From: Brevibacterium sp. W7.2
Lineage (GTDB): Bacteria; Actinomycetota; Actinomycetes; Actinomycetales; Brevibacteriaceae
Reading direction: 5' to 3'
DNA: 64,000 nucleotides
Assembly: GCF_018137945.1 (NCBI RefSeq)
Contig: NZ_CP073089.1
Coordinates: forward strand, 1,674,001 to 1,738,000
The stretch's first letter is position 1. Each line of letters opens with the position of its first letter. Below are positions 1 through 64,000 of this stretch, piece after piece. The position numbers and the translations under genes are program-made. Under the pieces are notes generated by a model, which was given only the letters and a program-made list of their open reading frames with translations, made no database searches and was not told the DNA's origin.

Positions 1-1
1 G

Positions 2-889
2 CCGGTGCGCCGGCACGGAGTCGACGCCGCGATCTTCTTCTCCGACATCGTCGTGCCGCTCCAGGCCGCCGGCGTCGACGTCGAGATCGTCGCCGGGCGC
101 GGGCCCGTCCTCGCCTCGCCGATCCGTTCGCGCGCCGATGTCGACGCGCTGCCGGAGCTCGATCCGGCCGACATTCCCGACATCGCCGAATCGATCGGGC
201 GCATCACCGCCGAACTCGGGGAGGCGACGCCGCTCATCGGTTTCGCCGGCGCCCCCTTCACTCTCGCGAGCTATCTCATCGAGGGCGGCCCGAGCAAGAA
301 CCATGAGAAGACGAAGTCGCTGATGATCTCCGACCCGGAGACGTTCTCCCGGCTGCTGGAGAAGCTCGCCCGCATCTCCGCGACGTTCATCGACGTCCAG
401 CTGTCCGCCGGGGCCAGTGCCTTCCAGCTCTTCGACTCGTGGGCGGGCTACCTCAGCCGCCGCGACTACGTCGACCACGTCCTCGAGCACTCGACCGCAG
501 TGTTCTCCGCCCTGGCCGCCCACGAGGTCCCGAGCATCCACTTCGGCGTCCAGACCGGTGAGCTGCTCTCCTCGATGGCCGAGGCCGGGTCGAGTGCGAT
601 GGGCGTCGACTTCCGCGTCGACCTCGCCGATGCCGCGACCCGGGTGCGTCCCGGCCAGGCCCTCCAGGGCAACCTCGACCCGGCGCTGCTCTTCGCTCCG
701 TGGGAGGCCCTGGCCCCGCGGGTCGAGGACATCGTCCGCGCCGGTCTCGCCCACGATGCGGGCTTCGTCTTCAACCTCGGGCACGGGGTCCTGCCCGACA
801 CCGACCCGGAGGTGCCCGGTCGGATCGTCGCCGAGGTGCACCGTCTCTCGCAGCAGCTCATCGCCGAGGAGGCGGCAGGCACCCGATGA
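2..889 (+). CDS. hemE: uroporphyrinogen decarboxylase, 5' end cut off
   Basis: Decarboxylates the four acetate side chains of uroporphyrinogen III to give coproporphyrinogen III in the cytosolic heme pathway. The visible 295 residues match the family: the substrate-cleft segment FFSDIVVPL near the window edge, the DSWAGYLSRRDY segment in the middle and GHGVLPDTDPE near the C-terminus. Family members are about 350 residues, so roughly 55 N-terminal residues lie outside the window. The reading frame is open back to base 2, so the GTG at base 5 is an internal Val codon, not a start. The stop overlaps the next gene's ATG (ATGA, 886-889), so hemE, the oxidase and hemQ form one operon. Confidence 0.95.
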   Translation, partial: PVRRHGVDAAIFFSDIVVPLQAAGVDVEIVAGRGPVLASPIRSRADVDALPELDPADIPDIAESIGRITAELGEATPLIGFAGAPFTLASYLIEGGPSKNHEKTKSLMISDPETFSRLLEKLARISATFIDVQLSAGASAFQLFDSWAGYLSRRDYVDHVLEHSTAVFSALAAHEVPSIHFGVQTGELLSSMAEAGSSAMGVDFRVDLADAATRVRPGQALQGNLDPALLFAPWEALAPRVEDIVRAGLAHDAGFVFNLGHGVLPDTDPEVPGRIVAEVHRLSQQLIAEEAAGTR

Positions 890-2313
890 GCAGGATGACG
901 ATCGTCGGCGGGGGCATCTCCGGGCTCGCCGTCGCTCACCGCCTTGCCGCCGCACATGAGGTCACCGTGCTCGAGGCCGGCGACCGCCTCGGCGGATGCC
1001 TGAAGTCGACGACGCTCGGCGGCCACGTCGGGGTCGGTCTCGACCTCGGCGCCGAGGCGAGCCTCGTCCGCCGTCCCGAGACCCGGGAGCTCGCCGCCGA
1101 ACTCGGCCTCGACCTCGAGTTCCCCTCGCCCCACCACTCCTCGCAGGTGCTCGCCGCCGGTCGCCTCCAGGCGATCCCGAAGCGCACGATCATGGGCGTG
1201 CCCGGTGACCCCGAGGTCGTCCGCGACCTCCTCGGCGACGCCGCCACCGCGCGCATCGCCGCCGAAGTTCTCACCCCCGCGCTGGCCGACCCCGACACCT
1301 CGGTGGGGGAGTTCCTCGCCGCCCGCCTCGGCGACGACCTCGTCGACACGCTCGTCGATCCGCTGCTCAGCGGGGTCTATGCCGGCCGGTGCCGCGACCT
1401 GTCGCTGGCCGCCACGGTGCCCGCGCTCCTGCCCGCGGCCGCCGCGGGCACCTCGGTGCTCGATCTCGTCACCGCCCTGCTTGCCGCCCGCGACGAGCAG
1501 GCCGCGGCGTCCGACGCCGCCGCACCGGTGTTCATGTCCCTCGTCGGCGGCATCAGCCGCCTCATCCCCGCCCTCGAGTCTGCGATCACCGCGGCCGGCG
1601 GGCGGATCCGCACGCACTCCCCGGTCACCGCCGTGGAGCGCCGCGACGACGGGACCTGGACGGTGACGACACCGGACGGTGCACACACCGCCGACACCGT
1701 CGTCCTCGCCACGCCCGCGCCGGTCACGGCCGGACTGCTCGCCGAGGCGGCCCCCGGTCCCGCCCGCCGGCTCCGTGCGGTGCCCTACGCCTCGACCGCG
1801 CTCGTCGTCGCCCTCCTCGACCTCGGCGACGGACCGCTGACGGGCTCGGGATTCCTCGTGCCGGCGGCGGCGGACACGTTCATCAAGGCCTCGACGTTCG
1901 CGTCGAACAAATGGCCGTGGCTCGCCGACCGCCTCCCCGAGGGCACCGCGCTCATCCGGATGAGCGTCGGACGCTTCGGCGACGCCCCCGGCACGTGGCA
2001 GGAGCTCGACGACACGGCGCTGCGCGACCGCGCCTTCGCCGACTGGCAGGAGATCACCGGACGCTCCGGCGATCGGATCATCGTCAGCCAGGTGCAGCGC
2101 TGGGACGATGCGCTGCCGCAGTACCTGCCGGGCCACCTCGGCGCGATGGCGGACCTCGACGCCGATATCGGGACGATCCCCGGCCTCGAAGTCGTCGGCT
2201 CGACGTACGCCGGAGTCGGCATCCCCGCCTGCCTCGCCCGCGCCGAGACCGTCGCGCAGAGGCTGAGCCGGCCAGCAGACCACCACCCAACCGAGACGAA
2301 GGAGACGCTGTGA
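886..2313 (+). CDS. cgoX: coproporphyrinogen III / protoporphyrinogen oxidase (HemY/CgoX type)
   Basis: FAD-dependent oxidase of about 475 residues. It starts at the ATG overlapping the hemE stop, which puts the Rossmann fingerprint VGGGISGLA at residues 7-15. A C-terminal FAD-contact segment, [16 protein letters not shown], is also present. In actinobacteria that carry HemQ, this enzyme is known to oxidise coproporphyrinogen III to coproporphyrin III (CgoX) rather than working as a classical protoporphyrinogen oxidase; I infer that role from the hemQ neighbour. The stop TGA (2311-2313) overlaps the GTG start of hemQ, consistent with translational coupling. The ferrochelatase that would act between the two is not in this window. 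Confidence 0.93.
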
Positions 2314-3020
2314 GCGACTACACGCAACCCACCGAGGAACAGATCGAGCAGGCCAACCAGGAGATCCGCTACATCGCGTACTCGGTCTTCGCCGCCGCCG
2401 GTGAGCTCGGCGACGCCGACCGGGCGCCGCTGGCCGCCGAGGTCGACGAGGCGCTCGCCCCGCTCATCGAGCAGGGGCTCGTCGTCCGCGGCGTCTACGA
2501 CGTCTCCGCCCTGCGCGCCGACGCCGACGTCATGTTCTGGTACCACGCCCCGACGATCGAGCTCATCCAGGCCGCGTACTCGGCGATCCGCCGGACCCTG
2601 CTCGGCGGGATCCTCGAACCCGTGTGGTCGGTCGTCGGACTCCACCGTCCCGCCGAGTTCAACAAGGCCCACCTGCCGGCCCTCCTCACCGACGACCAGC
2701 CCGGCTCCTACATCTGCGTCTACCCGTTCGTCCGGTCCTACGACTGGTACCTCCTCGACCCGGGCGAGCGGTCGACGATGCTGCGCGACCACGGGATCGC
2801 GGCGGCCGGCTACAAGGACATCAAGGCGAACACGATCTCGGCCTTCGCCCTCGGCGACTACGAATGGCTGCTCTCCTTCGAGGCCGAGGAGCTCCACCGC
2901 ATCGTCGACCTCATGCGCGACCTGCGCAACACCGAGGCGCGGCGGCACGTGCGCGAGGAGATCCCGTTCTACACGGGACCGCGCCGCGAGCTCGTCGACA
3001 TCATCACCGACTGGCGCTGA
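2310..3020 (+). CDS. hemQ: coproheme decarboxylase (HemQ / ChdC)
   Basis: Last enzyme of the coproporphyrin-dependent heme route; it oxidatively decarboxylates coproheme to heme b. The 236-residue protein has the chlorite-dismutase-family fold signature, with the conserved [12 protein letters not shown] strand and the LRDHG motif whose His (residue 161) is the candidate proximal heme ligand. The start is the GTG at 2310, which overlaps the upstream stop and has GAAGGAG 7 bases before it. An ATG-initiated alternative would lose the conserved N-terminus. Gene order hemE-cgoX-hemQ is typical of actinobacteria. A perfect 20-bp hairpin closes the operon. Confidence 0.94.
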
Positions 3021-3030
3021 GCACCGCAGA

Positions 3031-3075
3031 CGCGCATGAGGCCGACACTCGATAGGAGTGTCGGCCTCATGCGCG
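3031..3075. terminator. bidirectional hairpin terminator after hemQ
   Basis: Perfect 20-bp inverted repeat, arms 3031-3050 and 3056-3075, with a 5-base loop (GATAG). It begins 10 bases after the hemQ stop and lies between hemQ and the convergent 74-codon gene. There is no U-tract, which is common for GC-rich actinobacterial terminators. A 12-base piece, TGCGCGTCGGTG, recurs 40 bases further on. Confidence 0.8.
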
Positions 3076-3194
3076 TCGGTGTTTGTGCGCTTGTTTGCTT
3101 GAGCGCTTATGCGCGTCGGTGCGGGGGAGCGTTGGCGCGGGGGCAGGCGGGGAGCGGCGCCGTGTGCGCGCCGGGCTGGCGGGGGAGCCGGGCC

Positions 3195-3419
3195 TCAGTC
3201 GTCGGTCGGCGGCTGCGGGGTCTTCGCGACGACGTAGGAGTGACCGGCGGCGTCGGTGCGCATCTCGAGGCCGAGGGCGTCGAGGCGCTCATGGCGCAGG
3301 TGCTCGTCCTCGAAGTACCCGCCGGGGCGCGAGCTGTCGACCTGCGCAGGGCCGACGATGCGGCGGAAGAAGGAGTTGAGCCAGGCGACGCGGCGCTGGG
3401 GATCGTGGTGCTCGGTCAT
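3195..3419 (-). CDS. small orphan protein (74 aa), divergent from the OhrR-type regulator
   Basis: I do not recognise this family. It encodes 74 residues, is charged and soluble, and has no signal peptide, membrane segment or cysteine. The N-terminal third (RRVAWLNSFFRRIVGP) could form an amphipathic helix. The start ATG at 3419 is chosen because GAGGAGG lies 7 bases upstream on the minus strand; the open frame continues upstream but with shadow-like composition. The leader holds a palindrome, CCGGGAC-G-GTCCCGG (3445-3459). It shares a 112-bp divergent promoter region with the regulator at 3532 and may be its target. Function unknown. Confidence 0.72.
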   Translation of the reverse strand: MTEHHDPQRRVAWLNSFFRRIVGPAQVDSSRPGGYFEDEHLRHERLDALGLEMRTDAAGHSYVVAKTPQPPTDD

Positions 3420-3498
3420 GGAGGTCCTCCTCGACAGGATCGCGCCGGGACGGTCCCGGTGGATGCGACGAAACTGATAACTCAATAGTACACTGAAG

Positions 3499-3516
3499 AT
3501 TAGTGCGCTAACTAAT
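3499..3516. promoter_or_regulatory. candidate operator of the OhrR-type regulator
   Basis: ATTAGT-GCGCTA-ACTAAT is a perfect 6-bp inverted repeat with a 6-bp spacer, in an AT-rich patch that stands out from its surroundings. A -10-like TACACT at 3489-3494 would place the transcription start inside this palindrome, so a bound dimer would block the regulator's own promoter. The ribosome site GGGAGGA follows at 3520-3526. Confidence 0.55.
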
Positions 3517-3531
3517 TGTGGGAGGACACTC

Positions 3532-3996
3532 ATGGACCTGGACGATCCGCTGGCTCTCGAGAGCCAGATCTGCTTCGCACTCGCCGTCGCCTCGCGCGGG
3601 GTGATCTCCGCGTATCGGTCGGTGCTCGAGCCGCTGCGCCTCACCCACCCGCAGTACCTCGTCATGCTCGCCCTCTGGCAGCACGGCAGCTTGCCGGTCC
3701 GCCGCATCGCCGAGCTGCTCCGCCTCGAACCGGCGACGGTCTCACCGCTCGTCAAGCGACTCGAGGCCCTCGACTACGTCACGCGTGCGCGCAGCGCCAG
3801 CGACGAGCGCGTCGTCGAGGTCACGCTCACCCCGACCGGTGCCGATCTGCGCCGGGCCGCCGAGGCGATTCCCGGCCAGATGATGGCCAAGCTCGACATC
3901 GACGAGGCGGGGGTGCGCGATCTCCATGCGACGATGACCCGGATCATCGCCGCCGTCGACGCCTCGAACGCGAGGGATTCCTCAGCGGCCTCGTAG
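3532..3996 (+). CDS. MarR/OhrR-family peroxide-sensing repressor, one-Cys type
   Basis: 154-residue winged-helix regulator. The N-terminal ESQICFALAVASR followed by LTHPQYLVMLALW closely resembles OhrR proteins, whose redox-sensing Cys is at about residue 15. Here Cys14 is the only cysteine, as in one-Cys OhrR proteins such as that of Bacillus subtilis. The winged helix spans about residues 45-105 (LEPATVSPLVKRLEALDYVTR). Known OhrR proteins release DNA when this Cys is oxidised by organic hydroperoxides. The start ATG has GGGAGGA 5 bases upstream. No ohr peroxidase gene is nearby; the closest genes are the divergent orphan and the msrB pair. The function assignment is homology-based; the target is unknown. 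Confidence 0.86.
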   Translation: MDLDDPLALESQICFALAVASRGVISAYRSVLEPLRLTHPQYLVMLALWQHGSLPVRRIAELLRLEPATVSPLVKRLEALDYVTRARSASDERVVEVTLTPTGADLRRAAEAIPGQMMAKLDIDEAGVRDLHATMTRIIAAVDASNARDSSAAS

Positions 3997-4038
3997 ACTT
4001 CCGGCCCGGGCGGTCCAGGGCCCCAGGGCGACGAACCG

Positions 4039-4554
4039 TCAGTGAGCCGGGGTCTGAGGCCGCGACATCGGCGTGTGCTCGATGCCGTCCTCGTCGAAGC
4101 GGGGACCGTTCGGGGCGAAGCCGAACTCGGTGTAGAACCCCTCGAGATGGGACTGGGCGTTGAGCGTGAGCGGCAGATGCGCGAACTCGGCGACCACCTC
4201 GGCGATGAGCCGCCTGCCCCACCCCTGACCGCGGGCGGCCGGATCCGTGACGACCCGGCCGATGCTGCGCGCCCCCGGCACCGCGGCCGGCCCGTCGGCG
4301 AATCCCTCCGGGAGGATGCGGGCGTACGCGCGCGGCATCAGGCTCACCCCCGCCTCGGCGCCGTGGGAGTCGGGGACCGTCCCGCCGTCGCCGGGATGGA
4401 ACGCATGGAGCGTGCCCGGCAGGGTGTCGACCCCGTCGAGGTCGAGGAACACGCAGTCCTGCTCGACGACGAAGACCTGGGAGCGCAGCTGGAGGATGCC
4501 GTAGAGCTCGGCCGTCGTCAGCTCCGCGAACGGCTTGATGACGAGCCCGCTCAC
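4039..4554 (-). CDS. GNAT acetyltransferase, ElaA-like
   Basis: 171-residue GNAT-fold protein. LRSQVFVVEQDCVFLDLDGVD at residues 23-43 is the ElaA-family signature, and the acetyl-CoA loop RGQGWG is at 108-113. The substrate is unknown for the family. The start is GTG at 4554, directly abutting the TAA stop of msrB (TAAGTG), so the two are almost certainly co-transcribed and translationally coupled. The C-terminus (PQTPAH) ends 42 bases before the convergent regulator gene. Confidence 0.88.
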   Translation of the reverse strand: MSGLVIKPFAELTTAELYGILQLRSQVFVVEQDCVFLDLDGVDTLPGTLHAFHPGDGGTVPDSHGAEAGVSLMPRAYARILPEGFADGPAAVPGARSIGRVVTDPAARGQGWGRRLIAEVVAEFAHLPLTLNAQSHLEGFYTEFGFAPNGPRFDEDGIEHTPMSRPQTPAH

Positions 4555-4983
4555 TTACGCGTCCTGCGCGTCCTCGTTGAGCCGCAGCGAGATCGAGTTG
4601 ATGCAGTAGCGCTGATCGGTGGGGGTGTCGTAGCCCTCACCGGAGAACACGTGGCCCAAGTGGGAGTCGCAGTTCGCGCAGCGGACCTCGACGCGCTCCA
4701 TGCCCATCGAGGTGTCCCTGATGTAGCGGACCCGATCCTCGGCGAGCGGAGCGTAGAACGAGGGCCACCCGCAGTGCGAGGCGAACTTCGTGTCCGAGGG
4801 GAACAGGTCGGCCCCGCACGCCCGACACTGGTACATGCCCACCGTCGTCGTGTCGTTGTACTCGCCGGTGAACGGACGCTCCGTGGCACCCTGACGGAGG
4901 ACGGCGAACTCCTCGGGGGTGAGCACGTCCTGCCAGCGGACCTCCTCGGTGCCGTCAGCGGCGGGGGTGGGAGTGTGGCTCAT
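4555..4983 (-). CDS. msrB: peptide-methionine (R)-S-oxide reductase
   Basis: Reduces the R epimer of methionine sulfoxide in proteins, repairing oxidative damage. The 142-residue protein has the zinc pairs Cys53/Cys56 and Cys102/Cys105 and the catalytic Cys127 in QRYCINS; HCGWPSF around residue 71 is also family-typical. The start at 4983 (MSHTPTP) is chosen because GGAGGT lies just upstream; the longer open frame would put this ribosome site inside the gene. It is followed without a gap by the acetyltransferase. With the OhrR-type regulator nearby this looks like a small oxidative-stress neighbourhood (inference). Confidence 0.95.
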   Translation of the reverse strand: MSHTPTPAADGTEEVRWQDVLTPEEFAVLRQGATERPFTGEYNDTTTVGMYQCRACGADLFPSDTKFASHCGWPSFYAPLAEDRVRYIRDTSMGMERVEVRCANCDSHLGHVFSGEGYDTPTDQRYCINSISLRLNEDAQDA

Positions 4984-5129
4984 GGTGACCTCCGGTCTCA
5001 TTGCTCGGTGCGGTGGTGTCCATTGTCCCACCACCGGGACGGTCCGGGCCCGACGCTGCGGCGCCCACGACTCTTCCATGAGGTCAACAGCGTTTGGAGA
5101 GATCTCATTCCGTGGGAGAGAATGACACC

Positions 5130-6329
5130 ATGGCACGCGACTCTCAGTTCCCCACGCGCCTGCTGCTGGCCGCAGTCGGCGTCGGCGCCGGCATCGGCGC
5201 TGTGATCTCAGTGGCTTCCTCGGGACTCGCCGCGTACTTCGCCCGTCGCATCGTCGTTCCCGAGAACGCCCCCGAAGAGCTCGACATCCTCCACATCGAC
5301 GGCTTCTCCCCGAACATGCGCATCCACCTCCCGGCCGACGAGGAGACGACGGTGCCGGGCCTCTACGGCCTCTACTTCAACCAGGGGGCCGGGCACGCGG
5401 TGATCGGCGACATCGTCGAATACGATCCGCGCTCGCGCACCGTCTCCCGTGAGGTCGTCAGCGTGACCAAGGGCGACATCCGCCGCGCCCGGCACGGCCG
5501 CTGGACGGGCGTCGTCTACCCGGACCCGCTCGCGGCGGGGGTGAAGTTCGAGGACATCGACCTCGAATCCGACGCCGGGACGCTGCCGGCCTGGCACCTT
5601 CCCACCGACCATCCCGAACCCCGCGACACGTGGGCGATCCTCATCCACGGGCGCGCAAGCACGCGCGCCGAGGGCCTGCGGGCGGCCCCCGTGCTCAACA
5701 CGCTCGGCGTGCCGGCGATCGCGATGTCCTACCGCAACGACGCCGAGGTGCGCATCGAGTCCTCCTCGCGCTACGGCCTCGGCGACACCGAATGGATCGA
5801 CGTCGACGCCGCGATCGACTTCGCGCTCGCCCACGGCGCCCGCAACGTCGTCCTCTTCGGCTGGTCGATGGGCGGGGCGATCGCCTTCCAGGCGGCCTCG
5901 CGCGGACGCAACCGCGAGCACATCGCCGCCCTCGTCCTCGACGGTCCCGTCGTCGACTGGATCAACGTCCTCGACGGCCAGGCGAAGAAGAACATGCTCC
6001 CGACCCCGGTCGCGAAGCTCACGCTCGAGATGATCACTCAGCCGTGGGCGCGCCCGATCACCGGCCTCGAGACTCCGCTCGACCTCGGGCGGATGGACTG
6101 GGTGACCCGGGCCGCGGAACTCGATGTGCCCGTCCTCCTCATCCACTCCGACGACGACGAGTTCGTTCCGTCCTCACCCTCGCACGCCCTCGCCTCCGTC
6201 CGGCGCGACCTCGTGACGATGCCCCCGTACGTCAAGGCCCGGCACACGAAGGAATGGAACGTCGACCCCGTCCGCTGGGAGGACGATGTCGCGAACTTCC
6301 TCGAGACGAAGGTCCTCCCGCACGACTGA
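5130..6329 (+). CDS. membrane-anchored alpha/beta hydrolase
   Basis: 399 residues: an N-terminal hydrophobic helix (about residues 9-37), a roughly 120-residue lead-in, then an alpha/beta-hydrolase domain. The triad is visible: nucleophile Ser246 in GWSMGG, acid at Asp341-343 (HSDDDEF) and His372 (RHTKEW). The substrate is not evident. The start ATG at 5130 is preceded by GGGAGAG at good spacing; an in-frame GTG 18 bases earlier overlaps that site. The protein is probably inserted in the membrane with the catalytic domain outside (inference from the single helix). The stop codon lies in a 13-bp tandem duplication. Confidence 0.85.
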   Translation: MARDSQFPTRLLLAAVGVGAGIGAVISVASSGLAAYFARRIVVPENAPEELDILHIDGFSPNMRIHLPADEETTVPGLYGLYFNQGAGHAVIGDIVEYDPRSRTVSREVVSVTKGDIRRARHGRWTGVVYPDPLAAGVKFEDIDLESDAGTLPAWHLPTDHPEPRDTWAILIHGRASTRAEGLRAAPVLNTLGVPAIAMSYRNDAEVRIESSSRYGLGDTEWIDVDAAIDFALAHGARNVVLFGWSMGGAIAFQAASRGRNREHIAALVLDGPVVDWINVLDGQAKKNMLPTPVAKLTLEMITQPWARPITGLETPLDLGRMDWVTRAAELDVPVLLIHSDDDEFVPSSPSHALASVRRDLVTMPPYVKARHTKEWNVDPVRWEDDVANFLETKVLPHD

Positions 6330-6346
6330 GGGCCACGACTGGGGGC
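6321..6346. repeat. 13-bp tandem duplication across a stop codon
   Basis: CACGACTGAGGGC (6321-6333) is followed immediately by CACGACTGGGGGC (6334-6346). The first copy contains the TGA stop of the hydrolase gene. One base differs between the copies. Confidence 0.8.
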
Positions 6347-6362
6347 ACCTCACCGGCACCCG

Positions 6363-9233
6363 TCACGGCGTGAGGACGAGCGTGTCCTCCGCGGCTGCGG
6401 CCACCGCCGCCGGTGAGTACGCCCACCGCCGGGTCCGATTCGCCGCCCAGTCCTCCGTCTGATCGGCGTAGTTCGGGTTGAAGGCATGACCCGAGGCCCC
6501 GGTGAGATTGATCCACCGCGAGCGGTCGAAGTCCCCGACGTCGATGATCTGCCGCATCGACGGCACCCAGTCCGTCTCGAAGCCGACCGCGGCGTCCCAC
6601 CCGGTGGCGTTGACGACGCCCGAGCCGCCGGAGACCTCGAAGGGCCCGCGGTTGAAGAGCTTCTCCACCGCGGTGATCCCCGATTCGCCGAGGCTGGCGT
6701 TCTTGATCGTCAGCTCGTGCAGGGTGCCCCATCGCCAGGTCACCGGTTCGGGCCCGAGGAGGTCGGCGGTCCGGGTCCACGCCGACCCGAGCGCCCGGGT
6801 GAGCGCTTCGTCCCGGCCGGTGACGTCGGCGTCCGTCCACCACGGCGACTCCGGTTCGGCGAGCAGATCGTCGATGACGAGATACCAGCGGCTGCCCCCG
6901 GAGGGACGGACCTCCGCCGGCAGCTTTGGGGCGAACACCTCGGCGAGGATCGTCGAGACGACGACGTTGAAGTACGCGGCCCCCGCGCTGTCTGCGGAAT
7001 CCCGGCCGTCCCAGGTCCGCAGCATCTCCTGGGCGGCTTCGATGTCGGGGTCGCCGTTCGCCTCGAGCGCGAGCAGCCGGGGCACGAGCGTGTCGGCGAG
7101 GGGATTGCGATCATCGCCCTGGATCGCCGCGAAGTCGTCGGCGCTCACCGGGCCCGCCGCGATCGCCTCGGTGAGGAGATCGGTGATCCGGGTCGCCCGG
7201 TCCCCGTCGTCGTAGTCGTCGCCGAGGCGCACGGATTCGCCCGGTCGGGTGACGGGGTTGTTCGCGGTGACGATCCACCCGCGCTCGGGGTTGAGGGCCG
7301 AGGGCAGCTCGTCGAAGCCGATCCAGCCCTGCCAGTCCTGGTCCGAGTCCCACCCCTGGCGGGGGAGCATGCCGTCGGCGGTGCCGCGGCGGGGGATCTT
7401 CCCCGGCGCCTGGTAACCGATGTTGCCTTCGACGTCGGCGTAGACGAGGTTCTGGGAGGGCACGTCGAAGAGTTCGGCGGCGGCCCGGAACTCCTCCCAG
7501 TTCGTCGCCTTGTTGAGCGCGAAGATCGCCGAGGCGGTGCGGCCGGGGGTGAGCGCCGTCCATTCGAGGGCGAGCTGGTAGCGGGCACCGGCCAACCCGC
7601 TGTCGGCCGACGGGGACTCCGCTCCGGTCGTCGAGTCGAGGACCGTGCGATAAGTGTCGTCGAGGCCGGAGACGATCGGGCCGTGCTTCGTCTCCCAGAT
7701 CGTCATCGTCCGCGGCTCCTCCTTCGCGATCCGGATCGTCTCCTGTCGCGTGACGACGCGCTCCCTCTCATCGTCGTAGATCGCGTCGGCGTCGTCGATC
7801 TTCTCGACGACGAGGTCCGTGACATCGGGGCCGAGATTCGTCATGCCCCACGCGATCGACTGATTGTGCCCGATGACGACCCCGGGCAGACCCGAGAACG
7901 AGAATCCCGAGACGTCGAACGGGCACGCGGGCGTGACCTGGGAGCACCTCAGCCCGACCTGGTACCAGACCGAGGGCATCGCCGGGGACAGGTGCGGATC
8001 GTTGGCGAGCAGGGGCGCACCCGTGTCCGTGAGCGCACCGGAGACCACCCACGAGTTCGATCCGATGTCGCGGCTGTTCATCCCCAGCAGGCCCGGGATC
8101 TCCCGCAGGCGGGCATCGAGTTCGCCGAGGTCCTCCGGCAGGGTGCCGTTGGACGCGGGGCCGTTGGACGCGGGGCCGGCGTTGGGCCCGCTGTCAGGGG
8201 TGAGGGACCCGCCGGCCTTCGGGGCGCTGTCGTTTCCCGCCGAGGTGGTGGCCGGGTCGTCGGATCTCCCCGCCGAGGTGGTGGTCGGGTCCCCGGATCG
8301 TCCCGCCGAGGTGGTGGTCGGGTCCCCGGATCGTCCCGCCGAGGTGGTGGTCGGGTCCCCGGATCGTCCCGCCGAGGTGGTGGCTGGGTCGTCGCCGGAG
8401 TCTGTGGTCCCGCCGGTTGCGGACTGGCCGTCGGGGGGATCGTCGGCGGGGGCCGCCGGGGCGTCACCGGGCGGGCCGTCGATGATCGTCGGTCGCTCGT
8501 CGTACGGGTAGTCAGGGTAGATGTCGGCCATCTGCTCCTCGGTGAGCGCCGCGCTGGTGATCGCCCGGTCGATCTCGTCCTCGAGGTTCGACCGCAGGTC
8601 CCACGCCATCGCCTTGAGCCAGGCGACGCTGTCGGCCGGGGTCCACTCCTCGATCTCGATCGGTCCGGCCTGGAGACCGAGGATCCCGTATTCGAGGGAG
8701 ACCTCGGTGGGGGAGCGATCCTTGAGGTAGGCGTTGACCCCCTCGGCGTAGGCCTCGTAATAGCCGAGCGTCGTCGCATCGAGCTGGGCGACCTCCTCCT
8801 CGGCGACCTTGCGCCAGCCGAGCGTGCGGATGAAGGCATCCGTGCCGTACTGCGAGGGACCGAAGTACTCCGAGAGCCGCCCCGCCGTGACCTTGCGACG
8901 GAAGTCCATCTCCCAGAACCGGTCCTGGGCGTGGACGAATCCCTGGGCGAGGAAGAGGTCGTGGGAGGTCGAGGCCTCGATCGTCGGGATGCCGCTGCCG
9001 TCGCGGGTCACGGTGACCTGCGCGTCGAGACCCGGCAGGCTGATCTCACCGTCGGTCGTGGGAAAGGAACGGCGGACGACGACGATGCCGAGGAGGACGG
9101 CGAGGAGGGCGAGGACGACGAGACCGGCGAGGACGCGGAGGACGATTCTCCTGCTCAGGTGAAGATAGGTGCCCGACGGCGGGCGCATGGCCGATTCGAG
9201 TGCGCTCGGCGCGTCCGGTTCCGCGGCAGCCAT
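6363..9233 (-). CDS. penicillin acylase family N-terminal-nucleophile hydrolase
   Basis: 956-residue Ntn-hydrolase precursor. An N-terminal membrane helix (about residues 29-52) precedes the alpha-chain motif FVHAQDRFWEMDFRR. A low-complexity linker with tandem repeats (about residues 278-332) follows, and then GSNSWVVSG, in which Ser392 would become the N-terminal nucleophile of the beta chain after self-cleavage at Gly391-Ser392. The family cleaves amide bonds of beta-lactams, acyl-homoserine lactones or related acylated compounds; the substrate cannot be read here. The length exceeds the usual 750-850 residues because of the Thr/Ser/Gly/Asp-rich linker. The protein is probably anchored outside the membrane. 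It is followed 61 bases upstream by the DUF817 gene on the same strand. Confidence 0.9.
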   Translation of the reverse strand: MAAAEPDAPSALESAMRPPSGTYLHLSRRIVLRVLAGLVVLALLAVLLGIVVVRRSFPTTDGEISLPGLDAQVTVTRDGSGIPTIEASTSHDLFLAQGFVHAQDRFWEMDFRRKVTAGRLSEYFGPSQYGTDAFIRTLGWRKVAEEEVAQLDATTLGYYEAYAEGVNAYLKDRSPTEVSLEYGILGLQAGPIEIEEWTPADSVAWLKAMAWDLRSNLEDEIDRAITSAALTEEQMADIYPDYPYDERPTIIDGPPGDAPAAPADDPPDGQSATGGTTDSGDDPATTSAGRSGDPTTTSAGRSGDPTTTSAGRSGDPTTTSAGRSDDPATTSAGNDSAPKAGGSLTPDSGPNAGPASNGPASNGTLPEDLGELDARLREIPGLLGMNSRDIGSNSWVVSGALTDTGAPLLANDPHLSPAMPSVWYQVGLRCSQVTPACPFDVSGFSFSGLPGVVIGHNQSIAWGMTNLGPDVTDLVVEKIDDADAIYDDERERVVTRQETIRIAKEEPRTMTIWETKHGPIVSGLDDTYRTVLDSTTGAESPSADSGLAGARYQLALEWTALTPGRTASAIFALNKATNWEEFRAAAELFDVPSQNLVYADVEGNIGYQAPGKIPRRGTADGMLPRQGWDSDQDWQGWIGFDELPSALNPERGWIVTANNPVTRPGESVRLGDDYDDGDRATRITDLLTEAIAAGPVSADDFAAIQGDDRNPLADTLVPRLLALEANGDPDIEAAQEMLRTWDGRDSADSAGAAYFNVVVSTILAEVFAPKLPAEVRPSGGSRWYLVIDDLLAEPESPWWTDADVTGRDEALTRALGSAWTRTADLLGPEPVTWRWGTLHELTIKNASLGESGITAVEKLFNRGPFEVSGGSGVVNATGWDAAVGFETDWVPSMRQIIDVGDFDRSRWINLTGASGHAFNPNYADQTEDWAANRTRRWAYSPAAVAAAAEDTLVLTP
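8238..8402. repeat. 33-bp minisatellite inside the penicillin-acylase gene
   Basis: Five head-to-tail units of exactly 33 bp start at 8238, 8271, 8304, 8337 and 8370. The middle units are nearly identical. In protein they read as an 11-residue repeat, GDPTTTSAGRS. A 15-bp duplication (ASNGP) follows closer to the cleavage site. The unit length keeps the frame, so copy number can vary without disrupting the enzyme. Confidence 0.93.
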
Positions 9234-9293
9234 GAAGTCCCCTTCGACGTCGTTGGTCCCGAGTATAGGTGCTCACCGGGCCGGCGGCGCTGA

Positions 9294-10190
9294 TCAGGAG
9301 GGGCGGTCGGCGGAACCGCGGTGCGCCGTCGTCTCCGGGGGCCGGGGCGGGTAGACGAACGTGACGAGGACGACGGAGATCATCATGAGGAGGAACCACG
9401 CGACGAGCTTCGTCACGGGCACGAGCTCCCAGCCCTCGGCCTGCGAGGGGTAGAGCCACGCGCCGGCCGCGGTGCCGATGTTCTCCGCGATCCAGATGAA
9501 GAACGCGACGAGGACGAAGGCGAGGAGGATCGGCATGCGCAGGGTGCGGGTGTGGACGCGGAAGTGCATGACGCAGCGGAAGTAGACGATGACGGTGGCC
9601 GCGACGAGGAACAGGCGGATGTCGATGACGAAGTGGTGGGCGAAGAAGTTGACGTAGATGGCCACGGCGATGAGAGCGGTGATCCACCTCGGCGGGTAGT
9701 GGCTGAACCGGAGGTCGAAGAGCCGGTACACGCGGACGATGTAGGAGCCGACGGCCGCGTACATGAACCCCGTGAACAGCGGCACCGCGCCGATGTGGAG
9801 GACGCCGCCGGGGGCGTAGTTCCACGAGCCCACCGCGGTCTTGAAGAGCTCCATGACCGTGCCGAAGATGTGGAAGAGGACGATGACGAGGAACTCGCGA
9901 CCGGTCTCGAGCCGGAAGGCGAGCATCCCGATCTGGATGAGCACGGCGATGATGACGAGGACGTCGTTGCGGGCGACCGGCGCATCGGCGGGATACCACC
10001 ACGAGGTGAGGATGATGGCGGTCAGCATGAGCGCCCCGAAGAGACACGCCCAGGCCTGCTTGATCCCGAAGGCGAGGAACTCGCGCAGCCCCGCGGGGAC
10101 ACGGATGAGCCAGCGATTGGCGACGGTGTCGAGGAGCGCTTCGAGCCGCGTGAGCTCACGACTGCGCTGAGGGTCGCTGGGCTGGGGCAT
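9294..10190 (-). CDS. DUF817 integral membrane protein
   Basis: 298 residues with about seven to eight hydrophobic helices, and aromatic/His-rich loops such as SWNYAPGGVLHIGAVPLFTG, YFRCVMHFRVH and AENIGTAAGAWLYPSQ, which match DUF817 (YoaT-like) proteins. Function unknown for the family. The start ATG is at 10190; the ribosome site is weak (GAGAG). It is divergent from the LGFP amidase gene. The product sits in the cytoplasmic membrane. Confidence 0.82.
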   Translation of the reverse strand: MPQPSDPQRSRELTRLEALLDTVANRWLIRVPAGLREFLAFGIKQAWACLFGALMLTAIILTSWWYPADAPVARNDVLVIIAVLIQIGMLAFRLETGREFLVIVLFHIFGTVMELFKTAVGSWNYAPGGVLHIGAVPLFTGFMYAAVGSYIVRVYRLFDLRFSHYPPRWITALIAVAIYVNFFAHHFVIDIRLFLVAATVIVYFRCVMHFRVHTRTLRMPILLAFVLVAFFIWIAENIGTAAGAWLYPSQAEGWELVPVTKLVAWFLLMMISVVLVTFVYPPRPPETTAHRGSADRPS

Positions 10191-10284
10191 GGAGGACTCT
10201 CACGGATCGGGCGGGAGGGGACCACAGAAGCCTACCGCGCGGTCATTTCGGGCGGCGAACCTGCGCGGATTCGGTGTGAGAGGG

Positions 10285-10314
10285 TTCACAAGTCACTCTC
10301 AGCTGAGGTATCGT
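10285..10314 (+). promoter_or_regulatory. promoter of the LGFP amidase gene
   Basis: TTCACA (10285-10290), an 18-bp spacer, then TATCGT (10309-10314). The GTG start codon begins 7 bases after the -10, so transcription would start on or next to the start codon (leaderless). Confidence 0.6.
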
Positions 10315-10321
10315 CGCAGCC

Positions 10322-12133
10322 GTGACCGAGCGAGGAAGCAGGATGCCCATGAGAGCTCTCTCCCTGACCGTGACCGCCGTGACCACCACCCTCATCGCCG
10401 CGTCGATCGGCGTGCCGGCGCTCGCCGCCGACGCCCCCGATCCCGGACTCGGCTCCGCGCCGTCGAGCAGTGCGCCGCCGAGCAGTGCTCCGGCGGGCGG
10501 CGAGGACGACTCCGCGCCATCTCCCGACCCCACATCCGCGCCGTCCTCGGCGCCCGCCTCGGCGCCGGATGCATCCTCCCCGGACTCCTCCACCGGCTCC
10601 ACGGCAGGCGGGGGAACGGCCGTCGACACGTACTCCGCTGCCGTCAGCGACGTCGAACGGATCGCCCTCGACCCCGCCGAGGTGACGATCCTCGGCGCCC
10701 GCTGGAACGGTGAGGACCCCGGACTCGAGTTCCGTTCGGAGACGAACGGAGCCTGGACCGGCTGGGAGGACCTGCCGGCCGCAGATGACCCGGGCCCCGA
10801 TGAGTCCTCGCCGGAGGCCGCACAGTCCACCGACGCGGCCGGGGAGTCCGAGGCCGTTCCCGTCCTCGACTCGACCGCGGTCGAGGTCCGCGCCTCCGCC
10901 GCCGGTGCGGCGACGACGGATCTGACGATCACGACCGCCGCGACCCCGGTCACCGACGCCGACGAATCGCTGGCGAAGCGACCCGATCCGGGATCGCCGT
11001 CGGGCCTGTCCCCGCAGAAGTACAACGAGGGGCTCAAGGCCAACATCATCACCCGCGCCGAATGGGGTGCGGATGAGAGCCTCGTGCGCTGCCAGTCGGA
11101 TCAGACGTCGAGCGCGAAGGGCGTCTTCGTCCACCACACCGCCGGGTCGAACTCGTACTCCGAGGCCGAGGCGCCGGGCATCATCCGCGGCTATCTCGCC
11201 TACCACACGCAGTCGCGGGGCTGGTGCGACATCGGCTACAACTTCCTCGTCGACCGGTTCGGCAACATCTACGAAGGCCGGGCCGGCAGCATCGACAAGG
11301 CGATCACCGGAGCGCACGCGTCCGGGTTCAACTCCTCGACGATCGGGGTGAGCGTGCTCGGCACGTACACGGGATCGGCGCCGAGCTCGGCCGCGCAGAA
11401 GGCCGTCGAGCGCGTCATCGCGTGGAAGGCGAACACGTACGGATTCTCCCCGACCGGATCGATGACCCTGACCTCCGGCGGAGGCGGGACGGCCAAGTAC
11501 CCGGCAGGGCAGAAGGTCACGCTCAAGACCGTCTCCGGGCATCGGGACACGAGCTACACGGACTGTCCGGGCGGGGCGTTCTACTCCCGGCTCGGGGCGA
11601 TGAGAACGAATGCCGCGGCGCTCCAGGACGACCTCGGCTACTCCGTCGGCGGGGCGATCGGGTCGTACTACCGCGCCAACAAGGCCGCCACCGGTGAGCC
11701 CACGGGCCCCGAGCGGTCCCTGTCGAACCCCGACGGGGCGTACCAGTTCTTCCAGAAGGGCGTCGTCTACTGGTCGAAGTCGACCGGCGCCCACCTCAAC
11801 AAGGGCGGCATCCGCTCCGCGTACGCGGCGCTGAAGTACGAGAAGGGGCTGCTCGGATTCCCCACGACCGACGAGGTGACGTTCACGTACCGCTCCGATG
11901 CCGTCTACCAGGGGTTCGAGCACGGCATCATCACGTACTCGGCGGCGACGAAGGGCCAGCCGCTCAGCTACGGGATGCTGAGCAAGTGGAAGGAACTCGG
12001 GTGGGAGCGCAGCCGGCTCGGACTGCCGACGACCGGCGAGTTCTCCTCCGGCGGCAAGACCCGCCAGAACTTCGAAGGCGGGTACATGACGTTCACCGCG
12101 AGCGAGGGCGTGCGCGTCTTCTACTCGAACTGA
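10322..12133 (+). CDS. secreted N-acetylmuramoyl-L-alanine amidase with LGFP repeats
   Basis: Peptidoglycan amidase of 603 residues. In order: signal peptide (cleavage after about PALA), a Ser/Pro/Ala-rich linker, a 100-residue beta-rich region, a PGRP/amidase-2 domain starting near ITRAEWGAD, and three LGFP-type repeats (LLGFPTTDE, RLGLPTTGE). Zinc ligands are visible as His271 in VHHTAG, His407 in SGHRD and Cys415 in YTDCPG. LGFP repeats anchor proteins to the actinobacterial envelope. The start is chosen as GTG 10322 from the promoter spacing; an ATG at 10343 with AGGAAGCAGG before it is the alternative, giving a signal peptide 7 residues shorter. Confidence 0.92.
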   Translation: MTERGSRMPMRALSLTVTAVTTTLIAASIGVPALAADAPDPGLGSAPSSSAPPSSAPAGGEDDSAPSPDPTSAPSSAPASAPDASSPDSSTGSTAGGGTAVDTYSAAVSDVERIALDPAEVTILGARWNGEDPGLEFRSETNGAWTGWEDLPAADDPGPDESSPEAAQSTDAAGESEAVPVLDSTAVEVRASAAGAATTDLTITTAATPVTDADESLAKRPDPGSPSGLSPQKYNEGLKANIITRAEWGADESLVRCQSDQTSSAKGVFVHHTAGSNSYSEAEAPGIIRGYLAYHTQSRGWCDIGYNFLVDRFGNIYEGRAGSIDKAITGAHASGFNSSTIGVSVLGTYTGSAPSSAAQKAVERVIAWKANTYGFSPTGSMTLTSGGGGTAKYPAGQKVTLKTVSGHRDTSYTDCPGGAFYSRLGAMRTNAAALQDDLGYSVGGAIGSYYRANKAATGEPTGPERSLSNPDGAYQFFQKGVVYWSKSTGAHLNKGGIRSAYAALKYEKGLLGFPTTDEVTFTYRSDAVYQGFEHGIITYSAATKGQPLSYGMLSKWKELGWERSRLGLPTTGEFSSGGKTRQNFEGGYMTFTASEGVRVFYSN

Positions 12134-12186
12134 GCGGGGCGCGGTCGGGTCTCCGATTCGGCGCGGCCTGCGCGATCGTCGCTGGA

Positions 12187-12228
12187 CAGTCGTGTCTGGG
12201 CGGTCGTGTCCGCGCAGTCGTCTCGGTG
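12187..12228. repeat. 14-bp tandem repeat, three copies
   Basis: Units beginning CAGTCG, CGGTCG and CAGTCG at 12187, 12201 and 12215 share GTCGT(G)TC. They fill most of the spacer between the amidase gene and the next gene, ending just before the -10 at 12240. Confidence 0.6.
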
Positions 12229-12251
12229 CGCCGGGGTCATAGACTGGGCCG

Positions 12252-12959
12252 ATGCGCATCCTCCTCTTCGGTGCCTCCGGTTGGGTCGGCACGCATCTGT
12301 CCGCCCACCTCGGCGCCGCGCACGAGATCATCGGCGTCGTCCGCTCGCTGCCCGACGGTCCCGTCGCCTACACCCCGCTCGTGTGCCCGGACTGGGTCGA
12401 TCATCCCGAGACCGTCAAGGCGGGGCTGGCCGACCTCGGCGCTGAGGCGGACGCCGTGATCGCGGCGATCGGCGGCTGGTCCGTCGGTGACCCGGTGCTC
12501 GCCCGCGGGCTGGCCGCGTTCGACGAGGATTATGCCTCTCACCTGCGCGGACACTTCACCGCTGCGAAGATCTCGGCCGACCTGGGCGTGGGGACGCATC
12601 TCGCCCTCAACGGGGTCGCGAGCATCGAGGCCCTGAGCGGATCGGGGGCGATCAGCGTCTTCGGCGCCGCCCAGTCGATGCTCATCCGCGTCGCCGATGC
12701 CGAGACCGCCGACGTCCGGTTCCGGGAGCTGACGATCCTCGCCCCCGTCTCCGGTGATGACCGCAACGACCTCACCGGGGGAGTGGAGACGATCGACATC
12801 GCCGAGGTGAGCGCCGCCGCGGCAGCGATCCTCGAGCGTGGCGGGATCGCCTCCGATGAGTCCGGGCGCACGGGTTCGCCGGGAGGAGAGGGCTCGTCGG
12901 CAAGCGCGGATTCGTCGGGTGGCGAGGAGATCGTCACCTTCCTCTCACCGGGGCGGTGA
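12252..12959 (+). CDS. NAD(P)-binding SDR/epimerase-like protein
   Basis: 235-residue Rossmann-fold protein. The nucleotide-binding loop GASGWVG is at residues 7-13, and AAIGGWS lies in the second half of the fold. The usual Tyr-x3-Lys catalytic pair is not evident, so it belongs with atypical short-chain dehydrogenases/NAD(P)H-binding proteins; the substrate is unknown. The C-terminal 35 residues are Gly/Ser-rich and probably disordered. The start ATG is 6 bases after a -10-like TAGACT (12240-12245) with no ribosome site, so it is probably leaderless. Convergent with the reductase-like gene at 13049. Confidence 0.75.
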   Translation: MRILLFGASGWVGTHLSAHLGAAHEIIGVVRSLPDGPVAYTPLVCPDWVDHPETVKAGLADLGAEADAVIAAIGGWSVGDPVLARGLAAFDEDYASHLRGHFTAAKISADLGVGTHLALNGVASIEALSGSGAISVFGAAQSMLIRVADAETADVRFRELTILAPVSGDDRNDLTGGVETIDIAEVSAAAAAILERGGIASDESGRTGSPGGEGSSASADSSGGEEIVTFLSPGR

Positions 12960-13014
12960 TCGCGCGCCCGGTGGCGTGTGTCGACTGCGTCGGCGCGGAC
13001 GGGACGACCGACCG

Positions 13015-13048
13015 CCTCGGCGGGGTCACTCCATGGACGACGCCGAGG
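13015..13048. terminator. weak hairpin between convergent genes
   Basis: CCTCGGCG (13015-13022) and CGCCGAGG (13041-13048) form an 8-bp GC stem with an 18-base loop, directly after the stop of the minus-strand reductase gene. It is much weaker than the other convergent hairpins here. Confidence 0.35.
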
Positions 13049-13597
13049 TCACGCGCGCACGTAGCGGATGATGACCTGGTCGTCGCGCTGTTCGACGCCG
13101 CGGACTCGCAGCGGGATGTCGGCGTCGAGGGCGGAGAAGTGCGTGCCGGCATCCTTGAGGTAGCGCGGGGAGATGCTCAGATGCAGTTCGACGCCCGGGC
13201 CGTGGTCGAGGAGACGGTAGGCGAGGTTGGGGCCGGATTCGCAGAGGAGCATGTCGCCGGTCGTCTCGAGTCCCGCGATCACCTCGGGCAGGGTGTCGGG
13301 GGTGAAGTGGACGGCACGGTAGTCGAGGCCGCGCTCCGCGAGCTGCTGGGACAGGACCTCAGCGTCGGATTCCGTGAGCACGTAGACGGGGGTGTGCTCG
13401 AGCACCTTGCCGGGCGCGTTGATCATCGGCAGCTGCGGGTTGAGCGCCGTGCGGCGATCGATGAGGATCGCCCCGGCCCGCCTCCGCAGGCCGACGAAGT
13501 AGGTGAAGTCCGTGGGCGTCGACACCCCCGTCGACCACCCGTCCTGGGCATATGCGCCGTTGATCGACTGCACGAGGGAGATGATGACCTCTCGCAT
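13049..13597 (-). CDS. RibD C-terminal / dihydrofolate-reductase-fold protein
   Basis: 182 residues with the DHFR-like fold of the RibD C-terminal domain. The N-terminal EVIISLVQSINGAYAQDGWS strand-loop and the central YVLTESDAEVLSQQL segment fit pyrimidine-reductase-like NADPH enzymes. It lacks the deaminase half of RibD and is not in a riboflavin operon, so the substrate is unknown. The start ATG at 13597 has AGGAGG 8 bases upstream; that site overlaps the TAG stop of the preceding lipoprotein gene, 12 bases away, indicating co-transcription. Confidence 0.75.
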   Translation of the reverse strand: MREVIISLVQSINGAYAQDGWSTGVSTPTDFTYFVGLRRRAGAILIDRRTALNPQLPMINAPGKVLEHTPVYVLTESDAEVLSQQLAERGLDYRAVHFTPDTLPEVIAGLETTGDMLLCESGPNLAYRLLDHGPGVELHLSISPRYLKDAGTHFSALDADIPLRVRGVEQRDDQVIIRYVRA

Positions 13598-13608
13598 GCG
13601 CTCGCCTC

Positions 13609-14421
13609 CTATTTCGCCAGTTCTGCGGCCGGACCCATCGCGATCCGCGGATGCGCCTCCGGGTCGAGGTTCTCCAGCAGCCACACGAGATCGTCCTTCT
13701 TCAGGGTGACGCAGCCGTTCGTCCCCGAATCATGGTCGAGATGGAGCCAGATCCCGCCGCCCCGGTCCTTGCCCAGCGGACGCGTGCGATCGGTCGGGGG
13801 AGTGCCGGGCGTGCGGTTGTAGTCGATGGCGATGACGTAGTCGAAGACCCGTTCGTACTCGGGTCCGTACGCGACGCTCGCCGAGGCGGAGAGGCCCTTG
13901 TCCCGCGTGTACGGCAGCTTGGTGCCGGGATTCTCGGCATAGCCGCCGGCATCGCTGAGGGTGAAGACGCCGATCGGGCTCGTCTTGTCCCCTTCGCGGC
14001 GGTCGGCCAGCCATCCCGCCGACCCGTTGTGCGTGGCGAAGGTCTTCACCTTCTCCCATTCGTCGCCGGTGCGCCGGTAGACGCGCAGCTCCCCGGACTC
14101 GGAGTCCGCGTACGGGCTGGCGACGACGAGCGCCTGAGTCGTTTCGGCCGGGATCTGGGCCGAGGTCTCCGGTCCGAGTCCCGGCAGCGCCGGAGCCGGG
14201 TCCTGTCCGGATGCCTCCCCTTCCCGTTCCCCGGATCTCGTCGCCGAGGCGGTCCCGGGGTCGTGCTGGACCGGAACGGCGAAGTCACCGGTCGGACCCT
14301 GTTGAGCGGGTGCCGCGATCGCGCGGTCGGGGGAGTCGTCTGCGGGCCCGCACGACGCCAGGGAGACGGTGACGGCGAGTCCGACGAGGCCCGCGCCTGC
14401 GCGGGTGCGACGACTGAACAT
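13609..14421 (-). CDS. L,D-transpeptidase (YkuD)-like lipoprotein
   Basis: 270 residues. A lipobox LASC with lipidated Cys24 follows a short hydrophobic signal. A Pro/Gly-rich linker comes next, then a YkuD-type domain: YRRTGDEWEKVKTF, KTSPIGVFTLSDAGG and HLDHDSGTNGCVTL with His227 and Cys237 as the probable active-site pair. YkuD enzymes form 3-3 crosslinks in peptidoglycan or attach proteins to it. The HGC triplet of canonical YkuD is NGC here, so activity is likely but not certain. It sits upstream of the reductase-like gene in a two-gene unit and diverges from the DUF6636-type gene. Confidence 0.83.
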   Translation of the reverse strand: MFSRRTRAGAGLVGLAVTVSLASCGPADDSPDRAIAAPAQQGPTGDFAVPVQHDPGTASATRSGEREGEASGQDPAPALPGLGPETSAQIPAETTQALVVASPYADSESGELRVYRRTGDEWEKVKTFATHNGSAGWLADRREGDKTSPIGVFTLSDAGGYAENPGTKLPYTRDKGLSASASVAYGPEYERVFDYVIAIDYNRTPGTPPTDRTRPLGKDRGGGIWLHLDHDSGTNGCVTLKKDDLVWLLENLDPEAHPRIAMGPAAELAK

Positions 14422-14482
14422 GAGGTCATCCTCTCACGAACCTGAAAAGGGGGAGGCCGGGGGCTGTGAGAAAATGGCGCTC

Positions 14483-15673
14483 ATGAGTATTCCACCCGTG
14501 CCGAATCATCCTCCGCGCCCCGGGCGCCGGAAACCGGCCGAGGAGACTCCGGATTCGATCACCACGCAGCTCTTCATCGGCCAGGACAAGTCGCCGCAGG
14601 CCGACGGCTCGACGCAGGCGCTCAGCGCCGAGGAGATCGACCGGTTGAAGTCGATGGTCTCCGCCGACGGCGCCGCGGCGACCGAGGTCCTCAGTCTCGA
14701 GGAGCTCCGCGCCATCGCGGCCGCCGAAGGCGGTGACCCGGAGGTCGATGAGCCCGCAGCGGCACCCCGGAAGGTCAACTCCTCGGACCTCGCCGAAGCC
14801 GAGGCAGCGGCGGCACCCCGCCAGTGGAACCCGCAGGGCACCCCGCACTACGGCGGTTCCGAAGGCGTAACGCGACCTGCTGAGGGCTTCGGCGCCGCGG
14901 CGCCCGGCCAGTTCTCCCCGCAGGTGAGCCAGCAGGGGCAACCGCGCGGTGGGACTCCGCGCGGGGGGACTCCGGCACCGGCCGGAGCCGCGTACGCCGC
15001 GGGATACCAGAACGGCGGATACCCGGGACCCGGTGGACCGGCGGGGCCCGGCGGGCCGACCGGACCGGGAGGACCCGGCGGGCCCGGTTCCGCGGGCGGG
15101 CCGGGCGGACCGTACCGGCGCGAACCGGAGACGGCGAAGGTCCCCGCCTGGCTGTGGGTGCTCGCGTCGATCGCCCTCGTGCTCGCGATCGGGATCGTCG
15201 GCTACATCGTCTGGGATTCGATGCAGAGCACGGAGGAGACCGCCTCGGCGCCGGAATCACCCTCCCTCCAGCCCACGCCCGCGCCGACGGAGAGCCAGGG
15301 GTCGGAGACCTCGAGCCCGCCGGCGGCCGTGGAGACGTTCGCGTCGCCGTCGGGCAACATCGAATGCACGATCGACGCCGACCGGGCGCGGTGCGTCATC
15401 GCCTCGTTCGACTACACGCCCCCGGAGAGGCCCGAGGACTGTCAGATGGACAACTGGGGCTCCGTCGTCGTCGCCAACGGCGAGGGCGCGGGCTTCTCGT
15501 GCCGGGAGGCCCCGGCGAGCTCGGGCCCGGCGCGCGTGCTCGGCTACGGTGAGTCGATCTCCGCATCGGGGATGACGTGCACCTCGGCCGAGGACGGCAT
15601 GACGTGCACCGCCGACGACACCGGTGTCGGCTTCACGATGCGACGGGCCTCGGTCGACTTCCTCGGCGATTGA
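14483..15673 (+). CDS. membrane-anchored protein with C-terminal DUF6636-like domain
   Basis: 396 residues. A cytoplasmic, Pro/Gly-rich N-terminal half (a GPGGPGGP tract near residues 180-210) is followed by one membrane helix at about 222-244 (VLASIALVLAIGIVGYIVW). A Ser/Pro/Glu linker and an extracellular domain of about 110 residues come next. In that domain SGNIECTI, RCVI, PEDC, FSCRE, MTCTS and MTCTA show the paired cysteines of actinobacterial DUF6636. Function unknown. The start ATG 14483 is favoured because GAAAAT (14470-14475) ends 7 bases before it, a leaderless layout; an ATG 9 bases earlier lies within that hexamer. Confidence 0.78.
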   Translation: MSIPPVPNHPPRPGRRKPAEETPDSITTQLFIGQDKSPQADGSTQALSAEEIDRLKSMVSADGAAATEVLSLEELRAIAAAEGGDPEVDEPAAAPRKVNSSDLAEAEAAAAPRQWNPQGTPHYGGSEGVTRPAEGFGAAAPGQFSPQVSQQGQPRGGTPRGGTPAPAGAAYAAGYQNGGYPGPGGPAGPGGPTGPGGPGGPGSAGGPGGPYRREPETAKVPAWLWVLASIALVLAIGIVGYIVWDSMQSTEETASAPESPSLQPTPAPTESQGSETSSPPAAVETFASPSGNIECTIDADRARCVIASFDYTPPERPEDCQMDNWGSVVVANGEGAGFSCREAPASSGPARVLGYGESISASGMTCTSAEDGMTCTADDTGVGFTMRRASVDFLGD

Positions 15674-15695
15674 GCGCACCGCCTCGGCGATTGAG
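15661..15695. repeat. 14-bp direct repeat around a stop codon
   Basis: CCTCGGCGATTGAG occurs at 15661-15674, where it contains the stop codon of the DUF6636-type gene, and again at 15682-15695, 21 bp later. The second copy runs into the terminator stem. Confidence 0.75.
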
Positions 15696-15720
15696 ACCAC
15701 CGCCTGCGCGGGGTGGTCTC
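15693..15720 (+). terminator. hairpin terminator after the DUF6636-type gene
   Basis: GAGACCACC (15693-15701) pairs with GGTGGTCTC (15712-15720), a perfect 9-bp stem with a 10-base GC-rich loop, 20 bases after the stop codon. Confidence 0.65.
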
Positions 15721-15802
15721 CGCTGTCTGCGACCGCCGGGTCCCTGTCTTGAGATGTGGACAACGTGTCCGCCTGCGGCTCATCACGGTCTACGGTGGAG
15801 GC

Positions 15803-15847
15803 GTGGCTCACAGGTTCCTCCTCCTTCCGTGCCGCGACGAGTCCTGA
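15803..15847 (+). CDS. leuA leader peptide (attenuation)
   Basis: A 14-codon frame, VAHRFLLLPCRDES, with three consecutive Leu codons (CTC CTC CTT) ends 63 bases before leuA. The GTG start lies exactly 6 bases after a -10-like TACGGT (15791-15796), so the transcript would begin at the start codon. Consecutive Leu codons in a short frame before leuA are the hallmark of ribosome-mediated attenuation: low charged Leu-tRNA stalls the ribosome and lets leuA be expressed. A CGTCGCGGAGG segment (15851-15870) after the frame can pair with parts of CCGCGACGAG inside it. I did not fold the RNA. Confidence 0.65.
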   Translation: MAHRFLLLPCRDES

Positions 15848-15910
15848 TTCGGACAGCGCCCTCGTCGCGGAGGCTCTCATGCTGTAAACCCCGACGACAG
15901 ATGATGAGGA

Positions 15911-17680
15911 ATGATGAACCTGCAGCAGCCGACCCCCATGCCATTCACGAAGTACAAGTCGTTCCAGGATCGGATCGTGCTCGACATGCACGATCGCACC
16001 TGGCCTGACCAGGTCATCCGGAAGGCCCCGCGCTGGCTGAGCACCGACCTGCGCGACGGCAACCAGGCGCTCATCGACCCGATGACCCCCGACCGCAAGC
16101 GGCGGATGTTCGATCTCCTCGTCAAGCTCGGCTTCAAGGAGATCGAGGTGGGCTTCCCCGCCGCCAGCCAGGTCGACTTCGACTTCGTGCGCTCGATCAT
16201 CGAGGACGACGCGATCCCCGACGACGTGCGCATCTCCGTGCTCACGCAGGCCCGTGAGGATCTCATCGAGCGGACCGTCGAGTCCCTCGTCGGGGCGAAG
16301 ATGCCGACCGTCCACCTCTACAACGCGACAGCCCCCGTCTTCCGCAAGGTCGTCTTCGGGTTCGACGGCGACGGCTTCGACCAGACCCGCGACATCGCCC
16401 TGCAGGGCACGCAGGCGGTGATGAAGCACGCCGAGACGCTGCTGTCCGGCTCGGACTTCGGGTACCAGTACTCGCCGGAGATCTTCGTCGACACCGAACC
16501 GGAGTTCGCCCTCGACATCGTCGGCAGCGTCCTCGACATGTGGCAGCCCGGCGCGGGTCGCGAAACCGTCGTCAACCTCCCCGCCACCGTCGAGCGCGGC
16601 ACCCCGAACACGTACGCGGACCAGATCGAATGGTTCTGCCGCAACATGCCCTACCGCGACGAGGTGGCCGTCTCCCTCCACCCGCACAACGACCGCGGCA
16701 CCGGCGTCGCGGCCGCCGAACTCGGCATCATGGCCGGGGCCGACCGGATCGAGGGCTGCCTCTTCGGCAACGGTGAGCGCACCGGCAATCTCGACCTCGT
16801 CACCGTCGCCCTCAACCTCTACACCCAGGGCGTCGACCCCGAACTCGACTTCTCCGACATCGACGAGGTCATCCACACCGTCACCGAGTGCAACCAGATC
16901 GGCGTCCACGAGCGTCACCCCTACGGCGGTGACCTCGTGTTCACCTCGTTTTCCGGGTCGCATCAGGATGCGATCAACAAGGCCTTCGCCGACCGGGAGC
17001 GCAACGCCAAGGCCGACGGCGTGCCCGTCGACCTCATGGAATGGGACATGCCCTACCTGCCCGTCGACCCGAAGGACCTGGGACGCTCGTACGAGGCGAT
17101 CATCCGCGTCAACTCGCAGTCGGGAAAGGGCGGAGTGACGTACCTGCTCAAGAGCGAGTACGGTCTCGATCTGCCGCGCCGCATGCAGGTGGAGTTCTCC
17201 AAGGCCGTCCAGCAGCACACTGAGGCCGGCGGTGAGGTCACCGCCGAGGAGATCCGCCGCATCTTCAACCACGAGTACCTGCCGAGCGACGACCCCGACG
17301 CCACGTGGGGTCGCTTCCAGATCGTGGGCCTGCGCACCGAATCCGGCGCCGTCGACGACACGAGCGCCTCCGAGCGCATCGAGGTCGACCTCATCGTGGA
17401 CGGTCAGGAGCGGACCTACGAAGGCCGCGGCAAGGGCCCGATCGACGCCCTCGTCCGCGTCCTCAACGACAACTTCGACATCGACATGCGTCTCCAGGAC
17501 TACACGGAGCACGCGATCGGCTCGGGCGCGGACACGATGGCCGCCGCCTACGTCGAACTCGCCATCGAGGACCGGGTGCGCTGGGGCGCAGGTCTCCACC
17601 CGAACATCACAAAGGCCTCGCTCAAGGCCGTCATCTCCGCGGTCAACCGCGCCGCGCGCGACGCCGAGTCCGACCGCTGA
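15911..17680 (+). CDS. leuA: 2-isopropylmalate synthase
   Basis: First committed step of leucine synthesis: condenses acetyl-CoA with 2-ketoisovalerate. The 589 residues match the actinobacterial LeuA type, with the catalytic TIM barrel (STDLRDGNQAL near residue 39, metal-ligand motif LHPHND near 257) and a C-terminal regulatory domain from about residue 430 that binds leucine in this family. ATG codons at 15911 and 15914 are both possible; GAGGA just upstream is better spaced for the second. Expression is probably controlled by the leader peptide at 15803. A 15-bp hairpin closes the gene. Confidence 0.96.
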   Translation: MMNLQQPTPMPFTKYKSFQDRIVLDMHDRTWPDQVIRKAPRWLSTDLRDGNQALIDPMTPDRKRRMFDLLVKLGFKEIEVGFPAASQVDFDFVRSIIEDDAIPDDVRISVLTQAREDLIERTVESLVGAKMPTVHLYNATAPVFRKVVFGFDGDGFDQTRDIALQGTQAVMKHAETLLSGSDFGYQYSPEIFVDTEPEFALDIVGSVLDMWQPGAGRETVVNLPATVERGTPNTYADQIEWFCRNMPYRDEVAVSLHPHNDRGTGVAAAELGIMAGADRIEGCLFGNGERTGNLDLVTVALNLYTQGVDPELDFSDIDEVIHTVTECNQIGVHERHPYGGDLVFTSFSGSHQDAINKAFADRERNAKADGVPVDLMEWDMPYLPVDPKDLGRSYEAIIRVNSQSGKGGVTYLLKSEYGLDLPRRMQVEFSKAVQQHTEAGGEVTAEEIRRIFNHEYLPSDDPDATWGRFQIVGLRTESGAVDDTSASERIEVDLIVDGQERTYEGRGKGPIDALVRVLNDNFDIDMRLQDYTEHAIGSGADTMAAAYVELAIEDRVRWGAGLHPNITKASLKAVISAVNRAARDAESDR

Positions 17681-17704
17681 CCCTCTCGCCGATCTGCTGA
17701 CCGT

Positions 17705-17737
17705 CAGCCGGTCGACTGACCGTCAGTCGACCGGCTG
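17705..17737 (+). terminator. leuA terminator hairpin
   Basis: CAGCCGGTCGACTGA (17705-17719) pairs perfectly with TCAGTCGACCGGCTG (17723-17737) around a CCG loop, 24 bases after the leuA stop. CTGACCGTCAG occurs twice here (17697, 17716), continuing the stop-codon context of leuA. Confidence 0.75.
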
Positions 17738-17786
17738 GTCAGGCCGGTCGGTGGGGCGTGGTGGGCTGTGCCCCTCGCATTCGGCC

Positions 17787-17866
17787 GGGCCGCCTCGGGC
17801 ACGGGAGTACGGGCGACACGGGCCGCCTCGGGCACGGGAGTGCGGGCGACACGGGCCGCCTCGGCG
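17787..17866. repeat. 33-bp tandem repeat before recO
   Basis: Two full units starting at 17787 and 17820 differ by one base, and a partial third starts at 17853; each begins GGGCCGCCTCGGGC. It lies in the leuA-recO spacer, ending 20 bases before the recO -10. Confidence 0.88.
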
Positions 17867-17898
17867 CGGTTGACGGTGCGCTCTGCGATAATGGTGCG

Positions 17899-18627
17899 GT
17901 GCACAACTATCGTGATGAGGGCATCGTCCTCTCGGGCCACAAGCTCGGTGAAGCCGACCGCATCGTCACCGTGCTCACCCGCAGCCACGGACTCGTCCGC
18001 GCGGTGGCCAAGGGGGTGCGGCGCACGAAGTCCCGGTTCGGCTCCCGCCTCGAGCCGTTCATGCTCATCGACGTCCAATGCCACGTCGGGCGCAACCTCG
18101 ACATCGTCACCCAGGTCGAGCTCATCGAACCCTTCGCCCGCGGCATCGGCGCGGACTACGATGCCTATTCGGCCGCCTCGGTGATGGCGGAGACGGCGAG
18201 CAGGATCACGGAAGCCGAACCCGTCTCCCGGGCGCAGTTCCTCCTCCTCGTCGCAGCGATCCGCTCCCTGTGCAAGGGCGAGCACCCGCCGCGCCTGGCC
18301 CTCGACGCCTACCTGCTGCGGGCGATGTCGGTGGCCGGGTGGGCCCCGAGCCTCGCCGACTGCGCCCAGTGCGGGGCGCCCGGACCGCACCGGGCGTTCT
18401 CCGCGGCCCTCGGCGGGGCCGTCTGCTCGGGCTGCCGGCCCAGCGGTGCCGCGCTGCCCGACACCGACGCCCTCGACCACCTCGCGGCCCTCCTCACCGG
18501 GGACTGGGCGCACGCCGAGGCCTCAGACCTCCACGACCAGATGGACGGGTCGAAGCTCGTCTCCGACTGGGTGTCGTGGCACCTCGAACGCAACATCCGA
18601 TCCTTGAGAGTCCTGGAGCGCACGTGA
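17899..18627 (+). CDS. recO: DNA repair protein RecO
   Basis: Recombination mediator of the RecFOR pathway that binds single-stranded DNA and helps load RecA. 242 residues: an N-terminal OB fold ([24 protein letters not shown]) then a helical domain with a four-Cys zinc motif (CAQCG and CSGC). The GTG start begins 6 bases after a GATAAT hexamer (17887-17892), with no ribosome site, so it is probably leaderless. The stop overlaps the uppS start (GTGA), so the two are coupled. Confidence 0.94.
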
Positions 18628-19412
18628 GCTATCCCGCCCCACCCGCCCATCCGAGCGGGGCGACGCCGCCGCGCCTCGACGAGAAGTTCGTTCCCCGCCA
18701 CGTCGCCGTCGTCATGGACGGCAACGGCCGTTGGGCCAACGAGCGCGGACTGCCGCGGACCGAGGGACACAAGGCCGGCGAGGCGTCCCTCCTCGACGTC
18801 ATCCACGGCGCCATCGAGATCGGCGTCGACTACCTGTCGGCGTACGCGTTCTCGACGGAGAACTGGAAGCGCTCACCCGAGGAGGTGCGCTTCCTCATGG
18901 GCTTCAACCGCGATGTCATCCGCCGGCGCCGGGACGAGCTCAACGCCCTGGGCGTGCGCATCGTGTGGTCGGGGCGGCGGGGGCGTCTGTGGCGCTCGGT
19001 CATCGACGAACTCGAGACCGCCGCCGAGATGACGAAGCACAACACGGGCCTGACCCTCCAGTTCTGCGTGAATTACGGCGGACGCTCGGAGATCGTCGAC
19101 GCCGTCAACGAGATCACCGCCGAGGTGGCCGCCGGCCGGCTCAAGCCCGGCAAGGTGAGCGAGAAGACCCTGCGCGCCCGGCTCTACGCGCCGCAGGTGC
19201 CCGACGTCGACCTCTTCGTCCGGTCGTCGGGGGAGCAGCGGACCTCGAACTTCCTCCTCTGGCAGTCCGCCTACGCCGAGATGGTGTTCCAGGACGTGCT
19301 CTGGCCTGATGTCGACCGGCGCACCCTGTGGACGGCGATCGAGGAGTACGCACGACGCGACCGGCGCTTCGGCGGCGCCATCGACCGCCCAGGAGGGGCC
19401 GCGGGAGCCTGA
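18624..19412 (+). CDS. uppS: isoprenyl transferase (undecaprenyl diphosphate synthase family)
   Basis: cis-Prenyltransferase that builds the polyprenyl diphosphate carrier for peptidoglycan and other envelope polymers. 262 residues with the catalytic MDGNGRWA loop near residue 32, FSTENWKR, and the C-terminal [15 protein letters not shown] motif that binds the homoallylic substrate. The GTG start overlaps the recO stop and has GGAG 5 bases upstream. In actinobacteria members make decaprenyl or other long chains, so the exact product length is open. Confidence 0.95.
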
Positions 19413-19456
19413 GGGCGGGGCGTATCCTGCTTGGAGGGCGTTGTGGGGACTCGAAC

Positions 19457-19855
19457 AGTCGACTCGGGCAGGTGCTCGCTGCCGGCCGACGTTTCGGGCT
19501 CACCCTGGTTTCCACGGCTCTGTTTACGAGCTGAGCCCTCGAAACTCACCTGAGCCGCAACCAATAGTGCGCGGACGGCGTTCGGGCCGAGGTGCTACGA
19601 GGCACCCGGCGCGTCATAGACCAGCGGTTCTGCGTTTTGCGCCAGTTCGAGCCGAGATGGCCAGTTCCTGCATTGGCCATCTCGGATCAGACTGGCGCAA
19701 ACCCGGTCGGGACGGTGCTGGGAGTCGACTCGGGCCGGTGCTCGCTGCCGGCCGGCCGTTCGGGCTCACCCTGGTGTCGAGGGCCCTGTTCACGAACTGA
19801 GCCCCCGAAACTCACCTGTGCTGCAACCGATAGTGCGAGGACGGCGTTCGGGCCG
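19457..19855. repeat. repeat-family locus 1: two 133-bp direct repeats flanking a hairpin
   Basis: Copy A (19457-19589) and copy B (19723-19855) align without gaps at an offset of exactly 266 bp and are clearly homologous (AGTCGACTCGGGC at the start, GGACGGCG and TTCGGGCCG at the end). Read on the minus strand, each contains GGTTGC, GGGCTCAG, CACCAGGGTGAGCC or a close variant, matching the modules at 54.1-54.5 kb. No convincing coding frame fits: the spacer between uppS and the helicase gene holds only these repeats, the hairpin and a terminator. Confidence 0.88.
19636..19701. repeat. two-stem hairpin element (family member 1)
   Basis: Outer arms TTTGCGCCAGT (19636-19646) and ACTGGCGCAAA (19691-19701), 11 bp perfect. 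A symmetric 5/5 internal loop follows. Inner arms CCGAGATGGCCA (19652-19663) and TGGCCATCTCGG (19674-19685) are 12 bp perfect, with a 10-base loop. The same architecture recurs at 54145-54209 and 54402-54466. Confidence 0.88.
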
Positions 19856-19928
19856 GAGCGTCGGACGGACGGCGGTTGGGCCGGAATGTCGAACGGACGG
19901 TCGACGAGGCAATCGCCTCCAGAATGCC

Positions 19929-19964
19929 CGAAGGGCCCGCAGCACAGTTGCTGCGGGCCCTTCG
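19929..19964. terminator. terminator of the DEAD-box helicase gene
   Basis: Perfect 16-bp stem, CGAAGGGCCCGCAGCA (19929-19944) with TGCTGCGGGCCCTTCG (19949-19964), loop CAGT. It lies 10 bases beyond the stop of the minus-strand helicase gene and can also act on the plus strand. Confidence 0.85.
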
Positions 19965-19974
19965 AGGTCGAATC

Positions 19975-21768
19975 TCAGTAGCGGTCGCGCGAACGATCGC
20001 GGTCACGCCCGCCGAACTTCTTGCCGCCGCCACGACGGTCGCCGCGGAAGTTGCGGTTGTCGCCGGGCTGCTTGTCGAAGTTGCGCTTCTTGAACGGGCG
20101 GCCCGGACGACCCGAATCGGGACGGATGTCGATCGGCCGACCCTGGATCTCGGTGTGCGCGAGCTTCTTGAGCACGCCCGGATCGAGATCCTGCGGCAGG
20201 TCGACGAGCGTGTGGTTCGACCGGATGTCGATGTGGCCGATCTGCTTCGAGGTGATGCCGCCCTCGTTCGCGATCGCACCGACGATCGACCCCGGCTGCA
20301 CGCGCTCGTTGCGCCCGACTGCGAGACGGTAGGTGACCATGCCCTCGCGGCTGCGCGCCCCGCGCTCCCGGCCGGGCTTGCCGTCGCGATCGCGGTCACG
20401 GCCCTGCTTGCCGCGGGTGGGCTCGGGCATCGGCTCGGCCTTGAGCGAGTTCGACTCGAGGAGGAGCGCGGCCAGCGCGGCCGCGATGTCCGTGGCCGGC
20501 ACGTTGCGGCTGAGCTCGTACTGCTCGATGACGGTCGCGAGCTCGCTGAGCTCGGTCGTCGCCAGGGCGTCGTCGATGCGCTTGGTGAACTTCTCGACGC
20601 GCGTGTTCGTCAGCTCCTCGACGCTTGGCAGCGTCAGCGGTTCGACCTTCTGCTTCGTCGCGCGCTCGATCGAACCGAGCAGACGCTGCTCACGCGGGGT
20701 GATGAAGAGGATCGCCTCGCCGGAGCGGCCGGCACGACCGGTGCGGCCGATGCGGTGGACGTAGGACTCCGTGTCGTGCGGGATGTCGTAGTTGACGACG
20801 AGCGAGATGCGCTCGACGTCGAGACCGCGCGCGGCGACGTCGGTGGCGACGAGGATGTCGATCTTGCCCTCGCGCAGCATCTCGACGGTGCGCTCACGCG
20901 CCTGTTGCGGGATGTCGCCGTTGATCGCCGAGGCCTTGAACCCGCGGGCCCGCAGCTTCTCCGCGAGCTCCTCGGTGGCCTGCTTCGTGCGCACGAACAT
21001 GATGATGCCGTCGTACTCCTCGACCTCGAGGATCCGGGTGAGGGCGTCGAGCTTGTGGGAGTGCTGGACCATGAGGTAGCGCTGGCGGATGTTCGACCCG
21101 GTCTGCGACTTCGCCGCGACCCTGACTTCTTCGGGATCGTTGAGGTACTTGCCGGTGAGGCGGTGGATCGAGGTCGGCATCGTCGCGGAGAAGAGGGCGA
21201 CCTGGCGGGAGTCGCCGGTGGCGTTGAAGATCTCCTCGATGTCCTCGGCGAAGCCCATCTTGAGCATCTCATCGGCCTCGTCGAGCACGAGGTGCTGGAG
21301 GTTCTGGAGCTTGAGGGAACCCCGCTTGAGGTGGTCGATGACGCGCCCGGGCGTGCCGACGACGACCTGCGCACCGCGCTTGAGCCCGGCCAGCTGGGGG
21401 CCGTAGGACTGCCCGCCGTAGATCGGGAGCACGGAGAAGTCGTCGAGGTTCGTCGCATACGAGGTGAACGCCTCGGCGACCTGGAGCGCGAGCTCACGGG
21501 TGGGGGTGAGCACGAGGGCGAACGGGCCGTCCTCGGCGCGCCCCGCCTCGGCGAGGTGGGAGAGGACCGGCAGCGCGAACGCCGCGGTCTTGCCCGTTCC
21601 GGTCTGGGCGAGGCCGATGACGTCGCGGCCGTCGACGAGGGCGGGGATGGTCGCGGCCTGGATGGGGGAGGGGGACTCGTAGCCGAGCGCATCGACGGCG
21701 CGCAGCACCTCCGGGTGGAGGCCGAGTTCGGAGAAGGTCGGGGTGGATTCGGCGGACTGTTCGGACAT
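19975..21768 (-). CDS. deaD: DEAD-box ATP-dependent RNA helicase (DeaD/CsdA type)
   Basis: Unwinds RNA during ribosome assembly and mRNA decay, especially in the cold. 597 residues: Q-motif (GYESPSPIQAATIP, about 29-42), Walker A AQTGTGK (54-60), DEAD box (VLDEADEM), SAT motif, HRIGRTGRAGR, then a DbpA-like RNA-binding fold (VGRNERVQPGSIVGAIANEGG), and an Arg/Gly/Asp-rich tail. It separates uppS from glyS, which are often closer in actinobacteria. The ribosome site is weak (GTGAGAC), and the transcript probably has a long leader (see 21769-21952). Confidence 0.95.
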   Translation of the reverse strand: MSEQSAESTPTFSELGLHPEVLRAVDALGYESPSPIQAATIPALVDGRDVIGLAQTGTGKTAAFALPVLSHLAEAGRAEDGPFALVLTPTRELALQVAEAFTSYATNLDDFSVLPIYGGQSYGPQLAGLKRGAQVVVGTPGRVIDHLKRGSLKLQNLQHLVLDEADEMLKMGFAEDIEEIFNATGDSRQVALFSATMPTSIHRLTGKYLNDPEEVRVAAKSQTGSNIRQRYLMVQHSHKLDALTRILEVEEYDGIIMFVRTKQATEELAEKLRARGFKASAINGDIPQQARERTVEMLREGKIDILVATDVAARGLDVERISLVVNYDIPHDTESYVHRIGRTGRAGRSGEAILFITPREQRLLGSIERATKQKVEPLTLPSVEELTNTRVEKFTKRIDDALATTELSELATVIEQYELSRNVPATDIAAALAALLLESNSLKAEPMPEPTRGKQGRDRDRDGKPGRERGARSREGMVTYRLAVGRNERVQPGSIVGAIANEGGITSKQIGHIDIRSNHTLVDLPQDLDPGVLKKLAHTEIQGRPIDIRPDSGRPGRPFKKRNFDKQPGDNRNFRGDRRGGGKKFGGRDRDRSRDRY

Positions 21769-21952
21769 GAGGTCTCACTCTCACTTGCGGCACACACTTG
21801 ATCGCAGATGACTGAAGTGGCGATCTACCCTGCGGCCGCTTGTGCGATCATGTCTGGCAATCCGGGCCGGAACCGTACGCGTCATTCTCCAGGGCTTGTG
21901 CCGATGCACAGCCGTCGGTACGGAAGATAGGTTTGGGTGTGCCCCCAGTCTA
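21769..21952 (-). promoter_or_regulatory. probable promoter and long 5' leader of deaD
   Basis: On the minus strand a -10-like TAGACT sits at 21952-21947, giving a leader of about 170 bases. Within it TGATCGCA (21799-21806) and TGCGATCA (21843-21850) can pair. Long structured leaders are typical of cold-induced helicase and cold-shock mRNAs. The -35 is not clear. The rest of this 343-bp divergent spacer carries the glyS promoter (TAGGCT, 22046-22051) and no gene. Confidence 0.4.
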
Positions 21953-22111
21953 CCTTGCCGTCCCGCGCCGAGGCGGTCCCCAGTGGGCAGAGAAAGTGTG
22001 AGTTCCATCGCCAGCGGCCTGTGTCCGCGGCGGGGCGCGAACCGATAGGCTGGGGAGTCGTGCGCCACGGCAGCCGGCCGTCGGCGGCAAGGAGACCAAG
22101 GAGAGTCAATC

Positions 22112-23491
22112 GTGGCACAGTCCAAGCTGGATGCCGTCATCGCCCTCGCCAAGCGCCGGGGCTTCGTCTTCCAAGCCGGAGAGATCTACGGCGGTACCCG
22201 GTCGTCATGGGACTACGGTCCGCTCGGTGTCGAACTCAAGGACAACATCAAGTCGCAGTGGTGGCAGACCTTCGTCCGCGGACGTGAGGACGTCGTCGGC
22301 CTCGACTCCTCGATCATCCTGCCCAAGCGCGTGTGGGAGGCCTCGGGCCACGTCGAGACCTTCGTCGACCCCCTCGTCGAATGCCTCCACTGCCACCACC
22401 GGCACCGGGAGGACCACCTCGTCGAGGCCTACGAGGCCAAACACGGCAAGGCACCGGCCAACGGCATGGCCGACATCGTCTGCCCCGACTGCGGCACCCG
22501 CGGTCAGTGGACCGAGCCGCAGCAGTTCTCCGGGCTCGTCAAGACCTACCTCGGTCCCGTCGAGTCCGAGGCGGGCCTCCACTACCTGCGCCCGGAGACC
22601 GCGCAGGGCATCTTCGTCAACTTCAACAACGTCGTCACCGCTGCCCGGAAGAAGCCGCCGTTCGGCATCGGCCAGATCGGCAAGTCCTTCCGCAACGAGA
22701 TCACGCCCGGCAACTTCATCTTCCGCACCCGCGAGTTCGAGCAGATGGAACTCGAGTACTTCGTCCACCCCGACGAGGCCGACTCGTTCTTCTCCACCTG
22801 GGTCGAGGACTGCTGGAACTGGTTCATCGGGCTCGGCATCGACGAGGCGAACATGCGCCGGTTCGACGTCCCCGAGGACGAGCGCGCCCACTACTCGGCG
22901 GGCACGATCGACATCGAGTACCGCTTCGGCTTCCAGGGGTCGGAATGGGGCGAGCTCATGGGCGTGGCCAACCGCACCGACTACGACCTCGGCACCCATT
23001 CCGAGGCCTCGGGCGCGAAGCTGCAGTACTTCGATCAGGCCAGCGGGGAGCGCTACACCCCGTACGTCATCGAACCCGCGTTCGGTCTCACCCGGTCGAT
23101 GATGGCGTTCCTCGTCGACGCCTACACCGAGGACGAGGCGCCGAACACGAAGGGCGGCACGGACACCCGCATCGTCCTCCGCCTCGACCCGCGCCTGGCC
23201 CCGGTCAAGGCGGCGGTGCTGCCGCTGAGCCGCAACGAGAAGCTCACCCCGCAGGCCAAGGAGCTCGCCGCACAGCTGCGCAAGCGCTGGAACATCGACT
23301 TCGACGACGCCGGGGCCATCGGCCGCCGCTACCGTCGCCAGGACGAGATCGGCACGCCCCTGTGCATCACGTACGACTTCGACTCCCTCGACGACGGCGC
23401 GGTGACGATCCGCAAACGCGACGACATGAGCCAGGAGCGCGTGAGCCTCGACCAGGTCGAGGCCTACCTCGCTGAGCACCTCGGCGTCTGA
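22112..23491 (+). CDS. glyS: glycyl-tRNA synthetase, single-chain class II type
   Basis: Charges tRNA-Gly. 459 residues: an N-terminal [21 protein letters not shown] segment, a zinc-like CLHC...CPDC pair (about residues 92-128), class II motif 2 [19 protein letters not shown], motif 3 [12 protein letters not shown], and a C-terminal anticodon-binding domain. It is the alpha2 (archaeal/eukaryotic-like) form used by actinobacteria. GTG start with AAGGAGA 7 bases upstream. Transcription probably starts near 22058 from TAGGCT at 22046, giving a leader of about 50 bases. Confidence 0.96.
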
Positions 23492-23532
23492 GACCCATCG
23501 GCGTCTGAGACCCAACGGCGACTGAGACTTCA
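23481..23532. repeat. 17-bp tandem repeat starting at the glyS stop
   Basis: TCGGCGTCTGAGACCCA is repeated exactly at 23481-23497 and 23498-23514, with a degenerate third copy at 23515-23532. Each copy carries TGA (23489, 23506, 23523). Since 17 is not a multiple of 3, the three stops fall in all three frames. Confidence 0.9.
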
Positions 23533-23606
23533 GCGTCAGCGGACGGGCACGGTCCCAGGCCCCTGCCCGTCCGCCTCGGCGATCGATGATCTCACCCGCC
23601 CCACCG

Positions 23607-23659
23607 GCAGCGACAGCGGCCCCGACACCTGGTCATGGTGTCGGGGCCGCTGTCGCTGC
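23607..23659. terminator. 23-bp perfect hairpin between glyS and the aminotransferase gene
   Basis: Left arm 23607-23629 and right arm 23637-23659 are perfectly complementary over 23 bp (core CGGCCCCGACACC / GGTGTCGGGGCCG), with a 7-base loop. It lies between two convergent genes and should stop transcription from both sides. Confidence 0.85.
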
Positions 23660-23680
23660 GTCACGCGCCGAGGTGGGCGA

Positions 23681-25072
23681 TCAGAACATCGTCCACGCTT
23701 CCTTGAGGACGCTGCGGATGATCGATTCCATCTCGTCGAACTCCTTCTGACCGACGGTCAGCGGGGGCGAGAGCTGGATGACCGGGTCGCCGCGGTCGTC
23801 GGCACGGCAGTAGAGGCCGTTCTCGTACATCTTCGCCGAGACGAAGTTCTTGAGGATGCGCTCGGACTCCTCTTCGGTGAAGGACTCCTTCGTGTCCTTG
23901 TCCTTGACGAGTTCGATGCCGTAGAAGAAGCCCTCACCGCGGACGTCGCCGACGATCGGGAGGTCCTTGAGCTTCTCGAGCGTGAACTTGAACGCACCGG
24001 CGTTCTCGTGCACGTGGTCGTTGAGCTTCTCCTTCTCGAACACGTCGAAGTTCGCCATCGCGGCGGCACAGGCGACGGGGTGTCCGCCGAAGGTGTAGCC
24101 GTGGTAGAACGTCGCGTCGCCGTCGGGGCCGAAGGGCTCGAAGAGACGGTCCGAGGCGATCATCGCACCGAGCGGGGCGTACCCGGAGGTGATGCCCTTC
24201 GCCGAGGTGATGATGTCGGGGACGTAGCCGAAGTCGTTGCACGCGAACATGTCGCCGATGCGGCCGTAGGCGCAGATCGTCTCGTCGGAGACGAGGAGGA
24301 CGTCGTTCTCGTCGCAGATCTCGCGCACCCGCTCGAAGTATCCGGGAGGCGGCGGGAAGCAGCCACCGGAGTTCTGCACGGGCTCGAGGAAGACGGCTGC
24401 CACGGAGTCGGCGCCTTCGAACTCGATCGCCTCGGCGATGCGGTCGGCCGCCCAGCGGCCGAAGGCCTTCTCATCGTGCGCGTACGGCTCGGGCGCACGG
24501 TAGAAGTTCGTGTTCGGGACCTTGTGGGCACCGGGGACGAGCGGGGCGAACTGCTCGCGCAGGCCCGGCAGGGACGTCACCGACAGCGCGCCGTGCGGGG
24601 TGCCGTGGTAGGCGGTGGCACGGGAGATGATCTTGTGCTTGCCGGGCTTGCCGGTGAGCTTGAAGTAGTTCTTCGCGAGCTTCATCGCCGATTCGACGGA
24701 GTCGCCGCCGCCGGAGGTGAGGAACACGCGGTTGAGGTCGCCGGGGGCGTAGCTCGCGAGACGCTCGGAGAGCTCGATGGCCTGCGGGTGCGCGAACGAC
24801 CACAGCGGCATGAAGGGCAGCTGCATCGTCTGGTCGTACATCGCCTTGGCGATCTCCTCACGACCGTGCCCGACCTGGACGGTGAAGAGACCGGCGAGGC
24901 CGTCGAGGTACTTCTTGCCCTTGTCGTCGAAGATGTGGTGGCCTTCGCCGCGGGTGATGATCGGTGCCTGTCCGCCGTTGAACAGGGCCTGGTGCGGTGC
25001 CATGTGCATCCACACGTTGTTGCGCACGGCTTCCTGATACGGAGTGCCGGCTCTGGTGACATTGTCTGTCAT
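23681..25072 (-). CDS. class III (omega-type) aminotransferase
   Basis: PLP-dependent transaminase of 463 residues. The PLP-binding Lys292 lies in TSAKGITSG, with SDETICAYGR before it and YTFGGHPVACAAA after it. The family acts on omega-amino groups of substrates such as 2,4-diaminobutyrate, putrescine, GABA or beta-alanine. The upstream gene encodes an Lrp/AsnC regulator and overlaps it by ATGA (25072-25069), so they form an operon. With the ectoine-hydrolase-like gene next door, a role like DoeD (2,4-diaminobutyrate transaminase) is attractive but inferred. An in-frame TTG 12 bases earlier overlaps the ribosome site GGGGGA and is unlikely to be the start. Confidence 0.88.
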   Translation of the reverse strand: MTDNVTRAGTPYQEAVRNNVWMHMAPHQALFNGGQAPIITRGEGHHIFDDKGKKYLDGLAGLFTVQVGHGREEIAKAMYDQTMQLPFMPLWSFAHPQAIELSERLASYAPGDLNRVFLTSGGGDSVESAMKLAKNYFKLTGKPGKHKIISRATAYHGTPHGALSVTSLPGLREQFAPLVPGAHKVPNTNFYRAPEPYAHDEKAFGRWAADRIAEAIEFEGADSVAAVFLEPVQNSGGCFPPPPGYFERVREICDENDVLLVSDETICAYGRIGDMFACNDFGYVPDIITSAKGITSGYAPLGAMIASDRLFEPFGPDGDATFYHGYTFGGHPVACAAAMANFDVFEKEKLNDHVHENAGAFKFTLEKLKDLPIVGDVRGEGFFYGIELVKDKDTKESFTEEESERILKNFVSAKMYENGLYCRADDRGDPVIQLSPPLTVGQKEFDEMESIIRSVLKEAWTMF

Positions 25073-25554
25073 CGTGTCCCCCAATTGTATTTTTGCTTTT
25101 CGAGTGAGAGGTACATGAAGAGCTCCGTGTCGACGACGGCGTCGATCGACCGGAGTTCTCGGTTGACGAAATCGATGAGGTGTCGGTCCGATTCGCAGAC
25201 GATCTCCACAAGGAGGTCGAACGACCCCGCGGTGACGACGAGATAGTCGATCTCGTCATACCCGTGCAGCCTGTCGGCGACCTTCGAGATGTCCCCGCGG
25301 ACCTTCACGCCCACCATGGCCTGTCGGGCGAAGCCGAGACTGAGCGGGTCGGTCACGGCCACGATCTCCATCACGCCGGATTCGATGAGCCGTGACACCC
25401 GCTGCCGCACGGCCGCCTCGGAGAGTCCGACGGACTTGCCGATGGCAGAGTAGGACTTGCGTCCGTCGTGCTGGAGTTCGACGATGATCGCCTTGGACTT
25501 CTCGTCGAGGTTGCCCAGGCGGTGACTGCTGACGCTCGGCAGCGAGTGGGTCAT
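25069..25554 (-). CDS. Lrp/AsnC family transcriptional regulator
   Basis: 161 residues: N-terminal helix-turn-helix (SYSAIGKSVGLSEAAVRQRVSRL, about 38-60) and a C-terminal RAM ligand-binding domain (AMVGVKVRGDISKVADRLHG, VTAGSFDLLVEIVCES). Lrp/AsnC proteins sense amino acids or related metabolites and usually control adjacent catabolic genes. The ATG has GGAGGTG 5 bases upstream. Its stop overlaps the aminotransferase start. The spacer upstream (25608-25672) is notably AT-rich and probably holds the promoter and binding sites. In ectoine-degrading bacteria the regulator DoeX/AsnC belongs to this family. Confidence 0.9.
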   Translation of the reverse strand: MTHSLPSVSSHRLGNLDEKSKAIIVELQHDGRKSYSAIGKSVGLSEAAVRQRVSRLIESGVMEIVAVTDPLSLGFARQAMVGVKVRGDISKVADRLHGYDEIDYLVVTAGSFDLLVEIVCESDRHLIDFVNRELRSIDAVVDTELFMYLSLEKQKYNWGTR

Positions 25555-25766
25555 TCTTCACCTCCGTGATGTGAGTCTCAGACCAACCTACCATCGATTC
25601 AGTCGGAATGCGTAGTCCTGTTTGCGGATTCAGTTGATTTTCTTGAACTTTCATTCTGTATCCGTCATGAACGGGAAGCAGGCGGGCGTGGTGACGGGCT
25701 GGCTCGTGCTCGGGTGCCGGCGGGACCGGGCACCGGCCGCCTCGGTGCCGGTCCGCGCGCGCCTCA

Positions 25767-25796
25767 TTGACACCGTGTGAGGCGGATCACCAGACT
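25767..25796 (+). promoter_or_regulatory. promoter of the M24-family gene
   Basis: Consensus TTGACA (25767-25772), an 18-bp spacer and CAGACT (25791-25796). The ATG at 25803 begins 6 bases after the -10, so the mRNA is probably leaderless. Upstream, GGCACCG (25729-25735) and CGGTGCC (25743-25749) form a hairpin. Confidence 0.65.
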
Positions 25797-25802
25797 GGGC
25801 GC

Positions 25803-27131
25803 ATGAATGAGGGTGAGCTGTTCTCCGGTCGCGCCGACCGGCGCGCCGATGTGCAGGGGATGCGTCCGGGCGCCGAGCAGGGAGGTGCGGGGGCCGAGGT
25901 CCGGTCGCGTCCGCAGCCCTATCCCGGAGAGGTCGACACGATCGGTGCGAAGCATCTCGGGTTCGCCCCCGAGGAGTACCTCGCTCGCATCGCAGCGGTG
26001 CGCGGGCGGATGAGCGACCAGGGCCTGTCGGCGCTCATCGTCACCGATCCGGCGAACATCTACTACCTCACCGGCTACAACGCGTGGTCGTTCTACACTC
26101 CGCAGCTGCTCTTCGTCCCCTCCTCGGGTCCGCTCACGCTCTTCATGCGCGATATGGACGCCCGTGGGGCCACGCACACCTCGTGGCTGCCGCCGGAGGA
26201 CATCGTCGGCTACCCCGAGCGCTATGTGCAGCGTCCGCACATCCACCCCTTCGACTGGGTCGCCTTCGCCCTGCGCCAGCGGTGGGAGGTCGCCCGCGCT
26301 TCCACCTCGCCCGTCGGCGTCGAGATGGACTCGCACTTCTTCTCCCCGCGGGCCTTCCGCGCACTCGTCAACGGGGTCCCCGAATGGCGCCTCGTCGATT
26401 CGTTCGAACTCGTCAACTGGATCCGGGCGATCAAATCCCCGGCCGAACTCGCGCTCATGCACCGGGCCGCCGAGGTGACGACCGCGGCGATGACCGCGGC
26501 CCTCGAGTCGATCGCCGAGGGCGTGGGCCAGCACGAGGTCGCCGCCGCGATCGCCGCCGCGCAGATCCGCGGCAACGATGCCGCCTGGGGTGACTACCCG
26601 GCGATCGTGCCCCTCATGCCCACCGGAGAGAGCGCCGACACCCCGCACCTGACGTGGACCGACAGAGTGTTCGCAACGGATGAGTCCGTGAGCATCGAGC
26701 TCGCCGGAGTCCACCGCCGCTACCATGTCCCGCTCGCCCGGACAGCGGTCGTCGGCCGTCCGAAGCAGGAGCTCGTCCGTCTCGAGGGGGTCGTCGCCGA
26801 GGCGCTGGCAGCCGTCCTCGATGTCGCCCGACCCGGGGTGCCCACCGCGGAACTCGCACGGACCTGGAATCGGTCGCTGGCTCTGCACGGACTCGAGAAG
26901 CCGAGCCGCCTCGGCTATTCGATCGGCATCGGCTACCCGCCGGACTGGGGCGAGCGGACGATCTCGATCCGCACCGAGGACGATCAGATCCTCGAAGCGG
27001 GGATGGCCTTCCACCTCATCTGCGGCATGTGGATGAACGGCTACGGCTACGAGCTCTCCGAATCGATCCTCATCACCGACTCCGGTGCTGACACGTTCAC
27101 CGCGTTCCCGCGCGAGCTCATCCGCCTCTGA
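25803..27131 (+). CDS. M24-family hydrolase, ectoine hydrolase (DoeA/EutD)-like
   Basis: 442 residues. After a 40-residue unique N-terminus come the creatinase-type N-terminal domain (LTGYNAWSFYTPQLLFVP) and a pita-bread domain. Segments such as GDYPAIVPLMPTGE, TPHLTW, IELAGVHRRYHVPLART and GYPPDWGERTISI closely resemble DoeA/EutD proteins as I remember them. Canonical M24 metal ligands are missing: the D-x-G position is Glu299 (IELAG) and the ITRT Asp is replaced by Pro. Metal-independent catalysis with a Glu nucleophile is known for EutD. Ring opening of ectoine is therefore the leading guess. No deacetylase partner (DoeB) is in the window. The last codons begin a 20-bp tandem repeat. Confidence 0.75.
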   Translation: MNEGELFSGRADRRADVQGMRPGAEQGGAGAEVRSRPQPYPGEVDTIGAKHLGFAPEEYLARIAAVRGRMSDQGLSALIVTDPANIYYLTGYNAWSFYTPQLLFVPSSGPLTLFMRDMDARGATHTSWLPPEDIVGYPERYVQRPHIHPFDWVAFALRQRWEVARASTSPVGVEMDSHFFSPRAFRALVNGVPEWRLVDSFELVNWIRAIKSPAELALMHRAAEVTTAAMTAALESIAEGVGQHEVAAAIAAAQIRGNDAAWGDYPAIVPLMPTGESADTPHLTWTDRVFATDESVSIELAGVHRRYHVPLARTAVVGRPKQELVRLEGVVAEALAAVLDVARPGVPTAELARTWNRSLALHGLEKPSRLGYSIGIGYPPDWGERTISIRTEDDQILEAGMAFHLICGMWMNGYGYELSESILITDSGADTFTAFPRELIRL

Positions 27132-27220
27132 TGGGTCAGCTGCGCCTCTGATCGGTCCGAGGCGCACCTGATGGGTGAGTGCCGCACCTGATCGGTCAGG
27201 GCTCCTCTGACGGTTCAGTG
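27121..27220. repeat. 20-bp tandem repeat, five copies, starting on a stop codon
   Basis: Units at 27121, 27141, 27161, 27181 and 27201 follow the pattern CGC(C/A)(T/C)CTGAT(G/C)GGT. The first contains the last codons and TGA stop of the M24 gene. TGA recurs at 27149, 27169, 27189 and 27208, covering all three frames. Confidence 0.92.
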
Positions 27221-27610
27221 CCGGAGCGCCGAGGCGGCCGATCCCGCGGGGGCATCGGACCGGCGAGGTCGACGATCTGCCGGACCACCTCGGCGAGGGA
27301 CCGGCGGACCACCTCGGCGGAGAGCTGTGCACTGGTCATCGATGCCCGCACGCGATCCCTCGCTGCCGACAGGCACCTCAACGTCGACCGGCACCTCGAG
27401 CGGCGGAGTCGACCGGCCCCTTGAGCCATAATGACCACCCGTGCACGGGTAGTTTTCGGCGCTCCGCGGTGGGGATACGCAGCTCCGGGTGCCTGTCGGC
27501 GCCTCGGGTTGTGGGTGGGGCTGAGGGTGGTGTGTGGGGCTGAGGGTGGCGCGGGGGTGATGTGGCAGTCGGGCAGGCCCGGGTAGCCGGCGCCGAGGCG
27601 GTTGCCCCGC
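27221..27610. other. repeat-rich spacer without a recognisable gene
   Basis: No open frame here has convincing start, composition or homology. It consists largely of short duplications: CGGACCACCTCGGCG at 27281 and 27305 (24-bp period), GTCGACCGG twice near 27380 and 27410, and GGGGCTGAGGGTGG at 27517 and 27536 (19-bp period). It separates the M24 gene from the convergent permease gene. Confidence 0.6.
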
Positions 27611-29095
27611 TTACGCGAGGAACTGGAGCCAGAGGCCGATGGCGAGGGTGTTGAGGCCGACGATGAGGAACGCCCGGCTGAGCACCCACGACCCGTCCCG
27701 AGCATCGGCGGCCCCGGCGCCGGAGAGCTGGACGGCCATCGCGACCCGCGGCGGAGCGGCGAGCGCCGCCAGCGATCCCGCGGCGTTGCCTGCGGCGACG
27801 GCGGTCAGCGGCCCCGCTGCCGTTCCCTCACCGGCGACGGCGAGGGTGCTCGCGAACATCGCGTTGCTGCCCGTGTTCGACCCGGTGAGCACGGCGCCGA
27901 TCGTCGACAGCCACGGAGCGAGCACGAGGAGCCCCGTGGGCAGCAGGTCCCCGAACGCCGTGCTCATCCCCGAGGTCGTCATCACCCAGCCCATGAGCAT
28001 GAACGCCGCCGTCGCCGCCCCGATCGGCACCCATGCGCGCACCGCGCGGACGATGACCGGGCGCAGCGGCGGGGGAGATGACGCACCGTCGCTGCGCTCA
28101 TCCGTCGATTCGTCGACCCTGGGACTATCCGTCGATCCGGCACCCCTCTGCCCATTCTTCGCCCCGCGGGTCCGCGAGAGCGCAGCGACGAGGCAGGCGA
28201 CGGCCAGCCAGAACGGGGGAGAGGCGAGACTCTCCATGAGCGGAGACGGGAACACGGCGAGAAGCTCCCGCGCGGCGAGGATGCCGAGGGTGAGAACGCC
28301 GTAGGGCAGGACCGCGCGCCCGAGCGCCGCGGTGACTGCGGCGAAGCGGGCGCGGACCGCCAGGGGCACGCCGAGGCCGACGATGACGACGAGGGACCCG
28401 ATGATGCCGGCCGGCGCCATGCCGAGAAGACGGTTGGCGAGGAGGATTCCGCCCCACAGCAGACCGGCGGCACCGATCATCCCGAGTGCGCTGCCGAGGC
28501 GGGGACGCATGAGGACGAGAACCGAGCAGAGGACCACGGCCACCGGGATCGCGTTCACCCAGGCCGTCGACAGACCGAGCGCATCGACGTCGAAGCCGGC
28601 GAGCGCCGCCGCCACCGTCGTGCCCGGTCCGAGCGCACCCCACGGGACCGCGACGAGACCGAGGAGCCCGAGGAGCGCCGAATGCCGCAGCGAACAGCCG
28701 AGATGCCGGAGGATCGGCACACCGATCGTCACGCCGATGCCGAAGCCCGTGACGGATTCGGCGAAGGGGACGAGGCCGAAGACGACGAGGGCGACGCCGA
28801 GGGACCGGCTGGGCACCATCGACTCGACACTCGCGGAGATCGTCCGCATCGCGCCCGTGGCCTCGAGGATCCCGGCGAGCATCATCCCGAAGAGGAGGAT
28901 GAGCACCACCTCGGCGATGAGGGGGAAGTAGTCGCCGGCGGCCTGGGTGATGACGGGGAGGGGAGTGGGGAAGGCGAGGACCGCACAGAGGCCGGCACCG
29001 GCGAGTCCGGCCACCGCGGAGACCCACGTCGGCGCGCGGAAGGCGAGGAGCGCGACGGCGAGGAGAATGGGGACGAACGCGAGGAGACCGGTCAT
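27611..29095 (-). CDS. L-lactate permease family transporter (LctP)
   Basis: 494-residue inner-membrane carrier with about 12 hydrophobic helices. VPFAESVTGFGIGVTIGVPIL and STIGAVLTGSNTGSNAMF are the LctP-family signatures. A hydrophilic, Ser/Asp-rich cytoplasmic loop lies near residues 315-345. The family imports lactate or glycolate with protons. The start ATG 29095 is preferred; a GTG 6 bases upstream is in frame, and neither has a good ribosome site. Divergent from the XRE-cupin regulator, which is the likely controller. Confidence 0.88.
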   Translation of the reverse strand: MTGLLAFVPILLAVALLAFRAPTWVSAVAGLAGAGLCAVLAFPTPLPVITQAAGDYFPLIAEVVLILLFGMMLAGILEATGAMRTISASVESMVPSRSLGVALVVFGLVPFAESVTGFGIGVTIGVPILRHLGCSLRHSALLGLLGLVAVPWGALGPGTTVAAALAGFDVDALGLSTAWVNAIPVAVVLCSVLVLMRPRLGSALGMIGAAGLLWGGILLANRLLGMAPAGIIGSLVVIVGLGVPLAVRARFAAVTAALGRAVLPYGVLTLGILAARELLAVFPSPLMESLASPPFWLAVACLVAALSRTRGAKNGQRGAGSTDSPRVDESTDERSDGASSPPPLRPVIVRAVRAWVPIGAATAAFMLMGWVMTTSGMSTAFGDLLPTGLLVLAPWLSTIGAVLTGSNTGSNAMFASTLAVAGEGTAAGPLTAVAAGNAAGSLAALAAPPRVAMAVQLSGAGAADARDGSWVLSRAFLIVGLNTLAIGLWLQFLA

Positions 29096-29149
29096 AATCA
29101 CTTTTAATGGATTGAGATCTACTATCTGAGATTACATTAGGATGTCATC

Positions 29150-29698
29150 ATGGCGAAGTCAGAGGATCCCGGGGCGCGGGTGTTCGGGGCGCGCATCCGG
29201 GCTCGCCGCAAATACAGCAACCTCACCCTCAACGAGCTCGCGATCCGCGCCGGCATCTCCCGCGCCGCACTGTCGAAGATCGAACGCGGTGAGCAGGACA
29301 CCTCGGTGTCCAACGCCATGGGGCTCTCCCGCGCGCTCGGCGTCGACGTCGGCGAGCTCCTCGCCGAACCCGAGGTGCTCGTCACCCCGGCCGATGCGAT
29401 CGTCCCGCACGCGACGTACGGTCCCGGCACCTGGCGCCGCGACCTGCCCTCGCCGAGTGAGAACATCGAGGTCATCCACTACTCGCTCGAACCCCGCAGC
29501 GAGACCTCGCCGTTCGCCGCCCACCGCTCGGGATCCCGGGAGACCTTCTTCGTCCTCGCCGGCACCGTCGAGATCGTCACGATCGACCGCCGCACGATCC
29601 TGCGCGCCGGCGACTGCGCACAGGCCCCTGGCGATGTGCCCCACCAGCTCGCCAACCCCAGCGACCGGTCGGCAGAGCTCATGCTCATCATCACCTGA
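29150..29698 (+). CDS. XRE-family regulator with C-terminal cupin domain
   Basis: 182 residues. The helix-turn-helix at about 13-67 (LTLNELAIRAGISRAALSKIERGEQDTS) is followed by a cupin barrel (about 105-180: RETFFVLAGTVEIV, LRAGDCAQAPGDVPHQLAN). Such two-domain regulators sense a small ligand in the cupin and commonly control an adjacent transporter or catabolic gene. The 54-bp divergent region to the permease contains repeated GAGAT/ATCT elements (AGAT 29115-29118, ATCT 29124-29127) that could be the operator. Ligand unknown; lactate or a related acid is a guess from context. Confidence 0.88.
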   Translation: MAKSEDPGARVFGARIRARRKYSNLTLNELAIRAGISRAALSKIERGEQDTSVSNAMGLSRALGVDVGELLAEPEVLVTPADAIVPHATYGPGTWRRDLPSPSENIEVIHYSLEPRSETSPFAAHRSGSRETFFVLAGTVEIVTIDRRTILRAGDCAQAPGDVPHQLANPSDRSAELMLIIT

Positions 29699-29768
29699 GC
29701 CGGGTCCTCAGTCGCACCGAGTCTTCACCGCAGCTGTCGGCCGGGACCGGTCGACCGCCTCGGCGACC

Positions 29769-29913
29769 TTGACGCACCGGAGGCGACTCGGGCATCCTTG
29801 TGAGGTCCCACAGTCGAGTGAAGGCAGCGCCTGAGAATGAAGTGACACCTCATTTCCGCACCCGCGGGTGATTCGGACCCGCACCGCACCGCGTGCACGA
29901 AATGAGATCACTG
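29769..29913 (+). promoter_or_regulatory. promoter and attenuator-like leader of the ABC-F gene
   Basis: TTGACG (29769-29774), 18 bp, CATCCT (29793-29798), then a leader of about 110 bases. AGTGA/TCATTTC (29841-29845, 29850-29856) can pair with GAAATGA/TCACT (29899-29905, 29908-29912), ending two bases before the ATG. Inside, palindrome CACCCG-CGGGTG (29859-29870) competes with GCGGGT/ACCCGC (29864-29869, 29877-29882). Competing stems plus a small reading frame are the usual form of translation-dependent attenuators of antibiotic-response genes. Confidence 0.5.
29842..29871 (+). CDS. possible leader peptide of the ABC-F gene
   Basis: Nine-codon frame VTPHFRTRG, GTG at 29842 and TGA at 29869-29871, lying across the first halves of the leader stems. 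A two-codon ATG-AAG-TGA frame overlaps it at 29837-29845. Translation through either would open the long stem. There is no independent proof that either is translated. Confidence 0.3.
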   Translation: MTPHFRTRG

Positions 29914-31593
29914 ATGCCCTCTGCCATCACCCTGTCCGGACTCGGATACCGCCTCGGCGACGATACCGAGATCCTCACCCACCTCACCGCCACGATCCCA
30001 CTGGGACTCACCGGCCTCGTCGGTGACAACGGGATCGGCAAATCCACTCTCGCCCGGCTTCTCACCGGCGCGCTCGCCCCCACCACGGGGACCGTCACCG
30101 GTGCCGCCGGCGCCGTCCACATCGACCAGCTGCTGCCGCACACCGACGACCGCGTCGACGCGATCCTCGGCATCGCCGGCATCCGCACGAGCCTGCATCG
30201 CGCGCTGCACGGCGAGGCCGGACCAGCCGACTTCGACATCATCGGGGAGGACTGGGACATCGAGGAGCGGGCCCTGTCCGCCCTCGCCGAGGTGGGGCTC
30301 ACCCTCTCCGCGGACGACCTCGACCGGCAGGCTGCGACGTTCTCCGGCGGGGAGGCGATGCGGATCGGTCTCGCCCGCGCGGCGATGGTCGGGTCCTCAT
30401 GGCTCATCCTCGACGAGCCGAGCAACAACCTCGACGCGGCGGGCCGGGCCCTGCTCACCGAGCTGCTCGCGCGGCGGTCCGGGCCCACCCTCGTCATCTC
30501 CCACGACCGCGAGCTCCTCGACTCGATGACGACGATCGTCGAGATGACCGACCAGCTGCGCGTCTACGGCGGGAACTACACCGCATACGAGGAGATGGTC
30601 GCCGCCGAGGAGGAGGCGAAACAGGCGCGGCTGACCGACGCGAAGAAGGCCCACGCGATCGAGAAGCGCCAGCGCATCGACCTCGAGACCACCCTGGCGC
30701 GTGCCGACCGGAAGGCCGCGAAGGACAAGGCGAGCAAACGCCGACCGAAGATCGTCATGAACGGCCTCACCGACTTCGCGCAGAAGTCGGCGGCCAAACG
30801 GCGCGGGGACAAGGCCGCCGACGAGGCTGCGGCCGCCGCTGCCGTGCAGACCGCGAAGGACGCCCTGCGCCGGGACTCCTCGATCACCCTCCACCTGCCC
30901 GAGACCGAGGTCCATCCGAGCAGGCGCGTCCTCGAGGTGCGCCCGAGCGCTCTCGAGCGGCCGCGGGAGATCGTCGGACCGGAGCGGATTCGGCTCACCG
31001 GGCCCAACGGCGCGGGGAAGTCGACTCTCCTCGCCGCCGTCCGCGGCACCGCGCAGACCGGTGGCAGCGCCGCCGGTCGCGTGGGGAGCGACCACGGAGA
31101 CCGCGGCCGGTTGGGCAGCGGCGGCTCGGGGAGCGGTGGCCTTGTCGACGCGCTCTTCCCCGGCCTCAGTGTGCAGGTGTCCGTGCCGATCGGCCACCTC
31201 GACCAGCAGTACCGCCTGCCCGCCGAGGTCAGCGTCATGGAGGCGGTGCGCCGGCCGAACCCCGGGCTTGAGAAGCACCGCGTCCACGAGGTGCTCGCCG
31301 CCATGGGCCTGCGCGCCGAGCGGACCGCGCAGCTGTGCGGCACGCTCTCGGGTGGGGAGCGCTTCCGTGTCGCGCTGGCCGCGACCCTGCTCTCCGACCC
31401 GGCCCCGCAGCTGCTCATCCTCGACGAACCCGGCAACAACCTCGACGTGTCCTCGCAGCGGGCGCTCACCTCGGCGCTCGAGGGATACGGGGGAGCGATG
31501 CTCGTCGTCACCCACGACGACCGCCTCGCCGCCGAACTCCGCCTCGACGCCGTCTGGGACGTGCGGGACCTGCGCGGGGAGGACGACCGGTGA
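29914..31593 (+). CDS. ABC-F family ATPase (ribosome-associated)
   Basis: 559 residues with two ABC domains and no membrane part. Walker A GDNGIGKST and GPNGAGKST, signatures FSGGEAMRIGLARA and LSGGERFRVALAA, Walker B WLILDEPSNNLD and LLILDEPGNNLD. A charged, Lys/Arg/Ala-rich interdomain linker of about 100 residues would reach into the ribosome. ABC-F proteins rescue stalled or antibiotic-bound ribosomes; whether this one confers resistance cannot be read from sequence. A Gly/Ser-rich insertion (about residues 385-410) sits in the second domain. ATG 29914 is preferred; GTG 29893 and ATG 29902 are in frame but inside the leader stem. Confidence 0.88.
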   Translation: MPSAITLSGLGYRLGDDTEILTHLTATIPLGLTGLVGDNGIGKSTLARLLTGALAPTTGTVTGAAGAVHIDQLLPHTDDRVDAILGIAGIRTSLHRALHGEAGPADFDIIGEDWDIEERALSALAEVGLTLSADDLDRQAATFSGGEAMRIGLARAAMVGSSWLILDEPSNNLDAAGRALLTELLARRSGPTLVISHDRELLDSMTTIVEMTDQLRVYGGNYTAYEEMVAAEEEAKQARLTDAKKAHAIEKRQRIDLETTLARADRKAAKDKASKRRPKIVMNGLTDFAQKSAAKRRGDKAADEAAAAAAVQTAKDALRRDSSITLHLPETEVHPSRRVLEVRPSALERPREIVGPERIRLTGPNGAGKSTLLAAVRGTAQTGGSAAGRVGSDHGDRGRLGSGGSGSGGLVDALFPGLSVQVSVPIGHLDQQYRLPAEVSVMEAVRRPNPGLEKHRVHEVLAAMGLRAERTAQLCGTLSGGERFRVALAATLLSDPAPQLLILDEPGNNLDVSSQRALTSALEGYGGAMLVVTHDDRLAAELRLDAVWDVRDLRGEDDR

Positions 31594-31681
31594 CCAGGGA
31601 ATATGCCGCACCACCTCGGTGTTGCGGGTCTGTGAGCAAGGGTACGATGCTCGATTTGGCAGGCTTTGGGATAATGGCATG

Positions 31682-32863
31682 GTGAGTGTCATCAGCCCCA
31701 GCCCAGAATCCACCGCCCAGACCGTCAAGCCGCTGCGCATCGGTCCCATCGAGCTGTCCTCCCCGGTCGTGCTCGCACCGATGGCGGGGATCACGAACAC
31801 CGCGTTCCGGCGGCTGTGCCGCGAGTACGGGGCAGGGCTCTACGTCACCGAGATGGTCACCTCCCGCGCGCTCGTCGAGCGCAGCCCCAAGAGCATGCGC
31901 ATCATCCACCACGAGCCGTACGAGACTCCGCGCTCCGTGCAGCTCTACGGCGTCGACCCGGTGACGATCGGGCAGGCCGTGCGGATGCTCGTCGACGAGG
32001 ACCGCGCCGACCACATCGACCTCAACTTCGGCTGCCCGGTCCCCAAGGTCACCCGCAAGGGCGGCGGCTCGGCCCTGCCGTGGAAGAAGGACCTCTTCGA
32101 AGCGATCGTCACGACCGCCGTCGAGGAGGCCGACCGCGGCGGCATCCCGCTGACGGTGAAGATGCGCAAGGGCATCGACGCCGACCACCACACCTACCTC
32201 GACGCCGGGGAGACCGCGCGCAACGCCGGGGTCGCCGCGATCGCGCTCCACGGGCGCACGACTGCCGACCTCTACTCCGGGACCGCGGACTGGGACTCGA
32301 TCGCCCGACTCAAGGACCACCTCGGCGACACCGTTCCCGTGCTCGGCAACGGCGATATCTTCTCCGCCGAGGATGCGCTCGAGATGATGCGCACGACCGG
32401 CTGCGACGGGGTCGTCATCGGCCGCGGATGCCAGGGCCGGCCGTGGCTGTTCGGCGATCTTGCGAACGCTCTCAACGGCAGTGCCGATCGTCATCGTCCC
32501 GGACTCGCCGAGGTGGCCCGTGCGGTCCGTCTCCACGGCGAATACCTCGTCGACTACTACGGCGAGGAGTTCTACGGGGTGCGCGACCTGCGCAAGCACA
32601 TCGCGTGGTACTTCAAGGGCTACCCTGTCGGCGGCGACCTGCGCAGCCGGCTGGCCATGGTCTCCTCACTCGCCGAACTCGACGCACTGCTCGCCGAACT
32701 CGACGACGCCCCCTACCCGGGCGAGGCCGCCGAGGGCTCGCGCGGGCGGACCACCCGCCCCAAGCGCCCCCACCTGCCCGAGGGCTGGCTCGACTCCCGC
32801 GTCTTCGACGAGAGCGGCTCCGCCGACCTCGCCGAGGCCGAACTCGACGTCTCGGGAGGATGA
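31682..32863 (+). CDS. dus: tRNA-dihydrouridine synthase (DusB-like)
   Basis: FMN-dependent reduction of uridines in the tRNA D-loop. 393 residues: a TIM barrel beginning LSSPVVLAPMAGITN, the catalytic Cys in NFGCPVPKVTRKGGG, KMRKG and GNGDIFSAEDA for FMN binding, and a helical tRNA-binding C-terminus. GTG 31682 begins 6 bases after GATAAT (31670-31675), a leaderless layout; the ATG one codon earlier is the conventional alternative. The gene lies 88 bases after the ABC-F gene and its stop abuts dgt. Confidence 0.94.
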   Translation: MSVISPSPESTAQTVKPLRIGPIELSSPVVLAPMAGITNTAFRRLCREYGAGLYVTEMVTSRALVERSPKSMRIIHHEPYETPRSVQLYGVDPVTIGQAVRMLVDEDRADHIDLNFGCPVPKVTRKGGGSALPWKKDLFEAIVTTAVEEADRGGIPLTVKMRKGIDADHHTYLDAGETARNAGVAAIALHGRTTADLYSGTADWDSIARLKDHLGDTVPVLGNGDIFSAEDALEMMRTTGCDGVVIGRGCQGRPWLFGDLANALNGSADRHRPGLAEVARAVRLHGEYLVDYYGEEFYGVRDLRKHIAWYFKGYPVGGDLRSRLAMVSSLAELDALLAELDDAPYPGEAAEGSRGRTTRPKRPHLPEGWLDSRVFDESGSADLAEAELDVSGG

Positions 32864-32865
32864 GG

Positions 32866-34173
32866 ATGCCCACCGACACCTCCGCACGCATCGCCCGGGC
32901 CTCGGGCAGCGTCGCGGACTACTCGCCGCGCGACGAGGAGCGCTGGGTCATCGAACCGGCGAAGAACCCGCGCCGCTCGGCCTTCCAGCGTGATCGGGCG
33001 CGGGTCCTCCACTCCTCGGGGCTGCGCCGCCTCGGAGCGAAGACGCAGGTCGTCTCGCCCGGCACCGACGACTTCGTCCGCACCCGGCTCACCCACTCCC
33101 TCGAAGTCGCGCAGGTCGGACGCGAACTCGCCCGCTACCTCGGCTGCGATCCCGACATCGTCGACACCGCCTGCCTGAGCCACGACCTCGGGCATCCGCC
33201 CTTCGGCCACCACGGTGAGACGATCCTCGACCGGCTCTGCGCCGACATCGGCGGGTTCGAGGGCAACGCGCAGACCCTGCGCCTCGTCACCCGGATCGAA
33301 CCGAAGGTCATCGCCCCCGACGGCCGCCCGGCCGGACTCAACCTCACCCGGGCCAGCCTCGATGCGCTGACGAAGTATCCGTGGCCGCGCGCCGAGGCCG
33401 CGGCGGGGCGACGCGACTCCGGGGTGCGGAAGTTCGGCGTCTACGACGACGACCTCGCCGTCTTCGACTTCTACCGGGACGGGGTCGACAACGGCCGCCG
33501 CTGCCTCGAAGCGCAGGTCATGGACTTGGCCGACGACATCTCGTACTCCGTCCACGACGTCGAGGACGCCGTCGTCGCCGGGCACCTCCGCCTCGGCGAG
33601 TTCGCCGACGAGGTCCGCCGCCTCGAGCTCTTCGAGATCACCCGCCAGTGGTACCTGCCCGAGACCGACGACGCGGAGATGGACAAGGCGCTCACCCGAC
33701 TGCAGGCCGCCGCGTACTGGCCGGACGAGGACTTCGACGGGTCACGCCGGGCCCAGGCGGCGCTCAAGCACATGACGAGCCAGCTCATCGGCCGCTTCGT
33801 CGGGGCCGCGGAGGCGGCCACCCGTGAGGAGTACGGCTGGGAGCCGCTCAACCGCTACGCCGCCTCCCTCGTCGTGCCCGAGTCCACGGCCGTCGAGATC
33901 GCCGTGCTCAAGGGCATGGCGACGCTGACCGTCATGGTCGCCGAGGACCGCCTGCGCCTCCACGACATCCAGGACACCGTCATCACGAGCCTCGCCGACT
34001 GGTACGACGCCCACCCCGACGGGCTCGACCCGATGTTCGCCGCCGACCACGCCGAGGCCGCCGACGACGCGGCCCGGCTGCGGGTCATCGCCGACCAGAT
34101 CGCCTCGCTGACCGACCATTCGGCGTGGACGCTCTACCATCGGATCCAGGCGGGGGCGGGGGACCGGCTCTAG
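32866..34173 (+). CDS. dgt: deoxyguanosinetriphosphate triphosphohydrolase-like protein
   Basis: HD-domain dNTP triphosphohydrolase of 435 residues. The HD motif is RTRLTHSLEVAQVGREL followed by CLSHDLGHPPFGHHGE; the C-terminal helices belong to the Dgt family. It hydrolyses dNTPs to nucleoside and triphosphate and affects dNTP pools. ATG 32866 is preferred because GGGAGGA ends 5 bases upstream; ATG 32860 overlaps the dus stop. Gene order dus-dgt-dnaG is common in actinobacteria. Confidence 0.93.
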   Translation: MPTDTSARIARASGSVADYSPRDEERWVIEPAKNPRRSAFQRDRARVLHSSGLRRLGAKTQVVSPGTDDFVRTRLTHSLEVAQVGRELARYLGCDPDIVDTACLSHDLGHPPFGHHGETILDRLCADIGGFEGNAQTLRLVTRIEPKVIAPDGRPAGLNLTRASLDALTKYPWPRAEAAAGRRDSGVRKFGVYDDDLAVFDFYRDGVDNGRRCLEAQVMDLADDISYSVHDVEDAVVAGHLRLGEFADEVRRLELFEITRQWYLPETDDAEMDKALTRLQAAAYWPDEDFDGSRRAQAALKHMTSQLIGRFVGAAEAATREEYGWEPLNRYAASLVVPESTAVEIAVLKGMATLTVMVAEDRLRLHDIQDTVITSLADWYDAHPDGLDPMFAADHAEAADDAARLRVIADQIASLTDHSAWTLYHRIQAGAGDRL

Positions 34174-34176
34174 ACC

Positions 34177-36243
34177 ATGGCGGGACTCATCAAGCGCGAG
34201 GACATCGACGAACTGCGCTCGCGCACGCGCATCGACGAGGTCGTCGGAGAGTTCGTCACGCTCAAGACCGCGGGCATCGGCTCCCTCAAGGGACTGTGCC
34301 CCTTCCACGACGAGAAGACCCCGTCGTTCCATGTCCGCCCGCAGGTCGGCATGTACCACTGCTTCGGCTGCGGGGAGTCCGGCGACGTCTTCACCTTCCT
34401 CCAGAAGGTCGAACAGCTCAGCTTCGTCGAGGCCGTCGAGATGCTCGCCGGCCGCATCGGCATGCACCTGCGCTACGAGGACGGCAAGGGACCCGACCGG
34501 GAGCAGGCGAGCAGGCGGCAGCGCCTCCTCGAGATGCACGAGGTCGCCGAGCGGTTCTTCGCCACAGCGCTGTCCGAGAAGGCCGGGCAGATCGCGCGCG
34601 ACTTCCTCGCCGCGAAGGGCTTCCCTCCCGGTGAGCACCCCCGCTTCGGCGTCGGCTTCGCTCCGAAGTCGTGGGATGCCCTGACCGGTCATCTGCGCCG
34701 GGCCGGCTTCAGCGATGAGGAGATCCTCGCCGCGGGCCTGGCCAGCGAGGGCAGCCGCGGCATCTACGACCGGTTCCGCGGACGCGTGATGTGGCCGATC
34801 AGGGACATGACGGGACGGACGATCGGCTTCGGGGCCCGCCGGCTCTTCGACGACGATCAGGGGCCGAAGTACCTCAACACCCCGGAGACCGCGCTCTACC
34901 ACAAGAACCAGGTGCTCTACGGCCTCGATCTCGCCAAGCGCGACATCGCGAAGACCAAGCGCGTCGTCATCGTCGAGGGCTACACCGACGTCATGGCCGC
35001 TCAGCTCTCCGGCGTCACCCAAGCGGTGGCGACGTGCGGCACCGCCTTCGGCGCCGAGCACGTCAAGATCGTCCGTCGGCTCTTGGGCGACGACCCCAGC
35101 GGGCAGGTGATCTTCACCTTCGACGGCGACGAGGCCGGGCAGAAGGCGGCGCTCAAGGCGTTCGAATTCGAGTCCGAGTTCACCGCGCAGACCTTCGTCG
35201 CCGTCGAACCCTCGGGTCTCGACCCCAACGATCTGCGGCTGGAGAAGGGCGACGGCGCGATCCGCGAGCTCATCGAGGGCCGCAAACCGCTCTTCGAGTT
35301 CGTCATCACCACCGCGATCGGGCAGTTCGACCTCGACACCGTCGAGGGGCGGATCGCTGCGGTCAAGGCCAGCGCCGAGGTGCTCGCGGGGATCCGCGAT
35401 CGCAACAGTCTCAGCCACTACCACCGGTTCGTCGCCGGGCGCATCGGCGTCGACATCGACGAGGTCGAGGCGGCCGTGAAGACCGCTCGGAGGAATCCGC
35501 GCGCGACCGGAGCCGACCGCGGCCGTTCGACCCAGGGGCCCGGACAGACCGCCGGACCGCGCCAGGGTCAGGGTGCGGGCCCGGGTCGCGGCCAGGCTGC
35601 GGGCCCAGGGCGCCAGTCCCACCCCGGGCAGCGGCGCGAGCAGGCGCCCCCGCCCGCCGGCGAGGGCCGTCCCACCGGCGGTGGACGGCAGCAGGCGAAC
35701 CCGACCGCTGACGATGCGGGCATCGAGTACGTCTACGACGAGCGTCCCGACGTCTCCGATCTCTCCGCACCGATCACCCCGACGCGGCTGAAGACGGAGA
35801 AGGGCGCCCTCATGGTCGCTCTCCAGCACCCCGAGTTCGTCAATGCCAAGCTCTTCGACTCCCTGTCGGAGAAGGCCTTCGACCATCCCGGCCACCGTCA
35901 GATCCAGGCGGCGCTCAAGCAGGCCGGCGGTCTGCGCGCGGCCGCCGCGGCCCCCGGCCGGTGGGCCGAGACCGTCATGGAGGCCGCCGGCGACGACCTC
36001 GGACCCGACGTCGCCCGCCTCCTCGTCACGCCGCTGCCGGTGTCCGAAGGGGTGAGCGCGGAGAAGTTCGCGCAGGGAATCGTCGCGAAGCTCTTCGACT
36101 ACGACCTCGAGCGCATCGCCAAGGAGCTCCACTCGCGCCTGCAGCGTCAGAGCGCAGGCGATGCCGAGGCGCAGACCGCGCTGCTGCGCCAGCTCCAGGT
36201 CCTCGAGCAGCATCGTGTGCGGCTGCGCGAACTCATGACCTGA
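34177..36243 (+). CDS. dnaG: DNA primase
   Basis: Makes RNA primers at the replication fork. 688 residues: the N-terminal zinc-binding domain CPFHDEKTPSFHV...YHCFGCGESGD (about residues 41-69), an RNA polymerase core with TOPRIM motifs VVIVEGYTDVMAAQ and FDGDEAGQKAA, then a Gly/Gln/Pro-rich linker (about 445-515) and a C-terminal helicase-interaction domain. It starts 3 bases after the dgt stop. The low-complexity linker is longer than in many primases. Confidence 0.96.
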   Translation: MAGLIKREDIDELRSRTRIDEVVGEFVTLKTAGIGSLKGLCPFHDEKTPSFHVRPQVGMYHCFGCGESGDVFTFLQKVEQLSFVEAVEMLAGRIGMHLRYEDGKGPDREQASRRQRLLEMHEVAERFFATALSEKAGQIARDFLAAKGFPPGEHPRFGVGFAPKSWDALTGHLRRAGFSDEEILAAGLASEGSRGIYDRFRGRVMWPIRDMTGRTIGFGARRLFDDDQGPKYLNTPETALYHKNQVLYGLDLAKRDIAKTKRVVIVEGYTDVMAAQLSGVTQAVATCGTAFGAEHVKIVRRLLGDDPSGQVIFTFDGDEAGQKAALKAFEFESEFTAQTFVAVEPSGLDPNDLRLEKGDGAIRELIEGRKPLFEFVITTAIGQFDLDTVEGRIAAVKASAEVLAGIRDRNSLSHYHRFVAGRIGVDIDEVEAAVKTARRNPRATGADRGRSTQGPGQTAGPRQGQGAGPGRGQAAGPGRQSHPGQRREQAPPPAGEGRPTGGGRQQANPTADDAGIEYVYDERPDVSDLSAPITPTRLKTEKGALMVALQHPEFVNAKLFDSLSEKAFDHPGHRQIQAALKQAGGLRAAAAAPGRWAETVMEAAGDDLGPDVARLLVTPLPVSEGVSAEKFAQGIVAKLFDYDLERIAKELHSRLQRQSAGDAEAQTALLRQLQVLEQHRVRLRELMT

Positions 36244-36299
36244 GGTCCCGCCCCGCCGAGGCGGCGGAACCTGGCGGGTCAGCCTCGGGAGTGAAATAC

Positions 36300-36345
36300 T
36301 GCACAGATGCAATTTTGCAGTTGATGAAAAGTTGCATCTAGTGCA
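36300..36345. promoter_or_regulatory. candidate operator of the TetR regulator
   Basis: A large inverted repeat, TGCAC-AGATGCAA (36300-36312) against TTGCATCT-A-GTGCA (36332-36345), has one unpaired base. Nested in it is the perfect palindrome TGCAA-TT-TTGCA (36308-36319). TGCA occurs five times in 46 bases. This AT-rich block ends 11 bases before the tetR start. Confidence 0.6.
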
Positions 36346-36356
36346 GAATTATTCGC

Positions 36357-36995
36357 ATGGCCGAGAACGAATCGCTGCGGACGCGGAAAGCGCGCGAGAC
36401 CCGCACCGCCATCCATGAGGCGGCGCTCACGCGCGTCCTCGACGAGGGACTCGAAGCGACGACGGTGGCGAACATCGCCGCCGACGCCGGCGTGTCCCCG
36501 CGGACGTTCTTCAACTACTACGCGACGAAGGAAGACGCGATCGTCGGCCTCGACGTCGCGAACATCGACGACCAGCTCGTCGCCGACTACGTCGAATCCG
36601 ACTCCGGCTTCGACACGCTCGCCGAGGACACGGCGAACTTCGTGCGCGAAGCACTCCTCATCGGCACCGAACCCGGACTCTCGAGTCGCAGGCGCGAGCT
36701 CTTCGTCGCCTATCCGGAGCTCGTGGGCCGACGCTTCGACCAGGTCGAGGCGCTCGAGGAGCGGGTGTCCGAATACGTGCTCGCCCGGCTCCGGTTCCTC
36801 GGACAGGAGTTCTCGACCGAGGACTCGGCATGGCGCAGCGCCCGGATGCTCACCCAGATGTGCATGGTGCCGCTCCACCATGCGATCCGCGTCGTCAAGC
36901 ACTCACCGGAACTCGTCGTCGACGAGGAGAGCACCCAGAGGATCTACGACGATTCCCTCGGGCTCTTCCTCAAGGTGCTCGAGAGGCTGCGATGA
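36357..36995 (+). CDS. TetR family transcriptional regulator
   Basis: 212 residues: N-terminal helix-turn-helix (TVANIAADAGVSPRTFFNYYATKEDAI, about 38-65) and a variable ligand domain rich in acidic residues. The downstream exporter gene, 76 bases away on the same strand, is the likely target along with its own promoter. There is no clear ribosome site before the ATG. The inducer is probably an exported compound (inference). Confidence 0.9.
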   Translation: MAENESLRTRKARETRTAIHEAALTRVLDEGLEATTVANIAADAGVSPRTFFNYYATKEDAIVGLDVANIDDQLVADYVESDSGFDTLAEDTANFVREALLIGTEPGLSSRRRELFVAYPELVGRRFDQVEALEERVSEYVLARLRFLGQEFSTEDSAWRSARMLTQMCMVPLHHAIRVVKHSPELVVDEESTQRIYDDSLGLFLKVLERLR

Positions 36996-37071
36996 GGGCA
37001 TGACGCCGCACCGCGGTCACGGAGGCGCCGACGACGGAGACCATTGCGCTGAGAGAACAGATGAGGGAAGA

Positions 37072-38841
37072 ATGAGGGCCGAGAGCCAGGACATGACACA
37101 GACAGCCGCAGAACCTGAGAACCACACCAATGACGCCGCCCCGATGACGACCTCGGCGATCATTCTCCTCTTCGTGGGATTGATGATCGCGATGTTCATG
37201 TTCTCCCTCAACCAGACCGTGCTCGCCACGGCCCTGCCGACGATCGTCGGCGAACTCGACGGCGTCGACCAGATGCTGTGGGTGTCGACGGCCTTCATGC
37301 TCGCCTCGACGATCATGATGCCGATCTACGGCAAGGTCGGCGACCTCTTCGGCCGCAAGCCGCTGTTCATGTTCGCGATCAGCTGCTTCCTCGCCGGCTC
37401 CGTCTTCGCCCTCCTCGCCCAGGACATGTCGCTGCTGATCTTCGGCCGGGTCCTCCAAGGCATCGGCGGCGGGGGCATGATGATCCTCTCGCAGTCGATC
37501 ATCGCCTCCGTCGTCCCTCCGCGCGAGCGCGGCAAGTACATGGGCATCATGGGCTCGGCCTTCGCGGTGTCCTCGGTCGCCGGCCCCCTCATCGGCGGGT
37601 GGCTGACGGAGGGCCCCGGCTGGCGCTGGGCGTTCGCGATCAACTTCCCGCTCGGGATCATCGCCCTCATCGCCGCTGCCGTCTTCCTCAAGATCCCCAA
37701 GCAGACCCACGGTCCGCGGCCGAAGATCGACGTCGGCGGCATGGCGCTCATCTCCGTCATCACCTCGTGCATCGTCCTCGTCTCCGCGTGGGGCGGACAC
37801 GACTACGCGTGGGGCTCGTGGCAGATCAACGGCCTCATCGTCGTCGGGGCGCTCGCGATCATCGCGTTCGTCATCGTCGAGGCGAAGGTGAGCGAACCGG
37901 TCATCCCGCTGTGGCTGTTCAGGAACCGCGACTTCCTCCTCTCGACGATCGCCGGTCTCTTCATCGGCGTGAGCATGTTCGGCGTCCTGTCCTACATGCC
38001 GACCTACCTGCAGATGGTCCACGGCATCGACGCGACCGTCGCCGGACTCATGATGGTCCCGATGATGGGCACGATGCTCATCTCCTCGACGCTGACCGGC
38101 TTCGTCGTCGCCCGCACCGGCAAGTACAAGCGCTACCCGCTCACCGGCATCCTCCTCATCGGAGTCTCGCTCATCCTGCTCTCGACGCTCGAAGCCGACA
38201 GCCCGGTGTGGGAGCCGATGGTCGGACTCGCCCTGCTCGGCCTCGGTCTGGGACTGAGCATGCAGATCCTCGTCCTCGTCGTCCAGAACGCCTTCCCCGT
38301 CGAGATGGTCGGCACGGCGACGGCGTCGAACAACTACTTCCGCCAGGTGGGCGCGACGCTCGGCATGGCGTTCATCGGCTCGGTGTTCACCCAGCGCCTG
38401 CTCGAGAACATCGAGTCCGGCATCCGCAGCCTCGCCGCCTCGAACCCGAACGTCGAGCTGCCGCAGATCTCGTCGACCGGGCTGACCCCGCAGATCGTCG
38501 GCGACCTGCCCGAACCGATCCACACGCTCATCATCACCGCGTACAACGACGCGCTCGTCCCGCTCTTCCTCTGGGTCGCGCCGCTGGCGTTCCTCGGCTT
38601 CGTCATCCTCCTCTTCCTGCCGAACACGCCGCTGGCGTCGACGCTGAAGAGCCAGGATGCCGCCGCCCGTGAGCATGTCGTCACCCACGAACACGCCGCC
38701 GAGGTGCCCGTCGACGCCGATTCCTCGCTGCGGGAGCCATCCGATAGTCTGGCTGTGCCGCTGACCACGAAGGACTCCACGGATGACGACACTGACGATT
38801 CTCAACCCGCCAGGCAGCCCGGTTCCCGACCGGCTCACTGA
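37072..38841 (+). CDS. MFS multidrug exporter, DHA2 (14-TM) type
   Basis: 589-residue proton-driven efflux pump with 14 predicted hydrophobic helices. Signature segments: LNQTVLATALPTIVGELDG in TM1, YGKVGDLFGRKPLF in the A-loop, GRVLQGIGGGGMMIL, and the antiporter motif C-like AVSSVAGPLIGGWL in TM5. A hydrophilic C-terminal tail of about 65 residues is rich in Asp/Ser/Thr. ATG 37072 is chosen from GAGGGAAG just upstream; ATG 37093 is an alternative. Its last 59 bases overlap the next gene in another frame. Confidence 0.92.
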   Translation: MRAESQDMTQTAAEPENHTNDAAPMTTSAIILLFVGLMIAMFMFSLNQTVLATALPTIVGELDGVDQMLWVSTAFMLASTIMMPIYGKVGDLFGRKPLFMFAISCFLAGSVFALLAQDMSLLIFGRVLQGIGGGGMMILSQSIIASVVPPRERGKYMGIMGSAFAVSSVAGPLIGGWLTEGPGWRWAFAINFPLGIIALIAAAVFLKIPKQTHGPRPKIDVGGMALISVITSCIVLVSAWGGHDYAWGSWQINGLIVVGALAIIAFVIVEAKVSEPVIPLWLFRNRDFLLSTIAGLFIGVSMFGVLSYMPTYLQMVHGIDATVAGLMMVPMMGTMLISSTLTGFVVARTGKYKRYPLTGILLIGVSLILLSTLEADSPVWEPMVGLALLGLGLGLSMQILVLVVQNAFPVEMVGTATASNNYFRQVGATLGMAFIGSVFTQRLLENIESGIRSLAASNPNVELPQISSTGLTPQIVGDLPEPIHTLIITAYNDALVPLFLWVAPLAFLGFVILLFLPNTPLASTLKSQDAAAREHVVTHEHAAEVPVDADSSLREPSDSLAVPLTTKDSTDDDTDDSQPARQPGSRPAH

Positions 38842-39748
38842 GCTCGGCCGCCGTGACGACGTCGACGTCCGCATCGTCACGGCCGACCGCCTCGGCGAGG
38901 CCCTGCCCGGCACCGAGGTGCTCCTCCTCTGGGACTACTTCTCCACCGCGCTCACCGAGGTCTTCGACGCAGCCGACGAGCTGCGCTGGATCCATGTCGC
39001 GGCCGCCGGTGTCGATGCGCTCCTCTTCGACGAGCTCATCGCCTCCGAGGTCGTCGTCACGAACGCCCGGGGAGTCTTCGACCGGCCGATCGCCGAGTTC
39101 GTCCTCAGCTTCGTCCTCATGCACGCGAAGTCGGCGCTCGGCTCGCTCGCCGACCAGCGGGAGCACCGGTGGAACCGGCGCTCGACCCGTGACCTCGCCG
39201 GCACGCGGGCCCTCATCGTCGGCACCGGGTCGATCGGTCGGGAGATCGCCCGCGTGCTGCGCGCCCTCGGCGTCGACGTCAGCGGGGCGGGCAGTCGTGC
39301 GCGCACCGGAGATGCCGACTTCGGCGACGTCATCGACTCCGCCGACCTCGCCGCGCATCTGACCGGGGTCGACTGGGTCATCGACGTCGCCCCGCTCACC
39401 GACCGCACCGCGGGTCTCTTCGACGCCGAGGTGTTCGCGGCGATGGAGCCGCACGCGTTCTTCGTCAACGTCGGCCGCGGGGCGACCGTCGACACCGATG
39501 CCCTCGTCACCGCGCTGGAGACCGGGGCGATCGCCGGCGCCGGCATCGACGTCGTCGATGTCGAGCCGCTGCCGGCCGACCACCGGCTGTGGGAGGCACC
39601 GAGCGTCATCATCACCCCGCACATGTCCGGTGACACCGAGGGCTGGCGCGAGCGGCTCCTCGATCAGTTCCTCGACCTCTTCGAGACCTATCGGGCCGGC
39701 CGCCCCTTCGCCCACACCGTCGACAAGGAAGCAGGGTACGTCCGATGA
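38783..39748 (+). CDS. D-isomer-specific 2-hydroxyacid dehydrogenase
   Basis: NAD(P)-dependent reductase of 321 residues. Cofactor loop GTGSIG, then catalytic Arg in NVGRGATVD, Glu in DVVDVEPLP and His in TPHMSG, in the usual order. The substrate is not evident (glyoxylate, hydroxypyruvate or another 2-oxoacid). The start overlaps the exporter gene by 59 bases, but the first strand (LTILNPP) requires this start. A -10-like TAGTCT at 38745-38750 could give it its own promoter. The stop overlaps the next gene by ATGA. Confidence 0.9.
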   Translation: MTTLTILNPPGSPVPDRLTELGRRDDVDVRIVTADRLGEALPGTEVLLLWDYFSTALTEVFDAADELRWIHVAAAGVDALLFDELIASEVVVTNARGVFDRPIAEFVLSFVLMHAKSALGSLADQREHRWNRRSTRDLAGTRALIVGTGSIGREIARVLRALGVDVSGAGSRARTGDADFGDVIDSADLAAHLTGVDWVIDVAPLTDRTAGLFDAEVFAAMEPHAFFVNVGRGATVDTDALVTALETGAIAGAGIDVVDVEPLPADHRLWEAPSVIITPHMSGDTEGWRERLLDQFLDLFETYRAGRPFAHTVDKEAGYVR

Positions 39749-40341
39749 GCACCGCTGAGGTCCCCGACGACCGGGCCTTCCTCGCCCGCACCCTCTCCGA
39801 CCTCGTCGCGATCCGCCGGGCCCGCCTGCTGAGCATGCTCGTGCTGGCGATGGCGATGCTCGTCGCGGGCCTCGGCGCGGCTCTGCAGGCCCAGGGGGAG
39901 CGGGTCGATGCCGTGCTGCTCTTCTCGGCGTTCAGCCTCATCATGATCGGCATCGTCTGCGCCCTCGGCGCGCTCGTCGCATGGACCCGGCTGCGCCGCG
40001 ACATCCTCGACTCCGTGGCGGCGAGACGGCCGGCGAGCACCCGGGCCCCGCGGTCGAAGGGCGGGGGCATGGCGGTGGCGATCGCGTTCGTCGTCCTCGG
40101 GATCCTGCTCGGCTTCCTGCTCGTCCCCGAGACGCCCATCCTCGCCGGTGCCGTCGTCCTGTCCTGCCTGCTGCTCGCGTGCCTCGGTCCGATCTGGGCC
40201 CATGAGCTCTCGACCGGCGATGACCGTCTCGCGTTCATGCTCGCCGAGGACGACGACCTCGCCTCCCGGTTCGCGACATTCACCCCGATCTGGCTCCACG
40301 ACGCGATGGAGACCGAACGCGCAACCCGCGAGGACCGCTGA
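39745..40341 (+). CDS. conserved membrane protein, four helices
   Basis: 198 residues with two pairs of hydrophobic helices (about 28-50, 57-80, 108-125, 130-148), a basic loop between the pairs (RRPASTRAPRSKGGG) and an acidic C-terminal tail. I do not recognise the family. It is translationally coupled to the dehydrogenase gene through a 4-base overlap. It is possibly an accessory membrane protein of unknown role. Confidence 0.7.
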   Translation: MSTAEVPDDRAFLARTLSDLVAIRRARLLSMLVLAMAMLVAGLGAALQAQGERVDAVLLFSAFSLIMIGIVCALGALVAWTRLRRDILDSVAARRPASTRAPRSKGGGMAVAIAFVVLGILLGFLLVPETPILAGAVVLSCLLLACLGPIWAHELSTGDDRLAFMLAEDDDLASRFATFTPIWLHDAMETERATREDR

Positions 40342-40376
40342 GGGACCGACCGCCTCGGCGCGGACCCGATCCCACC

Positions 40377-40448
40377 GCGCACTGCCCGCCGCCCACTGCG
40401 CACTGCGCACTGAGCACCGCGGACCGCGCTGTGCGCACTGCGCACCGC
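40377..40448. repeat. degenerate short repeats after the membrane-protein gene
   Basis: CGCACTG or a close variant occurs about six times between 40379 and 40447, in units of 7-14 bases. The block begins shortly after the stop codon at 40339 and a CCGCCTCGGCG motif at 40350. Confidence 0.65.
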
Positions 40449-40456
40449 AGACGACG

Positions 40457-40488
40457 AAGCGCCCCCGTCCGAGAGGTCGGGGGCGCTT
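40457..40488. terminator. hairpin terminator between convergent genes
   Basis: AAGCGCCCCCG (40457-40467) pairs with CGGGGGCGCTT (40478-40488), an 11-bp stem with a 10-base loop, between the membrane-protein gene and the GAPDH gene. Confidence 0.8.
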
Positions 40489-40515
40489 GCCGGTCGCTGA
40501 CTCAGCGCAGCGGGA

Positions 40516-41955
40516 TCAGTTCGCTGCCGCGGGGAACGACGGGGTGTCGACGTCGGCCATCTCCGCCACGCAGCGGATGACCTGGTGGCTGTAGCCGAAC
40601 TCGTTGTCGTACCACACGTAGACGACGACGCGGTCCTCGTCGACGATCGTGGCCAGACCGTCGACGACACCCGCGCGCCGCGAGCCGACGAGGTCGGTCG
40701 AGACGAGCTCGGGGGAGGCGACGTAGTCGACCTGGTTGCGCAGCGGCGAGTTCATCGAGGTCTCGCGGAGGAACCCGTTGAGCTCGTCGACGGTCGTGGG
40801 ATTCTCGAGGTTGAGGTTGAGGATCGCCATCGACACGTTCGGGGTGGGCACGCGGATCGCGTTGCCCGACAGCTTGCCCTTGAGTTCCGGCAGCGCCTTG
40901 GCCACGGCCTTCGCCGCACCCGTCTCCGTGAGCACCATGTTCAGACCCGCCGCACGTCCGCGACGCGACCCCTTGTGGAAGTTGTCGATGAGGTTCTGAT
41001 CGTTGGTGAACGAGTGCACCGTCTCGACGTGGCCGTTGCGGACGCCGAAGCGGTCGTTGAGCGCCTTGAGCACCGGGGTGATCGCGTTCGTCGTGCACGA
41101 GGCCGCCGAGAGGATCGTGTCGGCGTCGGTGATGTCATGCGAGTTGACGCCGAAGACGATGTTCTTGATGTCGCCCTTACCGGGAGCGGTGAGGATGACC
41201 TTCGCGGCGCCCTTGGACTGCAGGTGCTTCGACAGGCCCTCTTCGTCGCGCCACTTGCCGGTGTTGTCGACGATGATCGCGTTGTCGATGCCGTACTCGG
41301 TGTAGTCGACCGTCGAGGGATCATCGGAGTAGATGACCTGGATGAGGGTGCCGTTGGCGAGGATCGTGTTGTTCTCCTCGTCGACGACGATGCTGCCGTC
41401 GAACTTCCCGTGCACTGAGTCGCGGCGCAGCAGGGAGGCGCGCTTGACGATGTCGTTCTCCCCGCCCTTGCGCACGACGATGGCGCGCAGGCGCATGCCG
41501 GTGCCGCCGGAGCGCTCGATGAGGATGCGGGCGAGCAGACGTCCGATGCGTCCGAAGCCGTAGAGGACGACGTCGCGCGGCTCCGCCGCGGAGGACTCGC
41601 TGCCGATCACCGACGCGAGCTCCTCGGCGAGGAACTCCGCGGTCGATGCGGACTGCTCATCGCGCTTGACGATGAGGCGACCGAGGTCGATGCGCGCCGC
41701 GCTGAGGTCGAGCTCGGCGAGTGCCCGGACGACCTCGAGGGTGGTCTCGATGTCGAGCTCTTCGCCGAGGAAGTGGCGGGCGTAGCGGTGCGCCTTGATC
41801 ATGCCGGTCACGGACTTGCCCTGGAGCGAGCGCCCGAACAGGGTGAGCAGCACGTCGTTGTTGCGGTGGAGGCGGCCGACGAGCGGGATGAGTTCTTCCG
41901 CGGCAGTCTGCTTCTTCTCCCACTCGTCGAGACGAGCGGCTGTTGCTTGAGTCAA
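40516..41955 (-). CDS. glyceraldehyde-3-phosphate dehydrogenase, long GapX/GapB-like form
   Basis: 479 residues, about 140 longer than glycolytic GAPDH. An N-terminal helical extension of about 125 residues precedes the Rossmann motif VVLYGFGRIGRL. The catalytic Cys287 is in SCTTNAITP, and WYDNEFGYSHQV ends the catalytic domain. The size and extension match the second GAPDH of corynebacteria, thought to serve gluconeogenesis. The start is TTG 41955, supported by AAGGGGAC about 8 bases upstream; there is no ATG or GTG nearby in frame. It is followed 45 bases upstream by the YihY gene on the same strand. Confidence 0.92.
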   Translation of the reverse strand: MTQATAARLDEWEKKQTAAEELIPLVGRLHRNNDVLLTLFGRSLQGKSVTGMIKAHRYARHFLGEELDIETTLEVVRALAELDLSAARIDLGRLIVKRDEQSASTAEFLAEELASVIGSESSAAEPRDVVLYGFGRIGRLLARILIERSGGTGMRLRAIVVRKGGENDIVKRASLLRRDSVHGKFDGSIVVDEENNTILANGTLIQVIYSDDPSTVDYTEYGIDNAIIVDNTGKWRDEEGLSKHLQSKGAAKVILTAPGKGDIKNIVFGVNSHDITDADTILSAASCTTNAITPVLKALNDRFGVRNGHVETVHSFTNDQNLIDNFHKGSRRGRAAGLNMVLTETGAAKAVAKALPELKGKLSGNAIRVPTPNVSMAILNLNLENPTTVDELNGFLRETSMNSPLRNQVDYVASPELVSTDLVGSRRAGVVDGLATIVDEDRVVVYVWYDNEFGYSHQVIRCVAEMADVDTPSFPAAAN

Positions 41956-42000
41956 AGGTCGAGTCCCCTTATATTCACGTGGTCGATTCCCGGCCCAAGT

Positions 42001-43050
42001 CTACCGTGTCGACTCCGCGCTCCTGGACCGGCGTTCGTCGTAGCGCTTGAACCCCAGCAGCGTGAGCGCGACGAGTCCGACGCCGGTGATGAGGGCGCCG
42101 AGGCTCTGGACCTGAAGCTCGGGCGCGACGAACCGACGGTGCGGGGTCGTGTCCTCGGGCAGCGGCGGCGGAACGGCCGTGCCGATCCAGGCGGCGACGA
42201 AGAGGATGATGCGAGCGAAGACGTTCATCGTCAGCATCACCGCGATGATCGACCCGAACACACCCGCGGCCTTCCCGGCGGAGAAGAGGTCGACGAGGAC
42301 GGTGGCGAGGTTGAGCAGGATCGTGAAGGCGACGGCGCCGATGAGCGAACCGCGCACCTTCGCCTGCCGATTGACCGGATGCTCGGGCAGCATCGTGAAG
42401 AGGAACATGAAGATCAGCCACGATGCCCCGAAGGTGATGATCATCGGGACGACGACGAGGAGGCCCGACATCCATCCGGAGAGGTCGAAGAGATCGGTGA
42501 TGAAGCTGCGCAGCCCCGTGCCGATGACCGTGAGACCTGCGGTGAGCAGAAGACCGACGATGAGTCCGAGCAGGGTCACGGTGTTCGAGAAGAACTTCTT
42601 GACCAGCGGCTGGTTGACGTCGTCGTCGAAGTCGTCGTGGAGCTGGGCGCGGACGGCGGCGCCGAGGTTGCCGATGAATCCCTGGCCGGTGTAGAGACCG
42701 GCGAGGATGCCGAAGATGCCGACGGCCTGCCAGTCGTTGAGGAAGCCCTCGAGCTGATCGGTCAGGGTCGAATTGCCGGGGGAGAAGTCCTCGATCTGCT
42801 GGGTGATGACGGGAACGAGGTCGGGCCGGACGACGTCGAGGACGAAGCCGAGTCCCGCGAAGGTGAACATCGCGATCGGAATGACCGCGAGAACGAGGAA
42901 GTACGTGATCGCGGCCCCGAACTGGTTGCCCAGACGCGTGATGAAGCGCTGGACGGCGCGGACGAGATGCGCCGGGCCCGGCTGGTTGATGGCCTGGTGA
43001 CCGGCTTCGGCCATGGGACTGCGTGAGGCCAGGATCTTCGCTGGTGTCAC
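42001..43050 (-). CDS. YihY/BrkB-family membrane protein
   Basis: 349 residues with six hydrophobic helices. FGAAITYFLVLAVIPIAMF, the GQGFIGNLGAAVRAQL segment and GSLIGAVAFTILLNLATVL are typical of the YihY/UPF0761 family, whose function is not settled. The start is GTG 43050 with AGGAGG 8 bases upstream on the minus strand; the ATG (MAEAGH) 12 codons later lacks a ribosome site. The longer open frame upstream is a shadow of the divergent dedA gene. Confidence 0.86.
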   Translation of the reverse strand: MTPAKILASRSPMAEAGHQAINQPGPAHLVRAVQRFITRLGNQFGAAITYFLVLAVIPIAMFTFAGLGFVLDVVRPDLVPVITQQIEDFSPGNSTLTDQLEGFLNDWQAVGIFGILAGLYTGQGFIGNLGAAVRAQLHDDFDDDVNQPLVKKFFSNTVTLLGLIVGLLLTAGLTVIGTGLRSFITDLFDLSGWMSGLLVVVPMIITFGASWLIFMFLFTMLPEHPVNRQAKVRGSLIGAVAFTILLNLATVLVDLFSAGKAAGVFGSIIAVMLTMNVFARIILFVAAWIGTAVPPPLPEDTTPHRRFVAPELQVQSLGALITGVGLVALTLLGFKRYDERRSRSAESTR

Positions 43051-43143
43051 TGGGTGCTCCTCCTTCTTGGGGATCGTCTCCCAGACTATCCGCTGGGAGC
43101 GCTCTGTGAGCGAAAGGTCGACCTGTTCTCTACACTTCAGAGC

Positions 43144-43881
43144 ATGCCGCTCACCGCTTCGACCTCCGCCCTGGTCACGGTCTCCGCCTCCGGTGCCGCT
43201 GAGAACCTCAGCGGCTTCTCCGCGTGGACGGTGGCGATCATGGAGACGCTCGGACCTCTCGGCGTCGGATTCCTCGTCTTCCTCGACAACATCTTCCCGC
43301 CGATCCCCAGCGAGCTCGTGCTGCCGCTGGCCGGCTTCACGGCGAGTCGCGGTCAGCTCAGCCTCGTCCTCGCCATCGTCTTCGCGACGATCGGATCCGT
43401 CGTCGGAGCCCTCGTGCTCTACGCGGTGGGCCGCTGGATCGGACTCGACCGGATCGTGCGGATCGCCGTGAAGATGCCGCTCGTCGACGTCGCCGACGTC
43501 CACAAGACGATCGCGTGGTTCGACCGCCACGGTGACAAGGCCGTCTTCTTCGGGCGGATGATCCCGATCTTCCGCTCCCTCATCTCCATCCCGGCGGGCA
43601 TGCGGGCGATGCCGATGCTCAAGTTCCTCCTCCTCACCGCCGCCGGCAGCACGATCTGGAACACGATCCTCATCGTCGCAGGCTTCTACCTCGGTGAGAA
43701 CTGGTCGATCGTCGAAACCTACGCCGGGTACTTCCAGACGCTCGTCATCGTCGTCGTCGCGGTCGCCGTCGTCGCATGGGTCGTGCTCAAGGTCCGCAAG
43801 CGGCGCCGGCAGCGCGCGACGGGAACCCACGACTCCGACTTCGAGCGGGAGCAGGACGCCGAGCCCGACGGCACGCCTTGA
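43144..43881 (+). CDS. DedA family membrane protein
   Basis: 245 residues. The VTT/DedA domain carries FLDNIFPPIPSELVLPLAG and FFGRMIPIFRSLISIPAGMRAMP, the family's conserved membrane-embedded loops. DedA proteins are flippases or related transporters for undecaprenyl phosphate or phospholipids and support envelope integrity. The basic C-terminal tail is cytoplasmic. The ATG begins 7 bases after TACACT (43131-43136), so it is probably leaderless. It has a bidirectional terminator 12 bases after the stop. Confidence 0.9.
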   Translation: MPLTASTSALVTVSASGAAENLSGFSAWTVAIMETLGPLGVGFLVFLDNIFPPIPSELVLPLAGFTASRGQLSLVLAIVFATIGSVVGALVLYAVGRWIGLDRIVRIAVKMPLVDVADVHKTIAWFDRHGDKAVFFGRMIPIFRSLISIPAGMRAMPMLKFLLLTAAGSTIWNTILIVAGFYLGENWSIVETYAGYFQTLVIVVVAVAVVAWVVLKVRKRRRQRATGTHDSDFEREQDAEPDGTP

Positions 43882-43892
43882 GCGGTGAATGA

Positions 43893-43921
43893 CCGAAGCC
43901 CGACCTATGGTCGGGCTTCGG
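43893..43921. terminator. bidirectional terminator between dedA and the GHR-like gene
   Basis: CCGAAGCCCGAC (43893-43904) pairs perfectly with GTCGGGCTTCGG (43910-43921) around CTATG. It is a 12-bp stem between convergent genes. Confidence 0.85.
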
Positions 43922-43957
43922 CTGCTCCGCCTCGGCGGGATGGACCGTCGGCAGGGT

Positions 43958-45016
43958 TCACTTCACCCAGGCCGCCGCGGTGCTCTCGAACGGAACCTCC
44001 TCGCCGGCGGCGACGGGACCGGGCGCGGTGCCGTCGCCGAAGGGCGAGCCGCCGAGTTCCTCCCTGCCGTGCGGGGTCAGCCACCCGGAGAGGTCCGGCC
44101 CGACGGGAACGATGCCGGTGGGATTCACGTCCTTGTGGACGATGTAGTAGTGGTCCTTGATCTGCGGGAAGTCGATCGTGTCGCCGAATCCCGGCGTCTG
44201 ATAGAGGTCGCGGGCGTAGCCCCAGAGGTTCGGGAAGTCCCGCAGGGCGGTGCGATTGGCCTTGAAGTGCCCGTAGTAGACGGGATCGAAGCGCGCGAGC
44301 GTCGTGAAGAGCCGGACATCGGCCTCGGTGATCGACTCGCCCATGAGGTAGCGCCGGGTCGCCAGTCGCTCCTCGACGGTGTCGAGGGCGGTGAAGAGGC
44401 GGTCGAAGGCCTTCTCATAGGCCTCCTGCGAGCCGGCGAAGCCCGACCGGTACACCCCGTTGTTGATCTCCGTGTAGATCATCCGCATGAGGGACTCCAT
44501 CTCGTCCCGCAACTCCTCCGGCCACAGGTTCGGCGCACCGTCGCGGTGGTAAGCCGTCCACTGGGTCGAGAAGTCCTCGGTGATCTGCGCGAAGTCGTTC
44601 GTCACGACCTCACCGGAGGGGATGTCGACGATCGCGGGCACCGTGATGCCGCGCGGGTAGTCGGGATAGCGCTTGAAGAACGCCTCCTGGAGCCTCTCGA
44701 TCCCGAGCACCGGATCGACGCCCTCGGGATCGAGGTCGAAGGTCCACGAGCGCTTGTCGTGAGTGGGCCCGGGCATCCCGAGGGAGATGACGTCCTCGAG
44801 ACCGAGGAGGCGCCGGACGATGACCGTGCGGTTGGCCCACGGGCAGGCGCGCGCGGCGATGAGGCGGTAGCGACCGGGTTCGACGGGCCACTGGGCGTCG
44901 GGATCGTCGAGGATGCGGTCCTCGATGTAGTTCGTGTCGCGGTTGAACTCCGCGCCCTTCTCGACATAGGAGCCGGTGGTGTCAGTGTCCGTGGTCGTCT
45001 CGGTGTCGTTCGACAT
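43958..45016 (-). CDS. glutathionyl/mycothiolyl-hydroquinone reductase-like (Xi-class GST fold)
   Basis: 352 residues. The thioredoxin-fold domain carries ACPWANRT with catalytic Cys58, the hallmark of Xi-class GSTs/glutathionyl-hydroquinone reductases. The helical C-terminal domain contains YLMGESITEADVRLFTTLARFDPVYYGHFK. These enzymes remove a thiol group from hydroquinone conjugates. Actinobacteria use mycothiol instead of glutathione, so the natural thiol is probably mycothiol (inference). ATG 45016 has AGAGGAC upstream; the longer frame is not needed. Confidence 0.88.
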   Translation of the reverse strand: MSNDTETTTDTDTTGSYVEKGAEFNRDTNYIEDRILDDPDAQWPVEPGRYRLIAARACPWANRTVIVRRLLGLEDVISLGMPGPTHDKRSWTFDLDPEGVDPVLGIERLQEAFFKRYPDYPRGITVPAIVDIPSGEVVTNDFAQITEDFSTQWTAYHRDGAPNLWPEELRDEMESLMRMIYTEINNGVYRSGFAGSQEAYEKAFDRLFTALDTVEERLATRRYLMGESITEADVRLFTTLARFDPVYYGHFKANRTALRDFPNLWGYARDLYQTPGFGDTIDFPQIKDHYYIVHKDVNPTGIVPVGPDLSGWLTPHGREELGGSPFGDGTAPGPVAAGEEVPFESTAAAWVK

Positions 45017-45146
45017 GGGGATGTCCTCTCTCACGCGACTGAGTGCGGCGGGTCGGCCGCCCGCGGTGAACGGGCGGCCGACCGTCGTCACGATGGTTGA
45101 AACTTCATCTTACTCAGCCGGCCATCGCCGCGTCTCCCCACCGGCC

Positions 45147-46955
45147 TCAGTCGGCGTAGAGCGCTTCGATCTCGTCGGCGAAGTCCTTGCCGAGCAGGTG
45201 GCGCTTGACCGACTGCTTCGCGGAGAGATAGCCGTTGGCCTCGCTGAGCTCGACGGGCACGATGCGGAACTTCTTGATGCCCTCGGCCCGGGAGACGGTC
45301 CGATTGACGCGTTCGATCGCCTTCTCGATGGTCTGGCGCACGGTCTCGTCCTCGGCCGCCTCGGCGAGGGTCATCTCCGGCAGATCATGATTGGCAAGCC
45401 ACGTCGGCAGCATCTCCGGGTCGAGGAAGATCAGCGCGGTGATGTACTTGCGGTTGTCGCCGACGAGCACCGGCTGGCCGATGATCGGATGGCGGCGCAG
45501 GGCGTCCTCGAGCGGGGCGGGAGCGATGTTCTTGCCGCTCGAGGTGACGATGAGCTCCTTCTTGCGCCCGACGATGCTGAGGTAGCCGTCCTCGTCGAGC
45601 GACCCGAGGTCGCCGGTGGCGAACCAGCCGTCGTGGAACTCCTTGGCCGTGGCCTCGGGGTTCTTCCAGTACTCGCGGAAGACGGGCACGCCCTTGGCGA
45701 GGATCTCGCCGTCGGGGGCGATCGCCACGGTCGCCCCGGGCAGGGGCACGCCGACGGTGCCGATCTTCGAGTTCTCGGGGACGTTGACCGTGATCGGGGC
45801 CGTCGTCTCGGTGAGACCGTAGCCCTCGAGGACGACGAGGCCGATGCCGCGGTAGAAGTGGCCGAGGTGCGTGCCGAGCGGCCCGCCGCCGGAGACCGCC
45901 CACTTGACGTTGTTGCCCATGATCTCCCGCAGCTTGCGGTAGACGAGGGTGTCGAAGAGCGCGTGCTGGGCCTTGAGCGTGAGCGGGACCCTGCCGGCGT
46001 CGAGGGCCTTCGAATAGGCGACGGCGACCTGCTCGGCCCGGCGGAAGATCTTCTCCTTGCCGCCGGCCTGCGCCTTCGCGAGCGCGGAGTTGAAGACCTT
46101 CTCGAAGACCCGGGGCACGCCGAGGATGAACGTCGGCTTGAAGCTGCCGAGGGCGTCGGTGAGCTTCGTCAGGTCGGCCTGGTGGGCGAGCAGCCCGCCC
46201 GTGCTCACGCAGAGGACCTCGATGAAGCGGGCGAAGACGTGGGCCTGGGGGAGGAAGAGGAGGCAGCGGGCGTCACCGCCGGTGACCTCGCTGATCTGCT
46301 CTTCGGCGGCCTGCGCGGTCTGGACGAAGTTCGCATGCGTGAGCACGCAGCCCTTGGGCCTGCCCGTCGTTCCGGAGGTGAAGATGATCGTCGCGATCGA
46401 CTCGCTGCCGACCTGGCTGCGGCGGGCCTCGAGGTCGGCGTCGCTGACGGATGCGCCCGCGGCGCTGAGCTCGCGGAAGGCGCCCTCGTCCCAGATCCAC
46501 AGCGCAGGTGTCGGCAGTCCGGCGGCGGCCGCGGCGTCGCGGACGCGCTGGGCATGCTCCTCGGTGGCGACGAGGCCGGCGGTGACCTCGGCGTTCTCGA
46601 GCATCCAGGCGAGCTGATCCTGCGAGGAGGTGTCGTAGAAGGGCACGGAGATCGCGCCGGCGAACCACACGGCGTAGTCCGACAGCGTCCAGTCGAAGGA
46701 GGTGGGGCCGAAGATGCCGACCTTGTCCTCGAACCCGACCCCGGAGGCCATGAGACCCTTGGCGACGGCGCGGACCTCATCGACGAACTCCGCCGTCGTC
46801 ACCTCGACCCAGTCGTCGCCGACGGCCTTGGCCAGCGCCGGATGGGTGGGGGCGGTCGCGAGGCGGTTGAGAAGGATGTCGGTCGTCGATGACGTCGTGT
46901 CCACCTCGTACCCGACGACCGGAGTGGCTGACTGGGGCATTGTCTGTGGGCTCAT
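45147..46955 (-). CDS. long-chain acyl-CoA synthetase (FadD family)
   Basis: 602-residue AMP-forming ligase. The P-loop TIIFTSGTTGRPKG, GYGLTETTAPITVN, the hinge GDLGSLDEDGYLSIVGRKKE and the C-terminal Lys region SAKQSVKRHLL are in order. It activates fatty acids as acyl-CoA for beta-oxidation or lipid synthesis; chain length is not evident. AAGGAG precedes the ATG. The upstream divergent region with leuS holds direct repeats that may bind a fatty-acid-responsive repressor. Confidence 0.94.
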   Translation of the reverse strand: MSPQTMPQSATPVVGYEVDTTSSTTDILLNRLATAPTHPALAKAVGDDWVEVTTAEFVDEVRAVAKGLMASGVGFEDKVGIFGPTSFDWTLSDYAVWFAGAISVPFYDTSSQDQLAWMLENAEVTAGLVATEEHAQRVRDAAAAAGLPTPALWIWDEGAFRELSAAGASVSDADLEARRSQVGSESIATIIFTSGTTGRPKGCVLTHANFVQTAQAAEEQISEVTGGDARCLLFLPQAHVFARFIEVLCVSTGGLLAHQADLTKLTDALGSFKPTFILGVPRVFEKVFNSALAKAQAGGKEKIFRRAEQVAVAYSKALDAGRVPLTLKAQHALFDTLVYRKLREIMGNNVKWAVSGGGPLGTHLGHFYRGIGLVVLEGYGLTETTAPITVNVPENSKIGTVGVPLPGATVAIAPDGEILAKGVPVFREYWKNPEATAKEFHDGWFATGDLGSLDEDGYLSIVGRKKELIVTSSGKNIAPAPLEDALRRHPIIGQPVLVGDNRKYITALIFLDPEMLPTWLANHDLPEMTLAEAAEDETVRQTIEKAIERVNRTVSRAEGIKKFRIVPVELSEANGYLSAKQSVKRHLLGKDFADEIEALYAD

Positions 46956-46975
46956 GCGTACTCCTTCGGGACATA

Positions 46976-47027
46976 AGTTACTGCCCAGTTACTTTACTGT
47001 GCGATCGTTAAGTACTTTACTGTGCGA
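46976..47027. promoter_or_regulatory. repeat cluster in the acyl-CoA synthetase/leuS divergent promoter region
   Basis: TACTTTACTGTGCGA occurs exactly twice (46990-47004 and 47013-47027, 23 bp apart). AGTTACT occurs at 46976 and 46987, 11 bp apart (one helical turn), and AGTACT at 47011. A palindrome TGAACGTTCA (47100-47109) lies 4 bases before a -10-like TACGAT (47113-47118) facing leuS. Confidence 0.55.
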
Positions 47028-47150
47028 ACCTTCAGCCGTGAAATCGATCACGTTTGCCCGGTGATCATGTCTCGTCTGCAGTCTAGCCAGTTCAGCGCGT
47101 GAACGTTCAGGCTACGATGGATCAAACCCGATCACTGGCGAAGGAAGGTA

Positions 47151-50099
<2,949 letters not shown>

Positions 50100-50145
50100 A
50101 CCGCTGACCGGCCCCGGTCACCTGAGAGAAGGACCCCTGACTCCC

Positions 50146-50982
50146 ATGAGCTCCATCGCCGCCGTCCAGGATGAGATCCGCACTGCGCTCGGTGTGCGTC
50201 CGCAGATCGATCCCGCCACCGAGGTGATCCGCCGTGTCGAATTCCTCGTCGACTACGTGCTCACCACCGGGGTGCGCGGGCTGGTCCTCGGCATCAGCGG
50301 GGGACAGGACTCGACCCTGGCCGGCCGGCTCTGCCAGCTGGCCGTCGAGACCCTGCGGCGGCGCGGGGAGAAGGCCGAGTTCTACGCGGTGCGCCTGCCC
50401 TACCACGTCCAGGCCGACGAATCCGATGCGCAGGACGCGCTGAAGTTCATTGCCGCCGACCACGAGATCGTCTTCAACATCGGCGCGGCCACGGACGCCG
50501 CCGCCGAGGAGTACCGCGAGGCGATGGGCGAGCCGATCTCCGACTTCGGCAAGGGCAACGTCAAGGCGCGCATGCGGATGACCGCGCAGTTCGAGATCGC
50601 CGGGGAGAAGCGCCTCCTCGTCGTCGGCACCGATCATGCCGCCGAGGCGGTCACCGGCTTCTTCACGAAGTTCGGCGACGGCGCTGCCGACGTCATCCCG
50701 CTGTCGGGACTGAGCAAGCGGCAGGGACGGGAACTGCTGCGCCACCTCGGCGCGCCGGAGCACCTGACGACGAAGACCCCGACCGCGGACCTCCTCGACG
50801 ACGACCCGGGTCAGACCGACGAATCGTCGCTGGGGCTGACGTACGAGCAGATCGACGACTTCCTCGAGGGCAACGAGATCGACGCCGAGGCGGCCCAGCG
50901 GCTCATCGACCGCTACCGGGCGACCGAGCACAAGCGCCGCACCCCGGTGACCCCGACCGACAACTGGTGGATCCGGCACTGA
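50146..50982 (+). CDS. nadE: ammonia-dependent NAD+ synthetase
   Basis: Amidates nicotinic acid adenine dinucleotide to NAD+. 278 residues, the short NH3-dependent form without a glutaminase domain. The ATP pyrophosphatase loop SGGQDS is at residues 49-54, with [22 protein letters not shown] and [15 protein letters not shown] for substrate binding. ATG 50146; AAGGA lies 12 bases upstream, a little far. It follows leuS by 46 bases. Confidence 0.95.
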
Positions 50983-51009
50983 CGGGGTGGCGCGCCGCGC
51001 GCGCGTGCC

Positions 51010-51705
51010 TCAGGCGGTGAGTCCGAGCTCGAGCGCGGTCTGCTTGAACTCCCAGCGGGCGGTGATGAACGTGTCGCCGAGGCTCTCCCCGCGGCTGCGC
51101 GCCTCCGTGTACTCACGCCACCCGCCCTTGCGCGAGTCGCCGGGGGTGATCTCCCGCTTCGTCTCGTCGTCGGCGACGACGCGGGTCTCCTCGTTCACCC
51201 AGATCGACAGCGCCTCGGCGGCGCGGTAGAGGTTCATGAACGCGGTGTGGGAGCGCGGGTTGTCGAAGCTCGACTTCGCGAACTCCTCCCGGAAGGTGTG
51301 GAGCGGGGCGAGCTCGTCGACGGCGAGGGTGCCGAACGTCGCATCGAGGCGCAGGGACTGGATGAGGCCGTCGGAGTCGGGGATGAGAGTCAGGATCCGC
51401 TGCGCCCGCGTCTCGTCGGGGATCTGCGCGACCTCCTCGGCGACGGGGGTCAGGCCCACCGCATCCATCCGCCCGCGTTCGGTCGCGAGGCTGCCGCGCA
51501 GGGCATCGATCTGGGTCTGGGAGCGCCGCCATTCGCCGTGGAAGATCAGCAGGGCGGCAGCGGCACCGAGGCAGAGCACGATCCCGATGAGCCACGCGAA
51601 CGGGTGGAGGGCGGGGATGGCGAAGAGCACGATGCCGACGACGATGAGGACGGCGAGAACCACCGCGGCGGTCGAGTTGGTGAGGAAATCCAGGAAACGC
51701 TTCAC
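51010..51705 (-). CDS. membrane protein with two N-terminal helices and a helical cytoplasmic domain
   Basis: 231 residues. Two hydrophobic helices at about 12-33 and 36-57 are followed by a probable coiled coil (SQTQIDALRGSLATERGRMDAV) and a roughly 130-residue soluble domain. I do not recognise the family. GTG 51705 begins 7 bases after TAGTCT (minus strand 51718-51713), a leaderless layout. A longer frame upstream crosses the UDP-glucose dehydrogenase promoter and is rejected. Confidence 0.68.
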   Translation of the reverse strand: MKRFLDFLTNSTAAVVLAVLIVVGIVLFAIPALHPFAWLIGIVLCLGAAAALLIFHGEWRRSQTQIDALRGSLATERGRMDAVGLTPVAEEVAQIPDETRAQRILTLIPDSDGLIQSLRLDATFGTLAVDELAPLHTFREEFAKSSFDNPRSHTAFMNLYRAAEALSIWVNEETRVVADDETKREITPGDSRKGGWREYTEARSRGESLGDTFITARWEFKQTALELGLTA

Positions 51706-51811
51706 ACGGACAAGACTACTGTTTCCGGCTCCGTAAATCGTGTAGGCAATCGTGCATGCAGGTGGCATATAGTGTGCGTGAAAATGCTCGGACGAAACGA
51801 GGTAGTGCCAG

Positions 51812-53119
51812 GTGTTGATTTCGGTCATCGGTTGTGGGTATCTGGGAGCCGTGCATGCGGCGGCCATGGCGTCGCTGGGTCACGAGGTCGTCGGCGTCGA
51901 CGTCGACGAGGCGAAGATCGCGGCTCTGCGTGAGGGACGCCCGCCGTTCTTCGAACCGGGACTCGCCGACCTCCTCGTCGAGGGGCAGGAGAAGGGCGGC
52001 CTCGACTTCACGACGGATGTCTCCCGGGCCGCCGAGGCGAGCGTCCACTTCGTGTGCGTGGGCACCCCGCAGCGGCGCGGGGAGTTCGCCGCCGACGTCA
52101 CGTACGTCGATGCTGCCGTCGACTCGCTCCTGCCGCATCTGGCGCCCGGCGCGGTGGTCGTCGGGAAGTCGACGGTGCCGGTGGGCACGGCGGCCCGGTT
52201 GGCCGCCCTCGTCGAACCGGCCGGGGGGATGCTCATGTGGAATCCCGAGTTCCTCCGTGAGGGACACGCCGTCGAGGACACCCTCCACCCCAACCGTCTC
52301 GTCTACGGGGTCGCCGAGGGCGAGGCCGGGGTCGCGGCGACCGCGGCCCTCGACGAGGTCTACGCGCCGATGCTCTCCGCCGACACGCCGCGGCTCGTCG
52401 CCGACTTCGCGACCGCCGAGCTCGTGAAGACCGCGGCGAACTCGTTCCTCGCGACGAAGATCTCCTTCATCAACGCGATGGCCGAGCTCTGTGAGGCCTC
52501 CGGGGCCGATGTCACGCTGCTCGCGGATGCGATCGGGATGGACGATCGGATCGGGCGGAAGTTCCTCAACGCCGGGCTCGGGTTCGGCGGGGGATGTCTG
52601 CCCAAGGACATCCGGGCGTTCATGGCCCGGGCCGGGGAGCTCGGGGCCGATCAGGCGGTGGCGTTCCTCAAGGAGATCGACTCGATCAACATGCGCCGGC
52701 GGGTGCGGATGGTCGACATCGCCCGGGATGCGCTCGGCGGGTCGTTCATCGGCAAGCGGGTGACGATCCTGGGGGCTGCGTTCAAACCCGACAGCGATGA
52801 TGTCCGCGACTCCCCGGCGCTGGCGGTGGCCCGGCTCATCGGCACGCAGGGCGGGGTCGTCACGGTCACCGACCCGGAGGCCGTGGCGAATGCGTCCCGC
52901 GCGTTTCCCGAGCTCAGCTTCGTCACCGACACCACAGAGGCGCTGACCGGGGCGGATGCGGTGCTGCTGCTGACCGAGTGGCAGGAGTACCGGGACCTCG
53001 ACCCGGAGGTCGTGGGCGGTCTCGTGGCCGGGCGGGTGCTCGTCGACGGGCGCAATGTGCTCGACCCGCACACGTGGCGGTCGGCGGGGTGGACGTATCG
53101 GGCGCTGGGCCGGCCATGA
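51812..53119 (+). CDS. UDP-glucose 6-dehydrogenase family
   Basis: Oxidises a UDP-sugar (UDP-glucose to UDP-glucuronate in the best-known members) with two NAD+. 435 residues: N-terminal GCGYLG fingerprint, STVPVGT, NPEFLREG, and the catalytic Cys262 in GGGCLPKD, then a C-terminal domain with GAAFKPDSDDVRDSP. GTG or the following TTG is the start, with GAGGT 8 bases upstream. A -10-like TATAGT lies at 51768-51773. The stop overlaps the DegV gene by ATGA. Confidence 0.94.
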   Translation: MLISVIGCGYLGAVHAAAMASLGHEVVGVDVDEAKIAALREGRPPFFEPGLADLLVEGQEKGGLDFTTDVSRAAEASVHFVCVGTPQRRGEFAADVTYVDAAVDSLLPHLAPGAVVVGKSTVPVGTAARLAALVEPAGGMLMWNPEFLREGHAVEDTLHPNRLVYGVAEGEAGVAATAALDEVYAPMLSADTPRLVADFATAELVKTAANSFLATKISFINAMAELCEASGADVTLLADAIGMDDRIGRKFLNAGLGFGGGCLPKDIRAFMARAGELGADQAVAFLKEIDSINMRRRVRMVDIARDALGGSFIGKRVTILGAAFKPDSDDVRDSPALAVARLIGTQGGVVTVTDPEAVANASRAFPELSFVTDTTEALTGADAVLLLTEWQEYRDLDPEVVGGLVAGRVLVDGRNVLDPHTWRSAGWTYRALGRP

Positions 53120-53991
53120 GGATCGGTCTCGTCACCGATTCGACCGCCCAGCTCCATGACGCCGAGGCGGCCCGGCTGCGCGAGACCACCGGCGGACTCT
53201 TCGCGGTCGTCCCCCTCACCGTGCTCATCGACGGGGTCGCCTACATCGACGGGGAGCTCGATCCGGACCGGTTGTGTGCGGCGATGGACGCCGGCTCCGA
53301 GGTGAGCACCTCGATGGCCACACCGGCTCGGTTCGCCGCCGCGTACGCCGATCTCATCGACCACGGCGCCGAGGCGATCATCGTCGTCACGATGTCCGGG
53401 GAGCTCTCGGGCACCCGCGATTCGGCCGTCACCGCGGCGACCGACCAGCCGGTGCTCATCGACGTCGTCGACTCGCGCACCACCTCGGCGGGACTCGCCG
53501 GGGCCGTCGCGGTCGCCGCTGCCGGGATCGGGCGCGGCGAGGACGTCGCATCGATCGCCGGCACCGTGGCCGACTGGTGTGCGGGGGAGACGATGACCGT
53601 CTTCGCTCCGCAGAACCTCGAACACCTGCGCCGAGGCGGTCGCATCGGGGCCGCGTCCTCGCTGCTCGGGCGCGCGCTGCAGATCGTGCCGGTGCTCGGG
53701 CTCGGGGCCGGAGTCGTCACCCCGGTCGCCCGGGTGCGCACCCGGGCGAAGGCGCTCGAGCGGATGAGCGTCATCGCCGGGGAGACGGCGGAGAGCCTCG
53801 GCGGGGGAGACCGGCCCCTGCAGGTCGAGATCCAGCACGCCGACGGCAGCCCCGACGCCCCCGACGTCGTCACCCTCACCGAGAAGCTCGTCGATCGGGG
53901 CCTGACGCCGACGTTCCGCACGCTCTCGCCGATCATCACCGCCCACGTCGGCCCCGGCGCCCTCGGCATCACGGTCCAGACCACCCCGTAG
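53116..53991 (+). CDS. DegV family fatty-acid-binding protein
   Basis: 291 residues. The N-terminal GLVTDSTAQL, the central MSGELSGTRDSA and the C-terminal LRRGGRIGAASSLLGRALQIVPVL are DegV/FakB signatures. FakB proteins present fatty acids to a kinase in other bacteria; no kinase gene is nearby. Translationally coupled to the upstream dehydrogenase by a 4-base overlap. The stop region is duplicated (TAGTCGGGGTG, TGGTCGGGGTG) as the repeat-rich spacer begins. Confidence 0.92.
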   Translation: MRIGLVTDSTAQLHDAEAARLRETTGGLFAVVPLTVLIDGVAYIDGELDPDRLCAAMDAGSEVSTSMATPARFAAAYADLIDHGAEAIIVVTMSGELSGTRDSAVTAATDQPVLIDVVDSRTTSAGLAGAVAVAAAGIGRGEDVASIAGTVADWCAGETMTVFAPQNLEHLRRGGRIGAASSLLGRALQIVPVLGLGAGVVTPVARVRTRAKALERMSVIAGETAESLGGGDRPLQVEIQHADGSPDAPDVVTLTEKLVDRGLTPTFRTLSPIITAHVGPGALGITVQTTP

Positions 53992-54078
53992 TCGGGGTGG
54001 CCGGGCGCCTGCTGGTCGGGGTGCGGCTGGCCTCGTGCGGCAGGCCGGTCTGGACTGCTCGCACGGTCGGTTGCGGCT

Positions 54079-54228
54079 CTGTTGGGGCCGGAGGGCTCAG
54101 GTAATGACGTGGGCCCTGGAAACCCAGGTGAGCCGGAAGACCAGTGTGCGCCAGTTGAGTCTGAGATGGACAAGGCAGCCTTGGCCATCTCAGAGCAGAC
54201 TGGCGCAAAGTCGCGTCGTGCGTCCGCG
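54079..54228. repeat. repeat-family locus 2, copy 1, with two-stem hairpin
   Basis: 150-bp unit. The first part has GGGCTCAGGTAATGACG and a small hairpin, CCTGG-AAAC-CCAGG, followed by TGAGCC. The second part is a two-stem hairpin: outer TGCGCCAGT/ACTGGCGCA, inner TCTGAGATGG..CAAGGC against GCCTTGGCCATCTCAGA with one mismatch. Non-coding spacer between the DegV and comEA genes. Confidence 0.9.
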
Positions 54229-54335
54229 CGAGCTGTCCGGCCGCGACTTCCCGCACGGGACCAGCCGTTGCTCACCCGCTCTACCCCCGCGCCGCCGAAA
54301 GTTCTGGTGTCCCTTGCGGTCCGGCGTCTGCGGCA

Positions 54336-54485
54336 CTGTTGGGGCCGGTGGGCTCAGGTAATGACGTGAGCCCTGGAAACCCAGGTGAGCCGGAAGGGGA
54401 CTGTGCGCCAGTTGAGTCTGAGATGGCCAGGGCGGCCTTGGCCATTTCAGAGCAGACTGGCGCAAAGTCGTGTCGGGCGTCCGCG
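54336..54485. repeat. repeat-family locus 2, copy 2
   Basis: Same 150-bp unit as at 54079, offset by exactly 257 bp, with about 12 differences by eye and no gaps. In the inner stem, differences from copy 1 turn A-U and G-C pairs into G-U pairs rather than breaking them. The 681-bp spacer holds no gene. Confidence 0.9.
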
Positions 54486-54594
54486 TGAGGTGTCTGACCG
54501 CGGCTTCCCCGCACCGTCGCCGGACAATTCCCAGCCCGCCACGGACTCGGGTGCGGCCGGGTGTGGATGACGCGGCGACTCGTGTGCTGAGAGC

Positions 54595-54621
54595 CTGTGG
54601 ACGCTCGCGCACTGTCCACAG
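54595..54621. promoter_or_regulatory. inverted repeat upstream of comEA
   Basis: CTGTGGAC (54595-54602) and GTCCACAG (54614-54621) form a perfect 8-bp inverted repeat with an 11-bp spacer, 40 bp upstream of the comEA -10 (TAGCGT, 54661-54666). The arms resemble DnaA boxes (8 of 9 to TTGTCCACA). Role unknown. Confidence 0.35.
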
Positions 54622-54672
54622 GGCCGGCCGAATGCGTGGAGCCCGTGGCCGTGCCCGTCGTAGCGTGCGCGC

Positions 54673-55536
54673 ATGGCTGTGTCCCCCGATGACAGGTTCG
54701 CCGGCCTCGTCAACGCGAGCGCCGAACGCGGCGGATGGGTTCCCGGCGACATCTACACCGCCGGCACCGAGGGCGAGGAGGAACCAGTCCCGCCGCGTCG
54801 CGTCCGCCTGCCCATACTCATCGCCCTCGCCGTGGCGACGACCGCCGTGCTCGTCCTGGCGTTCTACGTGTTCCGGCCGACGCAGACGCAGAGCCCGTCC
54901 GATCCGACCGCAGGAGGTGTCGTGTCGGAAGGATCATCCGCCGAGGCGGCCGACAGTCAAGGCGGCAGCGGAGAACCCGGGTCGGCTGAGGACAGCGCTG
55001 GACCCGGTGATCAGCCGGCGAACCAGCAGGTCGTCGCCCATGTCACGGGCGAAGTCGCCAACCCGTCCGTCGTCACGCTGCCCGGCGGCTCACGGGTCAG
55101 CGACGCCGTCGAGGCGGCTGGGGGACTGACCGGCGACGCCGACGCGGAAGCGGTCAACCTCGCCCGGCTCGTCGCCGACGGCGAGCAGATCCGCATCCCG
55201 GCAGTCGGCGAGACACCCGCTGGTCAGGCCCCGGGCGGACAGCCGCCGGGCCCTGCACCGGACGGCCAGTCCCCAGGAGGCCAGGGGCCTGGTGCGCCCA
55301 CCGCCCCAGCACCTCCCGGCAGCGGGCCGGGTGCGGTGCCCGGTGGGAAGATCGACCTGAATACGGCGGACTCGGCGACCCTGGAGACCCTGCCCGGGGT
55401 CGGCCCCGTCACCGCCCAGGCGATCATCGCCCACCGCGAACAGACCCCGTTCACGAGTATCGAGGACCTCCTCCTCGTCAAGGGCATCGGCCCGAAGACC
55501 TTCGAGAGTCTCAAGGACCTTGTCACCGTCGGATGA
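54673..55536 (+). CDS. comEA: ComEA family DNA-binding competence protein
   Basis: 287 residues. One membrane helix at about 46-66 (LPILIALAVATTAVLVLAFYV) is followed by a linker and an SLBB/wing domain (VVAHVTGEVANPSVVTLPGGSRV, about 117-175). A Gly/Pro/Gln-rich stretch (GGQPPGPAPDGQSPGGQ) and a C-terminal helix-hairpin-helix pair (LNTADSATLETLPGVGPVTAQAI) complete it. ComEA binds double-stranded DNA outside the membrane and hands it to ComEC. The ATG begins 6 bases after TAGCGT (54661-54666), so it is probably leaderless. Overlaps comEC. Confidence 0.92.
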   Translation: MAVSPDDRFAGLVNASAERGGWVPGDIYTAGTEGEEEPVPPRRVRLPILIALAVATTAVLVLAFYVFRPTQTQSPSDPTAGGVVSEGSSAEAADSQGGSGEPGSAEDSAGPGDQPANQQVVAHVTGEVANPSVVTLPGGSRVSDAVEAAGGLTGDADAEAVNLARLVADGEQIRIPAVGETPAGQAPGGQPPGPAPDGQSPGGQGPGAPTAPAPPGSGPGAVPGGKIDLNTADSATLETLPGVGPVTAQAIIAHREQTPFTSIEDLLLVKGIGPKTFESLKDLVTVG

Positions 55537-58147
55537 GGAGGCCGCCGGAGCCGAGCGACCACAGCCCGGGCCGCAGACCCGGTGGGGAATCAGGCCGCGG
55601 ACTGGACCGGAGCCTCGAACACACACTGCGCCGCACACCCGACGACAACCTCGGCCGCGGAGACGCGCCGCGGCGCGGCAGCGACGCGCGGCTGGGCCCC
55701 AGAAGCCTGGGCCCCAGCAGGCGGCGGACTGGGTGCGCAGGCAGACTCGCGCAGGCTGGCAGTGGGCGCGGACGACGGCCACGCTGTGGCCGTCATCGGT
55801 GCGCTTAGTCCTCTGCGCCGGCGGGCTCTGGGTACTCGCCCTCCTCGCACCTGGCCCCTGGGCGCTCGTGGGCGTCCCGGTCCTCATCGGACTCGGCTTC
55901 GTCGTCGTCCATCGCCGCCGGTTCCACCACCTCGGCGTCGGACTCGTCGTCTTCGCGTGCCTCGCCGCAGTCCAGATCTGCGTGCTCACTTCCGCGCGCG
56001 GTCCTGTGGAGAACACGGAGACGAACGGGATCGTCGTCGGGGCCTCGACGCCGGGTCCGTCGGGCTGGTCACGCCTCACTCTGCTCACCGGCGGTGGCTT
56101 CACCGAGGTGCTCGCCCCCGCCGTCCCGCCCGCCGGTGCGCACGTCGAGATGCGCACCGAGCGCCTCGACGACATCCGCATCACCCGAGACGAGCCCCGC
56201 GTGACGCGCGCACCGAACGCCGTGTGGAGGTGGCGGGCGGAGGTGCGCGCGACCCTGCGCGAGAACTCGCTCGCCGCAGGCACCAGCGGCGGTGCGCTGC
56301 TGCCCGGCCTCGTCGTCGGGGACACTGAGCCGCAGGATGCGCAGATGACCGATGACATGCGCGTCGTCTCCCTCACCCATCTGTCCGCGGTGTCGGGGAC
56401 GAACGTGACGATCGTCAGCCTCGGCGCCGGCCTTCTCGCGGGGGCATGCCGAGCGGGTCCGCGGACCCGCGCCGCCGTCGGCGTGCTCACCTGCCTCGGC
56501 TACGTCTTCGTCGTCGGCTTCGAACCGAGCGCGATCCGCGCCGCCGGCATGGCAGTCGCCGTCGCCCTCGTCTTCCTCCGCGGCGGCGGGATCGCCCCGG
56601 TCGCCGTCATCGCGGCCACGGTCGCGCTCCTCCTCACCGGTGTGCCGGTGCTCGCCACCTCGGTGGGATTCGTCCTCTCGGTCATCTCGACGACGGTCAT
56701 CATGTTCGTCGTCCCGCTCCTGCTGCGCAGACTCCTCGTCCGCTTTCCGCTCGCCCCGTCCGTGCTCGTCAGCGCGCTCGTCGTCCCGCTCGTCGCGCAG
56801 CTCGCGTGCACCCCGGTGCTCGTCGCCATCGATCCGCGCCTGGGCGGCTGGTCGGTGGTCGCGAACGCGCTGGCCTCTCCGGCCGTCCTCCCGGCGACGA
56901 TCGCCGGGTTCGTGTCCCTGGTGACCGGCGGGATCGGCCTGCCCGGACTGCCGTGGATCGCCGAGTTCACTGCCTGGCTCGGTTCGCTGTGCGCCTGGTG
57001 GATCGTCGCCGTCGCGCGGGTCTGCGCCCGCTTGCCCGGGGCATCGCTCGCGTGGCCGGATCCACCGGTGGGGTCGCTGGTCGCCCTTGCGGTGCTCGCG
57101 CTCTTCACCGTCGGCGTCGTCCTGCTCATCCGCAAACGGCTCTGGGGCGCGCCGGTCGTCGTCCTCGCGATCGCTTTCGGGGCGGCGGTCGTCGTCGTGG
57201 GCAGTCCGCGTCCGCCTGCCCGGGATTGGCTCGTCCTCGTGTGCGACGTCGGACAGGGGTCGGCGACGGTGGTCAACCTCGGCGACGGTCGGGGCCTCGT
57301 CATCGATGCGGGGAAGGAGCCGGGGCCGATCGATGCGTGCCTCGACGACAGCGGGATCGCTGAGGTCGACCTCGCGATCTCCCATTTCGACGCCGACCAC
57401 AGCGGCGGGGCGGCCGGCACCGCGTGGTCGCGGACGGTGGGTCAGGTGTGGGTGTCAGCCAACGTCATCGGCAGTCCCGACGTCGCGCAGCTCGTCCGGG
57501 ACACCGGCGCCGAGGTGGTTCCCCTCGACCGCGGACGTCGCCTCGACATCGACGGAGTGGCCATCGAGGTGCTCTGGCCGCCCGGTGGGGGCACGGGCGT
57601 GCCGCCCAGCGGAAGGACGTCGGTCCCGCCTGCTGGGGCCGGCCCACCTGTTGAGGGCAGAGGCGGAACCGAGGGAGACGACGCGGGCGGGACCGGGCAG
57701 GGCAACGGCCGGTCCGAGTCCGGGCAGGGCAGCGGCGGGTCCGAGTCCGGGACGGCCGCGCGCAATGAGGACTCCCTCGTCTTCCGCATCGACGTCGGCG
57801 GGCTCACCGTCCTCATCCCCGGTGATGTCGGCGAGGAGGAGCAGTTCGTCCTCGCGCAGAGCCTGACGCCCACCGACGTGCTGCTCGCCCCGCACCACGG
57901 GTCCTCGGATCTCTCCGTCGACTTCTATCGGGCGGCTCGCGCGCAGCTCGGCATCGTCTCCGTGGGGGAGAACCGCTACGGACACCCGACTGACCGGTCT
58001 CTCCAAGCGTTCGGGCCGGTCAGGGTGCTGCGCACCGACGAGTGCGGGACGATTGCCCTCTACTCCGGGCCCCGCTTCAGCACGGCGCGCGGCTGCGTCA
58101 GTGCCGGCGGCGAGGACGACGACGGTCGTGTCCCGGGCGGACGATAG
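55520..58147 (+). CDS. comEC: ComEC/Rec2 DNA-uptake channel
   Basis: 875 residues if started at TTG 55520, which overlaps comEA by 17 bases and has AAGGA just upstream. The first 70 residues are low-complexity Arg/Pro/Gln, so a GTG near 55727 is an alternative. Order: membrane helices, the Competence domain (LSAVSGTNVTIVSLGAG), more helices, and a C-terminal metallo-beta-lactamase-like domain (CDVGQGSA, ISHFDADHSGG, APHHGSSD). ComEC moves one DNA strand across the membrane. A Gly/Ser-rich insertion (about residues 690-745) interrupts the nuclease-like domain. Confidence 0.93.
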   Translation: MSPSDEEAAGAERPQPGPQTRWGIRPRTGPEPRTHTAPHTRRQPRPRRRAAARQRRAAGPQKPGPQQAADWVRRQTRAGWQWARTTATLWPSSVRLVLCAGGLWVLALLAPGPWALVGVPVLIGLGFVVVHRRRFHHLGVGLVVFACLAAVQICVLTSARGPVENTETNGIVVGASTPGPSGWSRLTLLTGGGFTEVLAPAVPPAGAHVEMRTERLDDIRITRDEPRVTRAPNAVWRWRAEVRATLRENSLAAGTSGGALLPGLVVGDTEPQDAQMTDDMRVVSLTHLSAVSGTNVTIVSLGAGLLAGACRAGPRTRAAVGVLTCLGYVFVVGFEPSAIRAAGMAVAVALVFLRGGGIAPVAVIAATVALLLTGVPVLATSVGFVLSVISTTVIMFVVPLLLRRLLVRFPLAPSVLVSALVVPLVAQLACTPVLVAIDPRLGGWSVVANALASPAVLPATIAGFVSLVTGGIGLPGLPWIAEFTAWLGSLCAWWIVAVARVCARLPGASLAWPDPPVGSLVALAVLALFTVGVVLLIRKRLWGAPVVVLAIAFGAAVVVVGSPRPPARDWLVLVCDVGQGSATVVNLGDGRGLVIDAGKEPGPIDACLDDSGIAEVDLAISHFDADHSGGAAGTAWSRTVGQVWVSANVIGSPDVAQLVRDTGAEVVPLDRGRRLDIDGVAIEVLWPPGGGTGVPPSGRTSVPPAGAGPPVEGRGGTEGDDAGGTGQGNGRSESGQGSGGSESGTAARNEDSLVFRIDVGGLTVLIPGDVGEEEQFVLAQSLTPTDVLLAPHHGSSDLSVDFYRAARAQLGIVSVGENRYGHPTDRSLQAFGPVRVLRTDECGTIALYSGPRFSTARGCVSAGGEDDDGRVPGGR

Positions 58148-58156
58148 GCTGGGGGC

Positions 58157-59140
58157 ATGGCAGCGAAGAAGACACTGATCCCCTGGAGTTCGGCGAAGCC
58201 CGCGCCCGTCGTCATGATCTCCGGCGGCGAATCGGTGCTCGTGCGGATGGCCAAGGATCGGATCGTCTCCGCGGCCCGGAAGAAGGACCCCGAGGAGGTC
58301 GAGTTCGACGCCGCCGCGTACCAGGGCGGAGAACTCGAGATGGCGGCCTCGCCGTCGCTGTTCTCGAGTGCGAAGCTCATTGTCGTCGACGCCGTCGAGA
58401 AGTGCTCCGAACCGTTTCTCGAGGACGCGGTGTCCTATCTCGACGAACCGAACGACGACGCCGTCGTCCTCTTGCTCCATGGCGGAGGCAACCGCGGTGC
58501 GAAGCTCGTGAAGAAGATCGACGCGGCCGGATTTCCGCGCATCGATGCCGCCGTGCTGAAGAACGAGAGCGACCGGGCGAAGTTCGCCCAGGCGCGCTTC
58601 AAGTCGGCGAAGCGGCAGATCGACGAATCCGGGATGGAAGCGCTCATGTCCGCCCTCGGTGCCGACCTCTCGGAGCTCAACGCCGGCGTCGACCAGCTCA
58701 TCGAGGACACGGAGGGCACGATCACCAGCGCCGTCGTCGATCGCTACTACGGCGGCAGGGTCGAGGCGACCGGCTTCAAGGTCGCCGATGCCGCGGTCTC
58801 CGGCGATGCGAAGAGCGCGCTCAGCCTGCTCCGCCACGCGCTGTCGACGGGATCGGATCCGGTGCCGCTCGTGGCGGCCGTGGCGATGAAGCTGCGGGGC
58901 ATGGCGAAGGTCCAGGGCTTCTCGGGATCGAGCGGCGAGCTCGCCGCCGAACTGAAGATGGCGCCCTGGCAGGTCGACCGGGCCCGGCGGGAGGTGCGGC
59001 GCTGGAACGAGGTCGCCCTCGGACAGTCCCTCATCGCGGCAGCCGAGGCGGACGAAGCCGTCAAAGGCGGCGGCCGCGACCCTGTCTACGCCGTCGAGAC
59101 GTTCGTCTCCGAAGTGTGTCGGCTCGCCCGCGCCCGCTGA
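58157..59140 (+). CDS. holA: DNA polymerase III subunit delta
   Basis: Clamp-loader subunit that opens the beta clamp. 327 residues with the family's three-domain layout. The N-terminal PAPVVMISGGESVLVRMAKDRIV resembles the AAA+-like domain start, and the C-terminal helical collar includes AMKLRGMAKVQGFSG and MAPWQVDRARREVRRW. The ATG begins 6 bases after TAGGCT (58145-58150), with no ribosome site (leaderless layout). The order comEC-holA-rpsT is conserved in many bacteria. Confidence 0.93.
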   Translation: MAAKKTLIPWSSAKPAPVVMISGGESVLVRMAKDRIVSAARKKDPEEVEFDAAAYQGGELEMAASPSLFSSAKLIVVDAVEKCSEPFLEDAVSYLDEPNDDAVVLLLHGGGNRGAKLVKKIDAAGFPRIDAAVLKNESDRAKFAQARFKSAKRQIDESGMEALMSALGADLSELNAGVDQLIEDTEGTITSAVVDRYYGGRVEATGFKVADAAVSGDAKSALSLLRHALSTGSDPVPLVAAVAMKLRGMAKVQGFSGSSGELAAELKMAPWQVDRARREVRRWNEVALGQSLIAAAEADEAVKGGGRDPVYAVETFVSEVCRLARAR

Positions 59141-59149
59141 GCCCCCAGG

Positions 59150-59245
59150 CGGTGACCTGAGCGAACCCCGTCACGGTGTCCTGCGCGAACCCCGCTCCGG
59201 TGTCCTAGGCGAGTCCCCTTCCGGTGACCTGAGCGGACCTCGTCC
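59150..59245. repeat. 24-bp tandem repeat, four copies, after holA
   Basis: Units at 59150, 59174, 59198 and 59222, all starting CGGTG(A/T)CCT and continuing GCGAACCCCG or a variant. It begins 9 bases after the holA stop. A further pair, TTCCCGG(A/G)CAAGCGAA, follows at about 59255-59290. Confidence 0.92.
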
Positions 59246-59284
59246 CGGCGCCCGTTCCCGGACAAGCGAAGTTCCCGGGCAAGC

Positions 59285-59321
59285 GAAAGGGCCCGATCCG
59301 CAGTGCGGATCGGGCCCTTTC
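59285..59321. terminator. rpsT/holA bidirectional terminator
   Basis: GAAAGGGCCCGATCCG (59285-59300) pairs perfectly with CGGATCGGGCCCTTTC (59306-59321) around CAGTG. On the minus strand the stem ends in CTTTC, a short U-rich run after rpsT. Confidence 0.88.
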
Positions 59322-59334
59322 AGAAGCCATCAAC

Positions 59335-59595
59335 TCAGAGAGCGTTGATCTGCTTGGCGAGCCTCGACTTGCGGTTCGCAGCGTTGTTCTTGTGCAGAAC
59401 ACCCTTCGACACAGCCTTGTCGAGCTTGCGGGCGGCCACAGCATAAGCCTGCTGTGCCTCGTCCTTGTTGCCGGCAGCAATGCTCTCACGGACGTCGCGA
59501 ATGAGACCGCGGACCTCGGTGCGCACCGACTTGTTGCGCAGACGAGCCTTCTCGTTGGTCTTGATCCGCTTCATCTGGGACTTGATATTAGCCAA
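59335..59595 (-). CDS. rpsT: 30S ribosomal protein S20
   Basis: 86 residues, highly basic. The N-terminus [10 protein letters not shown] and the C-terminal [19 protein letters not shown] are S20 signatures; S20 binds 16S rRNA early in assembly. The start is taken as TTG 59595, which gives the universal M-A-N-I-K-S start, with AAAGAG 8 bases upstream. A GTG 9 bases earlier would add three residues. E. coli rpsT also uses UUG, linked to autogenous control. Confidence 0.95.
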
Positions 59596-59770
59596 TTTCA
59601 ACACTCTTTCGTGTTCGTACTACATGGTCGTGAGGGCACATCCGCACGAGCGCGTCATCTCCGCGGGGAAACACCTCGATGACATCGTGTCGGACGGCAT
59701 CTTCACCCGACCTCGGCGAGACACACGCCTTGATGAAGACACAAGCACATATCCTACCAGGCGACCGCCC

Positions 59771-60379
59771 TCAGTCGAATTCGGCGGCGACGAGGGCGAA
59801 GACCTCACGCGACATCACCGCGCCCTCCCGGCGGATGCCGTTCGGATCGAGGCGGATGATGCGGTCGAGGCGCACCTCCGAGGGCCGGCCCTGCGAGTCC
59901 CAGTCACCGCTGCCGATGTTCATCCACCGCGCACCGCCGTCCGAGCGCACCTCGCCGATCCCGCCGGGGATGCGATCCTTGCTCGTGAGCATGAGGACGA
60001 GCACCCACTGCCCGTCCTTGCCGATGACGAGCGAGGGCCGATCCTTGCCCTGCGAATGATCCTCCTCGAACGGCACCCAGCCCCACACGACCTCACCGGG
60101 ATCGGCGTCGCCGTCGAGATCGGGGGAGTAGGAGACCGTGACCGGTCCGCGGTAGTCACCGGGATAGCCGCCGGTGCGTGCGTTCGTCGTCCGTGCCCCG
60201 CCCGGCGCCGAGGCGGTTCCCCCGCCCGGACGCGACTGGCCCTGCGAGGACGGCCGGGGAGCAGGCCGGCCACCGGACTGCCCGCCCTGTGACCGCTTGC
60301 TCTGCGACTCCTTGAGGTACTTCATGCCCTCGCGGACACCGATCTTCACGGCACGATTGACGATTGATCTCCAGCTCAT
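59771..60379 (-). CDS. PemK/MazF-fold protein without a partner antitoxin
   Basis: 202 residues. A basic N-terminal helix (VNRAVKIGVREGMKYLKE) and a Gly/Gln/Ser-rich linker to about residue 75 precede a MazF/PemK-like barrel: PGEVVWGWVPFEEDHSQGKDRPSLVIGK, VLVLMLTSKD, SEVRLDRIIRLD. No antitoxin gene is adjacent, so a toxin role is doubtful; solo PemK-like proteins are common in actinobacteria near lepA. ATG 60379 begins 7 bases after TAGGCT (minus strand 60392-60387), a leaderless layout. Confidence 0.8.
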   Translation of the reverse strand: MSWRSIVNRAVKIGVREGMKYLKESQSKRSQGGQSGGRPAPRPSSQGQSRPGGGTASAPGGARTTNARTGGYPGDYRGPVTVSYSPDLDGDADPGEVVWGWVPFEEDHSQGKDRPSLVIGKDGQWVLVLMLTSKDRIPGGIGEVRSDGGARWMNIGSGDWDSQGRPSEVRLDRIIRLDPNGIRREGAVMSREVFALVAAEFD

Positions 60380-60544
60380 GCCACCCAGCCTAGTGGACGG
60401 CCTTGACAGCACTCTGTCGCCGAACGACGGACCGGCTTCCGGCACCAGCTGCGGCCGGGTGACCCCCTGAACCGGCGTGACACCCCAGTCTTCGTGCCGG
60501 CACCGGCAAGCGTCCGGCGGCAACGGGAGTCCGCAGTCCGCGCC

Positions 60545-61324
60545 TCATGCCCGGACGTCGCCGGTCCAGCGCAGGGTCGCCTCGACGGGGAAATGATCGG
60601 ACGGGTACGTGCCGTCGACGTTGAAGGTGTCGATGCGGGTGGCCACGGTCTCCAGCCCCGGCGTCGTGAGGATCCAGTCGATGCGCGGCTCCCCGGCCTT
60701 GGGTCCCTTGTAGCGGTGGAACGTGCCGATGTCCTCCCCGGGCACCGCAGCGGCGGTGTCCGTGAGGCCGAGGTCCGTGACGAAGTAGTCGTAGACGGGG
60801 GCTCCGGTGGCGACGTTGAAGTCACCGGTGACGACGCAGGGGACGGCCACCTCGGCGATGGTCTCCGCCATGATCTTCGCGGACTCGAGCCGCGCGCGTT
60901 CGGACTTGTGGTCGAGGTGGGTGTTGAGCAGCCGCAGCGCCCGGCCGGTCTCGAGGTCCTTGAAGTCGACCGTCGTCAGGGTGCGGGCATGCGAGACGCC
61001 CCACGACTCCGAGGCGACGGTGTCCGGGGTCTCCGACAGCCAGCTGATGTCGACGGTCTCGACCTCGAAGCGGGTGGAGTCGCAGATGATCGCCGTGAAC
61101 TCTCCGGCATTGCCGCCCGAATGCCCCTCGCCGAGCCAGATGTACTCATCGGGGAGGAGTTCGATGAGGGTCTCGAGCTGGTCGAGCTCGCCCTCCTGGG
61201 TGCCGATGAGATGCGGATGGGCGGCGCGGATGAGCTCGGCGGCGACCGGCAGGCGCTCGGCGACGGGATGCCCGTCCATCGCCGGGTAGCGGAGATTGAA
61301 GCTCATAACGGTGAAGTCGCTCAT
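60545..61324 (-). CDS. endonuclease/exonuclease/phosphatase family protein
   Basis: 259 residues of the DNase I-like fold. Metal and catalytic motifs: MSFNLRYP near the start, GTQEGE (catalytic Glu), LNTHLDHKS, VTGDFNVATG and the final YPSDHFPVEA with its Asp-His pair. The substrate could be a phosphodiester or a phosphorylated small molecule. It ends 165 bases upstream of the PemK-like gene on the same strand. GATGAT ends 6 bases before the ATG, another possible leaderless start. Confidence 0.88.
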   Translation of the reverse strand: MSDFTVMSFNLRYPAMDGHPVAERLPVAAELIRAAHPHLIGTQEGELDQLETLIELLPDEYIWLGEGHSGGNAGEFTAIICDSTRFEVETVDISWLSETPDTVASESWGVSHARTLTTVDFKDLETGRALRLLNTHLDHKSERARLESAKIMAETIAEVAVPCVVTGDFNVATGAPVYDYFVTDLGLTDTAAAVPGEDIGTFHRYKGPKAGEPRIDWILTTPGLETVATRIDTFNVDGTYPSDHFPVEATLRWTGDVRA

Positions 61325-61390
61325 GAGACCATCATCGCCGACGTCCGCGGCGAACGGAGGGAAATCCGCCGAGATTTCCCGGGCCCACCT

Positions 61391-61482
61391 CGGCGAACCG
61401 GGCGGGCCGACACCGGCGAACCGGGCAAGCTGAGCACGGCGAACTGGGCAATGCGACACCGGCGAACCGGGCAAGACTTCCC
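61391..61482. repeat. 23-bp tandem repeat, four copies, upstream of lepA
   Basis: CGGCGAACCGGGC or a one-base variant starts at 61391, 61414, 61437 and 61460, exactly 23 bp apart. The array fills most of the 232-bp divergent spacer between the phosphatase-family gene and lepA. Confidence 0.92.
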
Positions 61483-61556
61483 GCCTGCGCGGATTCCGGC
61501 CCGGGGACCAACTCGTGGAACAATGGAGGTTCGCACGAATTGAAGAAAGGGCGTTC

Positions 61557-63425
61557 ATGTCACCTCAGGTGTCGCCACAAGCACTCCAGCGGATCACACC
61601 GTCCGCAACCTCACCCGAGTTGATCCGCAATTTCTGCATCATCGCCCACATCGACCACGGCAAGTCGACCCTGGCCGACCGGATGCTCCAGATCACCGGA
61701 GTCGTCCAGCCCCGCGACATGCGCGCGCAGTACCTCGACCGGATGGACATCGAACGCGAGCGCGGCATCACGATCAAATCGCAGGCCGTACGCATGCCCT
61801 GGGAGACCGAGGGCACCCCGTACGCGCTCAACATGATCGACACCCCCGGACACGTCGACTTCACGTACGAGGTCTCCCGGTCGCTGGCCGCCTGTGAGGG
61901 TGCGCTCCTCCTCGTCGACTCCGCGCAGGGCATCGAGGCCCAGACGCTCGCGAACCTCTACCTCGCGATGGAGAACGATCTCACGATCATCCCCGTCCTC
62001 AACAAGATCGACCTGCCCGCCGCGCAGCCGGACAAGTACGCCGAGGAGCTGGCGAACCTCATCGGCAGCGACCCGGCCGACGTCCTCCGCGTCTCCGGCA
62101 AGACCGGCGAAGGCGTCGAGGGCGTCCTCGACCGGATCATCACCGACATTCCCGCCCCCGTCGGCGACGCCGATGCTCCGGCCCGGGCGATGATCTTCGA
62201 CTCCGTCTACGACACCTACCGCGGTGTCGTCACCTATGTCCGCGTCGTCGACGGCTCGCTCTCCCCGCGGGAGAAGGTGACGATGATGTCGACGGGCACG
62301 ACCCACGAGCTCCTCGAGATCGGCGTGTCCTCCCCGGAGCCGATCGCGACGAAGGGACTCGGCGTCGGTGAGGTCGGCTACCTCATCACCGGCGTCAAGG
62401 ACGTCCGCCAGTCGAAGGTCGGCGACACCGTGACCGCGACGAAGGCCCCCGCCGAGGCGCCCCTGGCCGGATACTCCGAACCCAAGCCGATGGTGTTCTC
62501 CGGTCTCTTCCCGATCGACGGCTCCGACTACCCGGCGCTGCGCGATGCCCTCGACAAGCTCAAGCTCAACGACGCCGCACTCGTCTACGAGCCCGAGACC
62601 TCGACCGCACTCGGCTTCGGCTTCCGCTGCGGGTTCCTCGGCCTGCTCCACCTCGAGATCGTTCGGGAGCGCCTCGAGCGCGAATTCGACCTCGACCTCA
62701 TCTCGACCGCCCCGAGCGTGATCTACAACGTCACCCTCGAGGACCGTTCGGAGGTCGTCGTGACGAACCCGAGCGAGTTCCCGACCGGCAAGATCCGCGA
62801 GGTCCGCGAACCGATGGTGCGCGCGACCATCCTCACGCCGAGTGACTACATCGGCGCGGTCATGGAGCTGTGCCAGGATCGTCGCGGCAAGCTCCAGGGC
62901 ATGGACTACCTGTCCTCGGACCGCGTGGAGATCCGCTACCGGCTGCCGCTGGCGGAGATCGTCTTCGACTTCTTCGACCAGCTCAAGTCCCGGACGAAGG
63001 GGTACGCCTCCCTCGACTACGCCGACGACGGTGAGGACGCAGCGGATCTCGTCAAGGTCGACATCCTCCTCCACGGCGACCAGGTCGACGCGTTCTCCGC
63101 GATCGTCCACCGCGACAAGGCCTACGGGTACGGGGTGCTCATGGCCGGCAAGCTGCGCGGACTCATTCCCCGCCAGCAGTTCGAGGTGCCGATCCAGGCC
63201 GCCATCGGCTCGCGCATCATCGCCCGCGAGACCATCCGCGCGATCCGCAAGGACGTGCTCTCGAAGTGCTACGGCGGCGACATCAGCCGCAAGCGCAAGC
63301 TGCTCGAGAAGCAGAAGGAGGGCAAGAAGCGGATGAAGATGGTCGGCAGCGTCGAGGTCCCGCAGGAGGCCTTCATCGCCGCCCTGTCCTCGGACGAGCC
63401 CGACAAGAAGGACGCCAAGAAGTAA
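61557..63425 (+). CDS. lepA: elongation factor 4 (LepA)
   Basis: Ribosome-associated translational GTPase. 622 residues: the G domain with AHIDHGKST (about residues 29-37), [21 protein letters not shown] and NKIDLP, then EF-G-like domains II, III and V, and the LepA-specific C-terminal domain ([30 protein letters not shown]). ATG 61557 with AAAGGG 5 bases upstream. The stop TAA is followed directly by the hemW GTG. Confidence 0.97.
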
Positions 63426-64000
63426 GTGCCGGCACAACCGCTCGGTGAGATCCCGCCGCTCGACGGTTCCCTTCCCGCCTCGGCGGGGACCGGGACCGAC
63501 ACGCGGCTGAGCCTCTACGTCCACGTCCCGTACTGCCGGGTCCGGTGCGGGTACTGCGACTTCAACACCTACACCGCAGACGAGCTCGGACCGGGCGCGA
63601 ACCGCGAGGACTACCGCGCGATGATCGCCCGTGAGCTCGATCTCTCGACCCGGGTCCTCGCCGAGGCGGGGGCCGGTGACCGTGAGGTCGGGACGATCTT
63701 CTTCGGCGGGGGCACCCCGACGCTCCTGCCCGCCGAGGTGCTCGCCGGGGTGATGGACGACATCCGCGCCCGCTACCGGCTGGCCCCCGACGTCGAGGTG
63801 ACGACCGAGGCGAACCCCGACACGCTCGACCCCGGCTACATCGACACGCTCGCGACGGCCGGCTTCACCCGGATGTCGGTGGGCATGCAGTCGGCGGTGC
63901 CGCACGTGCTCGCCACGCTCGACCGCACGCATGATCCGAAGAAGATCCCCGAGGTCACCCGGTGGATCAAGGACGCGGACCTCGAACTCAGCCTCGACCT
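63426..64000 (+). CDS. hemW: radical SAM heme chaperone HemW, 3' end cut off
   Basis: The frame is open from GTG 63426 to the window end (191 codons). Radical-SAM motif CRVRCGYC, with Cys37, Cys41 and Cys44 binding the 4Fe-4S cluster, then FFGGGTPTLL and EANPDTLD, both typical of the HemN/HemW family. The family was long annotated as oxygen-independent coproporphyrinogen oxidase, but HemW members act in heme delivery. The GTG directly abuts the lepA TAA, with no separate ribosome site, so it is probably coupled; lepA-hemW is a conserved pair. Confidence 0.93.
   Translation, partial: MPAQPLGEIPPLDGSLPASAGTGTDTRLSLYVHVPYCRVRCGYCDFNTYTADELGPGANREDYRAMIARELDLSTRVLAEAGAGDREVGTIFFGGGTPTLLPAEVLAGVMDDIRARYRLAPDVEVTTEANPDTLDPGYIDTLATAGFTRMSVGMQSAVPHVLATLDRTHDPKKIPEVTRWIKDADLELSLD

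Follow-up and report, generated by a model that had tools for sequence, protein, structure and literature searches.

What controls the ABC-F ATPase gene that starts at position 29914 of the Brevibacterium DNA analyzed here, and does the stretch in front of it respond to antibiotics? The DNA, which we call the window, is a stretch of 64,000 nucleotides from a Brevibacterium chromosome assembled as one 3.86 Mb contig (G000). Its nearest named relative is Brevibacterium sp. XM4083, whose ABC-F protein is 91% identical. The initial annotation of the window recognized, as we do, that about 110 bases of leader separate the promoter from the ABC-F ATG, and read this leader as an attenuator at which a drug-stalled ribosome frees the gene. 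Our analysis of sequences and predicted folds strongly supports an attenuator of this kind with stalling on a tiny upstream open reading frame (uORF), through 26–36 orthologous leaders, structures spelled in other letters in distant relatives, and folds constrained by a ribosome. The annotation had left open whether the stems and uORF would prove unconserved in orthologs; we found the core of the leader to be conserved across the genus. The features of the locus are as follows.

29150-29698, directly upstream of the leader: XRE-cupin regulator gene
29769-29798, + strand: promoter, with -35 TTGACG (29769-29774), an 18-base spacer and -10 CATCCT (29793-29798)
29820-29827, + strand: GAAGG, weak Shine-Dalgarno-like site of the two-codon frame, from its anti-SD duplex
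29837-29845, + strand: two-codon regulatory uORF ATG-AAG-TGA (fMet-Lys-stop), conserved in 34 distinct leaders
29849-29861, + strand: 5' arm of the sequestering stem, CTCATTTC (29849-29856), with extension GCAC (29858-29861)
29864-29882, + strand: internal hairpin GCGGGT-GATTCGG-ACCCGC, conserved
29886-29896, + strand: small second hairpin GCAC-CGC-GTGC, an alternative to the arm extension, from predicted folds
29899-29907, + strand: 3' arm GAAATGAGA, with the ABC-F ribosome-binding site
29914-31593, + strand: ABC-F ATPase gene, 559 amino acids, from an NCBIfam match and a tree

After the promoter the order is thus GAAGG, ATG-AAG-TGA, CTCATTTC, the hairpin at 29864-29882, GAAATGAGA, six bases and the ABC-F ATG.

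The best NCBIfam model for the protein is ribo_prot_ABC_F (NF000355), with a score of 272 bits that lies under the curated cut-off of 380. In a phylogenetic tree the protein groups with actinobacterial homologs that carry TiaA-type leaders, and five other ABC loci of its own genome fall apart from them with support of 1.0. Homologs L068-L085 bear tiaAL-like leaders of the form M(L/V)GDD(D)ISG; this frame, which occurs in front of homologs from Mycobacterium and Streptomyces, agrees with MVGDDDISG, the leader peptide described for tiaA (PMC12421871). By sequence the protein is probably of the antibiotic-resistance type, ARE5/TiaA-like, in a tree that has no characterized ARE5 sequence among its members.

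The leader of the window and those of 25 named Brevibacterium records (26 in all) align end to end. From 25 of these 26 leaders we built a covariance model, which found one genuine match each in 36 of 57 Brevibacterium genomes. All of these matches extend to the ABC-F ATG, and two additional weak ones are the antisense of the same locus. Outside the genus the model gave nothing convincing in a sample of 396 Micrococcales genomes; a 26.9-bit match in another family (G201) precedes an unrelated gene and was set aside as chance. There was no Rfam match at gathering score within the window. On these sequence matches, the leader is one that belongs to the ABC-F gene in Brevibacterium.

Transcription is predicted to start at about 29804-29806, some 30 bases before the two-codon frame. 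The promoter had been described as good; by consensus it is weak (TTGACG, 18 nt, CATCCT), and a promoter scan did not pick it up. Across 31 orthologs TTGAC is invariant, as are the A and the final T of the -10 element, and we regard the promoter as probably real but weak. The -10 element lacks its first T in all orthologs, which have C or G instead, and CTCGG immediately 5' of it is strongly conserved, a combination that suggests a weak promoter or an activator site. Just 3' of the predicted transcription start, at 29807-29816, the orthologs keep CAT(T/C)(T/C)CCG, which repeats CTCATTTCCG of the stem arm. The XRE-cupin neighborhood also seems to be conserved, as a similar gene end (LMLII stop) precedes many orthologous leaders.

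The ATG-AAG-TGA frame, which the annotation had pointed out, is real and conserved. In 34 distinct leaders it reads GTG or ATG, then an invariant AAG, then TGA, TAA or TAG (spelled GTGAAGTGA in 17, GTGAAGTAA in 11, GTGAAGTAG in four and ATGAAGTGA in two). We inferred changes in the nine columns of the frame on the ABC-F protein tree and found six, every one from start to start or from stop to stop: one at the first base (G to A), two at the second base of the stop and three at its third base. On the same tree, many neighboring spacer columns have three to eleven changes each. The frame is thus kept at the level of codons, with the start and all three stops exchanged, and is predicted to be a translated uORF. 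The anti-SD duplex at its ribosome-binding site has a mean energy of -5.9 kcal/mol across the 34 leaders; in the window the site is weak and lies 12 bases from the uORF's ATG. From the uORF stop to the ABC-F start is about 64–70 bases in most leaders. The overlapping nonapeptide VTPHFRTRG (GTG ACA CCT..., 29842-29871), also offered as a candidate, fared differently: GTA replaces its start codon GTG in 15 of 31 orthologs. We rejected it as the sensing frame, together with a palindromic stem at 29859-29870, since both are unconserved.

Downstream of the uORF, CTCATTTC (29849-29856) pairs with GAAATGAG (29899-29906), and GCAC (29858-29861) pairs with GTGC (29893-29896). The two arms form a perfect 8-base inverted repeat, 42 bases apart in the window. 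GAAATGAG contains the ABC-F ribosome-binding site, so that in the modeled closed stem this site is hidden; the site reads GAGA in the window and GAGG in most orthologs, and it stands exactly 6 bases from the ATG in 26 of 26 leaders. The five central pairs of the stem are invariant. The long-range stem was said to close two bases short of the ATG, which holds for the window; its last four pairs (GTGA/TCAC) are largely special to the window's species group, and the conserved core is CTCATTTC/GAAATGAG. Between the arms, the annotation had proposed mutually exclusive stems. One of these, the hairpin at 29864-29882 (GCGGGT/ACCCGC), is conserved, with 98.7% of cells paired and a sixth pair that is U-A or U-G; the other, the palindrome at 29859-29870 (CACCCGCGGGTG), is not kept in orthologs. 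The second hairpin (29886-29896) appears in the predicted folds of several clades, and other clades have different letters.

In the close clade the predicted structure pairs 93.9% of cells, compared to 31–47% when the partners are slid. Double-change covariation is zero in this clade (by RNAalifold and by pair counts), where the pairs hardly vary, so the case for structure rests on the slid-partner controls, on the distant leaders and on the ribosome-constraint test described below. The energy of folding the whole leader is unremarkable against shuffles (z -1.1), and we give it no weight as evidence. An additional long-range clamp is suggestive only, on sequence grounds: GGCAG at 29823-29827 can also pair with ABC-F codons at 29921-29925, and when the ribosome-binding region of the uORF is paired with ABC-F codons 1–6, partners from one species group pair more strongly than partners from different groups (407 of 20,000 permutations, 6 groups). 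The candidate clamp has different complementary letters in five of the six groups, and one large clade shows it only weakly.

The first part of the 5' arm would lie beneath a ribosome placed at the uORF start. To model this, we kept the footprint of the ribosome single-stranded, counting 18 bases on the 5' side of the uORF start and 15 on its 3' side. The mean cost of opening the ABC-F start was 16.6 kcal/mol in the free RNA and 6.0 with the ribosome on the uORF. The drop is thus 10.6, against 1.4 (sd 1.9) when the intervening bases are shuffled; 1 of 1360 shuffles matched it, and the shuffle counts are not independent of each other because the leaders are related. Taken singly, with 150 shuffles per sequence, the drop was reached by none for the window, none for G033, one for Brevibacterium album and two for G054; for G034, a distant relative, the switch was not significant (12 of 150). 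The probability that the ABC-F site is unpaired rises from 0.02 in the free RNA to 0.31 with the ribosome on the uORF, so part of the site stays paired in the predicted fold even then. In these models, the ABC-F site is sequestered by a stem whose 5' arm sits under the uORF ribosome.

Distant Brevibacterium ABC-F proteins (about 47% identity) have the same leader plan in other letters. G054 has the frame GTG-GAG-TGA (ME*) with arms GACACCTC/GAGGTGTC, and G033 has GTG-AAC-TGA (MN*) with arms CCTCGA/TCGAGG. In both, the frame keeps its length of two codons and its position and the second codon is changed, and the complementary arms indicate that pairing is kept despite the changed letters. The arms of relatives lie farther apart and differ in sequence. 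In B. album and G034 the frame has eight codons instead (MKSRLVLA and MKSRLATA). Other Brevibacterium ABC-F homologs (L151-L155 and L187, 40–47% identity) each have a short-uORF leader of their own (for example, MKMRA or MKSTITHP), which makes it appear that this gene family is generally under leader control with fast-evolving frames. Among upstream regions of Microbacterium ABC-F genes (L192-L221, 30 loci, and L222-L241, 20 loci), a large clade has an invariant TTG-ATC-TGA (MI*) behind GGAAG. Other Microbacterium lineages have frames of 8–13 codons (such as MKLIDATAL and MEIIDATAQ) that begin at the corresponding place, and a small indel appears to separate the two forms.

We consider it likely that the leader works by translational attenuation, in which a drug-stalled ribosome at or right after the uORF start frees the ABC-F site. 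In a drug-free cell, a ribosome would translate start-Lys-stop almost instantly and depart; the vacated RNA would close the CTCATTTC/GAAATGAG stem plus the two inner hairpins, burying the ABC-F site, and little ABC-F protein would be made. A drug at the peptidyl transferase center would hold the ribosome at the start codon or the next codon, where its footprint would cover the 5' arm, so that the stem could not form and ABC-F would be translated. With a peptide of no more than two residues, the frame would sense arrest at initiation, at the first peptide bond or at termination, and not a nascent-chain motif. The freedom of the second codon in G054 and G033 favors a stall on the start codon or directly after it over specificity for lysine or for a peptide. 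Macrolides act on longer nascent chains, so a two-residue frame should not sense them; the expected inducers are lincosamides, pleuromutilins and streptogramin A, and not macrolides. We hold it evenly balanced whether a broader proposition is true, namely that a peptide-free sensor of start, one codon and stop reads only arrest at initiation, first bond or termination, thereby selecting peptidyl transferase drugs over tunnel-binding macrolides, and that two-codon sensors of this type have two or more separate origins among the ABC-F genes of actinobacteria (MK*, ME* and MN* in Brevibacterium, MI* in Microbacterium).

Other explanations of the leader have to be weighed against this one. Attenuation could instead act on transcription, which would end within the leader either intrinsically or through Rho, as described for lmrC, vgaA, msrD and in part vmlR. 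ABC-F genes in the papers we consulted are usually controlled in this way (PMC12421871, PMC8546547), and the internal G+C hairpin is invariant; against it, no T run follows any hairpin, a terminator scan of 29000-32500 returned no terminator-like site, and the conserved arm itself carries the ribosome-binding site, which makes transcription attenuation unlikely here, although a Rho-dependent form would escape a search by sequence. If the signal were instead specific to an amino acid or nascent peptide, so that the lysine codon reported a shortage of lysyl-tRNA or a Met-Lys motif was sensed, the constancy of AAG in 34 of 34 close leaders would be explained. A G+C-rich genome would, however, be expected to use AAG for lysine, a chain of two residues barely enters the tunnel, and GAG (G054), AAC (G033) and ATC (Microbacterium) stand at the same place. 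We judge such specificity improbable, and rejected lysine-starvation sensing in particular because the second codon differs in distant relatives.

Two further possibilities dispense with drug sensing or with RNA structure. Two-codon regulatory minigenes exist (PMC8708949), and the frame could act as one, through re-initiation or mRNA protection as in axe-txe or LEE1; yet the stop-to-start distance in most leaders is several times the 15 bases of axe-txe, with a sequestering stem in between, the modeled switch is far above shuffles, and homologous ABC-F genes use drug-stalled uORFs, all of which leaves a minigene effect very improbable. Finally, a perfect 8-base inverted repeat with a regulator gene directly upstream might be an operator at which a transcription factor, possibly the XRE-cupin protein, binds the DNA. 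An operator would hardly be expected to have arms 42 bases apart here and wider, with different sequence, in relatives, one of them always holding a ribosome-binding site 6 bases from the ATG, or to adjoin a two-codon frame conserved by codon logic, and this idea has very little chance of being right.

Translational attenuation by a stalled ribosome has several known relatives. In erm-type attenuators (ermC and its relatives), a ribosome stalled on the leader frame frees a sequestered ribosome-binding site. The erm leaders sense macrolides via a specific nascent peptide of several residues, whereas the Brevibacterium frame has two residues, with the second codon free in distant relatives. Closer parallels are found at ABC-F genes. 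The cplR leader of Clostridioides difficile (uORF MR[I/M]) likewise has a very short uORF and a sequestered main-gene ribosome-binding site, and there translational attenuation suffices for repression, but it has three sense codons and an intrinsic terminator where Brevibacterium has two codons and no terminator (PMC10201436). In Bacillus subtilis vmlR (uORF MIN), a tiny uORF similarly senses blockers of early elongation and a hairpin sequesters the Shine-Dalgarno sequence of an ABC-F gene; its frame has three sense codons, however, and control is dominated by a terminator, an anti-terminator and RNA polymerase pausing (PMC9226507). The Streptomyces ARE5 leaders are5scL1 (MLV) and tiaAL (MVGDDDISG) serve genes of the same broad actinobacterial ABC-F group, but have 3 and 9 codons, a predicted terminator/anti-terminator and no sequence similarity to the leaders described here (PMC12421871). 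In S. coelicolor, ribosomes stall at the start codon of ARE5 uORFs in response to lincosamides, pleuromutilin and streptogramin A, and not erythromycin (PMC12421871). The regulatory frames of axe-txe mg2 (ATG-ACT-TAA) and LEE1 do have two sense codons, but they are not antibiotic sensors, no sequestering stem is described for them, and their main gene is much closer (PMC8708949).

The uORFs named in the cited ABC-F papers (MIN, MR[I/M], MK[L/Q], MAGN and MLV) have at least three sense codons (PMC10201436, PMC9226507, PMC12421871), and the literature we searched, itself incomplete in coverage, contained no description of a two-codon antibiotic-sensing uORF. Our sequence comparisons and fold models would add Brevibacterium to the bacteria with inducible ABC-F control, here apparently through sequestration of the ribosome-binding site alone. 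The leader thus offers a minimal system for asking what a drug-stalled ribosome requires of a leader frame. If a start, one free codon and a stop are sufficient, then sensing of the lincosamide/pleuromutilin type could operate without sequence-specific peptide arrest. The two-codon frame also bears on a puzzle about vmlR and cplR, whose three-codon frames are conserved in sequence even though the drugs show little context specificity (PMC10201436).

Two minor observations concern the genomes. A WhiB search showed that two WhiB-domain proteins are encoded in the genome that contains the window. At L156 / L030 (G014), the leader is gone, along with roughly a quarter of the ABC-F gene at its 5' end, and the promoter region is joined straight to the coding sequence at a shared CTCGGCGA; from its sequence, the ABC-F gene there looks like a remnant.
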